Below are positions 1 to 64,000 of a DNA stretch of 64,000 bases, piece by piece. Position 1 is the stretch's first letter. Each line of letters opens with the position of its first letter. Source of the stretch: Advenella sp. S44 (GTDB lineage Bacteria; Pseudomonadota; Gammaproteobacteria; Burkholderiales; Burkholderiaceae_B); the NCBI RefSeq assembly GCF_002810445.1, contig NZ_NEXS01000003.1:124001-188000 (forward strand), written 5' to 3'. The notes under the pieces were generated by a model that did no database searches, had not been told where the DNA came from, and saw nothing but the letters and a program-made list of their open reading frames with translations. The position numbers and the translations under genes are program-made.

Positions 1-2
1 GC

Positions 3-68
3 AATCAGTTTGCCGGCCAGATTTCGCAAGGCGGCATTGATGGCCTGATCAAGGCGCTCAATCGCTGA
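3..68 (+). CDS. C-terminal end of an MlaC-like phospholipid-binding protein (partial)
   Basis: An open frame enters from the left edge and ends at TGA 66-68. It encodes 21 residues ending in GGIDGLIKALNR. The motif GIDGLIK near the C-terminus is typical, from memory, of MlaC/Ttg2D proteins, which shuttle phospholipid between the outer membrane and the inner-membrane MlaFEDB complex. In related Burkholderiales the mla genes precede this ABC-BolA-murA cluster, which supports the call. Only the tail is visible, so the identity is tentative. Confidence 0.5.
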   Translation, partial: NQFAGQISQGGIDGLIKALNR

Positions 69-94
69 TTGTGCGGGCGTTTGGGCTATAATGG

Positions 95-129
95 AATGCT
101 TGCTTCATTGGTGAGGCAAGCATTTTTTT
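95..129 (+). terminator. Rho-independent terminator after the mlaC-like gene
   Basis: A perfect 9-bp inverted repeat, AATGCTTGC (95-103) and GCAAGCATT (116-124), runs into a T tract (123-129). It separates the mla-like transcript from the ABC exporter gene that starts at 136. A TATAAT hexamer lies at 87-92, so a promoter for the next operon may sit just before the hairpin. Confidence 0.75.
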
Positions 130-135
130 ATAGCC

Positions 136-936
136 ATGTCTGCCGTTCACGTACAACATCTTTCCAAAGTCTATGAAAGTGCCCGCAATGCGGGCTGGCG
201 GCGTTTCCTGCCGCCGCGGGATGACGCCTCGCGCCAGCCGTTTCGGGCGCTCGATGATGTGAGTTTCACGGTCGAAGAAGGCGAATTCTTCGGCCTGCTC
301 GGTCCCAATGGGGCCGGCAAGACCACGCTTATATCCCTGCTTGCGGGTCTGTCGCGTCCTACCGCTGGCGCGGCAAGCATTTACGGTTTCGATGTGGCAT
401 CGCAGTATAAGCAGGCTCGCCGCTCGCTGGGCGTGGTGCCGCAGGAACTGGTGTACGATCCGTTTTTTACGGTGCGCGAAACGCTGCGCCTGCAATCGGG
501 TTATTTCGGTATCCACCGTAACGACGACTGGATCGACGAGATTCTGCATAACCTGGGCCTCACTGACAAGGCGCAGGCCAATATGCGCGCGTTGTCCGGC
601 GGCATGAAGCGGCGTGTGCTGGTCGCCCAGGCACTGGTGCACCGCCCTCCCGTGATTATTCTGGATGAACCGACGGCCGGCGTAGACGTCGACCTGCGCC
701 GCAGCCTGTGGGACTTTATCTCAAGACTGAACAAAAGCGGCCATACTATCATGCTGACCACCCATTATCTGGAAGAGGCCGAGGCCTTGTGCAACCGCAT
801 CGCGCTGCTCAAGCGCGGGCAAATCGTCGCCCTGGATACGACCCAGGCGCTTATGGCGCGCGTGGGCGGACGTGACCTTGAAGAGGCTTTTGTACACATT
901 ATGCATAACGGCATGCAGGAGCGCGCCGCATCATGA
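136..936 (+). CDS. ABC transporter ATP-binding subunit (YadG-like, ABC-2 exporter)
   Basis: This 266-residue protein is the cytoplasmic ATPase of an ABC-2 type exporter. The Walker A motif GPNGAGKT is at residues 56-63, the signature LSGG at 153-156, Walker B IILDEP near 174-179 and the H-loop histidine at 210. An insertion of about 20 basic residues (near 16-36) separates the first strand from the core. The next gene, the permease, overlaps its stop by 4 bases, so the two form a transporter pair. The substrate is not evident; related pairs sit between mla genes and bolA-murA in other Burkholderiales. Start ATG 136 follows the terminator hairpin. Confidence 0.9.
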   Translation: MSAVHVQHLSKVYESARNAGWRRFLPPRDDASRQPFRALDDVSFTVEEGEFFGLLGPNGAGKTTLISLLAGLSRPTAGAASIYGFDVASQYKQARRSLGVVPQELVYDPFFTVRETLRLQSGYFGIHRNDDWIDEILHNLGLTDKAQANMRALSGGMKRRVLVAQALVHRPPVIILDEPTAGVDVDLRRSLWDFISRLNKSGHTIMLTTHYLEEAEALCNRIALLKRGQIVALDTTQALMARVGGRDLEEAFVHIMHNGMQERAAS

Positions 937-1718
937 GCCCGCTGCAGAAGGATATCAAGTTCGGTTCCGGCTTTCCGACCCTGCTCTACAAGGAATTGCT
1001 GCGTTTCTGGAAAGTGGCGTTCCAGACGGTTGCCGCGCCGGTCATGACAGCCATGCTGTATCTGCTGGTGTTTGCGCACGTGCTGGAAGATCGTGTCCGC
1101 ATGTACGATTCGGTCCCGTATACCGCCTTCCTGATTCCCGGGCTCATGATGATGAGCATGTTGCAAAACGCTTTTGCCAATCCCTCATCGTCGCTGATTC
1201 AAAGCCGCATTACCGGCAATCTGGTGTTTGTGCTGCTGCCGCCGCTGTCGCATTACGAATTTTTTGCGGCATATGTGATCGCCGCCGTCCTGCGTGCTCT
1301 TGCGGTCGGGCTCGGAATCTGGATTGTAGCCACGTTCTTCGTGCCCATCTGGCCAGCCAGCGTCGTGTGGGTATTGGTGTTTGCGGTGCTTTCCTGTTGT
1401 ATCCTGGCGGTGCTGGGCATTATTGCCGGCCTGTGGTCGGAAAAGTTCGACCAACTGGCGGCGTTTCAGAATTTTCTGATCATGCCCGCGACTTTTTTAT
1501 CGGGTGTGTTTTATTCCATTCACTCGCTGCCGCCTTTTTGGCAGTCGGTATCGCACTGGAATCCGGTTTTCTACATGATTGACGGTTTCCGCTACGGATT
1601 TTTCGAAGTATCGGATGTCTCGCCATGGCACAGCGTTGCCGTGGTCGCGGCCTTTTTTGCGTTGCTTTCTGCTTACGCCCTGCGTCTGCTTGCTCAGGGA
1701 TATAAACTCCGGACATGA
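933..1718 (+). CDS. ABC-2 type transporter permease (YadH-like)
   Basis: This 261-residue membrane protein has about six hydrophobic segments and the general layout of ABC-2 permeases. An N-terminal cytoplasmic helix (TLLYKELLRFWK) comes first, followed by segments such as AVLRALAVGLGIWIVATF and VWVLVFAVLSCCILAV. It starts at ATG 933 inside the ATPase stop (ATGA), which implies coupled translation. It should form the membrane channel of the exporter with the preceding ATPase. The exported compound cannot be read from the sequence. Confidence 0.88.
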   Translation: MSPLQKDIKFGSGFPTLLYKELLRFWKVAFQTVAAPVMTAMLYLLVFAHVLEDRVRMYDSVPYTAFLIPGLMMMSMLQNAFANPSSSLIQSRITGNLVFVLLPPLSHYEFFAAYVIAAVLRALAVGLGIWIVATFFVPIWPASVVWVLVFAVLSCCILAVLGIIAGLWSEKFDQLAAFQNFLIMPATFLSGVFYSIHSLPPFWQSVSHWNPVFYMIDGFRYGFFEVSDVSPWHSVAVVAAFFALLSAYALRLLAQGYKLRT

Positions 1719-1963
1719 CTATGTTACCTACCCCCGAACAGATTCAGCAATACATCGAATCGCACCTTCCCTGTGAGCACATCGAAGTGCGCGGCGATGG
1801 CTCGCACTTCGAGGCGCTGATCGTCAGCAGCGTTTTTGAAGGAAAGCGCCTTATCGCGCGACACCAGGCAGTGTACGCTGCGCTAGGCGAAAGAATGAAG
1901 GCCGAAATTCACGCGCTTTCAATGAAAACCCTGACTCCCGACGAGTACCGCAAGCATGGATAA
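1715..1963 (+). CDS. BolA/IbaG family protein
   Basis: This 82-residue protein matches the small BolA fold in full length, with the pattern [12 protein letters not shown], a conserved [11 protein letters not shown] stretch and an [12 protein letters not shown] ending. BolA-family proteins bind monothiol glutaredoxins and iron-sulfur clusters. The IbaG branch is encoded next to murA in many proteobacteria, as here, and was linked in E. coli to acid response. ATG 1715 overlaps the permease stop; a second ATG at 1721 is an alternative start. The 3' end overlaps murA by 8 bases. Confidence 0.9.
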
Positions 1964-3212
1964 ACTCAGAATTGTCGGCGGGCGACGCCTGAACGGCGAA
2001 ATCGGCATTTCCGGCGCCAAGAATGCGGCCTTGCCGATTCTGTGCGCGGCACTGCTCACGGCAGAGCCCGTGACGCTGCGCAACGTGCCGCAGCTCAACG
2101 ACATTAGCACCACGGTGCGCCTGCTGGCTGACCTGGGCGTGAAGATCACCCAGGAACCCGGCGGTATTGTGCATTTGCAGGCTGATCAGATCAGCAGTCT
2201 GCAAGCGTCATACGAGCTGGTAAAGACCATGCGCGCCTCCATCCTGGTACTGGGCCCGCTGCTGGCGCGCTTTGGGCAGGCCAAGGTCAGCCTGCCCGGC
2301 GGCTGCTCCATCGGTCAGCGCCCGGTAGACCAGCATATCAAGGGCCTGACGGCGCTGGGCGCAGACATCGCCGTAGAGCACGGATTTGTCGTGGCAAGCG
2401 CCACACGCCTGAAGGGCGCCTCTATTATGACCGATATGGTGACGGTTGGCGGTACTGAACAATTCCTGATGGCAGCGGCATTGGCCGATGGACAGACTGT
2501 GCTGGAGAACGCCGCGCGCGAACCTGAAGTGGTGGATCTGGCCGAAATGCTGATCGCCATGGGCGCGCGTATTTCCGGCCACGGCACGGACCGGATCGTG
2601 ATTGACGGCGTTGAGCGCCTGCACGGCACAGACTACACTGTGGTGCCTGATCGGATCGAAGCCGGCTCTTTCCTGTGTGCGGTCGGCGCAGCCGGCGGCG
2701 ACATTATGTTGCGCAATGCCGCGCCCGATACCATGGGCGCCACGCTGGACAAGCTGATTGACGCCGGCGTGACAATCGAAACGGGTGCAGACTGGATTCG
2801 GGCCTCAATGCATTCACGGCCCAGGGCCGTGGGCTTTCGGACTCGCGAATACCCGGGGTTTCCGACAGATATGCAGGCCCAATTGCTGGCGCTGAACACG
2901 GTGGCGGTCGGCACGGCAGTGGTTGTGGAAAATATTTTCGAGAACCGTTACATGCATGTGCCCGAACTGATGCGTATGGGGGCAGATATTGAGCTGGACG
3001 GCCACACGGCAGTTATCAACGGTGTGTCGCAGCTCATGGGGGCCCAGGTCATGGCGACCGATCTGCGGGCCTCGGCCAGCCTGGTTATTGCCGGCCTGGC
3101 AGCGACCGGTGAAACCATCATAGATCGCATCTACCATCTGGATCGGGGTTACGAAAAAATGGAAGACAAGCTGCAGGCGGTGGGCGCCGACATCCAGCGA
3201 CTGCGGAGCTGA
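1956..3212 (+). CDS. murA: UDP-N-acetylglucosamine 1-carboxyvinyltransferase MurA
   Basis: MurA catalyses the first committed step of peptidoglycan synthesis, transferring enolpyruvate from PEP to UDP-GlcNAc in the cytoplasm. The 418-residue length is normal for the family. Lys22 and Asn23 in GAKNAALP bind substrate, and Cys117 in [10 protein letters not shown] is the catalytic cysteine that fosfomycin alkylates, so the enzyme should be of the fosfomycin-sensitive type. The start overlaps the BolA-family gene by 8 bases, and hisG follows after 5 bases, so cell-wall and histidine genes are probably co-transcribed. Confidence 0.97.
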
Positions 3213-3217
3213 TCATC

Positions 3218-3886
3218 ATGACACAGAATCCTCAACTGACCATGGCCCTGTCAAAAGGGCGTATCTTCGAAGAAACGCTGCCGCTGCTGGAGCAGGCAGG
3301 CATCGTCGTGACCGAGCATCCCGACCAGTCGCGCAAGTTGATACTGCCCACCAGCCGCGATGATTTGCGGATTTTGATTGTGCGCGCCTCCGATGTGCCC
3401 ACCTATGTCCAATATGGCGCGGCCGACTTCGGCATTGCCGGCAAAGATGTGCTGTACGAATACAGCAAAGAGCACCCGGGCGGCCTGTATCAGCCGATCG
3501 ACCTGGATATTGCACGTTGCCGGCTGGCCATTGCCGTTCGTGAAGGCTTTGATTATGAAGCCGCTGTGCGCCAGGGCGCGCGATTGCGTGTGGCGACCAA
3601 GTATGTCAACGTCGCGCGCGAGCATTTTGCCCGCAAGGGTGTGTATGTTGATATTATCAAGTTGTATGGCTCCATGGAGCTGGCGCCTCTGGTGGGACTG
3701 GCCGACGCCATTGTCGATGTCGTCTCTACCGGCGGTACGCTGCGTGCCAATGGCCTGGTCGCCGTCGAAGACGTCATGCCGGTTTCTTCGCGCCTGATCG
3801 TCAACCAGGCGGCGCTCAAAACACGTGCTGCGGTACTGCAGCCCATCCTGGATGCTTTTGAACGTGCGACGCCCTCGCAGGATTAA
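3218..3886 (+). CDS. hisG: ATP phosphoribosyltransferase, short form (HisG_S)
   Basis: HisG joins ATP and PRPP in the first step of histidine synthesis. At 222 residues this is the short form, which lacks the C-terminal regulatory domain and needs the HisZ regulatory subunit for activity and feedback inhibition. No hisZ is present in the window, so it must be encoded elsewhere. Recognisable segments are [13 protein letters not shown] at the N-terminus and the PRPP-binding [18 protein letters not shown] near residues 165-182. It opens the his run, 5 bases after murA. Confidence 0.96.
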
Positions 3887-3895
3887 TCTGAGCTT

Positions 3896-5206
3896 ATGAA
3901 ACCTGTAATTAATCGACTGGACTCCCGTAGCGACGGCTTTGCCGCAGCGCTGCGGCGGCTGCTGGCTTTCGAGGCAGGCGAAAACGCCCATATTGAGCAG
4001 GCGGTCGCCGATATTTTGCAAGACGTCAGGCAGCGCGGCGACGCCGCTGTCCTGGAATACACCGCCCGTTTCGACCGCTTGGCGGTGGCCGGTATGCCGG
4101 ATTTGGAAATTTCCGCTGCAGACTGCAAGGCCGCGCTGGCCGCGCTGGAGCCGGCCCGTCGCAAGGCGCTGGAGCAGGCCGCGCATCGCGTGCGCATTTA
4201 TCATGACAGGCAACGAGCCGAATCCTGGCAGTACCAGGAAGAGGATGGCACCGTGCTGGGTCAGAAAATCACGCCTATGGATCGCGTCGGCCTTTACGTG
4301 CCGGGCGGCAAGGCCGCCTATCCCTCTTCAGTGCTGATGAACGCGATTCCGGCCAAGGTAGCCGGGGTGAGCGAAGTGATTATGGTCACGCCCACGCCCG
4401 ATGGCGTGCGCAACCCGCTGGTGCTGGCCGCTGCGGCCGTGGCCGGGGTCGACCGCGTGGTGGCCATCGGTGGTGCCCAGGCCGTGGCCGCGCTGGCCTA
4501 TGGGACCGACAGTATTGCCGCCGTGGATAAAATCGTCGGTCCTGGCAACGCCTATGTGGCTGCGGCCAAGCGCCGGGTTTTCGGTACGGTAGGCATTGAT
4601 ATGGTCGCTGGTCCGAGTGAAATTCTGATTATCTGTGACGGCACAACGCCGCCAGACTGGATTGCCATGGACCTGTTTTCCCAGGCCGAACACGACGAGC
4701 TGGCCCAGGCCATTTTGCTGTGCCCCGATGCCGGATTCCTGGAACAGGTGCAGGAGGCGATTGAGCGACTGCTGCCCACCATGCCGCGCTCCGATATTCT
4801 CAGGCAAAGCCTGTCGGCTCGCGGCGCGCTGATTCTGGTGCGTGATCTTGACGAAGCGGTCACTATTGCAAATGAAATTGCCCCGGAGCACTTGGAGATT
4901 TCCACGGCAAATGCCGCGGCGCTTGCTGAAAAAATCCGCCATGCGGGTGCGATTTTTCTGGGACCATTTTCTTCCGAAGCACTGGGTGACTATTGCGCCG
5001 GACCCAACCACGTGCTGCCAACGGCGCGTACGGCTCGCTTTTCCTCGCCGCTGGGCGTCTATGATTTTCAGAAACGCAGCAGTATTATCCAGGTGTCCGA
5101 GGCAGGAGCGATTACACTAGGGGCGATTGCTGCTGAGCTGGCTGATGGCGAAGGCCTCCCGGCGCATGCACAGAGCGCGCGTTACCGCCTCAATTCCACT
5201 ACCTGA
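3896..5206 (+). CDS. hisD: Histidinol dehydrogenase HisD
   Basis: HisD performs the last two steps of histidine synthesis, oxidising L-histidinol to histidine with two NAD+ and a zinc ion. The 436-residue length fits the family. The diagnostic segments are [12 protein letters not shown], the zinc-site [13 protein letters not shown] and the catalytic Glu-His pair in IAPEHLEI. It lies 9 bases after hisG. The next gene is hisB, 9 bases downstream, so hisC, which lies between hisD and hisB in many related genomes, is missing here. Confidence 0.96.
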
Positions 5207-5215
5207 TGATAAGTT

Positions 5216-5803
5216 ATGCGAACCGCTGACATTACCCGAAATACCAATGAAACCCGCGTTGCGGTTTCCCTGAACCTGGATGGCACAGGCAAACAGTCCA
5301 TCGATACCGGCGTGCCTTTTCTGGATCACATGATCGACCAGATTGCCCGCCACGGCCTGATTGACCTTGATGTCAAGTGTGAAGGCGATGTGCATATCGA
5401 CGATCACCACACGGTGGAAGACGTTGGTATTACGCTGGGCCAGGCCGTAGCCAAGGCCGTGGGCGACAAAAAAGGCATCACCCGCTATGGGCATTCCTAT
5501 GTGCCGCTGGATGAGGCGTTGTCACGCGTGGTCATCGATTTCTCGGGTCGGCCCGGACTTGAATACCACATTCCGTTTACCCGCTCGCATGTGGGGCGCT
5601 TCGATGTTGACCTGACGCGTGAATTTTTCCAGGGATTTGTCAACCATGCTTTGGTGACCATGCATATCGACAATCTGCGTGGCTCAAATTCGCATCATCA
5701 GGCCGAAACCGTGTTCAAGGCATTCGGACGCGCCTTGCGCATGGCGCTGACGCCCGATGTGCGCAGCCAAGGCGTGATTCCTTCCACCAAAGGCGTGCTG
5801 TAA
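5216..5803 (+). CDS. hisB: Imidazoleglycerol-phosphate dehydratase HisB (monofunctional)
   Basis: HisB dehydrates imidazoleglycerol phosphate to imidazole acetol phosphate. The 195-residue protein has the dehydratase domain only, without the N-terminal phosphatase found in enterobacterial HisB. The histidine-rich metal sites are visible as DDHHTVED near residue 63 and [18 protein letters not shown] near 160-177. The histidinol phosphatase must be encoded elsewhere. ATG 5216 follows hisD by 9 bases. Confidence 0.96.
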
Positions 5804-5819
5804 TGTCGGGAATGCCTGG

Positions 5820-6503
5820 ATGAGCAGCAAAATTGCCATTGTTGATTATGGTATGGGGAACCTGCATTCAGTAGCACGCGCCCTGCGTCATGTCGCAAGC
5901 GATGCCGATGTTTACCTGGCATCTGATGTGGCGGCGCTGGACAAAGCGGATCGGATCGTTTTCCCCGGACAGGGCGCGATGCCAGATTGCATGCGCAACC
6001 TGCAACGCTGTGGACTGATGGAAGCGGTGATTCGTGCGGCCGATAGCAAGCCCCTCTTGGGCGTCTGTGTTGGCGAGCAAATGTTGATGCAGCACAGCGA
6101 AGAGGGCGATGTACCGTGCCTGGGCATTTTCCCGGGGACGGTGCGCAAGTTTTCGGGACCGCAATTTGCCGTGAATCTACAGGAGCAGTCCGATACGTCT
6201 GTCATGCTCGTGCAGCACGAAGCACGTCCGCTCAAAGTGCCGCATATGGGCTGGAGCCGGGTGAAGCAGGCAAAGGCCCATGCGCTGTGGGATGGTATTG
6301 AGGACAATAGCTACTTTTATTTCGTACACAGTTATTATGTAGACCCGGCGCAAGAGGCCATTTCGGTCGGAGAGACCGTGTACGGACACAATTTTACCTG
6401 CGCCGTGGCGCGGGACAATATTTTTGCGGTACAGTTCCATCCCGAAAAAAGCGGCGAATATGGCTTGCGTCTTTATCGGAATTTTGTAAACTGGAATATC
6501 TGA
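5820..6503 (+). CDS. hisH: Imidazole glycerol phosphate synthase, glutaminase subunit HisH
   Basis: HisH hydrolyses glutamine and passes ammonia to HisF. The class I amidotransferase nucleophile is in GVCVGEQML (usual form GVCLGMQ), and the His and Glu of the triad are in VQFHPEKSG near the C-terminus. [10 protein letters not shown] is the usual N-terminal motif. At 227 residues it is slightly longer than many homologues. It lies 16 bases after hisB. The 90 bases after it, before hisA, are AT-rich and could hold an internal promoter. Confidence 0.95.
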
Positions 6504-6593
6504 CCATTACGGTCCTGGCAGTTGGGTGAATTGTGAAATCGCCTCATGCGTTCATGATTTTATTTTTATTCTCATTTTGATAATCTAATTGTT

Positions 6594-7346
6594 ATGCTGC
6601 TCATACCAGCCATTGATTTGAAGGACGGACGTTGTGTCCGCCTGCGCCAAGGGGACTTGCAGGACGCCACCATTTTTTCCGAAGACCCGGTTACCGTCGC
6701 GGAACAATGGTATGACCAGGGCGCAAGACGCCTGCATCTGGTCGACCTGAACGGAGCCGTTGCCGGCAAGCCCAGGAACGAAGACGTGATCAAGGCCATT
6801 GTACGTGCCGTTGGAGACGACATTCCTGTCCAGATCGGTGGGGGCATCCGGGATCTGGATACCATCGAACGGTACCTGGATTTCGGCATCCGATACATTA
6901 TTATCGGCACCGCCGCGGTGAAGGATCCTGGATTTTTACAGGATGCCTGCAGCGCTTTTCCGGGCAATATCATCGTGGGGCTCGATGCCAGGGATGGCAA
7001 GGTGGCCACTGACGGCTGGAGCAAGCTGACCAAGCACGATGTGCTTGATCTGGGCCGCAAGTTCGAAGATTATGGCGTTGAGTCCATCATTTATACCGAT
7101 ATCGGCCGCGACGGCATGTTGACTGGCGTCAATATCGAAGCCACCGTGCGTCTGGCACAACACGTCAGGATTCCGGTGATTGCCTCTGGCGGTGTCACAG
7201 ACCTGACCGATATTGAAGCGTTATGCGAGGTGGAGCAGGAAGGCGTCGAAGGCGTCATTCTGGGACGCAGCATCTACGAAGGCACCCTGGATTTCCAGGC
7301 AGCGCAGGATCTGGCCGACGAGTTGAACGGGGATGAACTGGAGTGA
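6594..7346 (+). CDS. hisA: ProFAR isomerase HisA
   Basis: HisA is the (beta-alpha)8-barrel isomerase that converts ProFAR to PRFAR. The first catalytic aspartate is Asp8 in [11 protein letters not shown] and the second is in [15 protein letters not shown]; the phosphate-binding GGIRDL and TDIGRDGM segments are present. It has 250 residues, normal for the family. The 90-base AT-rich spacer upstream contains no clear Shine-Dalgarno sequence. Its stop overlaps the hisF start by 4 bases. Confidence 0.96.
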
Positions 7347-8146
7347 CACATTCAACGGCTCCGGCGCATACCCTGACCACGCGCGTGATACCGTGCCTGG
7401 ATGTTACAGCTGGCCGCGTCGTCAAAGGCGTGAATTTCGTTCAGCTGCGCGATGCCGGTGATCCGGTGGAAATCGCCAGGCGCTATAACGAGCAGGGAGC
7501 CGACGAACTCACTTTTCTGGATATTACCGCCACCAGCGACGGCAAGGATCTGACCTTGTCCATGATAGAGCAGGTGGCATCCGAAGTATTTATTCCGCTC
7601 ACCGTCGGCGGCGGGGTGCGCGCGCTACCCGATGTGCAGCGCCTGCTCAATGCCGGCGCCGACAAGGTATCCATCAATAGTGCTGCCGTCAATGAGCCGG
7701 AACTGGTGCGTGCCTGCGCCGATTATTATGGCTCGCAATGCATTGTGGTGGCCGTTGATGCCCGACGCGTTTCGGCTGCGGGTGAGCCGTTGCGCTGGGA
7801 GGTATTTACTCATGGCGGACGCAAACCTACCGGTATTGATGCCGTTGCGTGGGCTGTGCGAATGGCGCGATACGGCGCCGGTGAACTACTCATCACAAGC
7901 ATGGATCAGGACGGCACACAAGCCGGCTTTGACTTGCAACTAACCCGGACCATCTCCGACGCCGTTGCGGTGCCGGTGATCGCTTCGGGTGGCGTAGGCA
8001 ATTTGCAGCATCTTTGCGATGGCGTCAATGAAGGACGCGCCAGCGCCGTGCTGGCTGCCAGCATCTTTCACTACGGCGATTACAGTATCGCGCAAGCCAA
8101 GGCGTATATGACGGAACGCGGAATACAAGTCAGGAACACGCAATGA
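7343..8146 (+). CDS. hisF: Imidazole glycerol phosphate synthase, cyclase subunit HisF
   Basis: HisF uses ammonia from HisH to convert PRFAR to imidazole glycerol phosphate and AICAR. The catalytic aspartates are Asp20 in RVIPCLDV and the one in SMDQDGT; phosphate-binding GGGVR and SGGVGN loops are visible. The start is GTG 7343, overlapping the hisA stop as GTGA. It has 267 residues with an N-terminal extension of about nine residues compared with many HisF proteins. Confidence 0.96.
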
Positions 8147-8535
8147 ACTGGATAGATGACGTCGTATTCGATGCAGACGGCCTGGTGCCCGCCATTGCGC
8201 AGGACTGGCAAAGCGGCCGCATCCTGATGGTGGCCTGGATGAACCGCGAGGCGTTGATCGAAACCGCGCAAACCGACAGGGCCGTTTATTGGTCGCGTTC
8301 GCGCAAGCGGTTGTGGCGCAAGGGCGAAGAGTCGGGCAATACCCAGCGGGTATGTTCGCTGCGTCTGGATTGCGACGGAGATGTGATATTGCTTACCGTT
8401 GAGCAGCAGGGCGGTGTGGCGTGCCATACCGGCAGAGAGAGCTGTTTTTATCGTGAACTTGCCGGCACGGCGCAGGAGCGGCAATGGCAAGTCACTGACG
8501 CGGTGCTCAAAAACCCCGAGAGTATGTACAAATGA
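8143..8535 (+). CDS. hisI: Phosphoribosyl-AMP cyclohydrolase HisI
   Basis: HisI opens the adenine ring of phosphoribosyl-AMP, the third step of the pathway. The 130-residue protein is the stand-alone cyclohydrolase, separate from HisE as is usual in betaproteobacteria. The zinc-binding cysteines are in RLDCDGD and [13 protein letters not shown], and the substrate motif [17 protein letters not shown] is intact. It overlaps hisF and hisE by 4 bases each. Confidence 0.96.
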
Positions 8536-8921
8536 CGCAAGCGCACTCGTCTACCCCCACCGGTGCCGACATTCTGACCCGTCTGGCCGATGTGCTTGAA
8601 ACGCGCCGGCCGCAGGCCGGCGGTGATTCACAATCGTCATATACGGCCAAATTGCTGGCGCGTGGGCCTGACGCCTTCCTGAAGAAAATCGGAGAGGAAG
8701 CAACCGAGCTGGTTATGGCCGCAAAAGATGGCGTGCCCGAGCGGATCGTGTCTGAAACGGCTGATTTGTGGTTTCATTGCCTGGTCGCGTTAACCCATTA
8801 TGGGCTTCGGCCTGAAGATGTGCTGGCTGAGCTTGCGCGTCGAGAGGGCCTGTCAGGGCTGGCGGAAAAGGCGGCGCGTAACCACGAAGGCGCCGACAAC
8901 ACACCGGATCGCAGTGCATAA
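8532..8921 (+). CDS. hisE: Phosphoribosyl-ATP diphosphatase HisE
   Basis: HisE removes pyrophosphate from phosphoribosyl-ATP, the second step of the pathway. It is a MazG-like all-alpha fold; the metal-binding signature [16 protein letters not shown] and the second acidic motif [13 protein letters not shown] are present. It has 129 residues and overlaps hisI by 4 bases. It is the last his gene in the cluster; tatA follows after 90 bases with its own promoter candidate. Confidence 0.95.
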
Positions 8922-8949
8922 CTGCAATTACGGTCATGATATTTCCCTA

Positions 8950-8977
8950 TTGATTCGCCAATTAATTGGTATAGTAT
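8950..8977 (+). promoter_or_regulatory. Candidate promoter for tatABC with an embedded palindrome
   Basis: TTGATT (8950-8955) and TAGTAT (8972-8977), 16 bases apart, resemble sigma-70 elements; TATAGT at 8970-8975 is an overlapping -10 choice. Between them lies a perfect 12-bp palindrome CCAATTAATTGG (8958-8969), which could be an operator. An AGGAG ribosome site at 9001-9005 precedes tatA. Confidence 0.5.
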
Positions 8978-9011
8978 GCGTATTCACGCAATCTGATTTC
9001 AGGAGTAAAAC

Positions 9012-9287
9012 ATGGGCAGTCTAAGTATCTGGCACTGGTTGATCGTACTGGTCATCATCGCCCTCATTTTCGGTACCAAAAAGCTGCGCAACGTAGGCGA
9101 AGATCTGGGTGGTGCAGTCAAGGGGTTCAAAAAAGGCATCAAGGATGCTAATGAAGAAGCTGATTCATCCAACGACGATGGACTCAATCGCAAGGTAGCC
9201 GACACGCAGGACCCGGCCAGGCCCGACGCGGCAGCGCGCGCCAATCCGGATGCGATCGACGTGCAGGCTCGCGAAAAGTCTGAGTAA
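9012..9287 (+). CDS. tatA: Sec-independent protein translocase subunit TatA
   Basis: TatA forms the pore of the twin-arginine translocase. The 91-residue protein has one short N-terminal membrane helix ([16 protein letters not shown]), the hinge [20 protein letters not shown] that marks the family, an amphipathic helix and an acidic, disordered tail. It lies 90 bases after hisE and 67 bases before tatB. A clear client in this window is the Rieske protein PetA. Confidence 0.95.
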
Positions 9288-9354
9288 ACACGTCGTGCCG
9301 ATGGTCGGCATCAGTGGTGGCATATCCCGCCGATCTTCTTGAAAAGTAGCAAGC

Positions 9355-10155
9355 ATGTTTGGTTTAAGTTTCGGAGAACTGTTCGTTATTGGTGTTGTGG
9401 GGCTTATTGTGATCGGCCCCGAACGCCTGCCGACGGTCGCCCGCACACTGGGCCACCTGGTGGGGCGTGCGCAGCGCTACGTGAACGATGTCAAAAGTGA
9501 TATTCAGCGGGAAGTGGATATCCAGGAAATTTCCAAAATAAAAGAAGAAATGCAGTCTGCCGTCAGCGATGTCAAATCGTCGGTGGAAGACACTGCCAGC
9601 GCCTTGCGCAACCCGGTCAATGCCTTGCGGGACGATCTGGAGCATACCGGCAATTCGCTGCGCGATAGCGTCAGTCCGAACACCATGACAACATCGCAAG
9701 ACCAACTGGATGCCGCCGGTGCAGAAAACCGTTCGACCGATACGCGCACGGACGCCCCCGGCGTAGAAAATATTGCGGCCGATGGGCGGGTGGATGCCTC
9801 CACCGCAGAAGATCTTTCTGCGGATACACGGGCAGGTGTCGCAGGCGCAGAAAATTCTGCAGCCCAGAACAAGGTGGATGGCACCTGTGCTGATGCCGGC
9901 GCGGCAGCCGGTCCGCAGTCGTCCACTGCCGGGGTCGCCGATCTGATGGCGCCTCTTGCAGAGCCTGCAGTCGAGCCGGCCGTGCGATCGGATGCGGCGA
10001 CCGCTGGAAAAGCATCGGCTGCAACGGCGCCGGCCGGGCCGGCGTCTGGCGACAAGACTGCGACAGCCGCGCCTGACGAGGCTGAACCTCATGTCAAACC
10101 CACCGAAGCCGATGCGCCGGCTTCTGCCGTTACCCGTTCCGATAAGCATTCCTGA
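9355..10155 (+). CDS. tatB: Sec-independent protein translocase subunit TatB with long repeat-containing tail
   Basis: TatB works with TatC in twin-arginine signal recognition. The N-terminal FGLSFGELFVIGVVGLIVIGP helix and PERLPTVARTLG hinge identify it. At 266 residues it is much longer than E. coli TatB (171): after a coiled-coil-like region to about residue 110 the tail is rich in Ala, Asp and Thr. Residues 119-174 consist of four degenerate 14-residue repeats of the form DAxGAENxxADxRx. The tail is probably disordered. Its stop overlaps the tatC start by one base (TGATG). Confidence 0.93.
   Translation: MFGLSFGELFVIGVVGLIVIGPERLPTVARTLGHLVGRAQRYVNDVKSDIQREVDIQEISKIKEEMQSAVSDVKSSVEDTASALRNPVNALRDDLEHTGNSLRDSVSPNTMTTSQDQLDAAGAENRSTDTRTDAPGVENIAADGRVDASTAEDLSADTRAGVAGAENSAAQNKVDGTCADAGAAAGPQSSTAGVADLMAPLAEPAVEPAVRSDAATAGKASAATAPAGPASGDKTATAAPDEAEPHVKPTEADAPASAVTRSDKHS
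9709..9876 (+). repeat. Four degenerate 42-bp coding repeats in tatB
   Basis: Residues 119-174 read as four consecutive 14-mers: DAAGAENRSTDTRT, DAPGVENIAADGRV, DASTAEDLSADTRA and GVAGAENSAAQNKV. The DNA copies have diverged, so this is an old duplication inside the tail and not a recent slippage tract. Confidence 0.8.
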
Positions 10156-10946
10156 TGGCCAATCCAATTCTTCCTCCCGATAACGCGCAGGAAAATCTGC
10201 CTGAAGACAGCTTTTTTTCCCATCTGATCGAATTGCGTTCCCGGCTGATCCGGGCATTGCTGGCCGTGATCGGGGTTTTTGCCATTCTGTGTATCTATCC
10301 CGGTACCGGCACGGTCTATGATTTTATTGCGCAGCCCATGATTGCGTCGTTGCCGGCCGGCAACCGGATGATCGCCACCGGCGTGATTACGCCGTTTCTG
10401 GTGCCCCTCAAAGTAACCCTGTTGCTGGCATTCATGATCACTCTGCCTTACGTGCTATACCAGGCCTGGGCCTTTATCGCACCGGGCCTGTATCGTCATG
10501 AAAAACAACTGGCTATGCCGCTGGTTGTCTCCAGTACGTTGCTGTTCTTTTTTGGAATGGCATTCTGCTACTACATTGTTTTTCATACCATCTTTCATTT
10601 CATCGCCATGGTCTCGCCCGAGTCGATCAATTTCGCCCCGGATATCGAGGCCTATCTTGGTTTTGTGATGACCATGTTTCTGGCGTTTGGTGTCACCTTT
10701 GAAGTGCCTATTGTCGTTGTCGTGCTTGTCAGCACGGGCATGGTTTCCGTGGATAAGCTCAAGGCCATGCGTGGCTATGTCATTGTCGGGGCCTTTATCG
10801 TGGCGGCAATAGTCACGCCGCCCGACGTCATGTCGCAATTTTTGCTGGCGGTTCCGCTGTGCTTGTTATTTGAACTGGGGCTGTTTGCCGCACGCTTTAT
10901 CAAAGTTCGCCAGCTGAATAAACAGGATTCCGAAGCCGAAGATTAG
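10155..10946 (+). CDS. tatC: Sec-independent protein translocase subunit TatC
   Basis: TatC is the multi-spanning receptor for twin-arginine signal peptides. The family motif SHLIELRSRLIRALLAV is at the N-terminus, and about six membrane segments follow, with the YVLYQAWAFIAPGLY and FGVTFEVPIVVVVLV stretches typical of TatC. It has 263 residues and overlaps tatB by one base, completing a tatABC operon. Confidence 0.97.
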   Translation: MANPILPPDNAQENLPEDSFFSHLIELRSRLIRALLAVIGVFAILCIYPGTGTVYDFIAQPMIASLPAGNRMIATGVITPFLVPLKVTLLLAFMITLPYVLYQAWAFIAPGLYRHEKQLAMPLVVSSTLLFFFGMAFCYYIVFHTIFHFIAMVSPESINFAPDIEAYLGFVMTMFLAFGVTFEVPIVVVVLVSTGMVSVDKLKAMRGYVIVGAFIVAAIVTPPDVMSQFLLAVPLCLLFELGLFAARFIKVRQLNKQDSEAED

Positions 10947-11358
10947 AACGGTTTGCGCATTGGCGTGCGCCGCCCCTTCGCGGCGCACTGTTCCGTAGCC
11001 GCGCGTTGTCCCATAGCCGCACTCCGATCAAGCCAAGGTCGAATCGGCTGTCCCGGCCTCCTGCTGCTTTGTGTTTAGCGCTGGCGCTTCAATTGTCCTG
11101 TCGTCATTTCTCACTGTATTTTTTCGCTCCGCATCCACATCACTGTGCACGGGCGCGATAGCCGCATTGCCGGCGTTCAAGCGGCAAGCGGACAGAGGGT
11201 CAATTGATGATTATCAGTGGCGCCGATTCGCACCCGCCTATTGTGCTGGTGCCCCAGACCGGCTGCGGGGGATCTCAAGGCAGGAGCGACAAAAAGCAGA
11301 CCGCAGAAAGACTTGGCAGGGCCTTGGCGGGACCTTCTGTGCGCCGTATCTATCGCGG
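10947..11358. other. Gene-free stretch between tatC and the HtrA gene, with one hairpin
   Basis: A perfect 8-bp hairpin, TGCGCCGC (10966-10973) and GCGGCGCA (10980-10987), lies 20 bases after tatC. It has no T tract, so it may act as an mRNA end stabiliser or a Rho-linked 3' end. The rest shows short open frames only, without codon bias or homology I recognise. Confidence 0.5.
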
Positions 11359-12510
11359 TCAGTTAGTGGTGGCTATCTGGGGGCGTTTGCCCAGCGTTAC
11401 GATGAAGTCATGCTTTTTGCCGCCACGCAAAACCGTGAAGGTGACTTTCGATTGGGGGGCAAACTCGGCGATTTTGTTTAGCAAATGATCGGTACCGGTA
11501 ATATCTTCGCCATTGGCAGCAAGCAGAATGTCGCCCACCAGCAGGCCAGCCTGTCCGGCCGGACCGTTGGAGGCCAGCGTGGCAATAATCACGCCATTGG
11601 TGTTTTTCAAATTGAATGCGCGAGCCAGATCAGTGGTAATGTCCTGAGGCTCCACCCCCAGCCAGCCGCGAGAGACACTGCCGGTGTTAATAATTTCATA
11701 CATGATGCGCATCGCGGTATCGGCCGGCGTGGCAAAGCCGATGCCCAGCGAGCCGCCGGCGGCCGATTCGGTGTAGATGGCAGTGTTGATGCCGATCAGG
11801 TCGCCCCGTGTGTTGATCAGCGCGCCGCCCGAGTTGCCCGGATTGATGGCGGCATCGGTCTGGATGAAATTCTCATAGGTGTTGATTCCCAGCCCGGTGC
11901 GGCCCAGCGCCGATACAATGCCCATTGTCGTAGTCTGGCCTACGCCGAACGGGTTGCCGATAGCCAGCACCATATCTCCGATGCGCGGTGTATTCCCGGC
12001 GTTGTAGTGAATCACGGGCAGATCAGGAAGATCGGCCTTGAGTACGGCCAGGTCGGTATCCGGATCGGTGCCGATCAGCTTGGCCGGCGCCTTGCGACCA
12101 TCGGCAAGGCCGACTTCTATCGAGTCGGCGGCTTCAATCACGTGATAATTTGTCAGAATATAGCCCTTGTCAGAGGCGATGACTCCGGAGCCCAGGTTGG
12201 TGGGCCCCATTGTATTCAAATCCTTGTTATCCTTAATGAAAGGCTTGAGCGCAGGAACATCAGGCAGGTTCTTGAAGGGCGATTCGATGTTTTTCGTCGT
12301 GTAGATATTCACAACGGAAGGCGTGGCGGCCGCAACGGCCGATGCGAAGCTCAGGCTCTCATTGGCTGAGGTAAGCACCGTGGCGGGCAAGACGCGCGGA
12401 TGGTCGTCGGCGTTACGCGTCAGCCAGCCCGGGCGCAATGTTGTAATAGTAAAGACCAACGCCAGGCAGACGGTGACCGCCTGAGATAACAGTAACCAAA
12501 AACGATACAT
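11359..12510 (-). CDS. Membrane-anchored HtrA/DegS-like serine endoprotease
   Basis: This is a trypsin-fold envelope protease of 383 residues when started at ATG 12510. An N-terminal hydrophobic helix (FWLLLSQAVTVCLALVF) anchors it to the inner membrane. The catalytic triad is visible as NYHVIEAA (His), DTDLAVLK (Asp) and NPGNSGGAL (Ser). One PDZ domain follows at roughly residues 270-375, so the architecture is like DegS, not the two-PDZ DegP. The longer open frame reaches 12603 but would overlap the divergent Nif3-like gene. Only 11 bases separate the two start codons. Confidence 0.92.
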   Translation of the reverse strand: MYRFWLLLSQAVTVCLALVFTITTLRPGWLTRNADDHPRVLPATVLTSANESLSFASAVAAATPSVVNIYTTKNIESPFKNLPDVPALKPFIKDNKDLNTMGPTNLGSGVIASDKGYILTNYHVIEAADSIEVGLADGRKAPAKLIGTDPDTDLAVLKADLPDLPVIHYNAGNTPRIGDMVLAIGNPFGVGQTTTMGIVSALGRTGLGINTYENFIQTDAAINPGNSGGALINTRGDLIGINTAIYTESAAGGSLGIGFATPADTAMRIMYEIINTGSVSRGWLGVEPQDITTDLARAFNLKNTNGVIIATLASNGPAGQAGLLVGDILLAANGEDITGTDHLLNKIAEFAPQSKVTFTVLRGGKKHDFIVTLGKRPQIATTN

Positions 12511-12521
12511 AGGAAGACGTC

Positions 12522-13307
12522 GTGAATAAAATTCTCGTGCAGGATTTGCTGGGCTGGCTGGACCAGCACTTACAACCAGCTCTCTTTCAAGATTATGCAC
12601 CAAACGGGCTGCAGGTGCAGGGTAAGCCCGAAATAAAAAAAGTGATTACGGGCGTCACGGCCTCGGCGCGACTGTTGCAAATTGCCGCAGATAAAGGGGC
12701 TGACGCCGTTCTGGTTCATCACGGATGGTTCTGGAAAGGCGAAAATCCCTGTGTGGTCGGCAGTAAATATCGCCGCATGGAACTGGCGATACGGCACGGC
12801 CTGAACGTCATAGGCTACCATTTGCCGCTGGATGCGCACCCGCAATGGGGTAACAATGCGCAATTGGCACGGGTGCTGGGCCTGATTCCCGACCGGGCCG
12901 ATGATGGCAGCGGACAGCCGGTCGTGTTCGGCAGGGGCGGGTTGATCTGGTCAGGTGCCTTGCCGCCCAAGCTGCGTACGCTGGGCGATCTGGGCGCGCA
13001 GATTGAGACGGCTCTGGGGCGGACTCCGTTGCTTATAGGCAACAGTGACCAGTCCGTGAAACGCATCGCCTGGTGTACCGGAGGCGCTCAAGGCATGTTC
13101 GAGGAGGCGATTGCGCGGGGGGTTGACGTCTATCTGACCGGAGAGGCTTCGGAGCAGGTCTATCATCAAGCGATGGAGTCTGGCGTGGCCTATATCGGGG
13201 CCGGTCATCATGCGACCGAACGCTATGGCGTCCAGGCGTTGGGGCAGGCAGTGGCAGAGCAGTTTGGTCTGGATGTAGAATTCGTGGATCTGCCCAACCC
13301 GGTCTAG
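12522..13307 (+). CDS. Nif3-like dinuclear metal centre protein (YbgI family)
   Basis: This 261-residue protein matches the NIF3/YbgI family, hexameric proteins with a two-metal site and a still unclear role. Metal-ligand motifs VHHGWFWKG (near residue 66) and GAGHHATERYG (near 226) are present. The start is GTG 12522 with AGGA at 12511-12514. It is transcribed divergently from the HtrA gene; promoters must lie inside the opposing coding regions. It ends before a bidirectional terminator. Confidence 0.9.
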   Translation: MNKILVQDLLGWLDQHLQPALFQDYAPNGLQVQGKPEIKKVITGVTASARLLQIAADKGADAVLVHHGWFWKGENPCVVGSKYRRMELAIRHGLNVIGYHLPLDAHPQWGNNAQLARVLGLIPDRADDGSGQPVVFGRGGLIWSGALPPKLRTLGDLGAQIETALGRTPLLIGNSDQSVKRIAWCTGGAQGMFEEAIARGVDVYLTGEASEQVYHQAMESGVAYIGAGHHATERYGVQALGQAVAEQFGLDVEFVDLPNPV

Positions 13308-13423
13308 CCGGTGCGGGCCGCAGATGCGGCACACTCGCCGGCCAGCTGCAAAGCGCTCCCGCAGGCACGCTATGTTTTACTCAATACGACAATAGTCAGG
13401 TAGCGTCAATGTGGTAAGCACAA

Positions 13424-13463
13424 AAAAAACAACATCTGCAATGAATGACAGATGTTGTTTTTT
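13424..13463. terminator. Bidirectional terminator between the Nif3-like gene and mscL
   Basis: A perfect 15-bp inverted repeat starts with six A (13424-13429) and CAACATCTG, and ends with CAGATGTTG and six T (13458-13463), around a 10-base loop. It can stop transcription from both sides, which fits the convergent genes. Confidence 0.92.
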
Positions 13464-13530
13464 CTCCAAGCCTTGCCATCAAGGGCCGGCCTCGTGAGCC
13501 AAGGCCAGCCGTGGCTACGAATATCGCAGA

Positions 13531-13986
13531 TCAGACCGTAGGTTTCTGACGCAGCAGATCGCGGATCTCTTTTAGGAGAGCGACATCGGCCGGATCGGCG
13601 GCAGCTTCGGCTTCTTTTTCTTTTTCAAAGGTGGCGCGCGCTTTGGCGACGGCTTTGACCAGGCAGAAAATAACCAGGGCCAGCAGGATGAAATTAATAA
13701 GGATTGTCACGAAATTACCGTAGGCCAGCAGATTGGCGCCGGCATTGCTCATGGCTTCGTAAGTGCGCGCGCCCGTATAGCCTTCGGGCTCGGATAAGAC
13801 AATGAATTTATTGGCAAAATCAACAGATCCACCGAGGATGAAATTGATCATGGGCATGATAACGTCTTTTACTAAAGAATCAATGATCTTTCCAAAGGCG
13901 GCGCCGATAATCACACCGACCGCCAGATCAATCATATTGCCCTTGATTGCAAACTCTTTGAACTCGTTTATAAAACCTTTACTCAT
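13531..13986 (-). CDS. mscL: Large-conductance mechanosensitive channel MscL
   Basis: MscL forms a homopentameric pore that opens under membrane tension to release solutes after hypo-osmotic shock. The N-terminal [21 protein letters not shown], the first membrane helix with [12 protein letters not shown], the second helix [17 protein letters not shown] and the charged C-terminal bundle LLKEIRDLL are all present. The 151-residue length is near normal. ATG 13986 is preceded by an AAGGA site. It is divergent from petA. Confidence 0.96.
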
Positions 13987-14038
13987 GATTATGTCCTTTT
14001 TTCCACGCCCGGCACGGGCACCGGTATATAATAAACGG

Positions 14039-14068
14039 TTGCCAAATTATGTACACATAAAATATAGT
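14039..14068 (+). promoter_or_regulatory. Candidate sigma-70 promoter for petABC
   Basis: TTGCCA (14039-14044) and TATAGT (14063-14068) are separated by 18 bases in an AT-rich stretch. The transcript would start about 30 bases before the petA start codon at 14107, which has AAGGA at 14096-14100. Confidence 0.6.
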
Positions 14069-14106
14069 AAATTTTAGTACCTTGAGTGTATCAACAAGGA
14101 TGGATA

Positions 14107-14748
14107 ATGAGTCAGGATTCTATACAGCAGTATGATAATCAGGGGCCCGCTACGCCTGCGGTGCTTCCCTCTGATCCGCAAAGACGCTTCTGGCTGGGTA
14201 CAGCCTGTGCGGTCGGTGGTGTCGCCGGAGTGGCAACAGCCGTTCCCTTCGTCGCTTCAATGAGCCCGTCCGATCGGGCCAAGGCAGCGGGCGCGCCGGT
14301 AGAAATCGCTTTGGGTGGCATCGCCCCCGGCGCCATGATTACTGCCGAATGGCAGGGCAAGCCGGTATGGATCATCCATCGCACGCAAGCCATGATTGAT
14401 GGCCTGTCCAAAAATACGCACCTTGCCGATCCCAATTCCGAGCGTCCTGACTATACGCCTGATTTTGCCAAGAACGAAATGCGTTCACGCAAGCCGGAAT
14501 GGTTTATTTGCGTTGGAATTTGTACGCACCTGGGCTGTTCTCCTTCACCCCGTTTCGCCATCGGCGGCTCCGAGGGTATGGGCGCCGACTGGGAAGGCGG
14601 CTTTCTGTGTCCCTGCCATGGTTCTCATTTCGATCTGGCCGGCCGTGTATTCAAGAATCAGCCCGCGCCTGACAATCTTCTCATTCCCCCTTATTACTTC
14701 GTCGACGATAATACAGTTATGGTTGGCTTAGAAGAAGCGGAAGGCTGA
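14107..14748 (+). CDS. petA: Ubiquinol-cytochrome c reductase, Rieske iron-sulfur subunit
   Basis: The Rieske subunit carries the [2Fe-2S] cluster that takes electrons from ubiquinol in complex III. The two cluster boxes are CTHLGC and CPCHGSH. The N-terminus contains RRFWLG followed by a hydrophobic stretch, a twin-arginine signal, so export should use the TatABC system encoded at 9012-10946. I start at ATG 14107 (213 residues); an upstream in-frame ATG at 14086 lacks a ribosome site. It is the first gene of petABC. Confidence 0.95.
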
Positions 14749-14799
14749 TCCAAATGATCCGTCTATTCTCTTGCCTAGTTAGAAAAGGAGCCCTGTAAA

Positions 14800-16185
14800 A
14801 TGGCTGGCGAAAAAGTTGTTGAAACAACAGGATTGTTGGGTTGGGTGGATCGGCGTTTCCCACTGACAAGTCTGTGGAAAGCTCATCTGTCCGAGTATTA
14901 CGCACCCAAGAACTTCAATTTCTGGTATTTCTTCGGATCACTGGCTCTGCTGGTGCTGGTTATCCAGATCGTGACCGGTATTTTCATGGTCATGCACTAC
15001 AAACCCGATGCCGCCCTGGCGTTTACATCGGTCGAATACATCATGCGCGAAGTGCCTTATGGCTGGATTATCCGCTATATGCACTCGACAGGCGCTTCCA
15101 TGTTTTTTGTGGTGGTGTATCTGCATATGTTGCGTGGCCTGTTCTACGGCTCCTATCGCAAACCACGCGAACTGGTCTGGATCTTCGGCGTGGCCATTTT
15201 CCTCTGTCTAATGGCCGAAGCCTTCTTCGGGTATTTGCTGCCATGGGGACAAATGTCCTTCTGGGGCGCGCAGGTCATTGTGAATCTGTTCTCCGCCATT
15301 CCTTATGTCGGTCCTGACCTGTCTATCTGGATTCGCGGCGACTTTGTCGTATCCGATGCCACACTGAATCGTTTCTTTGCTTTCCACGTGATCGCAATTC
15401 CCCTGGTGCTCATTGGCCTGGTTGCCGCCCACCTGATTGCTCTGCATGAAGTTGGCTCGAACAACCCCGATGGCGTTGAAATCAAAGAGAAGAAAGACGC
15501 CAACGGCCGTCCGCTGGATGGTATTCCATTCCATCCTTACTATTCCGTGCACGATCTGATGGGCGTGGTCGGTTTCCTTATTGTGTTTGCTGCAATCATG
15601 TTCTTTGCGCCAACCATGGGTGGCTATTTCCTGGAAGCCAATAACTTCCTGCCGGCAGACCCGTTCAAGACACCACCGCACATCGCGCCTGTCTGGTATT
15701 TCACACCGTTTTACTCCATGCTGCGTGCCACGACAGATGAGTTTACCTGGGTGCTGGTAGCCTTGGCGCTGATCTTCGCCGTGGGCCTGCTGTTTAGCAA
15801 AAACCTCAAGGGCATCTGGAAAATCATTTTCCCTGTCATTCTGGTGCTGCTTGCTGTTGCACTGCGTGCTTACGATGCGAAATTCTGGGGTGTGGTTATC
15901 ATGGGCGGCACCGTCGTTATCCTGGGCTTTATGCCCTGGCTTGATCATTCTCCGGTCAAATCCATCCGCTACCGTCCGGGTTGGCACAAGCTGTTGTATG
16001 CCGTATTCCTGATCAACTTCGTGATCCTGGGTATTATTGGTACAAAAGCGCCAAGTCCAGTCCTGAATATTATTTCTCAAGTGGGTACACTGATTTACCT
16101 GGCTTTCTTCCTGTTCATGCCAATCTGGAGCCGGCTGGGCACATTCAAGAAAGTCCCTGATCGTGTGACCTTCCGTCCCCACTAA
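14800..16185 (+). CDS. petB: Cytochrome b of the bc1 complex
   Basis: This 461-residue membrane subunit holds the two haems b and both quinone sites of complex III. Quinone-site features such as GYLLPWGQMSFWGAQV and the axial-histidine segments MHSTGASMFF and RFFAFHVIAIP are visible. About eight membrane helices span the length, and the PDP-like ILPADPFKTPPHIAPVWYF segment is at the expected place. An AAAAGGAG site lies 9 bases before ATG 14800. petC follows after 22 bases. Confidence 0.97.
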   Translation: MAGEKVVETTGLLGWVDRRFPLTSLWKAHLSEYYAPKNFNFWYFFGSLALLVLVIQIVTGIFMVMHYKPDAALAFTSVEYIMREVPYGWIIRYMHSTGASMFFVVVYLHMLRGLFYGSYRKPRELVWIFGVAIFLCLMAEAFFGYLLPWGQMSFWGAQVIVNLFSAIPYVGPDLSIWIRGDFVVSDATLNRFFAFHVIAIPLVLIGLVAAHLIALHEVGSNNPDGVEIKEKKDANGRPLDGIPFHPYYSVHDLMGVVGFLIVFAAIMFFAPTMGGYFLEANNFLPADPFKTPPHIAPVWYFTPFYSMLRATTDEFTWVLVALALIFAVGLLFSKNLKGIWKIIFPVILVLLAVALRAYDAKFWGVVIMGGTVVILGFMPWLDHSPVKSIRYRPGWHKLLYAVFLINFVILGIIGTKAPSPVLNIISQVGTLIYLAFFLFMPIWSRLGTFKKVPDRVTFRPH

Positions 16186-16207
16186 GTTGAAAAATACAGG
16201 AATGAAC

Positions 16208-17059
16208 ATGTTTAAAAAGTTAATAGGCGCGTTATTACTGGCCGTCACTTTTGCTACTCCTGTCCTGGCCGCCGAAGGTGGCGTGGAGTGGGATCGTGCG
16301 CCCAGCCGTATCAACAATATGGCTTCCCTGCAACATGGGGCAAAGCTTTTCGTCAACTACTGTCTGAATTGTCACAGTGCCAATTCCATGCGCTACAACA
16401 AGCTCACGGAACTTGGCCTGACCGACGAACAGATCAAGGAAAACCTGCTGTTTACTGGCGATAAGGTCGGTGAGCTTATGCATGTTGCCATGAGCCCGGC
16501 TGACGCCAAGGCCTGGTTTGGCGCAGCGCCCCCTGACTTGTCAGTCATGGCGCGTGCCAAGGCAGACAATATGGGTCAGGACGGTACTGACTACCTCTAT
16601 ACCTATCTGCGTACGTTTTACCGTGATGCTTCCCGTCCGCTGGGCTGGAACAACCTGGTATTTCCGAACGTTGGCATGCCCCATGCCATGTGGAATCTGC
16701 AAGGTCCGCGCGAGCTGATCACCGTTGACGTCCAGTCTGTGGAAAAAGACGGCAAGCAGGAATGGCACAAGGTCACCACGAAAGTGGATTCCGAGGGCTT
16801 CAAGTCTGTTGTGAGCGATGAGCTTTTGCCCGAATACCATGGCAGCGCATCGTCGCACTCTACCCTGAAGTACCTGGATCCTTCCCTGCAGGCGAAGTTT
16901 GACAACGATATTGCTGACCTGACCGCTTTCCTTGGCTGGATGTCAGAGCCGGAACAACTGTTGCGCAAGAAGGTGGGCGTATGGGTTCTGTTGTTCCTCG
17001 GTCTGTTCTTTATCGTGGTCTGGAGACTGAACGCCTCTTACTGGAAACACGTTAAGTAA
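16208..17059 (+). CDS. petC: Cytochrome c1 of the bc1 complex
   Basis: Cytochrome c1 passes electrons from the Rieske protein to soluble cytochrome c on the periplasmic side. A Sec signal peptide ends near VLAAEGG, the haem-binding CLNCH motif is near residue 55, and one C-terminal membrane anchor (VGVWVLLFLGLFFIVVW) precedes the end. I chose ATG 16208 (283 residues) because AGGA at 16198-16201 is correctly spaced for it; ATG 16202 is too close. Confidence 0.95.
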   Translation: MFKKLIGALLLAVTFATPVLAAEGGVEWDRAPSRINNMASLQHGAKLFVNYCLNCHSANSMRYNKLTELGLTDEQIKENLLFTGDKVGELMHVAMSPADAKAWFGAAPPDLSVMARAKADNMGQDGTDYLYTYLRTFYRDASRPLGWNNLVFPNVGMPHAMWNLQGPRELITVDVQSVEKDGKQEWHKVTTKVDSEGFKSVVSDELLPEYHGSASSHSTLKYLDPSLQAKFDNDIADLTAFLGWMSEPEQLLRKKVGVWVLLFLGLFFIVVWRLNASYWKHVK

Positions 17060-17131
17060 GCGTTCCGGGCAGTCTTGGGCAGGATGTTGACGTCCTTCCT
17101 TTGCTGCCCATGTCAGAACCACTGTGATCCG

Positions 17132-17182
17132 GGTCAGTGCTTGTTGTATGATGGCACTGACCTTTTCTTTTTTTTATTTTTT
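17132..17182 (+). terminator. Terminator after petC, abutting the sspA ribosome site
   Basis: GGTCAGTGC (17132-17140) and GCACTGACC (17154-17162) form a perfect 9-bp stem followed by a long T-rich tract (17163-17182). A TATGAT hexamer at 17147-17152 sits in the loop. The sspA start is only 18 bases after the T tract, so the sspA promoter has to overlap this terminator. Confidence 0.85.
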
Positions 17183-17199
17183 GCGGGAGACTGCACACC

Positions 17200-17811
17200 A
17201 TGATGGTGCTTTATTCTGGAACCACGTGTCCATTTTCTCAACGGTGCCGTTTCGTTCTCTACGAGAAAGGCATGGACTTTGAGGTTCGTGATATAGACCT
17301 GTTCAACAAGCCCGAAGATATCTCGGTGATGAACCCTTATGGTCGCGTGCCCATCCTGGTAGAGCGCGACCTGATCCTGTATGAGTCCAATATCATCAAC
17401 GAGTATATTGATGAGCGCTTTCCGCACCCGCAACTGATGCCCGCAGACCCTGTCATGCGCGCGCGCACCCGTTTGTTCCTGCATAATTTCGAGAAGGAAC
17501 TGTTTGTGCATGTCGGCGTACTGGAAGATCGTTCCGCCCGTTCCGACGAGAAAAAGCTGGAAAATGCCCGTCGCATGATTCGTGATCGCCTGTCTCAACT
17601 GGCGCCATTGCTGATCAAAAATCGTTACATGCTTGGCGAAGAATTCTCTATGCTTGACGTGACCATGGCGCCTTTGTTGTGGCGTCTGGACCATTACGGT
17701 ATTGAGTTGCCAAAAAATGCAGCGCCTATCCAGAAATATGCCGAGCGTATTTTCTCCCGTCCTGCATATATCGAGGCATTGACGCCGTCAGAAAAGGTAA
17801 TGCGTCGCTGA
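17200..17811 (+). CDS. sspA: Stringent starvation protein A
   Basis: SspA is a glutathione S-transferase-fold protein that binds RNA polymerase and changes transcription in stationary phase and under acid stress. The 203-residue protein has the thioredoxin-like N-terminus (YSGTTCPFSQRCRFVLYEKG), the cis-proline segment NPYGRVPILVERDLILYES and a helical C-terminal domain. ATG 17200 is followed by ATG 17203, either of which could be used. The sspB gene is 45 bases downstream, as in E. coli. Confidence 0.95.
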   Translation: MMVLYSGTTCPFSQRCRFVLYEKGMDFEVRDIDLFNKPEDISVMNPYGRVPILVERDLILYESNIINEYIDERFPHPQLMPADPVMRARTRLFLHNFEKELFVHVGVLEDRSARSDEKKLENARRMIRDRLSQLAPLLIKNRYMLGEEFSMLDVTMAPLLWRLDHYGIELPKNAAPIQKYAERIFSRPAYIEALTPSEKVMRR

Positions 17812-17856
17812 TCCGTTGCAGGACAGTTAGCACAGCCGCAGACCAAAGGAAAGTGA

Positions 17857-18285
17857 ATGGAAAAACCATCTACCAAACCATATCTGTTGCGTGCCTGGCA
17901 TGAGTGGTGTACCGATGCCGGTTACACCCCTCATCTGGTGGTCCATGTGGATGCGGCCTGCCAGGTACCCAGGGAATTTGTCCGTGATGAGCGTGTTACC
18001 CTGAATGTAGGCGCCATGGCGACCAACCGCCTGATCATGGGCAACGACTGGATCGAGTTTCAGGCGCGTTTTAGCGGGGTTTCCCGGCAAATTTCCGTTC
18101 CCGTGGCGCGAGTCGAAGCCATTTACGCGCGTGAAACACAGGAAGGGATGCAATTTGAGATCGAGGATTATGATCCGGCCGCTGATACCGGTTCAGATGC
18201 TCACGATTCGACAGGGCCCGATGATGATCCGCCACCGCCTCCCAGTCCGAAAGAGAAGGCGCCCTGGCTTAAGGTTGTCAAGTAA
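17857..18285 (+). CDS. sspB: ClpXP protease specificity-enhancing factor SspB
   Basis: SspB is the adaptor that delivers ssrA-tagged proteins to ClpXP. The folded part (residues 1-105, YLLRAWHEWC ... VARVEAIYARE) is followed by an acidic, proline-rich linker with a PPPPPSP run. A short C-terminal ClpX-docking tail, APWLKVVK, matches the conserved end of the family. It pairs with sspA and precedes the tRNA gene. Confidence 0.95.
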   Translation: MEKPSTKPYLLRAWHEWCTDAGYTPHLVVHVDAACQVPREFVRDERVTLNVGAMATNRLIMGNDWIEFQARFSGVSRQISVPVARVEAIYARETQEGMQFEIEDYDPAADTGSDAHDSTGPDDDPPPPPSPKEKAPWLKVVK

Positions 18286-18435
18286 TCTGAAGGCTTGCGG
18301 CTTTTTGTGGAAACGGCGGTGATAAAAAGCCGTTGCCTGGAAAGATCGGGGCGTGATGAAAATGCGCCGAATGCGGGCTTTTGCAGCCAAAACCAGACAG
18401 CGGCAGCACTTTTTTGATCACCTGGGCCTTAAAAC

Positions 18436-18465
18436 TGGACATATCCGCTACGCATCACATATAAT
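18436..18465 (+). promoter_or_regulatory. Promoter of tRNA-Thr
   Basis: TGGACA (18436-18441) and a perfect TATAAT (18460-18465) are 18 bases apart. The -10 hexamer ends 9 bases before the first base of the tRNA. Confidence 0.7.
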
Positions 18466-18474
18466 CTTTCTTTC

Positions 18475-18550
18475 GCCGGTTTAGCTCAGTTGGTAGAGCA
18501 GCTGATTTGTAATCAGAAGGTCGAGGGTTCAACTCCTTTAACCGGCACCA
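18475..18550 (+). tRNA. tRNA-Thr (anticodon UGU)
   Basis: The 76-base sequence folds as a cloverleaf. The acceptor arm is GCCGGTT with AACCGGC, the D arm is GCTC with GAGC, the anticodon stem is GCTGA with TCAGA and the anticodon TGT is at 18508-18510. The T arm has loop TTCAACT. The terminal CCA is encoded (18548-18550). Confidence 0.97.
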
Positions 18551-18561
18551 GAATTTCAAAC

Positions 18562-18612
18562 GCCCCGTTGTTACTCATACTTTTGCTATGGGTGCAACGG
18601 GGCTTTTGTTTT
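18562..18612 (+). terminator. Terminator after tRNA-Thr
   Basis: GCCCCGTTG (18562-18570) pairs perfectly with CAACGGGGC (18595-18603) and is followed by TTTTGTTTT. Confidence 0.9.
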
Positions 18613-18895
18613 GGGCGCTACGGCGGCTTATATTGCGGCTGTTGATGCTTAGGCGACCTATGCCGCGGCAACTTTTATCAAGCATGCATGATGTGTGGGT
18701 TGGTGGCGCCTGGCGCAATCGACTCTAAAATTACAGATAGCTACGACATTCGTGCTCTGCCAATTCAGGGATCAGGGCATTGCTTCCAGCCGGATGCCAG
18801 GGGCATAACGACCCCAGGCAATGTGCAGGAATTTTGCAGTCTTCCAAGCCGCACGCACAACATACGGGGGTGATTGCCGGGGCCAGGCGGCGCGA
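18613..18895. other. Gene-free stretch
   Basis: Between the tRNA terminator and the end of the adenosyltransferase gene I see no open frame with convincing codon use, no tRNA and no strong hairpin. Confidence 0.5.
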
Positions 18896-19459
18896 TTAAG
18901 GGGCCGATTGTTTATTTGCCGCCTGCCAGAAAATATCGCTTTGTCCTGCACGCTGGTTCAGCACACGCGCAATAACGAACAGACAATCGGACAGTCGGTT
19001 CAGATAATGTCGTGCCGTGTCGCTAACGGGTTCGGTCGCATTGACGGCAACTACGCTACGTTCTGCGCGTCTGCAAAGGCTGCGACAGACATGGGCTTGC
19101 GCCGCCGCTGTGCAGCCCCCAGGCAGAATGAATTCGCGCAACGGGGGCAGGGTCGTATGATGTGTTTGCACCGCCTGCTCGAGCATCGTGATGTGTTCTT
19201 CAGCCAGTGCGGTGTAGCCAGGCACGCTAAGCTCAGCGCCCAGATCGAACAATCGGTGCTGGACCTGCTGCAGCAACTGGATGATGTCCTGCTGCAGGGA
19301 TGGATCAGTCAACAGCAACCCAAGTTGGCTGTTGAGTTCGTCTACATCGCCGATTGCCTGAATACGGATACTGCTTTTGGAAATACGCGAACCATCACCC
19401 AGACCGGTGGTGCCGTCGTCGCCGGTTTTGGTAATGATTGAAGTCAGTCGGTCATTCAT
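18896..19459 (-). CDS. PduO-type cob(I)alamin adenosyltransferase
   Basis: This enzyme transfers the adenosyl group of ATP to cob(I)alamin, giving adenosylcobalamin. The 187-residue protein has the PduO/MMAB signature: ITKTGDDGTTGLGDGSRISK at the N-terminus, binding ATP; GDVDELNSQLG; and the C-terminal LNRLSDCLFVIAR. It is unrelated in fold to CobA/BtuR. No other cobalamin gene is nearby, and I could not see a cobalamin riboswitch upstream. Confidence 0.93.
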   Translation of the reverse strand: MNDRLTSIITKTGDDGTTGLGDGSRISKSSIRIQAIGDVDELNSQLGLLLTDPSLQQDIIQLLQQVQHRLFDLGAELSVPGYTALAEEHITMLEQAVQTHHTTLPPLREFILPGGCTAAAQAHVCRSLCRRAERSVVAVNATEPVSDTARHYLNRLSDCLFVIARVLNQRAGQSDIFWQAANKQSAP

Positions 19460-19761
19460 GGTGCAGGGAAGCTCCTTTTAATCGGTGAAGATACATTGCC
19501 GACAGCCTTGTCACGCAATTTGGATAGTTTGTCGATCGATAATTTGTTAATCGTTTACAGAGCTGCATCCTGCAAAGTCACCCTGTCATCGACCTTTCAA
19601 CAGGTATGGTCCGATTTTACCTGGCCGCGGGTCAGTAGGGCCATGAACGCCAAGTGTCCTGTCGCCCTGAATCGCCATGTAACGATTGAAACGCCCCTGT
19701 GTCATCGGGCGCTGTCTTTTGTCCTAAAATGAACATTGAAACGCAAATACCGGAGATGTGC
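19460..19761. other. Intergenic region between the divergent adenosyltransferase and CusF-like genes
   Basis: No gene is supported. A TAAAAT hexamer at 19725-19730 could be the -10 element for the CusF-like gene, and GGAG at 19752-19755 is its ribosome site. Confidence 0.4.
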
Positions 19762-20055
19762 ATGAAAAAGTCAATTGCAACTGTAATGTTGGGGCTGGCT
19801 GCGGCTATGGCAGTTACCAGTGTGGCTTACGCCCAGGAAACCGGACGTGGCAGTGGAGAAGTGCGCCGCATTCAACCTGAACAGGGCAAGATTGCCATCA
19901 AACAGGACGCCATCAGCGATCTGAAGCTGCCGGCCATGACGCTGTCCTACAAGATTGATGCCGCGCTACTCAAGAATATCAAGCCGGGTGATTCAGTCAG
20001 TTTTACGGCCGAACGGGTTGGCAAAGATTACGTCATCAAGGAAATAAGCAACTAG
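19762..20055 (+). CDS. Periplasmic CusF-like protein with altered metal ligands
   Basis: The 97-residue protein has a Sec signal peptide ending near AYAQE and a small beta-barrel like CusF, the copper/silver chaperone of Cus efflux. The segment IKQDAISDLKLPAMTLSYKI matches the CusF core, but the copper ligands known for CusF (His, Trp and a second Met in the WPAMTM motif) are replaced by Gln, Lys/Leu and Leu; one Met remains. Metal binding is therefore doubtful. I start at ATG 19762, with GGAG 7 bases upstream. No copper genes are adjacent. Confidence 0.8.
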   Translation: MKKSIATVMLGLAAAMAVTSVAYAQETGRGSGEVRRIQPEQGKIAIKQDAISDLKLPAMTLSYKIDAALLKNIKPGDSVSFTAERVGKDYVIKEISN

Positions 20056-20192
20056 CCAGAAGACCTCTCCGTGACGCCGGTCGCGGCAATGATTCGGTAG
20101 GTGCGAGTGTCGTCATCCAGAGCCCGTCTGGCGCGAGGCCTGTGTGATGAGCAGCGTATCGGGTCAATTTATACGAGCCAGCGGCCGATATA

Positions 20193-20227
20193 AAAAAGGT
20201 GCAGTTCAATGCGAACTGCACCTTTTT
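20193..20227. terminator. Bidirectional terminator between the CusF-like gene and hslU
   Basis: A perfect 15-bp inverted repeat (20193-20207 and 20213-20227) has A5 at its left end, T5 at its right end and a 5-base loop, and serves the convergent genes. Confidence 0.92.
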
Positions 20228-20254
20228 CGTTTCAGCCGTCTGTCTACTGCCATT

Positions 20255-20310
20255 GCTAACAGCTAACAGCTAACAGCTAACAGCTAACAGCTAACAGCTA
20301 ACAGCTTACA
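20255..20310. repeat. Heptanucleotide tandem repeat GCTAACA, seven exact copies plus one variant
   Basis: Seven perfect copies run from 20255 to 20303, followed by GCTTACA (20304-20310), which contains the hslU stop codon on the minus strand. The unit is not a multiple of three. It is a slippage-prone tract in the 3' region of hslU, between the gene and its terminator. Confidence 0.97.
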
Positions 20311-21637
20311 GTACGTACCGCGCCAGGTCCTGGCTGCTGGCGGCTTCCTCCAGCTTGCTGTTGACGTATTCTGCATCGATTTTGACGACTTTGCCGCTAC
20401 TGGTTGTGGCATCGAACGACAGATCTTCGAGCAGTTTTTCCATGACAGTGTAAAGGCGACGCGCTCCGATGTTTTCGGTGCGTTCGTTCACATCGAAGGC
20501 AAGTTCAGCCAGCCGATGTATGCCTTCGTCGGAAAATTCAAGCGCAACGTCTTCCGTGGCCATCAGTGCGGTGTACTGCTTAGTCAGAGAGGCATCGGTA
20601 TCCGACAGGATGCGAACAAAGTCCGCAGTGGTGAGCGATTCGAGTTCTACGCGGATCGGGAACCGGCCCTGCAGCTCGGGAATCAGGTCGGAAGGGCGCG
20701 ACAGATGAAATGCACCGGATGCAATAAACAGAATGTGGTCGGTGCGCACCATGCCGTATTTGGTGTTGACGGTCGTGCCTTCCACCAATGGCAGCAGGTC
20801 GCGCTGGACGCCCTGGCGTGACACATCGCCGCCGCCATGTTCCTGACGTGTCGCTATCTTGTCGATTTCATCCAGAAACACAATACCCTGTTGCTCGGCG
20901 TTTCTGACTGCGGCTGCGCGGATTTCCTCTTCGTTCACCCGTTTGGCAGCCTCTTCGTCCACCAGCAGCTTGAAGGCGTTCTTGACGGTCATTTTCGTGG
21001 CTTTTTTCTTGTCACGACTCAAACCGGCAAACATACCCTTGAGCTGTTCAGTCATATCTTCCATGCCGGGCGGCGCCATGATTTCCATCTGTGGCATAGG
21101 CTGGTTGACGTCAATTTCAATTTCGGTATCATCCAGCTGGCCTTCGCGCAGTTTCTTGCGGAATGTCTGGCGTGCGGTATTTTCCTGTCGCATGGGCTCG
21201 CCATTGCTGTCGCGTGGCGGCGCCACCAGTACATCCAGGATCCGGTCTTCGGCCGCGTCTTCAGCCTGAGTCCGCACACGACGTGTTTCCAGCTCGCGGG
21301 TTTGCTTGATGGAAATTTCAACAAGATCACGAATAATGGTATCTACGTCGCGACCAACATAGCCGACTTCGGTAAATTTGGTCGCTTCAATCTTGATAAA
21401 CGGCGCATTGGCCAGTTTGGCCAGGCGGCGGGCAATTTCCGTTTTGCCCACGCCGGTTGGGCCGATCATCAGGATATTTTTGGGGTGAATTTCATTTCGC
21501 AGGGGCTCAGGCACCTGCTGACGACGCCAGCGGTTGCGAAGAGCAACTGCGACGGATTTTTTTGCCTTGTTCTGTCCGACAATATTTTTGTCCAGTTCAG
21601 ACACAATTTCTTTAGGGGTCATGACACTCGCTGACAT
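20306..21637 (-). CDS. hslU: HslUV protease ATPase subunit HslU (ClpY)
   Basis: HslU is the AAA+ unfoldase of the HslVU protease. With ATG 21637 it has 443 residues, the usual length. Walker A is GPTGVGKT, Walker B is in [10 protein letters not shown], the pore motif GYVGRD follows TKFTEV, and the C-terminal docking tail ends LARYVL. The upstream open frame to 21784 overlaps hslV and is not used. It is downstream of hslV by 13 bases. Its stop lies inside the last copy of a 7-bp tandem repeat. Confidence 0.96.
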
Positions 21638-21650
21638 TCTGATATTCCGG

Positions 21651-22184
21651 TTAGAGTGTTTCAACAATGTGATTGCTGTTCGTGTAAATACACAGATCAC
21701 CTGCGATCTCCAGCGACTTTTTGACGATGGTCTCGGGAGGCAGATCGGTATTTTGCAAGAGCGCAAGCGCAGCAGACTGTGCATAGGCGCCGCCGGAGCC
21801 GATAGCGGCTATCCCGTTTTCCGGTTCCAGAACGTCGCCGTTGCCGGTCAGGATCAGGGTGTGTTCGGCGTCGGCCACGATCAGCATGGCTTCGAGTCGG
21901 CGCAGTACACGATCGGTTCGCCAGTCGCGGGTGAGTTCTACGGCGGCTCGCATCAGGTGGCCCTGATATTTTTCGAGCTTGGCCTCGAAGCGTTCCTGAA
22001 GGGTAAAGGCGTCTGCCGTGGCGCCTGCGAAGCCGGCGAGGATTTTATCGTGGTATAAGCGGCGGATTTTGCGGGCAGTGCCTTTGATGACAATATTGCC
22101 CAGAGTAACCTGACCATCGCCGCCGAGCGCGACCTGATTGCCGCGTCGGACGCAAACGATGGTAGTAGCGTGAAATTGTTCCAT
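21651..22184 (-). CDS. hslV: HslUV protease proteolytic subunit HslV (ClpQ)
   Basis: HslV is the threonine protease of the HslVU complex, related to proteasome beta subunits. The 177-residue precursor starts [15 protein letters not shown]; removal of six residues would expose the N-terminal catalytic threonine. GGDGQVTLG and the [14 protein letters not shown] helix are conserved. It is the first gene of hslVU. Heat-shock control is usual for the family, but I did not identify a sigma-32 promoter. Confidence 0.96.
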
Positions 22185-22256
22185 AGAGCCTTCCTGTTGG
22201 TTCCCTAGTTAGATAGGGGCGGGGCAGAAAGATTTCAAGGAACCCGGGTCAATTAA

Positions 22257-22706
22257 TTAATCACCGTACATTTTCTGGCGTTTTTCACGCCGTTCCTGCG
22301 CTTCCAGCGACAGGGTAGCGGTAGGCCGGGCCAGCAGACGACGCAGGCCGATGGGTTCGCCTGTTTCCTCACACCAGCCATAGTCGCGCGACTCGATCAG
22401 GGCAAGCGATTGCTGCACTTTTTTGAGCAGCTTGCGCTCACGATCACGCGTACGCAATTCCAGCGCGTGTTCCTCTTCAATGGTGGCGCGGTCGGCCGGA
22501 TCAGGAACGAACTGGGTTTCACGCAGGTTCTCGGTAGTGACACCTGCATTATTGATGATTTCATCTTCCAGGCGCTTTAAGCGGTCGCGGAAAAACGCCA
22601 GTTGCTCATCGTTCATATAGTCAGATTCGGGCATGGCGAGCAGTTGCTCTTCGGTCAGAAGAGGAGCTTGCGTTGTTGCATCTGTTTTTTTAGCTGCCTT
22701 AGCCAT
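22257..22706 (-). CDS. dksA: RNA polymerase-binding transcription factor DksA, zinc-cysteine-poor form
   Basis: DksA binds the secondary channel of RNA polymerase and, with ppGpp, tunes stable RNA and amino acid promoters. The coiled-coil tip motif DPADRAT has the two aspartates known to be essential. In the globular domain only one of the four zinc cysteines remains (WCEETGEPIGLRRLLARPTA), a form seen in alpha- and betaproteobacteria. I start at ATG 22706 (149 residues), because GGAG at 22713-22716 serves it; the ATG at 22718 overlaps that site. Confidence 0.93.
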   Translation of the reverse strand: MAKAAKKTDATTQAPLLTEEQLLAMPESDYMNDEQLAFFRDRLKRLEDEIINNAGVTTENLRETQFVPDPADRATIEEEHALELRTRDRERKLLKKVQQSLALIESRDYGWCEETGEPIGLRRLLARPTATLSLEAQERREKRQKMYGD

Positions 22707-22806
22707 AAAACACTCCATATATCACTTCAATAATGTTGAACAAAGCGCCGAATGGGATTGAAACAGCGCGATCACATTCGTGCGCGATTGATGCCGCCGG
22801 TGCCCG

Positions 22807-23913
22807 CTACTTTTGTACCAGACACTGGTTCAGCCCGTTCAGGATGACATCCTTGGGCAGTTTACGACCAATAAACACCATAGTGTTTGAAGGCTTCTCC
22901 TTAGGCCCCCATGGTTTGCCGGGTTCTGCACCCATCAGCATGTGCACACCCTGAAAAATCATGCGCTGACGCATGCCCTTCATATAAAGGATCCCCTTGT
23001 ACCGATACAGGTCGGGACCGAATACCTGGACAACGCCGCTCAGGAACTCTTCAAGACGCTCCGGTATGAACGGTTTATCGGATTTAAAGACAAAAGCGCC
23101 GATTTCATCATCATGATGGGGATGATGATGATCGTGATGATCGTGTCCGTGGTGATGGTCGTCATGGGCGTGTCCGTGCTCATGATCGTGATTGTGTCCA
23201 TGATCGTGGTCATGGGCTGCGTCCGGATGCTCGTCTTTCAGGAACGCCGGATCGATATCCAGAATGGTGTTCAGGTTAAATCCACTGATATCCAGCACTT
23301 TGTTGATGTCAATCTCGCCAAATTGAACCGGCATGATTTCAGCGCGCGGATTCATGTGCAGCAGGCGGTGTCGCAAGGCGGCGTATTCCTCGTCGGTAAC
23401 CAGGTCTTTTTTGGATACCAGGATCCGGTCGGCGAATCCTACCTGTTTCTGGGCCTCGGGCTGGGTATCCAGCGTTTCCATGCCGTGTTTGGCATCGACG
23501 ACTGTAATTACTGCATCAAGCCGGTAAAAAGCGGCCACGCTGTCGTCCATGAAGAACGTCTGGCATACCGGACCGGGATTGGCCACGCCGGTGGTCTCGA
23601 TCACCACGCGTTCGAATTTCAACTCGCCTTTCTGGCGGCGATTTTTCAGATCGGTAAGCGTATTGAGCAAATCGCCGCGAACCGTGCAGCAGACGCAGCC
23701 GTTGGACAGCTCGATAATCTGCTCATCGCTTTCCTGCACCAGTAGTTCGTTATCGATGCTTTCCGGTCCGAATTCATTTTCGATGATGGCAATGCGGTTG
23801 CCGTGATATTCGGTCAGGATGCGTTTCAGGAGTGTGGTTTTACCTGCTCCCAGAAAACCGGTAAGAACGGTGACGGGGATCATTTTGTCTGCTTGTGCTT
23901 GCGTTTTTGTCAT
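22807..23913 (-). CDS. COG0523/CobW-family GTPase, histidine-rich (zinc metallochaperone type)
   Basis: COG0523 GTPases deliver metal, often zinc, to client proteins. Walker A is GFLGAGKTT near residue 20, the metal-binding CVCC motif is in SNGCVCCTVRG, and the guanine site is SKKDL. A stretch from about residue 229 to 270 has roughly 21 histidines in 42 residues and probably binds zinc. It lies next to zur and znuCB on the same region, which suggests a role in zinc shortage. Start ATG 23913 (368 residues) follows the usual MIPVTVLTGFLG context; an upstream ATG at 23937 is less likely. Confidence 0.9.
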   Translation of the reverse strand: MTKTQAQADKMIPVTVLTGFLGAGKTTLLKRILTEYHGNRIAIIENEFGPESIDNELLVQESDEQIIELSNGCVCCTVRGDLLNTLTDLKNRRQKGELKFERVVIETTGVANPGPVCQTFFMDDSVAAFYRLDAVITVVDAKHGMETLDTQPEAQKQVGFADRILVSKKDLVTDEEYAALRHRLLHMNPRAEIMPVQFGEIDINKVLDISGFNLNTILDIDPAFLKDEHPDAAHDHDHGHNHDHEHGHAHDDHHHGHDHHDHHHPHHDDEIGAFVFKSDKPFIPERLEEFLSGVVQVFGPDLYRYKGILYMKGMRQRMIFQGVHMLMGAEPGKPWGPKEKPSNTMVFIGRKLPKDVILNGLNQCLVQK

Positions 23914-24265
23914 AGCGTTTAAACGTCCTACCAGCAACAGAAACCGGCTGGTTCCAAAAAGACGTCCCTAAAGTCAATCGCAGGATTACATCATAGCTTT
24001 GCAAATGTAGCAAACGTTAATTGTCTCTCGGACAAAATAAACGCGAATACTCGGGACAAACCCTAACGGCTTGATTTGTGTAATGAAATTTACATTTTGG
24101 CGAGCCCACGGATCACGCTGGATTTACACGACGCGGAACGCATCCCAATCGCGCAGGTATGGTGTTGGCTGGTGCCTTTACCTGCAGATTGGGATTATTT
24201 ATGGTGCAGCAGCGCATTTCAGTTGCGATTTCAGAAGGAGTGATCAGGACGGTCGGGCGCAGTCG
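23914..24265. other. Intergenic region upstream of the COG0523 gene
   Basis: No gene is supported here. An AT-rich inverted repeat, TGTAA with TTACA around 6 bases (24079-24094), weakly resembles the Zur-box candidate at 24894 and could be a second site, though it is about 165 bases from the COG0523 start. Confidence 0.3.
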
Positions 24266-24787
24266 TTACGGCGTCGTTTGTTCCTGCTTGTTGCTACAGT
24301 CTATGCAGATGGCGCGCAATTCGGTTTCGCTGGTGGTTTGAACAAATCCAGCCGCCTGTATCATGTCCTGCAGTTGATGACTGATAAGTGGTGCGCTCAG
24401 TTCGGCGACCTTGCCGCAACAGGTGCATACGACCAGCAGATCATGATGATGGCCCGATACGTCCTGGCAGGCGGTCCACGCGTTGACGGCATCCAGCCGG
24501 TGAATCAGTCCCTCTTCCACCAGAAAGTCCAGTGCGCGGTAGACGGTCGGCGGTTTTGCCTGGGGATAGAGTTGCTTCATGGCTTCAAGCAATTCATAGG
24601 CTTTCAGGCTGCGGCCGGCTTCCAGCAGCAGCGTCAACACATGCTGGCGTATCGGTGTCAGACGCGTTCCGCGTTGCTCGCAATGGCGAATGGCTTCCAG
24701 TAACTGGTAAGCGACCGAATGGGGATGGGCAGCATGCGAGTGGGTGTGTTGCAGGTGGTCGTGGTCGGGCAGCGTTCTGGAAGTCAT
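24266..24787 (-). CDS. zur: Zinc uptake regulator Zur (Fur family)
   Basis: Zur represses zinc import genes when zinc is abundant. The 173-residue protein has a Fur-type winged helix (TPIRQHVLTLLLEAG, PPTVYRALDFLVEEGLIHRL), the GHHHDLLVVCTCCGK metal segment and a second CxxC (CIDC), as in Zur. The N-terminus is histidine-rich. Assignment to Zur instead of Fur rests on the adjacent znuCB and COG0523 genes. ATG 24787 is preferred over 24832, where the extra residues do not look conserved. It is divergent from znuCB. Confidence 0.87.
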   Translation of the reverse strand: MTSRTLPDHDHLQHTHSHAAHPHSVAYQLLEAIRHCEQRGTRLTPIRQHVLTLLLEAGRSLKAYELLEAMKQLYPQAKPPTVYRALDFLVEEGLIHRLDAVNAWTACQDVSGHHHDLLVVCTCCGKVAELSAPLISHQLQDMIQAAGFVQTTSETELRAICIDCSNKQEQTTP

Positions 24788-24893
24788 ATGGCAGGCTTTC
24801 GTTGGACGGTGATGGGGCAATGATACTGCCATCCGGCTTGAGGAGGAAACTTTCCGCTTATATTTTAAGGTATTGGGCGACAGATGTGTATAT

Positions 24894-24912
24894 AATGATA
24901 TAACATATCATT
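24894..24912. promoter_or_regulatory. Candidate Zur box between zur and znuCB
   Basis: AATGATAT and ATATCATT form a perfect palindrome around AAC (19 bp). It resembles Zur boxes described in other proteobacteria and overlaps a TATAAT hexamer (24891-24896) that could drive the znu genes. Its position in the divergent region lets one site control both sides. Confidence 0.65.
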
Positions 24913-25045
24913 TTCGATGCGCAGCCTTCACTTGCCAATACGCTTAACCGGTGAATAAGGCGTTGTCTTGCGCTTTTGGCCGTGCTGTGCAGTATCCGGC
25001 ACTGCCTGACATTTGCGACCCAGATATCCGTTGAATCCGACAATT

Positions 25046-25342
25046 ATGCAAAATGAAACTTTGTTCCCCGCCTTGCGACGCGTTTATCCCGCAACGATTG
25101 CCACGCCATTCGTTCAACCGGCTCGTGCGGCTGCGGCAGACACCGTTGGCGGCGTACCTGCCGGACAATTGAATTCATCTTTGACGGCGGTCGCCAGGGC
25201 GTCGCGCCGGGAGGCCGATTCAACGCCCACGATTTTTCTGGCTTCTGCGCTCGCCAGGCTCGGGCCTGTGCTGGGTGTTATCCTGCTCTTATGGGGACTG
25301 ATTGCCTGGTCGGCCGGATGGCTGGGTGCATTGGTGGGCTGA
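25046..25342 (+). CDS. Small membrane protein of unknown function at the head of the znu operon
   Basis: The 98-residue frame has normal codon use and one C-terminal hydrophobic helix (LGPVLGVILLLWGLIAWSAGW), preceded by an Ala/Thr/Arg-rich segment with no recognised motif. It occupies the place where a znuA gene might be expected, but it is not a solute-binding protein. No clear ribosome site precedes ATG 25046; a TTG at 25013 is an alternative. znuC starts 39 bases later. I do not know the family. Confidence 0.5.
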   Translation: MQNETLFPALRRVYPATIATPFVQPARAAAADTVGGVPAGQLNSSLTAVARASRREADSTPTIFLASALARLGPVLGVILLLWGLIAWSAGWLGALVG

Positions 25343-25381
25343 GCGCCCATCACCCGCAATTTCGGACAGAAACCGATACTT

Positions 25382-26158
25382 ATGCCAACCTTCGCCACGA
25401 CCCCTCGCGCGCCGGCTGACCGGTTGGCTGACGCCTCCCCGACATCCCCGCGGCCGGTAATTCAGCTCGATGGCGTGAGTGTGGGATGGAACGGCGTGCC
25501 GGCGCTTAGCGGCGTAACCGGTGCTTTCTTGGAGGGGTCGCTGACGGCCATTCTGGGGCCTAATGGCGCTGGTAAATCGACACTGCTCAAGACCGTGACG
25601 GGCCAGCTGGCGGCAAGTGCAGGGCGGGTGACTATCCACGAACCGTTCAAAGCCGGTATTTCCCTGTTGCCGCAAATCAGTGATATTGACCGCAGTTTTC
25701 CCATTACCACCTACGATCTTGTCTCCATGGGCGCGTGGCGCCGCGTGGGCGCTTTTCGCCGTTACGACAAGGAGGAACGCCAGCGCATTTGTGATGCATT
25801 GACAACCGTTGGCCTGACAGACAAATCCCGTGACCTGATTTCCAGCCTGTCGGGCGGGCAGATGCAGCGTGCGCTGTTTGCCCGTCTTATTGTGTGTAAT
25901 GCGCCGGTCATGATTCTGGATGAGCCTTTTACCGCGGTTGACGAGGGCACCTGTGATTTGTTGTTGCAGATTCTTCTGGGCTGGCACCGCGAAGGGCGCA
26001 CCGTACTGGTGGTACTGCATGATGCCGGGCTTGTGCGCGCGTGCTTTCCGCAAACGCTGTTGCTTGCGCGGCAAGTGGTAGCTTGGGGAGACACGGCAAG
26101 TGTGCTTACCGATGCCAATCTGAATCGGGCCCGTTCGCTGGCGCTGGGGGGCTTCTGA
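25382..26158 (+). CDS. znuC: Zinc ABC transporter ATPase ZnuC
   Basis: The 258-residue cytoplasmic ATPase has Walker A GPNGAGKST, signature LSGGQMQRA, Walker B VMILDEPF and a VLHDAG H-loop. The DEPFTAVD variant and the order ATPase-permease with a neighbouring zur gene support zinc, though manganese cannot be excluded from sequence alone. The first 25 residues are a Pro/Ala-rich extension. It overlaps znuB by one base. Confidence 0.88.
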   Translation: MPTFATTPRAPADRLADASPTSPRPVIQLDGVSVGWNGVPALSGVTGAFLEGSLTAILGPNGAGKSTLLKTVTGQLAASAGRVTIHEPFKAGISLLPQISDIDRSFPITTYDLVSMGAWRRVGAFRRYDKEERQRICDALTTVGLTDKSRDLISSLSGGQMQRALFARLIVCNAPVMILDEPFTAVDEGTCDLLLQILLGWHREGRTVLVVLHDAGLVRACFPQTLLLARQVVAWGDTASVLTDANLNRARSLALGGF

Positions 26159-27015
26159 TGACAGAGGCGGTCGTAGCGGTGCTGGTGGCGCCGTTTACTG
26201 AGTTTGCATTTATGAGTCGGGCCCTGTTCGGCTCGGTATTCGTATCTCTGGCGGCGGGGCCCCTGGGCGTTTTTTTGATTTTGCGTCGCATGAGCCTGAT
26301 GGCCGACTCCATGTCGCATGCGATTTTGCCTGGCGTGGCCGTGGCGTTTTTGCTGGCCGGTGTTTCCATGACGGCCATGCTGATCGGCGGCCTGGCTACG
26401 GGTTTGCTGGTTGCCGTGCTCGCCGGCAGCGTTGCGCGTTCTACCGGCCTGAAGGAAGATGCCAGTTTCGCCGCGTTCTACTTGATCTCTCTGGGCCTGG
26501 GCGTGCTGCTGATTTCGCTCAAGGGCTCAAATCTGGATCTGTTGCATGTCCTGTTCGGCACCGTGCTGGGCCTGGATGACAACCACCTGCTTTTTATCAT
26601 GTGCGTATCCAGTGCGACTCTGGTTGTGCTGGCGCTGATGTACCGGCCGCTGGTCATTGAATGCCTGGATCCGGCTTTTCTGAAAATGGAAGGCGGGGGC
26701 GGATCGCTCGTTCACGTCGGATTTCTGATTCTGCTGGTGGTCAATCTGGTGGCCGGCTACCAGGTCATGGGCACGCTTCTGGTGGTGGGGATGATGATGT
26801 TGCCGGCTGCTGCCGCGCGTTTCTGGGGACGGACATTGGGTCGACAGCTTGTCCTGGCCGTTTGCCTGGGCATCGTGGCGTCCTATGTCGGCCTGGTGCT
26901 GTCCTATCACTTCGGTCTGCCCGCTTCCAGCGCCATCATCCTGTCAGCAGGCGCGCTGTATATATTGTCGATGCTGTTTGGCAATCAGCACGGCGTGCTG
27001 CGCTCGGGTCGCTAA
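26158..27015 (+). CDS. znuB: Zinc ABC transporter permease ZnuB
   Basis: This 285-residue ABC-3 family permease has about eight membrane helices and the family motif RRMSLMADSMSHAILPGVA near the first loop. The start is ATG 26158 in TGATG with the znuC stop; the longer open frame to 26041 lies within znuC. With ZnuC it forms a metal importer. No gene for the periplasmic ZnuA protein is present in the window. It ends 9 bases from the convergent xerC stop. Confidence 0.92.
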   Translation: MTEAVVAVLVAPFTEFAFMSRALFGSVFVSLAAGPLGVFLILRRMSLMADSMSHAILPGVAVAFLLAGVSMTAMLIGGLATGLLVAVLAGSVARSTGLKEDASFAAFYLISLGLGVLLISLKGSNLDLLHVLFGTVLGLDDNHLLFIMCVSSATLVVLALMYRPLVIECLDPAFLKMEGGGGSLVHVGFLILLVVNLVAGYQVMGTLLVVGMMMLPAAAARFWGRTLGRQLVLAVCLGIVASYVGLVLSYHFGLPASSAIILSAGALYILSMLFGNQHGVLRSGR

Positions 27016-27024
27016 CCAATCGCC

Positions 27025-27993
27025 TTACTCTTTTTTGTCTTTATCGTCCATCTTCGCCCGCGGGTGCGCCTTGTCGTAGACCTGTGCCAGATGCTGGAAA
27101 TCAAGTCTGGTGTAAATTTGCGTGGTGGCAATATTGGCGTGTCCCAGCATTTCCTGAACGGCGCGCAAATCCTGGGCCGATTGCAGCACGTGGCTGGCAA
27201 AACTATGGCGCAGGACGTGAGGATGTACCTGGGCCGGCACGCCGCTGCGCAGGCTCAGTTTCTTCAGTTGCAGTTGCACGACCCGAGGCGCAATGCGGCG
27301 ACCGCGCGCACCCAGGAAAACGGCGGCCTGATCGTCGATGGCGCTGGCAGGGGGAAGCAGTTTGTGCCTGACGGCAAGCCATTGCCTGACTGCATTGACC
27401 GCCGTGCGACCCAGGGGTACGCTGCGGGTTTTGCCGCCCTTGCCGGTGACCGACACCTCGCCTTCGTCCAGATCAAGCCAACTGACCGATTCGTAGCCAT
27501 CTTTGCGCGTGTACTGGATATCCAGGCTGACCAGTTCGGCCAGGCGCAGGCCGCTGGAGTAGAGCACTTCGAACATGGCCTGATCACGCAGGTCAGTCGG
27601 TTCTGTACCAGTGGCAATGGTGGGGTGGTCCAGCAGCGCCTGGGTTTGTTCCACCGATAGCGCCTTGGGCAGCGAGCGCGCGATTTTCGGGGTTCTCACG
27701 TCCAGTGCGGGATTGACTTTGACCGAGGTTTGCGGGATCCACCATTGATAAAATCCACGCCAGGCCGATAGAATCCTGGCCAGACTGCGCGCACTGTAAT
27801 CCTGGGCGTGCAAGCGCGCAATGGCATGTCGGATTTGTGCATTGCTCAGACGCTCGGCAGCAACGTCCGGATAAAAACCCACCAGCAATACCAGATCGCG
27901 CCGATAGGCAGCCAGCGTGTGACTGGCGTAGCGCTGATTTGTCTGCAAATACTGCAGCCATTTTTCCATGGGATCGGGCAGTGTGCGTGTCAT
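27025..27993 (-). CDS. xerC: Site-specific tyrosine recombinase XerC
   Basis: XerC acts with XerD at dif to resolve chromosome dimers. The 322-residue protein has the N-terminal SAM-like domain and a catalytic domain with the R-H-R-H-Y set visible in SSGLRLAEL, HVLRHSFA, GHANI and QIYTRLD. It is the last gene of the dapF-DUF484-xerC operon, an arrangement conserved in many proteobacteria, which separates it from phage integrases. Confidence 0.95.
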   Translation of the reverse strand: MTRTLPDPMEKWLQYLQTNQRYASHTLAAYRRDLVLLVGFYPDVAAERLSNAQIRHAIARLHAQDYSARSLARILSAWRGFYQWWIPQTSVKVNPALDVRTPKIARSLPKALSVEQTQALLDHPTIATGTEPTDLRDQAMFEVLYSSGLRLAELVSLDIQYTRKDGYESVSWLDLDEGEVSVTGKGGKTRSVPLGRTAVNAVRQWLAVRHKLLPPASAIDDQAAVFLGARGRRIAPRVVQLQLKKLSLRSGVPAQVHPHVLRHSFASHVLQSAQDLRAVQEMLGHANIATTQIYTRLDFQHLAQVYDKAHPRAKMDDKDKKE

Positions 27994-28045
27994 GGGTTTT
28001 GTCTCAGGTTTTGCCGCGCCCGGTTCAATGGCTGCGCGGCAGCAG

Positions 28046-28708
28046 TCAGGACGCGCTGCTCAGGCGACTGAGGCTGGCGCTGGCCAGCTTGCCAAGAATT
28101 TCAAGAAACGTGGTGCCCATGTCGGGTTTGAAGTGCTCGGCTCCTTCTGCGGCAAACACCAGCGCACCAAACGTGTGCGCGTTGTAGCTTAGCGGCACAA
28201 TTGCCACCGAGCCCGGCTTGCTGTCGAACCAGTCATGTGCGGGCAGATAGCCTTCCTGGCCGCAATAGGGTTTTTGCAATGTGCTCACATAGGCCTGCAG
28301 CATATCGTCGGTGCTTTGAAAGCGCTCGTCTTTGAGGGCCGGAAGATTCCACAAGCGCAACGCGACTTCAAGCATGTCGAACTCTAGGCGAAGGCCGTCG
28401 ACCACCCGTTGCGGCAGGCGTTGCGCATCCGGTTCTGCCAGCATGCGAGTACACCAAAGGGTGACGTGATCACTGATGGTTTCATTGGAGTGGGCATTGT
28501 GCAGTAATTCGGACAATTTCCATTCCAGTTCCTTGTTGCGGGTGCGCAGTGTCAGGATCTGGCGTTCGCCCAATGACAGCGTGCTGCGCGCATGAGGATG
28601 CGGCACCTTCAGCGTCGTGAAAATATCGGCGTGTTCATCAAAAAAAGCAGGATTGTCCTGCAGAAATTGAGCAACGGTTTCTGCTGTCAGTGTGGCAGCT
28701 TCAGACAT
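28046..28708 (-). CDS. DUF484 family protein (GAF-like)
   Basis: This 220-residue protein belongs to the DUF484 family, predicted to have a GAF-like fold and of unknown function. The N-terminus (VAQFLQDNPAFFDEHADIFTTLKVPHPH) and LGERQILTLRTRNKELE coiled-coil are characteristic. It sits between dapF (12 bases) and xerC (52 bases), as in many gamma- and betaproteobacteria. Confidence 0.92.
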   Translation of the reverse strand: MSEAATLTAETVAQFLQDNPAFFDEHADIFTTLKVPHPHARSTLSLGERQILTLRTRNKELEWKLSELLHNAHSNETISDHVTLWCTRMLAEPDAQRLPQRVVDGLRLEFDMLEVALRLWNLPALKDERFQSTDDMLQAYVSTLQKPYCGQEGYLPAHDWFDSKPGSVAIVPLSYNAHTFGALVFAAEGAEHFKPDMGTTFLEILGKLASASLSRLSSAS

Positions 28709-28720
28709 GAATGCATTCCT

Positions 28721-29608
28721 TTATAAAGCGGTGCGGTTGCGATATTGCGTAACCAGGCGATCGATGTTTATTTCACTTGAAAATACCGTAACGGCCGGTC
28801 CGCGCATGGTAAGTTGGGTGCCGTCCCAGGCGATGTGCAGATCGCCGCCTCGGGTATGGACGGTCACTGGCGATTGCAGGCGCCCGCGACGGATGCCTGC
28901 GACGACGGCCGCACAGGCGCCGGTGCCGCAAGCGAGCGTCTCGCCTGCTCCTCTTTCATAAACCCGCAAATTGATGTTGTGGCTATCCAGAATTTGCATG
29001 AATCCGGCATTGACCCGATTGGCAAAGCGCCGATGCTGTTCGATAAGCGGTCCCTGCGCGGCGACAGGTGCGGTGGCGACATCGTCCACAATCTGCACGG
29101 CATGCGGGTTGGAAATTGCCACCAATGACAAGTTTACTGTGTCGCCATTGGCTAGCGGCAATGACCATAGCGTGTCGTCATGTTCGCGCGTGCCGGTCAG
29201 ATCGCTTGAGTCAAATGCGACGGCCTCAGGTTCAAAGCGGGTTTGCCCCATATTGACCGTGACCGTTGCGTCGTCCGCCTCTTCAAGCGTGATGAGGCCG
29301 GTGGCAATTTCGGCCTTCAGCGGATTGCGCGACGACAGTTTCTGCTCGTGCACAAACCGGACGAAACAGCGTGCGCCATTGCCGCAATGCTCCACTTCAC
29401 TGCCATCGGCGTTGAAAATACGATATCGAAAATCGGCCTGCGGATGGTTTGGCGCTTCAACCAGCAGGATCTGGTCGGCACCGATGCCAAACTGGCGATG
29501 AGCCAGGGCACGGGCGCGTTCGGGCGTCATGTCGATAGACTGTCGCACGCCATCGAGCACGACAAAATCGTTACCGGCGCCATGCATTTTCGAGAAAGAC
29601 CAGATCAT
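28721..29608 (-). CDS. dapF: Diaminopimelate epimerase DapF
   Basis: DapF converts LL-diaminopimelate to the meso form used for peptidoglycan and lysine. The two catalytic cysteines are Cys75 in HCGNGARC and the one in ACGTGAC near residue 225. [13 protein letters not shown] at the N-terminus is diagnostic. The 295-residue length is slightly above the typical 275. It is the first gene of dapF-DUF484-xerC, 79 bases after the acyltransferase. Confidence 0.96.
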
Positions 29609-29687
29609 TGAACGTATTCCTGATTAAACCGCGGGGTTGAGCATTATTATCACCGATCCGGCGCGGTCGCACCATGGCAGCGCCGCC

Positions 29688-30569
29688 CTAGTAGAATTTC
29701 TTTTCACCTTCCGGGCGGGTCTTGAAGCGCCGATGCACCCAGTAGTATTGGGGAGGATCGGCGCGTACCCAGTCTTCGAGCTGTTGATTGCAAAACAGCG
29801 TGGCCTGCTCCAGGCTCATCTGACCCGGAAAGTCGGCAAGGGCGGGCAGAACGCGCGTGTGATAGCGCCCGGTGACGCTATCCCAGCGAGTCACAATCGG
29901 AATCACATCGGCTTTCCAGGTGCGCGCGATCTGAGCAGTCGCAGGCAGGGTGGCTGCCGGCACGCCGAAGAACGGGACAAAAATGGCCCCGTTACGGCCA
30001 AAATCCATGTCTGGCAGGTAGTAGACCGGCGTGCCCTGTCGCAGTTGCCGGATCAGCCCGCGTATTCCTTCCTTTCGGGAAATCTGGGTGACGTCATTGA
30101 AGCGACCGCGTCCCTTGAGCATCACGGCATCGACCTGCGGATCGGAAGCCGGCGTATACATGGTGGCTGACTTGGCCAGGTGCATAGACAATATGGTAGC
30201 GGCCGCGTCCAGGCCGACAAAGTGCGGTGCAAACATCAAGGTGGGGCGGCAGGAGTCGATGCTGTTCTGAATGTGTTCATAACCACTAAGATGGATCATG
30301 CGTCGGATTTTTTCTTCCGAGCCGTACCACAACACCGCGCGATCGATCATGGTCTGGGCCAGCGCACGGAAGTGTTCGCGCAGCCAGCGTTCGCGCTGCG
30401 CCGGCGACGCTTGCGGGAAACATAATTGCAAATTGGTACTGACGATGAAGTGGCGACGCTTCATCAGAACACGCATCAGGGTCGCGCATACACTGCCCAG
30501 GCCAAGGCGCAGGCTGTCCGGTAATACATTGATGGCGCGGAAAAGAAAAACGAGTAATGCGGATTTCAT
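29688..30569 (-). CDS. LpxL/HtrB-family lipid A acyltransferase
   Basis: This inner-membrane enzyme adds a secondary acyl chain to lipid A. The LPLAT catalytic motif HX4D is visible in APHFVGLDAA near residue 120, with an N-terminal hydrophobic segment and a C-terminal IPIVTRWD and YYWVHRRFKTRP block typical of the family. I start at ATG 30569 (293 residues). Some related genomes have two such genes here; only one is present. Chain specificity cannot be read from sequence. Confidence 0.88.
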   Translation of the reverse strand: MKSALLVFLFRAINVLPDSLRLGLGSVCATLMRVLMKRRHFIVSTNLQLCFPQASPAQRERWLREHFRALAQTMIDRAVLWYGSEEKIRRMIHLSGYEHIQNSIDSCRPTLMFAPHFVGLDAAATILSMHLAKSATMYTPASDPQVDAVMLKGRGRFNDVTQISRKEGIRGLIRQLRQGTPVYYLPDMDFGRNGAIFVPFFGVPAATLPATAQIARTWKADVIPIVTRWDSVTGRYHTRVLPALADFPGQMSLEQATLFCNQQLEDWVRADPPQYYWVHRRFKTRPEGEKKFY

Positions 30570-30586
30570 AATAGTTGAAGATAAGG

Positions 30587-30898
30587 CTAAGGCGTACTGA
30601 CAGCAGACGCAATGCGTTGTGCCAGGCACGTCGCTGGCTGCGGGTCTGACAGCATAGGCGGCAGACGGGTGCGATCCAGGATTTTTTCGATTGTAATGGA
30701 GAAAGGGATGGCATTGGCCGGGTACAGGCGCTCAGAAGCAAGACGGGGCTGGTAAAACACGGGTTTGATGACCGCGTATTGACGAGGACCGAATGGGTGC
30801 CCTGGACGATTGACGGACATCATCACCCTCGGTTTTTCACAATTGGCAAAATCCGTGACCATTCGATATATTGGCACCTGAACCGATGCGGCGTACAC
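30587..30898 (-). CDS. Hypothetical open frame upstream of the acyltransferase gene
   Basis: A 103-codon frame with GTG start at 30898 ends 17 bases before the acyltransferase start. Codon use is plausible, but there are no recognised motifs, signal or membrane helix. It is in frame with, and directly follows, the stop of a hydrophobic frame at 30914-30988. It could be a real leader gene, a decayed gene or chance. Confidence 0.3.
   Translation of the reverse strand: MYAASVQVPIYRMVTDFANCEKPRVMMSVNRPGHPFGPRQYAVIKPVFYQPRLASERLYPANAIPFSITIEKILDRTRLPPMLSDPQPATCLAQRIASAVSTP
30843..30872 (+). promoter_or_regulatory. Candidate promoter for a small RNA
   Basis: TTGGCA (30843-30848) and TATATT (30867-30872) lie 18 bases apart, each one base from the sigma-70 consensus. 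No protein gene follows on this strand before the terminator at 31007. Confidence 0.55.
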
Positions 30899-31030
30899 CG
30901 CAGCGGTCCCTGATCAATAGGTGGGTATCATAGACACCAGCATCAATACGATCAGGGTAAGTAGAAGTACGATAAGATCCGATTCATCGTAATCTCCTAT
31001 CAGATTGGCCCGGCTTCGGTCGGGCCTTTT
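30879..31030 (+). ncRNA. Candidate small RNA (about 150 nt)
   Basis: The interval runs from the start expected for the promoter at 30843-30872 to a strong terminator at 31007-31030. It has no credible protein frame on the + strand. It is antisense to a short hydrophobic reading frame on the minus strand (30914-30988). The arrangement is like type I toxin-antitoxin loci, but expression is not shown. Confidence 0.4.
31007..31030 (+). terminator. Rho-independent terminator with UUCG tetraloop
   Basis: GGCCCGGC and GTCGGGCC (8 bp with one G-U pair) close a TTCG loop and are followed by TTTT at 31027-31030. No annotated + strand gene ends here, which implies a short upstream transcript. Confidence 0.85.
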
Positions 31031-31206
31031 ACCGTTGGCTGGTTATCAGCGCTGTGGCCAAGGCGCATGTCCTTCGCCACAGCGATAGGCTCCCCAAGCC
31101 CGTATCCTCGTGAACTGCCGTTGCGTCCACATTGTCCGCCCCGGTTTTCTGCATCGCCGCTACCCACAATGACATGGCATGACCATCGTCCACGAATTCC
31201 CCAGAA

Positions 31207-31273
31207 CATCGCCCATGACATCGCCCATGACATCGCCCATGACATCGCCCATGACATCGCCCATGACATCGCG
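31207..31273. repeat. 12-bp tandem repeat CATCGCCCATGA, five exact copies plus a partial
   Basis: Copies start at 31207, 31219, 31231, 31243 and 31255, and a partial copy follows. The unit keeps the reading frame and would encode tetrapeptide repeats on either strand, but no supported gene covers it. It lies about 95 bases before the metK leader. Confidence 0.97.
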
Positions 31274-31365
31274 GTCAGGGCCTTGCGGCCCAGCCGCCGC
31301 TCTTTTATCTACCGTCAACAGGGTTTTTCGGGCCTTCAGTGTCAAATTGTCTTAAAATGATTTCC

Positions 31366-31467
31366 GGTCGCTGAGTTAACCGACAACTTGCGGGGCGACG
31401 GCTGGAAACACAGAACACATGTCAGACTTGGCTTGTGTTCTTCCAGATACATTCCGCTAAAGCGTCG
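31366..31467 (+). promoter_or_regulatory. Candidate SAM-II class riboswitch upstream of metK, with an extra stem
   Basis: The leader holds the SAM-II landmarks in order: GCTGAGTTAACC (class form GNTGATTTAACC), CTTGCGG, a P1 return strand and CCGCTAAAG. P1 pairs GTCGC (31367-31371) with GCGAC (31395-31399). The pseudoknot helix pairs GCGG (31390-31393) with CCGC (31454-31457). Between them a strong hairpin pairs CTGGAA-GAACACA (31402-31407, 31413-31419) with TGTGTTC-TTCCAG (31434-31446), at the place where a P4 extension occurs in some SAM-II RNAs. A TAAAAT hexamer at 31353-31358 could be its -10. SAM binding would give feedback on SAM synthase. Confidence 0.65.
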
Positions 31468-31551
31468 CGCCAGTATCCATCCCATTCGGTGCTGCGCGTT
31501 CTTTTAAAGAATGTCGGTTTTGTTTTTTTGACACTATTAATTGGACGCAAC

Positions 31552-32718
31552 ATGGCCCACAACGATTTTCTCTTTACTTCCGAATCCGTTTCCGAAGGTC
31601 ACCCCGATAAGGTTGCTGACCAGATTTCCGACGCTATTCTTGATGCACTGCTTGAGCAGGATCCCAATTCCCGTGTGGCCGCCGAAACGATGTGCAACAC
31701 CGGGTTGGTCGTACTGGCTGGTGAAATTAGCACCAAGGCCAATATTGACTATATCCAGGTTGCACGCGACACCATTAAGCGCATCGGCTATGACAATACT
31801 GAATACGGCATTGACTACAAGGGCTGCGCGGTTCTGGTCGCCTATGACAAGCAGTCTCCCGATATTGCGCAAGGGGTAGATCGTAGTGAAGAAGACCTTC
31901 TGAACCAGGGGGCCGGAGACCAGGGCCTGATGTTTGGTTTTGCGTGCGACGAAACGCCTGACCTGATGCCTGCCCCGATCTGGTATGCCCATCGCCTGGT
32001 GCAGCGCCAGAGCGAACTGCGCAAGGACGGCCGGCTGCAATGGCTGCGTCCCGATGCCAAATCGCAGGTCACGTTCCGCTACGTCGATGGCAAGCCCGTG
32101 GAAGTCCATACCGTGGTTCTCTCAACCCAGCATTCGCCGGACATTTCCCAAAGCGATATCCGTGAAGCGGTGATTGAGGAAATTATCAAGCCCACGTTTG
32201 CCGAAGGCCTGATCACACCACAGACCAAGTTTCTGATTAATCCCACAGGCAAATTCATTATTGGCGGTCCTCAGGGCGATTGCGGCCTGACTGGTCGCAA
32301 AATCATTGTCGATACCTATGGCGGCGCATGCCCTCATGGCGGCGGCGCGTTTTCGGGCAAGGATCCGTCCAAGGTGGACCGTTCTGCAGCCTATGCGGCC
32401 CGTTATGTCGCCAAGAATATTGTTGCTGCGGGCCTGGCGCGCCAGTGCCAGATCCAGGTCAGCTATGCCATTGGTGTGGCCGAACCGATCAACATTACTG
32501 TGTATACGGAAGGCACCGGTGTGATCCCCGATGACGAAATCGCCAAACTGGTGCACGAGCATTTTGACCTGCGTCCACGCGGCATCGTTCAGATGCTGGA
32601 TCTGCTGCGTCCAATCTATTGCAAAGCTGCCGCCTATGGTCACTTTGGTCGCTCCGAACCCGAGTTCAGCTGGGAAGCGCAGGACAAGGCGGAGGTTCTG
32701 AAAAAAGCGATCGCTTAA
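31552..32718 (+). CDS. metK: S-adenosylmethionine synthase MetK
   Basis: MetK makes SAM from methionine and ATP. The 388-residue protein begins [19 protein letters not shown], with the ATP-binding GHPDK, and contains [32 protein letters not shown] and [10 protein letters not shown], all diagnostic. I start at ATG 31552; an in-frame extension to 31435 lies in the structured leader. It is followed by the SAH riboswitch and ahcY, so the methyl cycle genes are side by side. Confidence 0.97.
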
Positions 32719-32720
32719 GG

Positions 32721-32726
32721 TATAAT
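32721..32726 (+). promoter_or_regulatory. -10 element before the SAH riboswitch
   Basis: A perfect TATAAT at 32721-32726 directly follows the metK stop and lies 9 bases before the riboswitch P1 helix. The -35 (TTCTGA at 32697-32702, 18 bases away) is weak. Confidence 0.6.
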
Positions 32727-32734
32727 CGTCGTGT

Positions 32735-32807
32735 CCTGAGGGGCGTTGCGACATGATCTTACGGTCATGCCAGGCTCAGGATACGATCAGGTAACGAACC
32801 GCGCTCA
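32735..32807 (+). promoter_or_regulatory. SAH riboswitch (ahcY motif)
   Basis: The leader matches the S-adenosylhomocysteine riboswitch closely: GAGGGGCGTTGCGAC, then CCAGGCTCAGG, then AACG-GCGCTC elements. P1 pairs CCTGAG (32735-32740) with CTCAGG (32775-32780); an inner CATGA-TCATG hairpin fills the middle; the 3' GCGCTC (32801-32806) can form the pseudoknot. In this class SAH binding turns expression on, matching its position before SAH hydrolase. Confidence 0.92.
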
Positions 32808-32882
32808 TCATATACTGCTTTGCTGGTCTATGGTGAGACGCAACTCACAGTCGGCATCGCAGTATGTTTCAGGATGAAAACT

Positions 32883-34277
32883 ATGACTGCTGATTACAAA
32901 ATTGCCGATATCGCGCTGGCCGACTGGGGCCGACGTGAACTGTCTATTGCCGAAACCGAAATGCCGGGCTTGATGGCCACGCGCGAAGAATTCGCCAAAT
33001 CCCAACCTCTGAAAGGCGCCCGCATTGCCGGCAGCCTGCACATGACTATCCAGACAGGCGTGCTTATCGAGACGCTCACTGCGCTGGGCGCGGAAGTCCG
33101 CTGGGCTTCGTGCAATATTTTCTCCACCCAGGATCACGCTGCGGCGGCCATTGCCGCCAGTGGCGTACCGGTGTTCGCCATCAAGGGTGAAACGCTGGCC
33201 GATTACTGGGAATATACCCACCGCATTTTCGACTGGCCGGGTGAGCAGGCCAATATGATCCTTGACGATGGCGGCGACGCCACCACCTTGTTGCATCTGG
33301 GCGCCAAGGCCGAAAAGGACATTTCCGTATTGGACAATCCGGGCAGCGAAGAGGAAACCGTGCTGTTTGCCGCGATTCGCGCACGACTGGCCACAGATGC
33401 GACCTGGTATTCGACCAGGCTGGCCAATATCATCGGGGTGACCGAAGAGACCACGACCGGCGTGCATCGCCTGTATCAAATGGCGCAAAAAGGCGAGTTG
33501 CAAGTCCCTGCCATCAACGTCAATGACTCGGTCACCAAATCCAAATTCGATAACCTGTATGGTTGCCGCGAATCGCTGGTAGACGGTATCAAACGCGCGA
33601 CCGATGTCATGGTGGCAGGCAAGATCGCCGTGGTCGCAGGCTTCGGCGACGTGGGCAAGGGCTGCGCCCAGGCGCTGTCCGCCCTGCGTGCGCAGGTATG
33701 GGTCACGGAAGTAGACCCGATCTGCGCGCTGCAGGCGTCCATGGAAGGCTATAGAGTCGTTACCATGGAAGAGGCAGCGGACAAGGCCGATATCTTTGTC
33801 ACAGCAACCGGCAATTATCATGTGATTACCCGTGATCATATGGAACGCATGAAAAACGAAGCCATTGTCTGCAACATTGGTCACTTCGACAACGAGATCG
33901 ATGTGGCTGCGGTCGAAGACCTGCAATGGGAAGAGATCAAGCCGCAGGTAGATCACATTATCTTTCCCGATGGCAAGCGTATTATTCTGCTGGCCAAGGG
34001 CCGTCTGGTGAATCTGGGTTGCGCAACAGGCCATCCTTCATTTGTGATGTCGGCCTCGTTTACCAACCAGACGATCGCACAGATCGAACTGTTTACCCGC
34101 ACGGACCAGTATCAGAAAGGTCAGGTGTATGTGCTGCCCAAACATCTGGATGAGAAGGTGGCTCGCCTGCATCTGAAGCAACTGGGCGTCAACCTCTCAA
34201 CGTTGTCGCAGAAACAGGCCGACTATATCGGAGTGCCGGCGCAGGGTCCATTCAAGCCGGATCATTATCGTTATTGA
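32883..34277 (+). CDS. ahcY: Adenosylhomocysteinase AhcY
   Basis: AhcY splits SAH, the product inhibitor of methyltransferases, into homocysteine and adenosine. The 464-residue protein carries NAD-binding [11 protein letters not shown], the substrate segment [13 protein letters not shown], and the C-terminal KPDHYRY that binds NAD in the partner subunit. I chose ATG 32883, because AGGA at 32871-32874 is correctly spaced for it; ATG 32874 overlaps that site. The insert near residues 160-200 is usual in bacterial long forms. It is controlled by the SAH riboswitch upstream. Confidence 0.97.
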
Positions 34278-34555
34278 TCGACGCGCGCGATGTATTCGGC
34301 CGGTTTTGAGTTATTACAACTGTGATTGACTGGCCGAAGGCGTTTTCGTCACGGAATTGCCGGGCAGACGTGTTGTGGAGGCGGCAGATTTTGCGGATTG
34401 CGCAGTGCGTTCAATTGCCGGCAAAGTTGTGCAACTGAACGCAAGTGCGAATAGCAGCGTGAGCACAGGGCGCACGTTGTATTGGTATGGGTGTTCGTTG
34501 GTATTAATGTTCATTGGTGTTAGTGTTCTATTAGGGAAATGAAAGGAGAAGTAAT

Positions 34556-34891
34556 ATGACATTGCTGTTAACCTGGGTCCTGCAGGCGCTGGCCCTTATG
34601 ATTGTTGCCTATATTCTGCCTGGCATTACCGTTACCAGTTTTGTATCGGCGCTAATTGCCGCTGTCATTCTGGGGCTGGTCAATACGGTCGTTTATCCCA
34701 TTCTTGCCATTCTGACGTTGCCGATCACCGTCGTTACGCTGGGGCTGTTCCTGCTTGTGCTCAACGTACTGATGTTCTGGCTGGCCGGTTCGGTCTTCAA
34801 TGGTTTCAAAGTCGATGGCTTCTGGTGGGCCGTGATTGGCGCCATCCTGTATTCCATCATTTCTGCAATTTTGCTGAGTATTCTGAATTAA
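34556..34891 (+). CDS. Phage holin family protein (4-TMS superfamily IV, YvlD-like)
   Basis: This 111-residue protein consists almost wholly of four hydrophobic helices and matches the family named after mycobacterial phage holin superfamily IV, common in non-phage contexts and of unknown function. AAGGAG at 34543-34548 precedes ATG 34556. It lies between ahcY and metF, as in related genomes, so it is a chromosomal membrane protein and not a prophage remnant. The 278 bases upstream contain no gene I can support. Confidence 0.85.
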   Translation: MTLLLTWVLQALALMIVAYILPGITVTSFVSALIAAVILGLVNTVVYPILAILTLPITVVTLGLFLLVLNVLMFWLAGSVFNGFKVDGFWWAVIGAILYSIISAILLSILN

Positions 34892-34895
34892 CGTT

Positions 34896-35738
34896 ATGAG
34901 TTCTTTTTCCGACGAGGCATTCAGCCTGGAGTTTTTCCCGCCGCGCGATCAGGTATCGCGTGAGCGGCTGGTGGGCACGGCCAAGCAGTTGATGGCCATG
35001 CATCCTCGTTATGTGAGTGTCACTTTCGGGGCGGGTGGCTCCACCCGGGACGGGACGGCAGAAACCGTATCCCTGTTCTCGCAACTGGGTTGCGAAGCTG
35101 CCCCGCATCTGTCGTGCATCGGCGCCAGCCGCGAATCGCTGGTGCAGTTGCTTGATCAGTACAAAGCCAAGGGCATTCGTCGTATTGTGGCTTTGCGCGG
35201 CGATCTGCCCTCGGGCATGGGCGGCAATGATTCTGATTTTCGATATGCGTCCGAGCTGGTCAAATTGATTCGCGAGCATTCAGGCGACTGGTTTCATGTC
35301 GAAGTGGCCGCGTATCCCGAAATGCACCCGCAGGCCGACAGTCCCGAACAGGACCTGGATAACTTCGTGACCAAGGTCAACGAAGGCGCAAACAGCGCCA
35401 TTACGCAGTATTTCTTCAACGCAGATGCCTATTTTGACTTTGCAGACAGGGCGGTGCAGCGCGGCGTCAGTATTCCGATCGTGCCGGGCATTATGCCCAT
35501 TACCAACCATACGCAATTGCTGCGATTTTCCCAAACTTGCGGCGCCGAGGTGCCGCGCTGGATCCGCCTGCGCCTGGCGCAATTTGGTGACGACAAGGCT
35601 TCTATCCGGGCTTTTGGCACCGAGGTGATCACGCAGCTTTGCCAGCGACTGATTGACGGGGGCGTGCCGGGTATTCATTTTTATACCTTGAATAACGCCG
35701 AGGCCACATTGTCAGTGTGGAAGAACCTGCGCTATTGA
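34896..35738 (+). CDS. metF: 5,10-methylenetetrahydrofolate reductase MetF
   Basis: MetF reduces methylene-THF to methyl-THF, the methyl donor for methionine synthase. The 280-residue barrel has the catalytic glutamate in SLEFFPPRD, VTFGAGGSTRDGT, ALRGDLP and EVAAYPEMHP, all typical. It follows the holin-like gene by 4 bases and belongs to the methyl-cycle group under the SAH riboswitch. Its stop is 3 bases from the convergent cyclo-ligase gene. Confidence 0.96.
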   Translation: MSSFSDEAFSLEFFPPRDQVSRERLVGTAKQLMAMHPRYVSVTFGAGGSTRDGTAETVSLFSQLGCEAAPHLSCIGASRESLVQLLDQYKAKGIRRIVALRGDLPSGMGGNDSDFRYASELVKLIREHSGDWFHVEVAAYPEMHPQADSPEQDLDNFVTKVNEGANSAITQYFFNADAYFDFADRAVQRGVSIPIVPGIMPITNHTQLLRFSQTCGAEVPRWIRLRLAQFGDDKASIRAFGTEVITQLCQRLIDGGVPGIHFYTLNNAEATLSVWKNLRY

Positions 35739-35741
35739 TCG

Positions 35742-36371
35742 TCACGCATCGTTGCTTGCAGGCCGTTGCGGTATGATCCAGCCGCCCGGTGTCACAATGG
35801 CGTCCAGCGGCATATCGTGGGCAGCAGGCAGATACGCGGTATCAATCAGACCTTCATCCCAACCAATGCCCACACTCATCGCCTTGTGGCCTTGCTGCAT
35901 TAGCGCATGCAGGGTACGGTCATAGTAACCTTTCCCATAGCCAAGCCGGTGGCCGTCGCGCGTATAGCCCAGGGTCGGCACTAAAATCAGGGAAGGCAGC
36001 GTAGCCGGCGTGCTCATTTGCGGTTCGGGTATGTTGAAGGCGCCGGCGCGCATGGGGGCGTCGGGCGACCAGCGATAAAAGTGCAGCGGCGCATCACGCT
36101 GTTCAATGACCGGCAGACTCACCTCGTGATCGAGCGCGTGCAAATCATGCAGCAGCGAAACCAGGTCCGGCTCGCCCCGTATGGGCCAGAAACCGGCAAC
36201 CGAGCCGATGGCGCCATGTGCCGGTAACCGGCAATCTTGATGGCGGCCCTGCAGCCAGTCCAAAATATGCTGTTTTATTTGTACACTTAGCATCTGGCGA
36301 CGCGAGTCGGAGATGGCCGAACGGGCCGCGAGCAGGGATTGACGTAAAGTCGGTGTATCGGCGGATGTCAT
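35742..36371 (-). CDS. 5-formyltetrahydrofolate cyclo-ligase
   Basis: This enzyme uses ATP to convert 5-formyl-THF to 5,10-methenyl-THF and so recovers stored folate. In the 209-residue protein the N-terminal LRQSLLAARSAIS, the GYTRDGHRLGYGKGYYDRTL substrate and nucleotide loop, and SVGIGWDEGLID near the end identify the family. It converges with metF, with only 3 bases between the stops and no terminator, so the transcripts overlap. It is divergent from slt. Confidence 0.92.
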   Translation of the reverse strand: MTSADTPTLRQSLLAARSAISDSRRQMLSVQIKQHILDWLQGRHQDCRLPAHGAIGSVAGFWPIRGEPDLVSLLHDLHALDHEVSLPVIEQRDAPLHFYRWSPDAPMRAGAFNIPEPQMSTPATLPSLILVPTLGYTRDGHRLGYGKGYYDRTLHALMQQGHKAMSVGIGWDEGLIDTAYLPAAHDMPLDAIVTPGGWIIPQRPASNDA

Positions 36372-36424
36372 GACCTGTGGCGATATAGAATGTGGTACAG
36401 AACATGACTATAACAGGACAGCAT

Positions 36425-38494
36425 ATGCAACAGCAGGCGCGAGCAGATAACGGATTTAACAAAGGCGTCGCAGGCAGGCTGCGCCGACGGTCGATGCAGG
36501 CCCTGTGGGGCATGCTCGGCTCGGGCATGCTGTTGGCTGGCTGCGCCGAATCCGTACAGAACACTGAGGCCGGCAGAACATCGCTTTCTGCGCAAAATTT
36601 GGCGGTTGCCTCCACTGCCGTTGTGTACGGTCAGGCGCCGCGCGCCGTGCCGCAAGCGGCCAGGGCGGCAGTGGTGTCCGCCAGACAGGCCATGCAGCGT
36701 CGCCAATGGGAGGCGCTGCCCAGCTTGGCGCAACAGGCCCGTGACGACCATGAACTTGGCAGCTATCCGATGTATTGGTATTTGCGCCAGATGCTGAGCG
36801 ACCCCGCACAGCCGGTTCCGACACAGCAAATCTATACATTTTTACAGCAAAATAAGAACCCCTATCTGGAAAACCGCCTGAAATCGGACTGGATCCTGGC
36901 TTTGGCCAAGCGTGGAGATTTTGACACCATACGGCGCATTGGTACGGTGGCCAGCCGAACATCGCAGGTCGATTGCGCTATCCTGCACGCGCGTTTCCTG
37001 GGCAACGGACAGGTCTCGGCCGCACAGGCGCTTGATGTATTCCAACCGGGCGATGCCTGCTGGAATATGCTCCAGCAACTGACGACAGCCAAGGTCATCA
37101 CTGGTGAGCACCTGGAGCCGTTGCTGCGCGACGCCGTCGAATATGACAGCAAGGTCACCGCCAGGCGTTATGCGGCGCTGGCGTTCTCGTCTGCGGGGCT
37201 GTCGTCCTATGATGCCCTGGTAGCCAATCCCATGGGCTGGCTGGCAACCCAGAGCGGCTCTGCGGATGGCGAACTGCAGCAGTTGCGAGCCCTCGCCTTC
37301 AGTCGTCTGGCCCGCCAGGACAGAGACGGCGGAGCGGCTTTTCTGCAGGCGCAAGGCAGTACATTGCTAAGCGAACGCAATCGTCAGTGGGCCTGGACGC
37401 AGTTCGGACTGATTGCGGCTCTGAACCTGGAGGCGCGTGCCGACCAATGGTATCGGATGGCTGGCGGCGGCTTTCGCCTGAGCGACTACAACCACGCCTG
37501 GCGCACTCGCATGGCGCTACGCCAGCCCACCATCGATTGGAAGTGGGTGGAGCAGACCATCCGAATGATGGGGCCAGAGCAACAGAAAGAACCGGTCTGG
37601 GTCTACTGGTATGGTCGAGCCCGCGCCGGCCAGGGTGACAAGGGCGGCTCGGCAAGTGCCTGGCAATCCATTTTGCATGATCATGGTTTTTACGGTCAGC
37701 TCGCGACCGAAGCGCTGGGGCAAAAAATTACCGTTCCGGCGCAGCCGGCAGAGCCGACCTCTGCTGAAATCAGTAAAGCGATGACGCACGAAGGCCTGCA
37801 GCGCGCTATTGCCCTGTTCCGACTCGGCTGGCGCCCGGAAGCGGTAGGCGAATGGAATTTTGCGATCCGCGGCATGAACGATAGAGAGTTGATGGCGGCG
37901 GCCGAATGGGCCTTGCGCGAGCAGGTCTATGATCGTGCCATCAATACCTCTATGCTGACCAAAAATGCTTTCAATTTCCGGCAGCGATACCTGGCGCCAT
38001 TCGAAGGCCGCGTCAGCAAACAAGCGCGAGCGGTCGGCGTTGATCCTGCCTGGGTATATGGGCTGATCCGCCAGGAGTCGCGGTTTGTGACGGCAGCCCG
38101 CTCGTCGGTGGGCGCCGCCGGACTGATGCAGGTGATGCCCGGCACGGCGCGACTGGTGTCGCGCAAACTGGGGCTCAGTTATTCAGCGGCCAGCGCCAAT
38201 GATTTTGATACCAACACGTTGCTGGGCACGTCTTATCTGAAAATGACTCTGGACGATTTGAACGGCTCTGAGGTTTTGGCTACTGCCGGTTATAACGCGG
38301 GACCGAACCGGGCCAGGCGCTGGCGCGACTCGCTGAGCCAGCCACTGGAAGGCGCAATTTTCGCCGAAACCATTCCCTTTACCGAAACCCGCCTGTATGT
38401 CAAACATGTCTTGTCCAATGCCACCTGGTATGACGCCCGCTTCAGCGGACGGCCTCAATCGATTGTCGAACGGCTCGGACAGGTGAGGCCCTGA
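36425..38494 (+). CDS. slt: Soluble lytic murein transglycosylase (Slt70 family)
   Basis: Slt cleaves the glycan strands of peptidoglycan to anhydromuropeptides in the periplasm. A long alpha-superhelical ring precedes the C-terminal lysozyme-like domain. The catalytic Glu is in LIRQESRF, followed by [13 protein letters not shown] and [13 protein letters not shown]. With ATG 36425 (AGGA at 36415-36418; 689 residues) the signal ends LLAGC, a lipobox, so it may be a lipoprotein, unlike E. coli Slt70. ATGs at 36392 and 36404 are alternatives. cca overlaps its stop. Confidence 0.93.
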
Positions 38495-39663
38495 TGGCAG
38501 TCACAGACGGGCTTGATGTTTATGTCGTAGGTGGCGCGGTCCGTGACGAGCTGCTGGGGCTGCCACAAGGGGACCGCGACTGGGTCGTGGTGGGAGCCAG
38601 TCCCCAGGAAATGGTTCGGCGCGGCTTTCAGCCCGTAGGCGGTGATTTTCCGGTGTTTTTGCATCCGCAAACCAAAGAGGAATACGCCCTGGCGCGTACC
38701 GAAAGAAAAGCGGGACGCGGCTACAAAGGCTTTACCTTCCATACGGGTCCCGACGTGACGCTGGAAGAGGATTTGAAGCGCCGTGACCTGACCATCAATG
38801 CCATGGCGCGCCGGGCCGATGGTACGCTGGTCGATCCCTTGCGAGGTCGTGATGATCTTGAACGACGGGTATTTCGGCATGCCAGCGATGCGTTTGCGGA
38901 AGATCCCGTGCGCATACTGCGTCTGGCGCGTTTTGCTGCACGCTTCACTGACTTTACCTTGGCCGGCGACACCCTGCAGTTGTGTCGCGAGATGGTGCGC
39001 AATGGCGAGGTCAACGCCCTGGTGCCCGAGCGGGTTTGGAAAGAGGTCTCGCGCGGGCTCATGAACGAAAAGCCATCGCGCATGTTTGTTGTTTTGCAGG
39101 ACACCAACGCGCTCGCTGTCGTGATGCCGCAACTGCAATGGAATACAGAAGTGGCGCAATCGACCGATTTGTCGGCCGCCAGGATTCTGTCTTTACCTTC
39201 GCGCTACGCAGCATCGCTCTCGCAAACGCAGGAACATGCCGCCCTGAGTACGCACCTTAAAGTGCCTGCCGAGTGCGCCGACTACGCGCGCTTGACGCAG
39301 GTGCTCTCTGCGCGCTTTGATATGCTGCCACTGCCGCCTAGTCCCACTGCGCAGGCGTATTTGTCCAGCCGGGCGCAATATGTGCTGGAAACACTAGAAG
39401 TCACCGACAGTTTGCGCAAGCCGGCAAGATTTCGCGATCTGCTCGAAGTTGTATTGTGTACGCGCCAGTCGGCGGCAGAAAACCTGCAGGCGGAAATTAC
39501 GCGGATTGAATCGTGGACCGGAATTCTGGGCTGTTATTTGCAGGTGGACGCCGGTGCTGTCGCCCGGCAGCCTGGATTGGCGCCCCATGCCATCAAAGCG
39601 GCGGTTCGCGATGCCAGATTACAGGCCGTTGTGGCGTGCCTGGAAAAAATGACACCGCGCTAA
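38494..39663 (+). CDS. cca: CCA-adding tRNA nucleotidyltransferase
   Basis: This enzyme builds or repairs the 3' CCA of tRNAs. The 389-residue protein has the class II signature [11 protein letters not shown], the metal-binding aspartates in [19 protein letters not shown] and [16 protein letters not shown]. The C-terminal part lacks a clear HD phosphohydrolase motif. It overlaps slt by one base. The one tRNA gene in this window already encodes CCA, so a repair role is likely. Confidence 0.93.
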
Positions 39664-39749
39664 GTTGGGCACCTGGCCCGCAGGCGATAGCAGCGGTTGC
39701 GACAAGCGCAGCTGCTACGTTTCTGGCGGCGCCCATTGCAGTGGCGACG

Positions 39750-40340
39750 TCAGGGCGTATTCATGCCTTCCCAGCGGGTGACCGAACCGGTATCGATGTC
39801 AAACAAATCCAGCGCCCGGCCGACACTATGGTCTACCATGGCTTGAAGGCTGTCGGGTCGTGCATAGAAGGCAGGGACCGGTGGCATGACAATGGCGCCC
39901 ATTTCGGTGACGGCAACCATGCTACGCAAATGTCCCAGGTGCAGCGGCGTTTCGCGAACCATCAGCACCAGCTTGCGTCGTTCCTTGAGTACGACATCGG
40001 CGGCTCGGGTAAGCAGCGACGAGGTGACGCCGCTGGCGATCTCCGAAAGCGTTCGGATAGAACAGGGCGCGATTAACATACCGCTGGTTTTGAAAGAACC
40101 GCTGGAAATGGCGGCTCCCACATCCTGAATGGCATGCACGACCGTGGCCCGGTCAGCCAGATCGCCGGGATGCATCTGCAGTTCCTGGGACAGGGTCAGG
40201 CTGGCCGAGCGGCTCATGACCAAATGGGTTTCAAAGCCGGCCCGATGGAGCAGCTCAAGCGCGCGCACGCCATAGATAGCGCCAGAGGCGCCGGTAATGC
40301 CGACAATAATACGCGCTGGCGCAGTAGCGGAGGTTGCCAT
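39750..40340 (-). CDS. ubiX: Flavin prenyltransferase UbiX
   Basis: UbiX makes the prenylated FMN cofactor for the UbiD decarboxylase in ubiquinone synthesis. The 196-residue protein has the flavoprotein motifs GITGASGAIYGVRALELL, SSGSFKTSGMLIAPCS and VVLKERRKLVLMVRETPL. I start at ATG 40340; a longer frame to 40388 adds residues unlike the family. A TATAAT hexamer on this strand (40423-40418) sits in a GGGTAT-T-ATACCC palindrome. Confidence 0.95.
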   Translation of the reverse strand: MATSATAPARIIVGITGASGAIYGVRALELLHRAGFETHLVMSRSASLTLSQELQMHPGDLADRATVVHAIQDVGAAISSGSFKTSGMLIAPCSIRTLSEIASGVTSSLLTRAADVVLKERRKLVLMVRETPLHLGHLRSMVAVTEMGAIVMPPVPAFYARPDSLQAMVDHSVGRALDLFDIDTGSVTRWEGMNTP

Positions 40341-40734
40341 AAAAAACTGCGGTTCCGGTAAGAATAGGGACGGGCTGATATTGGGCATTAACGGTTAAAG
40401 CCCGGTTGCGAAAGGGTATTATACCCGCTGGAGCACAGGCCGTTTTAATAAGCGCGCCCGCGCGACGTCGCGATCTGCGATCAGGCTGACGTCCGGGGCT
40501 GGCCGCGCCGGCATCGGCGAGGCGTGGCGGCACCAACTGCGGTCAACGCCGAAAAATGGCCTGCGGGGTATACGACAGCGCCGATGGACGCTGGTGCAGC
40601 AAGGGGCCGATCGTCGCCTTCTGGGCTGTATGTTGTTTGGTGCCGTGCGTGGCGCAGCCAGCAGGTGGCGCCATAAAGCTGCGTTGGCGGTGTCGATAAG
40701 CAAGGCGCCGGCAGACGAGAGAAGGGAGATAAGA
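40341..40734. other. Gene-free stretch between ubiX and the TIGR02444-like gene
   Basis: It holds the ubiX promoter region at its left end and GGGAG (40724-40728) before the next gene at its right end. The middle is GC-rich with no supported gene. Confidence 0.45.
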
Positions 40735-41535
40735 ATGAGTCAGAATACAAGTGCAGCGGATTACTGGCAATTTTCGCTGGCTGTCTATGGGCAACAGGGC
40801 GTGGCCGCGCATTGTCTGCAGTTGCAGCGCAGACTGGGGCTGGACGTCAATGTCCTGTTACTGATGCTGTGGGCAGCAGGACAGTGGGGTCGTGCGCCCA
40901 CAGCAGAACAGATCGCCGATGCCGATAGCAGCATTAGCCAGTGGCGTCAGCAGATCGTGCTACCCCTGCGCCAGTTGCGCACACGACTCAAACACGGCCC
41001 GTCGCCGGCACCGGACATCATGACAGATGAGTTACGACAGGATATCAAGCGATTGGAGCTGAATGCCGAACGCATAGAGCAGGATGTGCTGGCGCAATGG
41101 GTGAAGCAGCAATCGGTCGTCATAGGTGAGCAGAAGGCAGATGAGCACGGGATTGCGCTGGCGACGGCAGGGCTAGAGGCATCGCCAGACGCAGAGTCAG
41201 CCGCGTTGCAAAATGCAAAGCCAGATGCGTCACAAAGCATACAGTCAGCCGCCTCGCCAAGCGCCCAGTCAGTTGCGTCGGCCGCCAGCCGGCCGCATAA
41301 TAACGGATCAGACCATCAGCCGGGTTCGCCAGCGCCATTGGCCGATACGACAGAAAATGCCCACCGGCTGGCGGTGCTGGAACAGACAGCGGTCAGGGTG
41401 GTGGCGCACTACGAAGCGCAGTGCGCGCAGTCTGCCGCCGAAGGCGTTGAGGACGCCGAAGAGACACCGGACCCATGGCTGGCATTGCAGCACGCCCATC
41501 AGATCGTGCTGGCCGCAGCCGGTGTGCTACATTGA
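40735..41535 (+). CDS. TIGR02444-family protein with low-complexity insert
   Basis: The first 130 residues match a conserved proteobacterial family of unknown function: DYWQFSLAVYGQQGVAAHCLQLQRRLGLDVN and LLLMLWAAGQWG are recognisable. A Ser/Ala/Gln-rich segment (about residues 140-200) separates it from a conserved C-terminal helix region. GGGAG at 40724-40728 supports ATG 40735 (266 residues). The insert looks disordered and its coding DNA is slightly repetitive (CAGTC-AGC units). Confidence 0.75.
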   Translation: MSQNTSAADYWQFSLAVYGQQGVAAHCLQLQRRLGLDVNVLLLMLWAAGQWGRAPTAEQIADADSSISQWRQQIVLPLRQLRTRLKHGPSPAPDIMTDELRQDIKRLELNAERIEQDVLAQWVKQQSVVIGEQKADEHGIALATAGLEASPDAESAALQNAKPDASQSIQSAASPSAQSVASAASRPHNNGSDHQPGSPAPLADTTENAHRLAVLEQTAVRVVAHYEAQCAQSAAEGVEDAEETPDPWLALQHAHQIVLAAAGVLH

Positions 41536-41693
41536 CAACGATGGTGACTTGTACAAGGCATACGTGCGGCAGGCCCGTTCCATCCATGTCCATGTGATGG
41601 TGAAAACGGGGGTAATAAAGCCGCTGCCGGCAGCAGTGCTGCGGATGCATCGCTGCTGCTGCCGACCCTGAGCCGCTGGTTGCAATGGCCGGG

Positions 41694-42065
41694 TCAGAAC
41701 CAGGAGGTGGTTGACACGCCCTGGCCGTCATTTAGTCGAATCGCGCCCATGACAATGCGATAGATATACCACACCCAAATCGCAATAAGCACGACCCAGC
41801 CGATCAGAATAATCATTAGCAAAAAGCCGACAATCACGCCAAGCAGCGCGATCCAGAAGGTGCGGATCAGATATTGCAGATGGTCGGCATAAACGCTATT
41901 GGCGAACTCGCCCCGCTTGGCGTAGGCCATGATGACGCCAACCACGGTAAACAGCCCGGTAAACAGCCCCAATGCATACATGGCATAGGTTATCCAGGTG
42001 AAATTGCGGGCGGTATTATCCGGTGTGGGAACCGGAGCCTGGCTCTGGCTGGTTTCTTCGTTCAT
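41694..42065 (-). CDS. DUF4870-like integral membrane protein
   Basis: The 123-residue protein has a short polar N-terminus rich in Gln and Pro, then three hydrophobic helices (ITYAMYALGLFTGLFTVVGVIMAY, TFWIALLGVIVGFLLMIILI and WVVLIAIWVWYIYRIVMG). This pattern resembles the DUF4870/Tic20-like small membrane proteins. Function is unknown. AAGGAAG precedes ATG 42065 on this strand. Confidence 0.75.
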   Translation of the reverse strand: MNEETSQSQAPVPTPDNTARNFTWITYAMYALGLFTGLFTVVGVIMAYAKRGEFANSVYADHLQYLIRTFWIALLGVIVGFLLMIILIGWVVLIAIWVWYIYRIVMGAIRLNDGQGVSTTSWF

Positions 42066-42364
42066 AACAGTGTCTTCCTTTAGGTTCTGTCGTGACAACT
42101 ACTTTAACCCGGTTTACAGCTCTACCAAATTGATATTGTATTTCAATAACATTCAGCACATCCGCATTCCGGAATGAACTGTTTGCACAGTCATAAGGGA
42201 TGCTGTAGACTCTGCGCGGCGATGCTGTCGATCACGTTGATTGCGTTAATACGATGACTACGACGAATAAGCTGAATAAATCAATAAACTGAATTATCGA
42301 ATAAATCCGCTTGCGGCATGGCTGCATTGCTGTCTATTCCACTCTTACACTATGGACTATAACA
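42066..42364. other. Intergenic region between divergent small genes
   Basis: This AT-rich stretch of about 300 bases contains no supported gene. It should hold the promoters of the DUF4870-like and ribbon-helix-helix-like genes, but I could not fix them. Confidence 0.4.
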
Positions 42365-42634
42365 ATGAAAAAGACGGACCTTGAAAAAGCCAAAGCGCTT
42401 AAAACAGTGGGAAAAATGAAACAGGAAGGTGCGCCGGGTCGCTTTGGGGCCGCTGCCGATGTCTCAGCCGATCGTCGTGCCAAGCGCAAGCTGGATCAGG
42501 CACAGGGGCTGGTGTCCTTCCCCGTGAAACTGAAGCAGGAAGTGATCGCGCAAATTCGCGCGCGGGCTGCGCAGGATGGTGTCAGCGCCAACGACATTAT
42601 CGGTCAGTTGCTTGAGCGCGCGCTCAAGGGCTAA
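42365..42634 (+). CDS. Small basic protein with ribbon-helix-helix-like C-terminus
   Basis: The 89-residue protein starts MKKTDLEKAKALKTVGKMK and has a Lys/Arg-rich first half. Its C-terminus, VSFPVKLKQEVIAQIRARAAQDGVSANDIIGQLLERAL, has the strand-helix-helix pattern of RHH or CopG-like DNA-binding proteins. No toxin gene is adjacent, so I do not call it an antitoxin. Role unknown. Confidence 0.6.
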   Translation: MKKTDLEKAKALKTVGKMKQEGAPGRFGAAADVSADRRAKRKLDQAQGLVSFPVKLKQEVIAQIRARAAQDGVSANDIIGQLLERALKG

Positions 42635-42721
42635 TGGCGGCTGGGATCGCAATGCGTCGCACTATAACGCATGTCATAGGCCACGCTGAGCCGCGGCTCA
42701 GCAATGTGATGCCCGCTGTAC

Positions 42722-43696
42722 TCACGGTTCGATATAACCGGGGTCATCTTGCGGGCGCAATCGATCGTAGTGTTCATGCGATTGCGGCTTGATAAACAGC
42801 GTTGCGACTTCCGGATGGCCATTGCGGATCTTGTTTTCAAGTGCAATCACAATCGCTTCGAGCTCGGGCACGCGCAGCGAATCGTCAAATTCGAGGCTCA
42901 TTGCAACCGTGATTTGCTGCGGCGCAGTCTGCACGGTAATCAGGCCATTGACTTGCGATACGCCAACCGTGCCTTGTGCCAGCGTCACAATGGAATCGCG
43001 AATTTTCGCGCTGGCCGCTTCACCGATCAGCAGCCCCTTGGTTTCGCGGGCCACCAATAGCGCGGTCAGGGCCAGTGTGATGCCGATCAGTATCGAGGCA
43101 ACACCGTCGAGTGCCGGCATATCCAGCGCCACAGACAGATACACGCCGACAAAGGCAATGAGCAGGCCGAGCATGGCTGCGGAGTCTTCCAGCAAGACGA
43201 TAAAAGTGGGCGGGTCCTTGCTATGTATGATCATACGAAAAAGCGCGGAGTAAGGGCGGTTTCCCCTGAACTTTTTCAAAGTGAAGGCCCAGGAGAAGCC
43301 CTCGAACAGGAAGGCCAGCGCCAGAACGATATAGGTGACATGGGGCGATTCTACGGGCCGTGGTTCGCGGATGTGAACGATGCCTTCATACACCGAGACG
43401 CCCGCGCCGAAGGTAAGGATCAGCAGCCCGACGACGAAACTCCAGAAGTAGACCTCGCGTCCATAGCCGATGGGATGATCCTTGTCGGGCAGATTGCGGC
43501 TGCGATGTACGCCATACAGCAGCAGGATTTCATTGGTGCAATCGACCACTGAATGCACGCCTTCGCTGAGCATAGCAGAACTGCCGGTAATGGCAGCGGC
43601 GACAAACTTGCTGATAGCCACCAAAATATTGCCGGCCAAGGCAACATAAATGACCATATTCGATGCGTGATCGGTTTGCGGCGTGCTTCGGGTCAA
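42722..43696 (-). CDS. Cation diffusion facilitator (CDF) transporter
   Basis: This inner-membrane antiporter exports divalent cations such as zinc, iron or manganese. Six hydrophobic helices are visible, with the family's site-A segment SSAMLSEGVHSVVDCTNE and a second acidic motif LLEDSAAMLGL, followed by a C-terminal cytoplasmic domain. The start is uncertain: TTG 43696 has GGGGGA at good spacing and gives 324 residues; an open frame extends to ATG 43828, with residues that do not look conserved. Confidence 0.85.
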   Translation of the reverse strand: MTRSTPQTDHASNMVIYVALAGNILVAISKFVAAAITGSSAMLSEGVHSVVDCTNEILLLYGVHRSRNLPDKDHPIGYGREVYFWSFVVGLLILTFGAGVSVYEGIVHIREPRPVESPHVTYIVLALAFLFEGFSWAFTLKKFRGNRPYSALFRMIIHSKDPPTFIVLLEDSAAMLGLLIAFVGVYLSVALDMPALDGVASILIGITLALTALLVARETKGLLIGEAASAKIRDSIVTLAQGTVGVSQVNGLITVQTAPQQITVAMSLEFDDSLRVPELEAIVIALENKIRNGHPEVATLFIKPQSHEHYDRLRPQDDPGYIEP

Positions 43697-44148
43697 CGGC
43701 AGTTCCCCCGTCGTGCTGCGAGTTGTCGGTTCGCTGGTGCGATGATGTGATGAGAAATCAGTTGATACTATACCACTTGCGCATAGTGGGCCTGTATCAT
43801 GGCCTTTCACTCGGCGCGTTTTCGGCACCGATGCAAGGCCTCAACTTCTAGCTCGGCTCTCGGCGCCCAATTCAAAGTTTTCGGCTCCGCGCTCCTGATC
43901 CAACGGGCATGGCTGTCGACTTCCAACTCTCGGTGTGAGAATCGCTCTGATCGCTTGGCGGTTCAGCCACCGCGCGGCATTGAATGCGAAAAGAAGCCGC
44001 CGTGCTTTCATTACCAAGCACGACCAAGCACGAACAGTCACACACATTAAATCCATCACATCAGTCACAAGCAGTCGCCGCCAATCGCTATCCTGTCGCT
44101 CCCAAGATGGGTAGTAATGTACTGGGTCGGACCAAAGGGGAGGCGGCG
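43697..44148. other. Gene-free stretch between the CDF and MidA-like genes
   Basis: Apart from the possible CDF promoter at the left (TATAGT on the minus strand near 43770), I see only short frames. A small direct repeat CCAAGCACGA occurs twice near 44010-44030. Nothing else stands out. Confidence 0.4.
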
Positions 44149-45393
44149 TTACAGTCGGTGGCGACGATCACCCGTGGCAAATCCGACCAGGTCCATATCC
44201 GCATTCTTGCCGATGGCCAGAACCTTGAAGAGTTCTCCCATCTCCGCCTCGGACAGCAATTTTTGCACCGGACCGATTTCACGCGCATAGCGCACTGTGT
44301 CTTCGGGATCCAGGCTGGTCAGTATCTGCAGCAGGTCGCAATTGAGCAGAAAACGCGCTTGCGAGGTATAGCCCAGCACATCCAGGCCGCCGGCCAGCGC
44401 GGCATCGGCCATGGCGGTGAAGTCTACGTGTGCCGTAATGTCCTGTATGCCCGGAAAGAGCAGGACCTGGCTGTGCGCATGATGCAGCAGGTGGCACATG
44501 AGCGTGCCCTGGCTGCGTTGTGGATGATAGTACTCATGTCCGGGGAAACCGTAGTCGATCAGCAGGGCGACACCTTGTTTCAGCCACTGTCCCATGCCGG
44601 TTACCCATGACTCGCCTTGCAAATTGATTTCGGAGCGATAGCCCGGCAGCGCAGGCATGCGGGCGCGAACTGCCCGGTCCAGCACGGCATTGGCCGGAAC
44701 GCGCACGAAATCAAAATGCGGCGAGCTCTGGTTGTCTGGGGCTGTCTGCGCGGTGGGCGCCGGCGTTCGCTGCGGTTGTTTGTTGACGACATGCAGCTCA
44801 TAAATTTGCTCGTCTTGGCCCCATTCGAATAGTGAAACGGGCATGGCATCGAGCACTTCATTGGCAATAACGCAGCCGGTAAAGCCCGAAGGCAGGCTGC
44901 GCAGCCACTGCACGCTATCTCCGAAAGGGGCAAGGCGTTGCTGTTGCCGCTGTGTCAGGTCCGGAGAAATATCAAGAATGTAATATCGAAGTTCTGGAAA
45001 ATCGGGTAGCAGCGCCTGCAGCAAGTGCTCGGCAAGAGCGCCGGAGCCGGCACCAAATTCCAGAATGTGAGGGGTGCCAAGATGGGCAAGAATGGGGCTG
45101 ACCTGCCGGGCCAGGCTGCGGCCAAACCATGGCGTCAGCTCAGGTGCTGTGACAAAATCGCCTTGCAGTGCTGAGCCTGCGGCGGCAGTCGTATCGCCAA
45201 ATTTGAGAGGTGCGCCGGCGTAATAGCCGGTCTGTGGATCGTACAGCGCGGTATGCATCCAGCGCGCAAAAGGCAGCCCATGAGGGCCGCCTTCATTGAT
45301 AAGCCCGGCAAGTTTGTGCCGGGCGTTTTCGCTATAGCGCTGCGCTGCTTCCTGGATTTGGGGCAGCGCAGGTCCGCTTGGGTCTGCGCGCAT
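44149..45393 (-). CDS. MidA/NDUFAF7-like SAM-dependent methyltransferase
   Basis: The 414-residue protein matches the DUF185/MidA family, whose mitochondrial member methylates an arginine of complex I. The SAM-binding loop is LEFGAGSGALAEHLL near residue 112; RWMHTALYDPQTGYYA at the N-terminus and IANEVLDAMPVSLFEW are diagnostic. A Gln/Pro-rich insert near 210-225 is a local peculiarity. It is 40 bases downstream of the helicase gene. The bacterial substrate is not known to me. Confidence 0.87.
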   Translation of the reverse strand: MRADPSGPALPQIQEAAQRYSENARHKLAGLINEGGPHGLPFARWMHTALYDPQTGYYAGAPLKFGDTTAAAGSALQGDFVTAPELTPWFGRSLARQVSPILAHLGTPHILEFGAGSGALAEHLLQALLPDFPELRYYILDISPDLTQRQQQRLAPFGDSVQWLRSLPSGFTGCVIANEVLDAMPVSLFEWGQDEQIYELHVVNKQPQRTPAPTAQTAPDNQSSPHFDFVRVPANAVLDRAVRARMPALPGYRSEINLQGESWVTGMGQWLKQGVALLIDYGFPGHEYYHPQRSQGTLMCHLLHHAHSQVLLFPGIQDITAHVDFTAMADAALAGGLDVLGYTSQARFLLNCDLLQILTSLDPEDTVRYAREIGPVQKLLSEAEMGELFKVLAIGKNADMDLVGFATGDRRHRL

Positions 45394-45433
45394 ATCTTTC
45401 CAACGTGACTTCGGGAAAGATCATTATAAAGGC

Positions 45434-47071
45434 TTACGCCCAGGCGCGTGTCGAACTCGGTTTCTTTTTGCTGCGAGCAAAACCAGGTTTGTCTGAGCGT
45501 GCTGCGCGATCACCACCGAAGCCGCCGTCGGAACGGGTGCTAGGGCGAGGCTTGCGGGCCGGCGCAGGAGCGAACTCGGTGCGTGGCTTGCGCGTTGCCG
45601 GTGCTGCATCGGCTTTGACAAAACCGCTTTTTTCGGTACGTGGACGATCAGATGAAAACGGATTGCGCGACAGCGAAGTGGCTGCGCGGTCAATCAGTGA
45701 TTCACGAGGTGCGTCATAGCTGCGTGCCGGACGAGCGCGTTCGGAGCGTCCCTCGGCAGAGCGTGAATCTTCACGGGCGCCGTAGGAAGGGGCGCTGCCG
45801 CCTTTACGATGGCCAAACCCTGTGCGGGCGTGATCTTTCTCGCGCGAACCGCCACCTGGACGACCTTGACGCGAACCGTTAGGCTTGCCGCTGCGACCTT
45901 TGCCGCCGGCGCCGCGACCACTCTCGGCCGATTTGACCGGTTCCAGACCAGCAATGACCTCGGCAGGCATAGGCTGACCGGTGAACTGTTCGATACGGCG
46001 GATTTTATGACGTTCGCCATGGGTTGCCAGGGTAAATGCCTGACCGTTGCGACCGGCGCGGCCGGTACGGCCGATACGGTGAACGTAGTCTTCAGCCTGC
46101 ATGGGCAGGTCGAAATTGATAGCATGGCTGATGCCTTGCACGTCGATGCCGCGGGCGGCAACGTCGGTTGCAACCAGCACGCGCAGGCGACCTTTCTGCA
46201 GCATACCCAATGTGCGTGTACGCTGGCGCTGGTTCATATCGCCATGCAGCGCTGAAGCGGCAAAGCCTTCATCTTCCAGGCGTTCGGCCAGTGCGTCGGC
46301 ACCCCGTTTGGTTGATGTAAAGACAATGGCTTGATCCATGGAGGCATCACGCAGTAAATGACCCAGCAGGCGCAGCTTGTGGCCGCTGTCGTCTGCATAC
46401 AGCAGAGTCTGGGTAATGTTGGCGTGTTTCTGTTTCTGTCCGGCAATATCGATGCGCAGCGGATTGTTCAGCATATCAGCCGCCAGGCGGGCCACGGTGC
46501 CTTCAAACGTAGCGGAGAACATCAGTGTCTGACGATCATTCGGTGTCTGGGCAACAATGCTCTCGATATCTTCGATAAAGCCCATGTCCAGCATGCGGTC
46601 GGCTTCGTCCAGCACCAGGGTGTGAACGCGCGACAGGTTGACACGACGTGCATTCAGGTGATCGATAAGACGGCCGGGAGTCGCGACCAGTACGTCGACC
46701 CGACGCGACAGGGCTTTGATTTGCGCTCCATAAGGCATGCCGCCGACCACAGTGGCGATACGCAAATCGTCGATGCCGTTGCCATATGCCTTGGTGGCTT
46801 CTGCAACCTGCAGGGCCAGTTCACGGGTAGGAGTCAGGACCAGTACCTGCACGCCAACGCCTTTGTTGCCAGGCATGCCGGCAATGCGGTGTAATGAGGG
46901 CAGCATGAACGCTGCGGTTTTGCCACTGCCGGTTTGAGCAGAGACAATCAGATCCTTGCCTTCGAGGGCTTTGGGGATCGCTTCGGACTGGACGGGCGTA
47001 GGCTGTGTGAAGCCGGCCTTGTTCAGGGCAGCAAGTAGAATGGGTGAAAGACCCAGAGTATCAAATGACAT
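45434..47071 (-). CDS. rhlE: DEAD-box RNA helicase, RhlE-like
   Basis: This ATP-dependent RNA helicase acts in RNA turnover, ribosome assembly and cold adaptation. The 545-residue protein has AQTGSGKT, PTRELA, TPGR, DEAD, SAT and HRIGRTGRAG motifs in order over residues 1-370. A basic RG-, K- and S-rich disordered tail of about 165 residues follows and likely binds RNA. The start is ATG 47071; the open frame to 47251 is part of the leader. A promoter candidate at 47454-47482 implies a leader of about 375 bases, often a sign of post-transcriptional control. Confidence 0.93.
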   Translation of the reverse strand: MSFDTLGLSPILLAALNKAGFTQPTPVQSEAIPKALEGKDLIVSAQTGSGKTAAFMLPSLHRIAGMPGNKGVGVQVLVLTPTRELALQVAEATKAYGNGIDDLRIATVVGGMPYGAQIKALSRRVDVLVATPGRLIDHLNARRVNLSRVHTLVLDEADRMLDMGFIEDIESIVAQTPNDRQTLMFSATFEGTVARLAADMLNNPLRIDIAGQKQKHANITQTLLYADDSGHKLRLLGHLLRDASMDQAIVFTSTKRGADALAERLEDEGFAASALHGDMNQRQRTRTLGMLQKGRLRVLVATDVAARGIDVQGISHAINFDLPMQAEDYVHRIGRTGRAGRNGQAFTLATHGERHKIRRIEQFTGQPMPAEVIAGLEPVKSAESGRGAGGKGRSGKPNGSRQGRPGGGSREKDHARTGFGHRKGGSAPSYGAREDSRSAEGRSERARPARSYDAPRESLIDRAATSLSRNPFSSDRPRTEKSGFVKADAAPATRKPRTEFAPAPARKPRPSTRSDGGFGGDRAARSDKPGFARSKKKPSSTRAWA

Positions 47072-47453
47072 TTGTAATCCTAAGTAGGTGTCAGGCAAGG
47101 CCTGTTCATCAGGAGTGCAGAAGGCCATTGGTTCCGGTTGTGATGCTGGGCGATTGCATAAAAAACCCAGGCCGCGCGATGGAGATGACCATCGGCAAAC
47201 AGGACAAAACGACAATTCTGTCACGCAGCAAAGTCTTGCTGATATGCACAATGCATACCTGCACTTTACTGATCAGGATGAACAAACGAATGGGAAATAG
47301 CCAGACGAATCGTTGATCGGAGCATCGAGCCGACCGGATCAACCGTTGCATGACAGAGGAAATACGCATGCGGGTCTGGAGGTAGGAGCGATGATGGCTT
47401 TTGATTAATAAGCCAGGCAGCAAAAATAAATAGTTCTTGCTGCAAAGAATATG

Positions 47454-47482
47454 ATTATATAAGTGTTTTCCCTAGAAAGCAA
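47454..47482 (-). promoter_or_regulatory. Promoter of the DEAD-box helicase gene
   Basis: On the minus strand TTGCTT (47482-47477) and TATAAT (47459-47454) are exactly 17 bases apart. Transcription would begin near 47447, about 375 bases before the start codon. Confidence 0.7.
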
Positions 47483-47762
47483 GCATTATTATTGCAATAT
47501 CCAGCGGGTCGTGGTGCACACGGGTAAAAGACTGCCGCGCCGGGTCTGTTATCGCCGGTCTATTATTGAAGGCTGGCAAACCAGTAAAACAGAACAAAAT
47601 CAATACGCCGGCAAGTCAGCATACCGGTAAACCGCTAAGCAGTCAGAACGCCAGTAAGCGCGTGAGACCGTAAGACAAGCAAGCGAGTAGGCCAACACGC
47701 CCACCTCTGCCTCAGCGTCAGCTAAGCCCCCGCCCCAGCCTCGGCTGGTTCTGCGTCAGACG
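47483..47762. other. Intergenic stretch with degenerate short repeats
   Basis: Between about 47580 and 47690 variants of CCAGTAAAnCAGAAC recur (CCAGTAAAACAGAAC, CCGGCAAGTCAGCAT, CCAGTAAGCGCGTGA), and CGTCAG occurs three times near 47715-47765. No gene is supported. Confidence 0.45.
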
Positions 47763-48299
47763 TCAGGAATCGATAATTTGCTGCAGCGTTTGTTCGAAAA
47801 GGGTTTGCTGTGGCAGGGTTTGGTCAGGGTGATCAAAGAGCGCAGTAAACGACTGGGTGATGTCCCGGTGGTAGGCCTTGACATGCTGGCTGGTTTGCGC
47901 GCTGCGGCTTGGGACCGGTTGCAGCTCGTGGCTATCGGACACGCCGGCCGGCTCGCGTGGGACGCCCCAGATCGGGTTAGGGAAGTGTTTATCGTCGGCA
48001 AAGCGAGCAATGATGTGCCAATGGACATGCGGCACCATGTTGCCCAATTGGGCCAGATTGATTTTGTCGGGTTGAAAATGACGACGTTGCAGCGCTTCAA
48101 CCAGATAGACCGCGCTCATCAGGCTGCTGCGTTCGGTCTGATTCAGGTCTGTCATTTCCTGCGCATGGCGGTTCAGGATCACCCGGGTAAAGGCCGGATA
48201 ATCGGCCTGCTGCGCATCGACGACCCGCAAAAAGGCGTTGCGAAACAGCACGGCGCCCCCATCGCTGTTACATAGCGGACAATCGGTATGGGCGGTCAT
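47763..48299 (-). CDS. HIT family hydrolase
   Basis: HIT proteins hydrolyse or transfer nucleoside phosphates. The histidine triad HVHWHIIARF is near residue 91, and CPLC near the N-terminus could bind zinc. At 178 residues it is longer than HinT-type proteins, with a C-terminal Gln/Thr-rich extension. It follows trpC by 34 bases and may be co-transcribed with the trp genes. The substrate is unknown. Confidence 0.88.
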   Translation of the reverse strand: MTAHTDCPLCNSDGGAVLFRNAFLRVVDAQQADYPAFTRVILNRHAQEMTDLNQTERSSLMSAVYLVEALQRRHFQPDKINLAQLGNMVPHVHWHIIARFADDKHFPNPIWGVPREPAGVSDSHELQPVPSRSAQTSQHVKAYHRDITQSFTALFDHPDQTLPQQTLFEQTLQQIIDS

Positions 48300-48333
48300 G
48301 ACAAGGGCTCTCCTGAATATACTGTGTGGCGGT

Positions 48334-49128
48334 TTAGTGATTCACAAGGAATGACGCGAGCGTCATGCCAGGATCGGTTTCCCGCATGAATGCTTCGCCT
48401 ATCAGAAAGCCATAAACCCCACTGTCCTGCATGCGACGCACGTCGTCCGGCGAGTGGATGCCACTTTCCGTAATTACGAAATGGCCCTCGGGAATATGGG
48501 CAAGCAGATCCAGTGTGGTCTGCAGGGTTGTCTCGAAGGTTCGCAGATTGCGGTTATTGATGCCGATGAGTGACGATTTCATGTCAAGTGCAATATCCAG
48601 CTCGGCCCGGTCGTGCACTTCAATCAGGACGTCCATGTCCAGTTCCTGCGCCACGGCTTCCATTTCCTTGAGCTGGTCGGCGGGCAGGGCGGCAACGATC
48701 AGCAGGATGCAGTCAGCGCCCAGCGCACGGGCATTGATGACCTGATAAGGGTCGATCATGAAGTCTTTGCGCAGCACTGGTAGCGGGCAGGCGGCGCGTG
48801 CCTGGCGCAGATAGTCGCTGGATCCCTGGAAAAACTGCACATCGGTAAGCACAGACAGGCAGGTGGCGCCATGGGCGGCATAGGTATGGGCAATTTCGGC
48901 CGCGTTGAAATTGGGTCGGATCACGCCTTTTGATGGCGAGGCTTTTTTGACTTCAGCAATCACGGCGGTTTTCTGTTGTTTGATTTTTTCACGCAACGCA
49001 TTGGCAAAACCGCGAACATCCTTGCGAGCCTGGGCTTCGCGCAGCAAATCGGCCTCGCTGCGGAACTGGCGTTGCATGGCGACTTCTTCTTTTTTTACAT
49101 TGAGAATTTGTTCGAGAATATCGTTCAT
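48334..49128 (-). CDS. trpC: Indole-3-glycerol phosphate synthase TrpC
   Basis: TrpC closes the indole ring from CdRP. The 264-residue monofunctional barrel has [29 protein letters not shown] and ESGIHSPDD, all typical. It is not fused to TrpF. It overlaps trpD by 4 bases (ATGA) and ends the trpEGDC group. trpF, trpB and trpA are not in this window, in line with the split trp operons of related bacteria. Confidence 0.97.
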
Positions 49129-50156
49129 GATGTGAACTTCCTGGTATAGGCACGGAATGTTTCTAATTTATCACGAGCAGCGCCGGATTTGATCAGTTCG
49201 CGTGCTTTATTGATCCCATCCTGTATGGTGGCAGCCTGATTGCCGGCGTAGAGGGCCAGACCGGCATTGAGCACGACGATGTCACGGGCCGTGCCCGCAT
49301 CATTGTTCAATGCACTCATGACCAGGTCGCGTGACTCTTCCTTGTTGCTGACCGTAATGCTGCGAGTGGAGACCATTTGCATGTTGAAATCTTCCGGATG
49401 GATTTCGTATTCGGTCACTTTGCCATTCTTGAGTTCGCCAACCATTGTTGCGGCGCCCAGCGAGGCTTCGTCCAGATTATCTTTGCCATGAACGATCAGC
49501 ACATGTTTGGAGCCCAGTTGCTGCAGTACGCGGACCTGGATGCCGACCAGGTCCGGATGAAACACGCCCATGAGCTGGTTGCCGGCACCGGCCGGGTTGG
49601 TTAGCGGTCCCAGTATATTGAAGATGGTTCGCACAGCGAGCATCTTGCGTATTTCCCCCACGTTTTTTATGCTGCCGTGGTGCGCCGGTGCATACATGAA
49701 GCCGATGCCGGTTTGTTCTACGCATTCGGCAACCTGCTCGGGCGTCAGGGCCAGATTGATACCCAGCGCTTCCAGTACATCAGCGCTGCCTGAAGACGAT
49801 GATGAACTGCGATTGCCGTGCTTGGCAATACGCACGCCGCCGGCAGCGGCAACGAACATGGCCGTGGTGGAAATGTTGAAAGTGTGGCTGGCGTCGCCGC
49901 CGGTGCCGCACATATCGAGCAGGTCGTCGGGGTCGCTGATCTTGACCGGAGTGGCAAATTCCCGCATCACGGTAGCGGCCGCGGTAATTTCGCCGACGGT
50001 TTCTTTTTTGACGCGCAACCCCATGAGCAGGGCGCTGGCAATCGGCAACGGCACTTCGCCGCGCATCAGCTGGCGCATCAGGTACAGCATTTCGTCATGG
50101 AAAATTTCGCGATGTTCAATGCAGCGCGTGAGCGCGTCTGTGTAGGAAATGCTCAT
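49125..50156 (-). CDS. trpD: Anthranilate phosphoribosyltransferase TrpD
   Basis: TrpD joins anthranilate with [18 protein letters not shown] is the phosphate-binding loop and KHGNRS followed by a six-serine run and [10 protein letters not shown] is the anthranilate and metal region; the serine run is unusual, since most homologues have a Val or Ala there. The 343-residue length is normal. It overlaps both trpG and trpC by 4 bases. Confidence 0.97.
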
Positions 50157-50722
50157 GGGTGGATGTCCAGAAAGTTTTGCAACAGGGCATGGCCATGTTC
50201 GCTAAGGATAGATTCGGGGTGGTACTGCACACCATAAACCGGCAGGGAGGTATGCTCCACGGCCATGATTTCTCCATCGGCCGTTTCAGCCGTAATGCGC
50301 AGGCATTCGGGCAGAGAGTGACGTTCGATCGCCAGCGAATGATAGCGGATCACGGTATGCGGTGAAGGAATGCCGCGAAACAGCGCAGATCCGTCGTGGG
50401 TAATTTCCGATGTCTTGCCGTGCATGATTTGCTTGGCGCGGATGATGTTTCCGCCAAAAGCCACGCCAATGGATTGGTGGCCCAGGCATACGCCCAGCAC
50501 CGGTATTTTGCCGGCAAAGTGTTTGATCAGTTCAACTGATATGCCTGCTTGTGCTGGCGAGCAAGGTCCCGGAGAGACGCAAAGACGTTCGGGGTTGAGC
50601 GCGGCAATCTCATCGACTGTCATTTGGTCATTACGCACCACGTGGACGTCCTGTCCCAGTTCGCCAAAATATTGCACCAGATTATAGGTAAACGAATCGT
50701 AATTATCGAGCATGAGCAGCAT
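50153..50722 (-). CDS. trpG: Anthranilate synthase glutaminase subunit TrpG
   Basis: TrpG supplies ammonia to TrpE. The 189-residue class I amidotransferase has the nucleophile in [10 protein letters not shown] and the His-Glu pair in [25 protein letters not shown] at the N-terminus is typical. It is separate from TrpD, unlike in enterobacteria. As in some relatives it may also serve PabB, but only trpE is adjacent, 9 bases upstream. Confidence 0.96.
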
Positions 50723-50731
50723 GACAGTTCC

Positions 50732-52255
50732 TCAGATGGGTTGATCCAGACCGTATTGCACCTGTTCGGCGGCGCGCAGCACGGCGCGGGCCTTGGCCTC
50801 GGTTTCTTGCCATTCTTTTTCGGGGTCGGAATCGGCCACGATGCCGGCGGCAGCCTGCACATAGAGCATGCCGTTTTTAATAACGCCGGTGCGGATCGCG
50901 ATGGCCACATCCATGGTGCCGTTGTAGCTCAGATAACCGGCGGCGCCGCCATAGATGCCACGGCGTACGGGCTCCAGTTCATCAATGAGTTCCATGGCCC
51001 GCACTTTGGGTGCGCCGGTCAGGGTGCCGGCGGGAAAGCTGGCGCGCAGTACATCGATGGCGTCCATCCCTGGCTTGAGAATGCCCTTGACGTTGGACAC
51101 CAGATGCATCACGTGTGAATAGCGTTCAATGGCCATCTGGTCGGTCACTTGCACAGAGCCGGTTTCGGCAACGCGGCCCACATCATTGCGGGCCAGATCG
51201 ATCAGCATGACGTGTTCGGCGACCTCCTTGGGATCGGCGCGCAGCTCGTCGGCCAATGTCGCATCTTCTTCGGGCGTTTCACCGCGCTTGCGCGTGCCGG
51301 CAAGCGGGCGAATGGTGATGGCGGTTTTCTCTTCGGCATTCTCGGTGAATGTTTCCTGGCGCACCAGAATTTCCGGTGACGAGCCCACGACATGAAAGTC
51401 ACCGAAGTTCCAGAAATACATGTAGGGAGAAGGGTTCAGGGAGCGCAGGGCGCGATAGAGCGACAGCGGTGAATCCCGGAAGGGCTTGGCAATAACCTGT
51501 CCGACCTGGACCTGCATCAGGTCGCCCGCAGCGATATATTCCTTGGCCTGGAGCACAGCCTTCAGATAATCCTCTTTCTTGAAGTCGCGAATTTCTGTTG
51601 TTTGCAGGCTGGGCAGGCTGTAGGGAATTTCGACCGGATGGCGCAGTCGTGCGCGCAGTTCAAGCAAGCGTTTCTGCGCCTTGCTGTAGCTTTCGGGCTC
51701 ATTCGGATCGGCGTAAATCATCAGGTAAGTGCGGCCGATGACATTATCGACAATGACCAGCTCGTCCACCTGCATCAGCATGATGTCGGGCACGCCTTCT
51801 TTCTGCCCATGAGGGAACGGCTTGACGTTGGGGCCCAGGGACGGCTCGATATGACGGATGGTATCGTAGCCGAAATAGCCGGCCAGGCCGCCGGCAAAAC
51901 GGGGAATGCCAGGGCGCAGGGCGACCTTGATGCGTTTTTTGAATTCCTGGATGAAAGTCAGCGGATCGCCCCGATAGGTTTCGGTCACTTCGTCGTTGGT
52001 CAGCACTTCGGTCAAATCGCCGGTAGCGCGGATGACTGTTTTGGCCGGCAGGCCGATAAAAGAATAGCGGCCGAATTGCTCGCCCCCGACGACCGATTCG
52101 AGCAGGCAGGTCATGCGACCGGCTTCTTTGCCGGTATGGGCCAGTTTCAGGTAGATACCAAGTGTGGTATCCAGATCTGCATAGGTTTCCTTGATGATCG
52201 GGATGCGGTTGAAACCCTGGGCCGCGAGTGCGTTAAATTCAATTTCAGTCATCAT
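50732..52255 (-). CDS. trpE: Anthranilate synthase component I TrpE
   Basis: TrpE converts chorismate to anthranilate. The 507-residue protein has the tryptophan-binding LLES motif near residue 50 (CLLESVVGG), which marks feedback inhibition, and the catalytic region RPLAGTRKRG, LIDLARNDVGRV and AGIVADSDPEKEW. Start ATG 52255 is followed by ATG 52252. Upstream lie a terminator and a Trp-rich leader peptide, so expression is probably attenuated by charged tRNA-Trp. Confidence 0.97.
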   Translation of the reverse strand: MMTEIEFNALAAQGFNRIPIIKETYADLDTTLGIYLKLAHTGKEAGRMTCLLESVVGGEQFGRYSFIGLPAKTVIRATGDLTEVLTNDEVTETYRGDPLTFIQEFKKRIKVALRPGIPRFAGGLAGYFGYDTIRHIEPSLGPNVKPFPHGQKEGVPDIMLMQVDELVIVDNVIGRTYLMIYADPNEPESYSKAQKRLLELRARLRHPVEIPYSLPSLQTTEIRDFKKEDYLKAVLQAKEYIAAGDLMQVQVGQVIAKPFRDSPLSLYRALRSLNPSPYMYFWNFGDFHVVGSSPEILVRQETFTENAEEKTAITIRPLAGTRKRGETPEEDATLADELRADPKEVAEHVMLIDLARNDVGRVAETGSVQVTDQMAIERYSHVMHLVSNVKGILKPGMDAIDVLRASFPAGTLTGAPKVRAMELIDELEPVRRGIYGGAAGYLSYNGTMDVAIAIRTGVIKNGMLYVQAAAGIVADSDPEKEWQETEAKARAVLRAAEQVQYGLDQPI

Positions 52256-52296
52256 AACGGTCTCTGTTTGTGTTTTCCTGAATGACCGGGCAGATG

Positions 52297-52335
52297 CAAA
52301 AATACCCGGTCCTGTTTTAAGGGATTACCGGGTAT
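52297..52335 (-). terminator. trp attenuator terminator
   Basis: On the minus strand ATACCCGGT (52335-52327) pairs perfectly with ACCGGGTAT (52310-52302), followed by TTTTT (52302-52298), 42 bases before trpE. It lies within the trpE leader, after a Trp-rich leader peptide. A separate hairpin, CGGATGC (52383-52377) with GCATCCG (52364-52358), lies between the two. Confidence 0.88.
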
Positions 52336-52390
52336 TGTGCGTACTGACTACGAATTTCGGATGCGCAAAAAAAACGGCATCCGGAACAGT

Positions 52391-52438
52391 CTAATGAGTG
52401 ACACTCCCGGCAGACGAACGCCACCAGCGCCAATACAT
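52391..52438 (-). CDS. trpL: trp operon leader peptide TrpL
   Basis: A 15-codon frame encodes MYWRWWRSSAGSVTH with three tryptophans in four positions, and ends at TAG 52391-52393, before the attenuator hairpins. An in-frame ATG at 52447 would add three residues. No strong ribosome site is visible. Ribosome stalling at the Trp codons would favour antitermination and trpE expression when tryptophan is scarce. Confidence 0.85.
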   Translation of the reverse strand: MYWRWWRSSAGSVTH

Positions 52439-52479
52439 GGCAACCATAGCAGAACGGGCATAAAGGGAGCTTGCAGTCA

Positions 52480-53184
52480 TTACGTTAATAAATCAGGTTG
52501 GTCTGCCGATGCGTTGTGGCGTTCAATCCACTGGGCCGCCTCGACGATAGTCTCTACTATATCATTGACTTTCAGGTTTTGTACACTGTTTCCTTCGTTA
52601 TAACCATAAGGAACAATGAGAACAGGCATGCCCGCCGCTTGCGCCGCCTGGGCGTCGTTGATGGAGTCGCCGATGAAAACGCACTCTTTGGGTTCGGCTT
52701 GCAGCAGAAGGCACGCATGCAGTACCGGGCCGGCATCCGGCTTGCGGGTTGGGCAGGTGTCGCCCGATACGACAGCATCGAAAAATGATCGCAGGCCGGT
52801 TTGAATGAGCAATTGTTCGGTAAAGACCGTAGGCTTGTTGGTCACCACCGCCAGCAGAATGCCTGCCGTTTTCAGGGCTTTGAGTCCATCTATGACCCCG
52901 TCAAATAGCGTGGCCCGGTCGCCGTTGACCAGATGGTACGCATCGACGAAATGCTCGCGGGCAACGACGAATGCCTCTGTGGTGACAATGGCCTGGTCGT
53001 CACCCCCCGTCATGGCGCGACGCACCAGATGATCGATGCCTTTGCCGACAAACTGGGCAATCCGTTCCTGGTGTAGTTGTGGCAGCCCGAGCTTGACGCG
53101 CATGGCATTGGCTGCCTGCGCCAGATCGGGAATGGAGTCGACCAGTGTGCCGTCAAGGTCGAGCAGGGCGGCGCGGATACTCAT
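52480..53184 (-). CDS. gph: Phosphoglycolate phosphatase Gph (HAD family)
   Basis: Gph removes phosphate from 2-phosphoglycolate, formed during DNA repair or oxygenase side reactions. The HAD motifs are [11 protein letters not shown] (nucleophile Asp), VVTNKPT and [12 protein letters not shown]. The 234-residue length is usual. It overlaps rpe by 4 bases and precedes the trp leader, the order rpe-gph-trp seen in related bacteria. Confidence 0.93.
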
Positions 53185-53876
53185 GACCGGTTGACTCCGG
53201 CAATCTGTTTACGCATATCGGTAATGACCGCTGCATAGTCCTGCTGACCGAAGATGGCCGATCCGGCCACAAAGGTATCGGCACCGGCTTCGTATATGCT
53301 TGCAATGTTGTCGGTTTTGACGCCGCCGTCCACTTCAAGAAGAATGGTGTTGCCGGTTTTTTCCTGCCAGGCGTCAATGCGCTGGCGCGTAGCGCGCAGT
53401 TTATCCAGAGTGGCGGGAATGAACGACTGCCCGCCGAATCCCGGGTTGACCGACATGAGCAGGATCAGGTCAAGCCGATCCATGACATGATCGAGCACGG
53501 ACAGCGGCGTTGCCGGATTCAGTACCAGTCCGGCCTTGCAGCCATTGTCGCGGATCAGCGAAAGCGACCTGTCCACATGGCGCGAGGCTTCCGGATGAAA
53601 CGAAATGATATTGGCGCCCGCCTGGGCAAATTGCGGGATCAGGTCATCTACCGGTTCACACATCAGATGCACATCGATAGGCGCGTCAGTACAGGGGCGG
53701 ATCGCCTTGCACACCATGGGACCGATAGTCAGATTTGGGACATAATGATTGTCCATGACATCAAAATGAATCCAGTCGGCACCAGCGTCGATCACGTTTC
53801 TGACTTCTTCCCCCAGACGGGAAAAATCGGCTGACAGAATGCTGGGGGCGATGCGGGTAACGGGTTGTAATTCCAT
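53181..53876 (-). CDS. rpe: Ribulose-phosphate 3-epimerase Rpe
   Basis: Rpe interconverts ribulose 5-phosphate and xylulose 5-phosphate in the pentose phosphate pathway. The 231-residue barrel has [43 protein letters not shown] and [10 protein letters not shown], with the metal-binding and catalytic residues in place. I start at ATG 53876 in the usual context; the open frame continues to 53939. It is divergent from apaG. Confidence 0.96.
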
Positions 53877-53970
53877 GACAGCGTTTTTCTCCTGTAAGGG
53901 GGCGCACGAAGTACAATGAAGTTCTATTATTCCATACAAACACGTTTAGCTTTCCGAGGATCCGGCACGA

Positions 53971-54342
53971 ATGGTAAATACAATGACGGTGGAAGTCACC
54001 CCGCGTTATCTCGAAGAACAGTCCGACCCGTCCCGCTCGCAGTATGTCTTTGCCTATACCGTGAGAATCCGCAACACCGGTACAACGGCCGCCCAGGTCA
54101 TCAGTCGCCACTGGGTCATTACCGATGGTGATGAAAAAACCCATGAGGTGCGCGGGCTGGGCATCGTCGGCGAGCAGCCGCTTATCGCTGCTGGCGATAT
54201 GTATGAGTACACCAGCGGCTGTCCGCTAAATACCCCCTTTGGCACCATGAAGGGCAGCTTTCATTGCGTGGGTGAGAACGGCGTGCCGTTTGATGTGGGC
54301 ATCCCAGAATTCGTCCTGTCGCTGCCCCGAACGCTGCACTGA
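53971..54342 (+). CDS. apaG: ApaG protein (Co2+/Mg2+ efflux-associated, FN3-like fold)
   Basis: ApaG is a small immunoglobulin-like fold protein with a loosely defined role, linked in enterobacteria to cation resistance and to the apaH region. The 123-residue protein has YVFAYTVRIRNTG, RHWVITDGDEKTHEVRG and the GIVGEQPLIAAGDMYEYTSG signature. ATG 53971 is used; ATG 53983 is an alternative. mltA follows after 65 bases. Confidence 0.95.
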   Translation: MVNTMTVEVTPRYLEEQSDPSRSQYVFAYTVRIRNTGTTAAQVISRHWVITDGDEKTHEVRGLGIVGEQPLIAAGDMYEYTSGCPLNTPFGTMKGSFHCVGENGVPFDVGIPEFVLSLPRTLH

Positions 54343-54407
54343 TCGGCCACGGCGAGTGCCAGGATGGTTGGACTTGTCTTTCATTATTTGTCTGGGTAAA
54401 TGTAAAC

Positions 54408-55691
54408 ATGAAAAATTCGCAAAAGCGCACTCCGTTCTGGCCAGTGGCTCTTGCCACCCTTGCCCTGATGGCAGGTTGCGCAACGCAAAAAGCGGGCGAC
54501 CCCGCGTCGCAGGCGCCGTTTTCCATGACGGCCCCGCTGTCGGTGCCTGACATCTCCACTTTTGCGGCAACGCCGGCGCGACCGCTAGCCGGACAATATC
54601 ATCAGGTCAACTGGTCATCGTTGCCCGGATGGAATCAAGATGATGCTCGCCACTTGTGGCTGACCTTTTATAACAACTGTCGTGGCCTGATGCGGCCCGT
54701 CAGCGGCTCCAAGACCATGCCCGCACGCGCAACGCCTGCCGTGTGGCAGCCAGTGTGCCAGGCGGCTGCCCAATCTGGCATTGATCCGCACAGCGATGAC
54801 GCGGCCACGGTCAAAGCGTTTCTGGAGCAGCATTTGCAACCCTGGCAAGTGACAGAAAACGGTAAATCTTCCAATACCGTGACGGGCTATTATGAGCCCG
54901 TGGTGCATGGTTCCCGTTCGCAGGGGGGCCGATACCAGTGGCCCATGTATGCGGTTCCTGATGATCTACTGACCATTGACCTGGGCCAGCAGTATCCCGA
55001 ACTGGCAGGAAAGCGCATCCGCGGCAAGCTCTCGGGCAATAGCGTTGTGCCCTATGATACGCGGTCGCAGATCGGGCAGCGCGATAGCAAGCCGCCGGTG
55101 ATTGTGTGGCTGGATGATCCGGTCGAAGCGTTTTTCCTGCAGGTGCAGGGCTCGGGCCGGGTACGGCTGGACGATGGCAGCACGATTCGCCTGGCCTATG
55201 CCAACCATAATGGGCGCCCCTACAGCTCAATCGGCAAGTGGCTGGCCGACAAGGGCGAGCTGCCACTGGCACAGGCCAATATGCAAAACATCAAGGCTTG
55301 GGCCAAGGCCAATCCAGACCGGATCGATGAAATGCTCAACATCAACCAGGCTATGGTGTTCTTCCGTGAAGAGGCGTTGCCTGACGAGGCGGCCGGCCCC
55401 AAGGGCGCCTATGGTATCCCGCTGGTGGCTGAGCGCTCTGTCGCCGTGGACCCCGCTTACGTGCCATTGGGCAGCCCACTTTTTCTGGCAACCACACGCC
55501 CTCACTCTAAGCAGCCCATGCAGCGCGTGGTGTTCGCCCAGGATACCGGGGCGGCGATCAAAGGCGTGGCAAGAACAGACTTTTTCTGGGGATCAGGTGA
55601 TGCGGCCGGCGAGCTGGCCGGTCGCATGAAACAGCCTGGCCAGATCTGGATTCTATGGCCGCGCGCTGCGGGAGCACCGGAGGCGCGATGA
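54408..55691 (+). CDS. mltA: Membrane-bound lytic murein transglycosylase A
   Basis: MltA is an outer-membrane lipoprotein that cleaves peptidoglycan glycan strands. The lipobox is LMAGC with Cys24 as the lipidation site. The 3D barrel domain carries TGYYEPVVHGSRSQGG near residue 165, and the catalytic aspartate lies in FAQDTGAAIKG. The 427-residue length is close to the family. It overlaps the UbiH-family gene by 4 bases. Confidence 0.95.
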   Translation: MKNSQKRTPFWPVALATLALMAGCATQKAGDPASQAPFSMTAPLSVPDISTFAATPARPLAGQYHQVNWSSLPGWNQDDARHLWLTFYNNCRGLMRPVSGSKTMPARATPAVWQPVCQAAAQSGIDPHSDDAATVKAFLEQHLQPWQVTENGKSSNTVTGYYEPVVHGSRSQGGRYQWPMYAVPDDLLTIDLGQQYPELAGKRIRGKLSGNSVVPYDTRSQIGQRDSKPPVIVWLDDPVEAFFLQVQGSGRVRLDDGSTIRLAYANHNGRPYSSIGKWLADKGELPLAQANMQNIKAWAKANPDRIDEMLNINQAMVFFREEALPDEAAGPKGAYGIPLVAERSVAVDPAYVPLGSPLFLATTRPHSKQPMQRVVFAQDTGAAIKGVARTDFFWGSGDAAGELAGRMKQPGQIWILWPRAAGAPEAR

Positions 55692-56866
55692 ACACGATGA
55701 AATACGATGTGATCGTTTGCGGTGCGGGTATTGTCGGCATGGCCACTGCGCTGGCACTGGTGCGGGCCGGCGTCAACGTGGCATTGCTGGCGCCACGACG
55801 TGCGCCCGAGCCCATGCAGGGCGAGCAGTATCACGCGCGTGTCTATGCAATTTCTGAAGCCAGCCAGGCATTTCTTGCCTCTTTGGGTATTTGGGACGCC
55901 ATGCCGCAGGAACGGGTTACCGAGGTCGATGCCATGCAGGTCAATGGCGACCGCGACGGACAGGTCGTGCTGCACGCCTGGCAAGCTGCCAAGCCCCATT
56001 TGGCATGGATTGTGGAGTCTGGTGAAATTGAACGCGCCCTGTTTCAGGCGCTCACGATTTACGGTTTGCCCTGGATCAACGATACGATGCAGGCCTGGCA
56101 GCCAGGACAGGTCACCACGGCTGATGGCGCAACGCTGCAGGCCCAGTTGTTTATCGGCGCCGATGGCGCCCGCTCGCCGTTGCGCAGCGCAGCCGGTATG
56201 GCGCACTCGAAAAAAGACTATGGCGACAAGGGGCTGGTGACGCATCTGACCTGCGAAAAACCCCATATGAATACGGCGTACCAATGGTTTTGCAATCACC
56301 ATGTGCTGGCTTTTCTGCCCATGCCCGATACCAGCGAAGGACATCAGGTGTCGCTGGTGTGGTCGGTCGACGATGCAACGGCGGACCGGTTTCTGCAAAT
56401 GGACGAGGCAACGCTGGCGCTGACGCTGCCGCAGGCGCTCGATCAAGTGGCGCAAGGCTGCCTGGGCAAGCTAAGCGTGCGCAGCCGTTTGCATGGCTTT
56501 CCCCTGACGCTGGAAAAGGCGCAAATGGCAGCTTCGGGCGTCGCGCTGGTGGGCGATGCCGCGCATCGGGTTCATCCATTGGCCGGGCAGGGACTCAATC
56601 TGGGCCTGGGCGATGTCAAGGTACTGGCGCAGACATTGAACCAAAAAGAGGCGTTCCGGTCCTATGGGGAGCTACGTGTCCTTGAACGCTATGCCCGCGC
56701 GCGTGCTGCCGATGTTATGGCCATGCGTGTGGCAACCGATGGACTGTATCAGCTGTTTTCCCGTGAGCTGCCGGCGTTGCCGTTGTTGCGCAATGCGGGC
56801 ATGAGGCTGGTGCAACAGCTTCCCTGGGTCAAGCGACAACTTATTGCCGGCGCTTCAGGGCTTTGA
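55688..56866 (+). CDS. UbiH/UbiF/Coq6-family FAD-dependent hydroxylase
   Basis: This flavoprotein monooxygenase hydroxylates the ring of a ubiquinone precursor. The FAD motifs are CGAGIVGMATALAL at the N-terminus, the middle IGADGARSPLR and the C-terminal VGDAAHRVHPLAGQGLNLGL. With ATG 55688 (overlapping the mltA stop) it has 392 residues. Which ring position it acts on cannot be decided, since these enzymes vary in regioselectivity. Confidence 0.9.
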   Translation: MNTMKYDVIVCGAGIVGMATALALVRAGVNVALLAPRRAPEPMQGEQYHARVYAISEASQAFLASLGIWDAMPQERVTEVDAMQVNGDRDGQVVLHAWQAAKPHLAWIVESGEIERALFQALTIYGLPWINDTMQAWQPGQVTTADGATLQAQLFIGADGARSPLRSAAGMAHSKKDYGDKGLVTHLTCEKPHMNTAYQWFCNHHVLAFLPMPDTSEGHQVSLVWSVDDATADRFLQMDEATLALTLPQALDQVAQGCLGKLSVRSRLHGFPLTLEKAQMAASGVALVGDAAHRVHPLAGQGLNLGLGDVKVLAQTLNQKEAFRSYGELRVLERYARARAADVMAMRVATDGLYQLFSRELPALPLLRNAGMRLVQQLPWVKRQLIAGASGL

Positions 56867-57061
56867 CTGACGATTGTCGGGAACAGATTTGGAAGCATGG
56901 CGACAGGGCCACATAGCTGGGCTCAGGCCTCAGGCCCAGGCCGTTATGCAGATGGACATACCGGCGGACGTGCCGGGAACAGCGTCGCCTTTCGCGCATC
57001 GTGCAAGGCTTTTTTGGCGGTGACGCCACTCAATGGTGTTCTGTTGTAAGGATGTAAGGTA

Positions 57062-57823
57062 ATGAGATTGACTTGGATGAAAGCGCCCATCTTGCGGCAA
57101 TATCGACGGGCAGTGATGGCCGGCCTGCTGGCTCTGTCAGCCGGCGGCCTGGCTGTGCCGGCAGCACAGGCACAAACGGCCGATAACGCGAAACTGCAAA
57201 GCGTGCGGGATGCAATCAACAAGGCGTTCGATGTTGAAGTGACCCAGGTTCGGCCCACAGATTATGCCAATCTGTACGAAGTCCAGCTGGGCGGCAACAT
57301 CGTCTATACCAATGAAAAAGCCGAGTTCGTGCTGGCGGGCAATCTGGTCGACGCCAAAACGAAGCGCGATGTGACCACCGATCGAATCGACGAAATTTCC
57401 AAGGTGGATTTTTCTACCCTGCCACTGGCCCAGGCCGTCAAGCTGGTCAAGGGTGACGGCGCTCGCAAGATGGCTGTGTTCGAGGACCCGAACTGCGGCT
57501 ATTGCAAAAAGCTGCACAAGGAACTGGCTACGCTGGATAATGTGACCGTGTACACCTTCCTGTTTCCAATCCTGGCGCCCGATTCAATGACCAAGGCCAC
57601 TAGCGTATGGTGCGCCAAAGACCAGGCCACGGTATGGACCGATTGGATGAATAAGGGCGTTGTTCCTCCTGATGCCAGCTGCGAGACGCCCATCGAGAAA
57701 AATCTCGCACTGGGCCAGAAACTGGCAGTCCAGGGTACGCCTGCGATTTTCTTCGAGAGCGGTAACCGCGTCAACGGCTATGTGCCGGCCGCGCGTTTGA
57801 ATCAGGAACTGGATCGCAAATAG
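57062..57823 (+). CDS. dsbC: Periplasmic disulfide isomerase DsbC
   Basis: DsbC reshuffles wrong disulfides in periplasmic proteins. A Sec signal ends near AQAQT, an N-terminal dimerisation domain follows, and the thioredoxin domain has the CGYC active site at residues 145-148 with the cis-proline in QGTPAIFF. Two further cysteines (VWC and ASCET) match those known in DsbC. The 195 bases before it hold no supported gene. Confidence 0.95.
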   Translation: MRLTWMKAPILRQYRRAVMAGLLALSAGGLAVPAAQAQTADNAKLQSVRDAINKAFDVEVTQVRPTDYANLYEVQLGGNIVYTNEKAEFVLAGNLVDAKTKRDVTTDRIDEISKVDFSTLPLAQAVKLVKGDGARKMAVFEDPNCGYCKKLHKELATLDNVTVYTFLFPILAPDSMTKATSVWCAKDQATVWTDWMNKGVVPPDASCETPIEKNLALGQKLAVQGTPAIFFESGNRVNGYVPAARLNQELDRK

Positions 57824-57849
57824 TCGGAAAAGCCCAGGGGCGGCAGGCA

Positions 57850-57989
57850 TATGACCATGCCGCTGTGGCTTGGCCGGTTCGCCATAGTCAGGCCGTAACG
57901 CCGTCGCGTGCTTGTATCGCTGTGGCGTCGTCTTATCGGCGGGGCCTGGCGGCACCGCCGAGGCATGGTCATAACGCTGTGGCCTGACT
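57850..57989. repeat. Repeat-rich intergenic region after dsbC
   Basis: CGCTGTGGC occurs three times at exactly 57-base spacing (57861, 57918, 57975). A 12-bp inverted repeat, TATGACCATGCC (57850-57861) and GGCATGGTCATA (57962-57973), and a 9-bp one, AGTCAGGCC (57886-57894) and GGCCTGACT (57981-57989), cross each other in pseudoknot order. No gene is supported. Confidence 0.8.
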
Positions 57990-58038
57990 GCGCCAGAGCG
58001 TAACCGTGGGCCGTGGCGGGCCCATGCCTACATGGCAT

Positions 58039-58767
58039 TTATGCCGTCAAAGCAAAGGGGTGGGTCAGTAGTCGCTGTACCGAATTGACGCGCAGATCCA
58101 CATAGGCCGGGCGCATGCGATGCATGGAGCTAAAGGGCGTGCCGCGGTGAAAAATGTGCACGGTTTTCATGTTCAGCTGTTTGGCCGTTTTCAGGTTCTT
58201 CAGAGTGTCTTCGACCAATATCGTATGGGCCGGCTCGCATTGCAGCTGAACCAGTAACTGGCGCATCAGCGCCGGTGAAGGTTTGGGACGATAGCGTCCC
58301 TGCAGGCACATTTCATTGATCGAACAAATACCTGCAAAGCAGTGACGAATGTTCAGGCGCTCCAGCACAATCCTGGCATAATGCATGGGCGCATTGGTCA
58401 CCACATACTTGATGCCAGGCACCGCATTGAGCATGGCAGACAGGTTTTTTTCCACACGCGTGCTCCCGGCGATATCGAAATCGTGGCTCAGATGCAGGAA
58501 GTCCCTGGCGCTGACGCCGTGGTGCTTGACCATGCCGATCAGCGTGGCGCCATAACGGGCCCAGTATTTTTTGCGCAGGACCGTTGCTTCGTCATGATCC
58601 ACATCCAGCGTTTGCATGACAGCCCGTGTCATGCTCTGGTTGATATGACCGAAGATGGCGTAAGATGCGTCGTGTAAAGTATTGTCCAGGTCAAACAGCC
58701 ATACCCGCGAGGTGCGGGCATGGCGAACCAAAGGCTGCAGCGGTTTGATCAATGGCGTACATATCAT
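58039..58767 (-). CDS. Pyrimidine 5'-nucleotidase (HAD family, YjjG/Sdt1-like)
   Basis: This HAD phosphatase probably removes phosphate from pyrimidine nucleotides. Motif I is VWLFDLDNTLHDAS, with NTLH typical of the SDT1-like group; later motifs are VVTNAPMHY and ILVEDTLKNL. The 242-residue protein has an alpha-helical cap. It lies 46 bases after argB on the same strand, an order also seen in Bordetella relatives. Confidence 0.87.
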   Translation of the reverse strand: MICTPLIKPLQPLVRHARTSRVWLFDLDNTLHDASYAIFGHINQSMTRAVMQTLDVDHDEATVLRKKYWARYGATLIGMVKHHGVSARDFLHLSHDFDIAGSTRVEKNLSAMLNAVPGIKYVVTNAPMHYARIVLERLNIRHCFAGICSINEMCLQGRYRPKPSPALMRQLLVQLQCEPAHTILVEDTLKNLKTAKQLNMKTVHIFHRGTPFSSMHRMRPAYVDLRVNSVQRLLTHPFALTA

Positions 58768-58813
58768 GCCGCAATCTCAATGTCCGCGACGCGAGATAAC
58801 GCCGCAAGCACCG

Positions 58814-59716
58814 TCATGAGGTGATCATGGTGCCGACACCCTTATCGGTCAGAATTTCCAGCAGCAGGCAGTGGGGAACCCGGCCATCGACCACATGTAC
58901 GGAATTGACGCCATTGCGGGCGGCATCCAGGGCCGATGAGATTTTCGGCAACATGCCGCCTGATATTGTGCCGTCAGTAAACAGTTCATCAATCGTTTTG
59001 GCCGACAGCTTGCGTAGCAGCTGGCCTGATTTGTCCAGCACGCCTGGCGTGTTGGTCATCAACAGCAGTTTTTCCGCCTGCAGCACTTCGGCCATTTTTC
59101 CGGCCACCAGATCGGCATTAATGTTGTATACGTCGCCTTCTTCGGGGTCGTATCCGATGGGGGAAATCACGGGAATGAACTGATCGTCCTGCAACGCTCT
59201 GACGACAGAAGGGTCAATGCTGGAGATGTCGCCTACAAAGCCGATATCCAGCGGTGCCTCGGGATTTTCCTTATTAGGCATCAGCTTCTTGCGCGCCTGG
59301 ATCAGGCCGCCGTCTTTGCCCGTGAGACCCACGGCCTTGCCGCCCGCCTCATTGATCATCATGACAATATCCTGCTGCACCTGGCCGCCCAGCACCCATT
59401 CGACCACTTCCATCGTATCGGCGTCGGTTACGCGCATGCCCTGGATGAAGTTGCCTTGCTTGCCCAGGCGCTTGAGGGCGCTGTCAATTTGCGGGCCGCC
59501 GCCGTGGATCACCACCGGATTGAGTCCGATCAGTTTGAGCAGCACGACGTCCCTGGCAAAGCTGCGCTGCAGTCGTTCCTCGACCATCGCGTTGCCGCCG
59601 TATTTGATGACCACGGTCTTGCCATGGAATTTGCGGATATACGGCAGTGACTCCGAAATAATGTCGGCTTTGACCGCAGGGGAAACAGCGTTGATATCCA
59701 GGGGGGTGTCAGACAT
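58814..59716 (-). CDS. argB: Acetylglutamate kinase ArgB
   Basis: ArgB phosphorylates N-acetylglutamate, the second step of arginine synthesis. The 300-residue protein has [32 protein letters not shown] and [20 protein letters not shown]. An N-terminal helix ahead of the kinase fold suggests the arginine-inhibited hexameric type. It is between the TlpA-like and nucleotidase genes. Confidence 0.96.
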
Positions 59717-59740
59717 GCTAGCTCGCGTTTGCTGAAAAAG

Positions 59741-60232
59741 TTAGTTTTGTGCCAGAGTGTTTTCCAGCGTCTTGATGAAATCTTTCTTATCGTAATTGCC
59801 GATATAGCGTTTGACGATGTTGCCCTGGCGATCAAGCAGGAACGCTACCGGTGTGAACTTGATATCGTCAAAGGCTTTCGCAGCGCTGCCATCGCTGTCA
59901 AGGGTAACGGTGAAAGGCAACTGCTTGTCGGCCGTATAGTTCTTCACGAAATTGGGCGGATCATAGGCCATGGCGACGGCAACAGTCTCATAACCCTTGT
60001 CGTGATAGGTATTATAGTAACCGATGGTGTCTGGCATCTGTGCGATACAGGTCACACAACTGGTCGCCCAGAATTTGACCAGAACGACTTTGCCCTTGAG
60101 GTCTGACGTGTGGAACTGTCGACCGTCCAGCGCGGTAAACGTGACTTCGGGCGCCGCCTTGGACGAGGTCATCATGAAGCCGCCCGCGATGGCGGCCACA
60201 ACGAGGATGGCAGGAAGAATAATTTTTTTCAT
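59741..60232 (-). CDS. TlpA-like periplasmic thioredoxin
   Basis: The 163-residue protein has an N-terminal signal anchor (IILPAILVVAAIAGGFMM) and a thioredoxin fold with active site CVTC in FWATSCVTCIAQMP, plus the cis-proline FTPVAFLLD. TlpA-like proteins reduce disulfides in cytochrome c maturation or copper centres in the periplasm; the client here is unknown. argB follows after 24 bases. Confidence 0.88.
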   Translation of the reverse strand: MKKIILPAILVVAAIAGGFMMTSSKAAPEVTFTALDGRQFHTSDLKGKVVLVKFWATSCVTCIAQMPDTIGYYNTYHDKGYETVAVAMAYDPPNFVKNYTADKQLPFTVTLDSDGSAAKAFDDIKFTPVAFLLDRQGNIVKRYIGNYDKKDFIKTLENTLAQN

Positions 60233-60244
60233 GGATATTCGGGT

Positions 60245-60949
60245 TTATTCCAGAGGGAAGGTTTGTACGCCGCCCGAAGAAGGGTTCGCTTCAGTGCCTG
60301 GCACCGTGGTGGGTGCGCCGTCGTTGCCTGCTGCGGAATTCACGCGATTGCCGGATACAATGTCGAAGACCTTGATAACCCGGCTCACGCCACTGACGCC
60401 CGCTGCGGCCGAGGCCGCGCGCTGCCCTTCAAGATCGGTGACCTGACCCATCAGATACACGACCCCGCGGGTAGTGATCACATTGATGGACCCTGATGGG
60501 ACCTCTTTGGCGGCCAGAAGTTCCGCCTTGACCCGGGAAGTAATCCACGTTTCATTGCTGCGCGTTGAGAAAGAGGCCCGAGGCCCCACGGTCAGCTGGT
60601 TATCTACGCGTTTGACATCGGTGGCATTGCGCGCCATGGTTTCTGCGGACTGCTTGGCTGCCTCGTTCGGCACTTCGCCTGTAAGCAGCACGCGCTGGTT
60701 ATAGGACGATACAATCACGCGGCCGGCTTCGCCAATACTTTCGTTGATCGTATTCTGGGTGCGGCGTTCAATGTTCTTGTCTACCAATTGCATGCCAGCA
60801 GAGCGCCGGTCAACGGCCACAATTGCCGTGCCGCCCGCTGCAGCGCCAACCACCAGCGGCACGCAGCCTGCCAGCATGGTGCAAGACAATGCCATGGCAA
60901 CAAGGGCGGTGGCGGGACGGGACAGGGTAAAAGGGCGCGATACGCTCAT
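60245..60949 (-). CDS. BON-domain lipoprotein (DolP/YraP-like)
   Basis: DolP-like lipoproteins localise to the outer membrane and support its integrity. A lipobox MLAGC precedes two BON domains (about residues 45-115 and 125-195), each with the pattern VIVSSYNQRVLLTGEVPNE or INVITTRGVVYLMGQVTD. The Gly/Ser-rich tail is longer than in E. coli. It overlaps the SIS gene by 4 bases; yraN-diaA-dolP order is conserved with E. coli. Confidence 0.9.
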   Translation of the reverse strand: MSVSRPFTLSRPATALVAMALSCTMLAGCVPLVVGAAAGGTAIVAVDRRSAGMQLVDKNIERRTQNTINESIGEAGRVIVSSYNQRVLLTGEVPNEAAKQSAETMARNATDVKRVDNQLTVGPRASFSTRSNETWITSRVKAELLAAKEVPSGSINVITTRGVVYLMGQVTDLEGQRAASAAAGVSGVSRVIKVFDIVSGNRVNSAAGNDGAPTTVPGTEANPSSGGVQTFPLE

Positions 60950-61539
60950 TCGGAATCTCCAAGTAACATGGCATCAATGCCATCACATAGAACGTGAAGT
61001 GCCAGCGAGTGGACTTCCTGGATACGCATGGTACGTTCATGCGGCACGCAAAGATGCACATCCTGGTCGGTCAGCAAGCCGGTGACGCTGCCGCCTTTCT
61101 TGCCGGTAAGGGCAATGACATGCATTTCGCGTTCATGGGCTGCACGGATCGCCTTGATCACGTTGGCAGAATTGCCACTGGTGGTGAAGGCAACCAGTAC
61201 ATCGCCAGGCTGGCCCAGCGCCTGTACCTGGCGTTCAAAAATATTGTCAAAACCATAATCATTGCCAACGGCCGTGAGAATGGAGGTGTCCGCATTCAGC
61301 GAGATGCCGGCAAACGGGATACGGTCACGTTCGAAGCGGCCAACCAGCTCTGCGATGAAATGCTGCGAATCGGCGGCCGAGCCGCCGTTGCCGCAGGCGA
61401 GCACCTTGCCATTATTGCTGATGGCGTTAACCAGCATTTCGATGGCGCGGGCCAGCGGCTCGGCCAGCACCAGGTGGCTTTGGCTGATGACGCGGGCCGA
61501 ATCATCGAAGTGAAAGGAAATGCGGGAAGAAATGTCCAT
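60946..61539 (-). CDS. SIS-domain protein, DiaA/GmhA family
   Basis: The 197-residue SIS protein has ACGNGGSAADSQHFIAEL and FTTSGNSANVIKAIRAA, typical of phosphoheptose isomerase and of DiaA, which regulates DnaA. The neighbourhood (yraN upstream, dolP-like gene downstream) is that of diaA in E. coli and argues for DiaA, but the GmhA catalytic residues cannot be excluded by eye. ATG 61539 is preferred over 61611. Confidence 0.88.
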   Translation of the reverse strand: MDISSRISFHFDDSARVISQSHLVLAEPLARAIEMLVNAISNNGKVLACGNGGSAADSQHFIAELVGRFERDRIPFAGISLNADTSILTAVGNDYGFDNIFERQVQALGQPGDVLVAFTTSGNSANVIKAIRAAHEREMHVIALTGKKGGSVTGLLTDQDVHLCVPHERTMRIQEVHSLALHVLCDGIDAMLLGDSE

Positions 61540-61662
61540 GTTGATATTATCGCACGTGTTAAAAAAAACCGCATGAGCAGTGGTCGTCCTCGGGACGCAT
61601 AAGGTGCGCAAAAAAGGGGATTTGACGCGTTCGCAACATCGATTGTAACGGTTTTGTGCAAG

Positions 61663-62256
61663 TCAGAAGACGGCAGGCAGCCAGTTGACGGTATCGCCTT
61701 CAATACAGACTGCATCAAAGCGACACCGTGGCGTTTTGCCGCCGAAAGCCATGGCCGTCAGCTGAGGCAGGAACCAGGTCGCTGTCCTGCGCAGGCGCTG
61801 CTGCTTTGCGCGTGAGATGCTTGCTGCCGCGCCGCCGTGACGGTCGCTGCAACGGTAGCGGATTTCGACAATCACCATGGTGTTGTCATCGGCCCGAAAG
61901 ACGGCATCCAGTTCCCCGTATCGACAGCACAGATTTCTTGCCAGCAATATCAGTCCGCGGGCCGAGAGCCACGCAATAGCGCGACTTTCCGCCTGCAGGC
62001 CGCGCCGTTGTGTTGCTGACAGCCGCTGCCCGCAGGTCGTGGCAGCGCGCGAGCCACCGTGCCTGCTGCCGCGCGCATTGTTGCGTCGGCGCGATTGTAG
62101 CTTGCGCTGCGCGCCCATCGCCAGCGTAAACGCGGTTGTATCGTGACCGGTCGCGCTATTCGGGAGGTCGGAGCTACTCGGATTATTCGAGCTATTTGGG
62201 CCGCCAGTTGTCTGGTATGCAGCCGGGGCCGGTGCGACAGGTTTTTTTCGGGTCAT
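61663..62256 (-). CDS. yraN: YraN/UPF0102 nuclease-fold protein with long N-terminal extension
   Basis: The C-terminal 105 residues match YraN: GLQAESRAIAWLSARGLILLARN, RYGELDAVFR and VIVEIRYR. The family's E-D-EVK nuclease core appears as E-D-EIR, with the lysine replaced by arginine. The first 90 residues from ATG 62256 are rich in Ser, Asn, Pro and Arg and are not part of the family, so a start at ATG 62118 is possible. It heads the yraN-diaA-dolP group and is divergent from rsmI. Confidence 0.85.
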   Translation of the reverse strand: MTRKKPVAPAPAAYQTTGGPNSSNNPSSSDLPNSATGHDTTAFTLAMGAQRKLQSRRRNNARGSRHGGSRAATTCGQRLSATQRRGLQAESRAIAWLSARGLILLARNLCCRYGELDAVFRADDNTMVIVEIRYRCSDRHGGAAASISRAKQQRLRRTATWFLPQLTAMAFGGKTPRCRFDAVCIEGDTVNWLPAVF

Positions 62257-62329
62257 GGCGCGGATCCATGGGGGCGAGAGGGCTATCGGGGATAATGTGC
62301 GCATAGGATTTTTTCATACAGGGATGTCC

Positions 62330-63286
62330 ATGACTATCGAAAGCGGACAATTTGATGCCCGATGGCAGCGTGTGCTGCACGATCTGTCCAGCCAGGACTG
62401 GCCGGCAGGGTGTTTGTATGTGGTTGCCACGCCCATCGGCAACCTGGCCGATCTGTCGCCCCGCGCGCTTTTTGCGCTGCAAAAGGCCGACTTGATCGCG
62501 GCCGAAGACACGCGCTCCTCCCGGGTATTGCTCAATGCCTGGGGCATAGAGACGCCCATGATAGCGGCGCACCGGCATAATGAAGCCCAGGCTGCGGCGA
62601 CCCTGTTGCGGCATTTGGCCCAGGGCGAGCGCGTGGCGCTGATTTCCGATGCTGGCGCGCCGGCAGTCAGTGATCCGGGCGGGCGCATTGTCAGCGAAGT
62701 GCGTGCGGCTGGGCACGCCGTGCGCGTTATTCCGGGCCCGTCGGCGGTCATTGCGGCCCTGATGGGAAGCGGGGCCACCAGCGACCAGAACCCTGCCTTC
62801 GTATTTGCCGGCTTTGCGCCACAAAAATCCGTGGCGCGGCAGACCTGGCTGAAGACCTGGTGCGCGGTGCCGGCTGCGATTCTGTTTTTTGAATCACCGC
62901 ACAGGGTGCGCAGCACCGTGATCGACATTGCCGCGATCGCGGGGAACGAGCGTGCGGTAACCGTTGCCCGCGAACTCACTAAGCGGTTCGAGCAAATTGC
63001 CACGATGCCGGCCGGACAGCTTGCAGACTGGTTTGCCCAAGACAGTCAGCGGTCCATGGGCGAATTTGTCCTGATTGTGCACGAGGCCGCAGGCAAAGAA
63101 GCGGCGGCCCTGGGGCAGGAGGCAGAGCAAATTGTCGCCGCCATGCTGCGTTCCTACTCGGTCAAGGATACTGCCCGATTGCTTGCTGCTTTCAGCGGGC
63201 TGCCACGTGATGTGCTGTACGCCAAGGCATTGGTGCTGAAGCGGCAGGGGGAAGAAGCGCAGGAAGGCGAAGCTCGGGATGAATGA
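62330..63286 (+). CDS. rsmI: 16S rRNA 2'-O-ribose C1402 methyltransferase RsmI
   Basis: RsmI methylates C1402 in the ribosomal decoding centre. The 318-residue tetrapyrrole-methylase fold has LYVVATPIGNLADLSPRAL, AAEDTRSSRVLL, LISDAGAPAVSDPGG and FFESPHRV, all diagnostic. AGGG at 62320-62323 supports ATG 62330 over ATG 62324. Its divergence from yraN matches the rsmI-yraN neighbourhood of many proteobacteria. Confidence 0.95.
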   Translation: MTIESGQFDARWQRVLHDLSSQDWPAGCLYVVATPIGNLADLSPRALFALQKADLIAAEDTRSSRVLLNAWGIETPMIAAHRHNEAQAAATLLRHLAQGERVALISDAGAPAVSDPGGRIVSEVRAAGHAVRVIPGPSAVIAALMGSGATSDQNPAFVFAGFAPQKSVARQTWLKTWCAVPAAILFFESPHRVRSTVIDIAAIAGNERAVTVARELTKRFEQIATMPAGQLADWFAQDSQRSMGEFVLIVHEAAGKEAAALGQEAEQIVAAMLRSYSVKDTARLLAAFSGLPRDVLYAKALVLKRQGEEAQEGEARDE

Positions 63287-63292
63287 AGTCTA

Positions 63293-63355
63293 GGACGGTG
63301 AAGTCCATGATGGATCAAGCCTGGGACGGGTGACGTCCAGAATGCGTCAAGCTCA
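63293..63355. repeat. Two degenerate 31/32-bp tandem units after rsmI
   Basis: GGACGGTGAAGTCCATGATG (start of unit at 63293) and GGACGGGTGACGTCCAGAAT (start of unit at 63324) open two units that agree at about 23 of 32 positions; partial units flank them on both sides (GGATGAATGAAGTC, GGATGGTGCATTG). Confidence 0.6.
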
Positions 63356-63433
63356 GGATGGTGCATTGTTGTCGGCAACGGAATCCGTGTCATGCCGAAA
63401 GCCCGCGCGGGAATCCTGGGCAGCGCTGGGGAG

Positions 63434-63459
63434 CAGGACTTCAAGGCAGGACTTCAAGG
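63434..63459. repeat. Exact 13-bp tandem duplication CAGGACTTCAAGG
   Basis: Two perfect adjacent copies, 63434-63446 and 63447-63459, followed by CAG. It is non-coding and lies just before the rsmI terminator. Confidence 0.95.
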
Positions 63460-63496
63460 CAGCACACTCCGAGCCACGAACTTCGCAAAAACCAAA

Positions 63497-63528
63497 AGGG
63501 CCGTTCTCCTGTATAGGAAAACGGCCCT
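63497..63528. terminator. Bidirectional terminator between rsmI and rlpA
   Basis: AGGGCCGTT (63497-63505) pairs with AACGGCCCT (63520-63528), with an inner TCCT-AGGA pairing. A-rich sequence lies on the left (AAAACCAAAA) and CTCTTTG on the right, so it can serve both convergent genes. Confidence 0.85.
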
Positions 63529-63566
63529 CTCTTTGTTCCGGCCTGTCGGTTTTTTCCGCGTGTCGG

Positions 63567-64000
63567 TTACAGCATTTTCTTGGCTTTGGCCTGCGTTTCG
63601 GTACTGCGTTCGCCCGCAGCCGCTTCCTTGGATATGCGTTCGATTTTCACTTTGTCGCTGCCGCGATTGACAATGCCCAACCGTTTGGCGGCGCCATAGG
63701 AAAGGTCGATGACCCGGTTTCCGACAAAGGGTCCGCGATCATTGATACGCACTACGATGCTTTTGCCGGTGGACACGCGTGTCACCCGCACATAGGAAGA
63801 GATGGGCAGGCGCTTGTGCGCAGCTGTCATCGCGTTCTGGTTGAAGGTCTCGCCGTTGGCGGTTTTGCGGCCATGAAAGCCCGGACCGTACCAGGAGGCA
63901 ATGCCTTCTTGTGAAAAACCGGAGGTCTCGTCAATGCTCAGCGGCTTGTAACGAATGCCACTGACCGTGTAGGACTTGCTGGTCCCAGTCAGCGCCTTGC
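63567..64000 (-). CDS. rlpA: Septal ring lytic transglycosylase RlpA (5' part outside window)
   Basis: The gene enters from the right edge and ends at TAA 63567-63569, giving about 143 visible residues. The double-psi beta-barrel is complete: GIASWYGPGFHGRKTANGE, MTAAHKRLPISSYVRVT and RINDRGPFVGNRVIDLSYGAA, with the catalytic His and Asp in place. RlpA cleaves glycan strands without peptide stems at the septum. No C-terminal SPOR domain is present; the protein ends in a Lys/Ala-rich tail. Signal and start lie beyond the window. Confidence 0.93.
   Translation of the reverse strand, partial: KALTGTSKSYTVSGIRYKPLSIDETSGFSQEGIASWYGPGFHGRKTANGETFNQNAMTAAHKRLPISSYVRVTRVSTGKSIVVRINDRGPFVGNRVIDLSYGAAKRLGIVNRGSDKVKIERISKEAAAGERSTETQAKAKKML

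Follow-up and report, generated by a model that had tools for sequence, protein, structure and literature searches.

Which signal controls metK, the gene for methionine adenosyltransferase, in beta-proteobacteria? In the available text of Leyn et al. 2014 (PMC4239095), the one comparative study found, no methionine regulator is known for beta-proteobacterial metK, the authors' search for one failed and control of SAM synthetase is left open. In the window, by which we mean the whole 64,000-nucleotide stretch analysed here, metK (31552–32718; TIGR01034, 600 bits) follows a leader for which the original prediction proposed a SAM-II riboswitch with an inserted stem and a competing downstream pairing. 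We find that 31367–31467, together with the rest of the leader, is probably a divergent SAM-II riboswitch that acts on metK by controlling its Shine-Dalgarno sequence, an assignment that draws on the recurrence of the element, covariation, retention of pocket positions and the metK context. If so, the element offers a direct and testable answer on metK control for much of Burkholderiales.

Re-reading of the leader (31353–31551) placed each motif at its reported position: GCTGAGTTAACC at 31370, CTTGCGG at 31387 and CCGCTAAAG at 31454, and also AACCGACA at 31378, TGTCGGTT at 31512 and TTTTGTTTTTTT at 31518. The SAM-II order of these motifs, P1, the pseudoknot, the hairpin insert and the metK context were likewise supported. 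All features lie on the forward strand. P1 consists of 5 bp plus a terminal U-G and joins GUCGCU (31367–31372) to GGCGAC (31394–31399), two strands that covary. It is followed by the L1 third strand GAGUUAA (31373–31379), the equivalent of GAUUU in canonical SAM-II loci, and by CGAC (31381–31384), which pairs with GUCG (31464–31467) to form P2b, a second part of the pseudoknot that was absent from the original description and that covaries in relatives. CUU and the 5′ pseudoknot strand GCGG occupy 31387–31393, with GCGG at 31390–31393 pairing to CCGC at 31454–31457; the latter runs directly into the ligand-pocket UAAA (together 31454–31461). Between the pseudoknot strands, L3 (31400–31453) carries the inserted hairpin, whose sequence is variable: 50 such inserts from the family measure 12–57 nt and have a median z of −3.25 relative to mononucleotide shuffles, with 46 of the 50 below −1. 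On the minus strand, the L3 hairpin (31412–31445) weakly matches the 3′ hairpin of the sRNA Atu_C9 (20.7 bits, cut-off 40), which we take as chance.

The flanks of the aptamer contain further elements. A family-specific stem, P3, pairs GCGUCGCGCC (31462–31471), which overlaps P2b, with GGUGCUGCGC (31488–31497), forming 9 pairs in 50/50 leaders. Downstream, a candidate anti-Shine-Dalgarno segment, GCGUUC (31496–31501), pairs with the Shine-Dalgarno region of metK, GGACGC (31543–31548), once the aptamer is masked. Upstream, the −10-like box TAAAAT (31353–31358) has similar counterparts in the family leaders inspected and, if it serves as a −10 element, would place the transcript start just 5′ of P1; a sigma-70 promoter scan detected none. 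Short tandem repeats, GACATCGCCCAT, lie at 31200–31275, 5′ of the metK promoter region.

In the proposed mechanism, the aptamer (31367–31467) would fold as an H-type pseudoknot built from P1, P2a and P2b, bind SAM in a U-A.U triplex pocket and carry an additional hairpin within L3. At high SAM the pseudoknot would be locked and the metK Shine-Dalgarno sequence held in a helix with the upstream anti-Shine-Dalgarno segment, reducing SAM synthetase; at low SAM the aptamer would open and metK would be translated. In the SAM-bound RNA, GAGUU and UAAAGCGUCG would be expected to be protected. Several lines of evidence bear on this reading.

First, the element recurs. A blast search with 31340–31560 hit 235 of the 268 genomes from the family, which represent 40 of the 43 genera, and these matches, together with covarying P1 and pseudoknot pairs, argue that the motifs are not there by chance. 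Among 50 non-redundant family leaders, the core, comprising GAGUUAACCGACAACUUGCGG and YCCGCUAAAGCGUCGCGCC, is near-invariant; the L3 insert and the downstream loops are variable. A covariance model trained on the window's family (R1) found matches in 115 of 250 order genomes (67 of 121 genera) and an order-wide aptamer model (R2) in 194 of the 250 (102 genera), counts that include canonical-type copies and for which gene context was examined for part of the matches. Among such canonical-type copies are locus L191, which precedes a metX-like ORF, and a weak R1 match in genome G309 that RF00521 likewise matches, at 31.5 bits. Genera with the element include Bordetella, Achromobacter, Burkholderia, Cupriavidus, Ralstonia, Massilia, Oxalobacter, Dechloromonas, Accumulibacter and Sutterella. 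Within the window's own genome the metK copy alone is clear by R1; a second candidate at C8:667914–668018 (R1 17.1 bits, R2 E 0.007) reads like coding sequence and was rejected. More widely, R2 matched 114 of 229 class genomes, and 43 of 249 genomes of the phylum contain an RF00521 match at or above the cut-off; the two samples differ.

Second, the helices covary. From 135 parsed loci, with L178 and L192 giving no parse and L050, L060, L143 and L167 left out as being in the wrong register, 130 rows remained; visual inspection identifies L178 and L167 as relatives whose L1 has changed. The order-wide alignment A3 retains 88 of these rows, with duplicates removed and at most 10 from the window's family (f1, in which L078 and L100 were counted). 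Across its 88 sequences, 90.4% of the cells in P1, P2b and the pseudoknot are paired and 11 of 14 pairs change on both sides, giving 133 cells with both-side changes compared with 42.2 in shuffles (0/500 shuffles as good) and 44 or fewer in controls with slid partners. Both-side changes are found in all six P1 pairs (89.7% of cells paired) and in three of the four P2b pairs (84.3%), the outermost P2b pair being weak (formed in 50/87 in A3 and in 38/78 named loci). Relatives show CGAC/GUCG, GAAC/GUUC, CAAC/GUUG and AGAC/GUCU in P2b and GCGG/CCGC, GCAG/CUGC and GCGA/UCGC in the pseudoknot. Even in the 50 family leaders the outer P1 pair alternates (G-C 26, A-U 21, G-U 1, unpaired 1, gap 1), and the inner pair varies as well (C-G 47, U-A 3).

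The same helices form in loci from named organisms, retrieved with a pattern that fixes the 5′ half only; at least 120 stretches matched, 80 were kept as loci, and these partly overlap the genome set (the first 1,800 bases of L002 lie within L285, from Advenella sp. FME57). In 78 named loci, the third pseudoknot pair is formed in 77 and the fourth in 76, and A-U takes the place of G-C in 15 and 13, respectively; three P2b pairs form in 75–76; and five of the six P1 pairs form in 73–78, the outermost in 66. Alignment of metK leaders among relatives, which had been proposed as a check, thus yielded abundant compensatory changes in P1, P2b and the pseudoknot, and by this comparison the leader almost certainly adopts a SAM-II-type fold.

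Third, comparison indicates that the positions of the ligand pocket are kept. According to the available text on the SAM-V structure (PMC6061858), the ligand is held by U47 and A50, its sulfonium faces U9 and U20, and U8 meets the adenine end of SAM. In our own mapping, U47 and A50 correspond to the U and the third A of UAAA, U9 to the second L1 U and U20 to the second U of CUUGC. All eight pocket letters (UU of L1, UU of CUUGC and UAAA) are present in 86/90 R1 matches (85 loci), with UUGC aligned in 86 and UAAA in all 90. Three of the misses (L175, L181 and L190) are alignment gaps caused by inserts, in loci where UUGC is present; the fourth, L192, lacks the letters and looks like a false match. 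We took pocket conservation from R1 matches because the text pattern behind the 130 rows itself demanded (G/U)UU, UUGC and GCUAAA. As R1 was trained on the window's family and rewards pocket letters, the count least affected by circularity is that of GCTAAA, present in 78 of the 80 named loci, whose retrieval pattern did not contain it.

One pocket position varies. The last two U of L1 occur in 90/90 R1 matches, and the preceding letter, equivalent to SAM-V U8, is G in 54 (and in the window), U in 34, A in one and a gap in one, so the fit of the ligand is not certain. The same fold might instead serve another ligand, SAH or a further adenosyl compound, as the frequent G at the adenine end would allow; the SAM/SAH class, in the available text of PMC2864571, shows that metK leaders can use a non-discriminating pocket. 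We consider this highly improbable. The two uridines whose O4 faces the sulfonium in the available description of SAM-V are unchanged in at least 86 of the 90 matches, and a separate Rfam-grade SAH riboswitch stands before ahcY. In addition, G and U both precede metK (89 and 13 rows, among rows that admitted G or U only), so the swap does not follow the gene. A tie between this swap and the gene had been considered, U being found in 17 of 28 non-metK rows and, among the 102 rows assigned to metK, in 13; both letters occur in both groups and we make no such claim. We infer that SAM is bound by the aptamer and is very probably its ligand.

Fourth, comparison links the element to metK. A MetK start motif lies 3′ of it in 70/70 family loci, and tblastn placed metK there in 60/90 order loci, composed of 21 in a 30-locus set that includes 7 of the window's family and 39 in 60 loci chosen among the R1 matches listed. 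The corresponding figure for named loci is 73/80, with 4 of the other 7 running off the record, and the rows taken as metK span 13 families. In a class-wide search, metK was next, among the 30 loci read, only in the window's own locus and in two of family f49, from the same order. The next ORF in about 20 of these 30 loci reads like what we take to be a trans-sulfuration enzyme, often with a terminator-like hairpin.

The very high conservation within the family, which extends to the 10-nt P3 arm GCGUCGCGCC in 50 aligned leaders, could also reflect a leader structure bound by a protein or the ribosome and not a riboswitch. This reading is extremely unlikely, given that conservation falls on the residues of the SAM-II pocket and that the fold keeps the SAM-II register to within one base: among 25 canonical SAM-II loci fetched with RF00521, the best register of P2b is the same in 11 and shifted by a single base in the other 14 (13 earlier, 1 later).

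The assignment to a divergent SAM-II riboswitch is made against a silent Rfam. With cmscan and Rfam 15, no SAM family was found in the leader even at E 10, nor at gathering score anywhere in the 64-kb window, and the covariance search proposed in the original prediction therefore returned neither a SAM-II nor a SAM-V match in the leader. The RF00521 cut-off of 36 bits is not reached in the window, and the best relatives score 19.0 and 20.4 bits; one locus in a first set of 20 and two in a second are the only ones that reach E 10 with this model. L140 and L187, relatives that lack the L3 hairpin, can be aligned with RF00521 over its whole length and in the right register (20.4 bits), the other 18 loci of that set having no SAM match at E 10. 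L054, which has the hairpin, scores 19.0 bits with a misregistered P1, and the 19 other loci of its set give no match. The L3 hairpin thus probably adds to Rfam's miss, although hairpin-less relatives escape Rfam too.

Against the known classes, the element is closest to SAM-II (SAM_alpha, RF00521), with which it shares P1, the L1 sequence GA(U/G)UU, CUUGC, GCUAAA, a P2b that begins 1–3 nt after GCUAAA and the link to SAM and methionine genes. It differs in its low RF00521 scores, the frequent G for the first L1 U, the weak outer P2b pair, the metK target, the L3 hairpin in the window's family and the anti-Shine-Dalgarno segment beside the pseudoknot in other families. SAM-V (RF01826) shares the pocket and, as far as the available text of PMC6061858 goes, is translational, with a P3 hairpin absent from canonical SAM-II and a Shine-Dalgarno sequence usually inside P2a, in contrast to its location here, about 75 nt downstream of the pseudoknot; RF01826 matched neither the window nor the two sets of 20 relatives. 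SAM-II long loops (RF01726), compared by name and listing, is a SAM-II with enlarged loops, listed for Bacteroidetes and marine sequences in the available part of PMC2864571, and gave no match here. The SAM/SAH riboswitch (RF01727) is also a small pseudoknot before metK, described only from Rhodobacterales in the same portion of that paper, and had no match in the leader at E 10. Finally, the metXZ element of Leyn et al. 2014 (PMC4239095) shares, in the available text, the beta-proteobacterial methionine genes and a pseudoknot with an alternative pairing, and is placed before metX or metZ with a terminator; it is probably canonical-type SAM-II.

The original prediction had regarded SAM-II in a betaproteobacterium as unexpected. 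This view found no support: the available text of Barrick and Breaker 2007 (PMC2258182) speaks of SAM-II in alpha- and beta-Proteobacteria, and the same genome carries a canonical, Rfam-grade copy (51.5 bits) that lies some 55 nt upstream of a metX-like gene (TIGR01392, 460 bits, below the family cut-off of 500). On both grounds the class is to be expected here. The unusual points are the target, metK, and the divergence of the element, and the divergent form linked to metK appears to be new: no prior description was found in the open-access literature, with supplements outside the scope of the search, and holders of SAM-II alignments may already have these sequences.

How, then, would the aptamer act on metK? 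Of 92 metK leaders with a start codon, 49 lie outside the window's family and 43 within it. In the 49, the 15 nt right after P2b pair with the leader's own Shine-Dalgarno region at a mean of −10.8 kcal/mol, compared with −7.7 kcal/mol with partners from other families; none of 2,000 permutations is as good, and the own partner is better in 11 of 12 families. Family f19 shows no excess at this site. A neighbouring control segment gives no signal (−5.7 versus −5.8 kcal/mol; 1,405/2,000 permutations). The paired segments change together, for example as CCUGCUC/GAGCAGG, CAGGCUC/GAGCCUG and CUUCUCC/GGAGAAG, and this comparison provides good evidence that hiding of the Shine-Dalgarno sequence is the output outside the window's family.

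Inside that family the platform appears to be rebuilt. The site after P2b is taken by GCGUCGCGCC, which forms stem P3 with GGYGCNRCGC, paired in 50/50 leaders with one-sided changes only, and anti-Shine-Dalgarno sites are found further downstream. Across the 43 family leaders the anti-Shine-Dalgarno signal is weaker: the own partner is better in 12 of 22 genera, though 0/2,000 permutations are as good. With stem P3 and different anti-Shine-Dalgarno sites, the platform is less certain here than elsewhere.

Folding energies show neither the coupling nor its direction, because masking the real aptamer does no better than masking a shuffled one. Masking, calculated for all but one of the 92 leaders, lowered access to the Shine-Dalgarno region by a mean of 1.37 versus 1.16 kcal/mol for shuffles outside the family (26/48 leaders above shuffles) and 0.50 versus 0.68 kcal/mol inside it (19/43); it had first looked positive as evidence for direction and was dropped. 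That SAM binding would be coupled to the Shine-Dalgarno helix so as to turn translation OFF is reasonably likely, on the strength of pathway logic and the position of the anti-Shine-Dalgarno segment. A decoy scheme, in which the 3′ pseudoknot strand is duplicated and the extra copy competes for GCNN, also found no support, since it does not separate own from foreign partners (−10.76 versus −10.74; 791/2,000 permutations as good). A narrower version, limited to the 4-nt strand, reached 0/2,000 and 9/13 families, but the energies differed by just 0.2 kcal/mol and the median rank was 0.61, and it was left unused.

A SAM-II-type aptamer could also have a transcriptional output, with an intrinsic or Rho-dependent end in place of Shine-Dalgarno hiding. 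Canonical-style relatives before other methionine genes (L191 and many of L230–L251) have, by eye, terminator-like hairpins and T runs, the tandem loci L157 and L176 have a terminator-like hairpin after the first copy, and in the window a T run follows TGTCGGTT. The original prediction had joined that T run to the perfect 8-bp complementarity of AACCGACA (31378–31385) and TGTCGGTT (31512–31519) in a terminator-like pairing. Both the complementarity and the T run are present; the mechanism found no support. Among 10 genus loci, six have the full 8-bp match and four a match of 5 bp (GTCGG). Of 60 other leaders in the family, eight contain GTCGG, and five of these (L007, L008, L014, L024 and L025) match over 7–8 bp. 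The seven-T run is peculiar to the window's own genome and missing from nine other genus leaders, L002–L006 carrying TTTTGTTTTGACAC and the other four having no such run. With arms 126 nt apart and a T run that is not kept, the pairing is unlikely to be a terminator, and as a conserved mechanism we reject it. A scan limited to loops of 3–8 nt found no forward-strand terminator-like site between the aptamer and metK. In addition, a complement of the Shine-Dalgarno region directly follows the pseudoknot in 11 of 12 other families. A transcriptional output is improbable, and translational control remains our preferred reading.

The pairing of AACCGACA with TGTCGGTT may nonetheless have a role within the genus or lineage. 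It is included in the unconstrained minimum-energy fold of the window leader and would occupy the L1/P2b strand, making TGTCGGTT a possible anti-aptamer strand of the SAM-free state. In this capacity it would favour expression and not termination, and the difficulty that the original prediction saw, a direction opposite to feedback, would vanish.

On the SAM-II reading, the curated covariance model misses a large SAM-II branch, and one genome holds two different SAM-II sensors whose set points could be compared. A broader proposal, tentative and in our view rather unlikely, is that a distinct SAM-II lineage, often with G for the adenine-facing U and with the anti-Shine-Dalgarno segment beside the pseudoknot, is the main metK feedback across Burkholderiales and that, compared with the canonical metX switch, its affinity is tuned or its discrimination between SAM and SAH altered. 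If true, two unequal SAM sensors in one cell would divide the pathway.

Other observations concern the surroundings of the element. The SAH riboswitch, the sole riboswitch called in the 64 kb at Rfam gathering score (52.9 bits), lies at 32732–32813, directly 5′ of an ahcY-like ORF (32820–34277), and the SAM and SAH switches thus share one gene neighbourhood. In 18 loci (L081, L085, L088, L091, L093, L096, L099, L134, L139, L144, L155, L157, L160, L164, L165, L167, L168 and L176) the element is followed by a small ORF of about 85–115 aa, as counted from M(F/Y)DC; Pfam matched none of five examples, and NCBIfam none of four, above a curated cut-off. A MatE-family ORF then follows in L081 (PF01554, 84 bits), as it does on visual reading in L096 and L099. 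Tandem SAM-II-type elements precede the small ORF in L157 (G363), L176 (G270) and L093 (1636–1737 beside 1501–1572); in L157 and L176 the first copy leads into its terminator-like hairpin and the second into a Shine-Dalgarno sequence. Among the gammaproteobacterial SAM-II-like leaders L230–L251, GCUAAAGC in many complements a CUUUAGC-like segment before a T-rich hairpin, a pairing that is likely to act as an anti-terminator.
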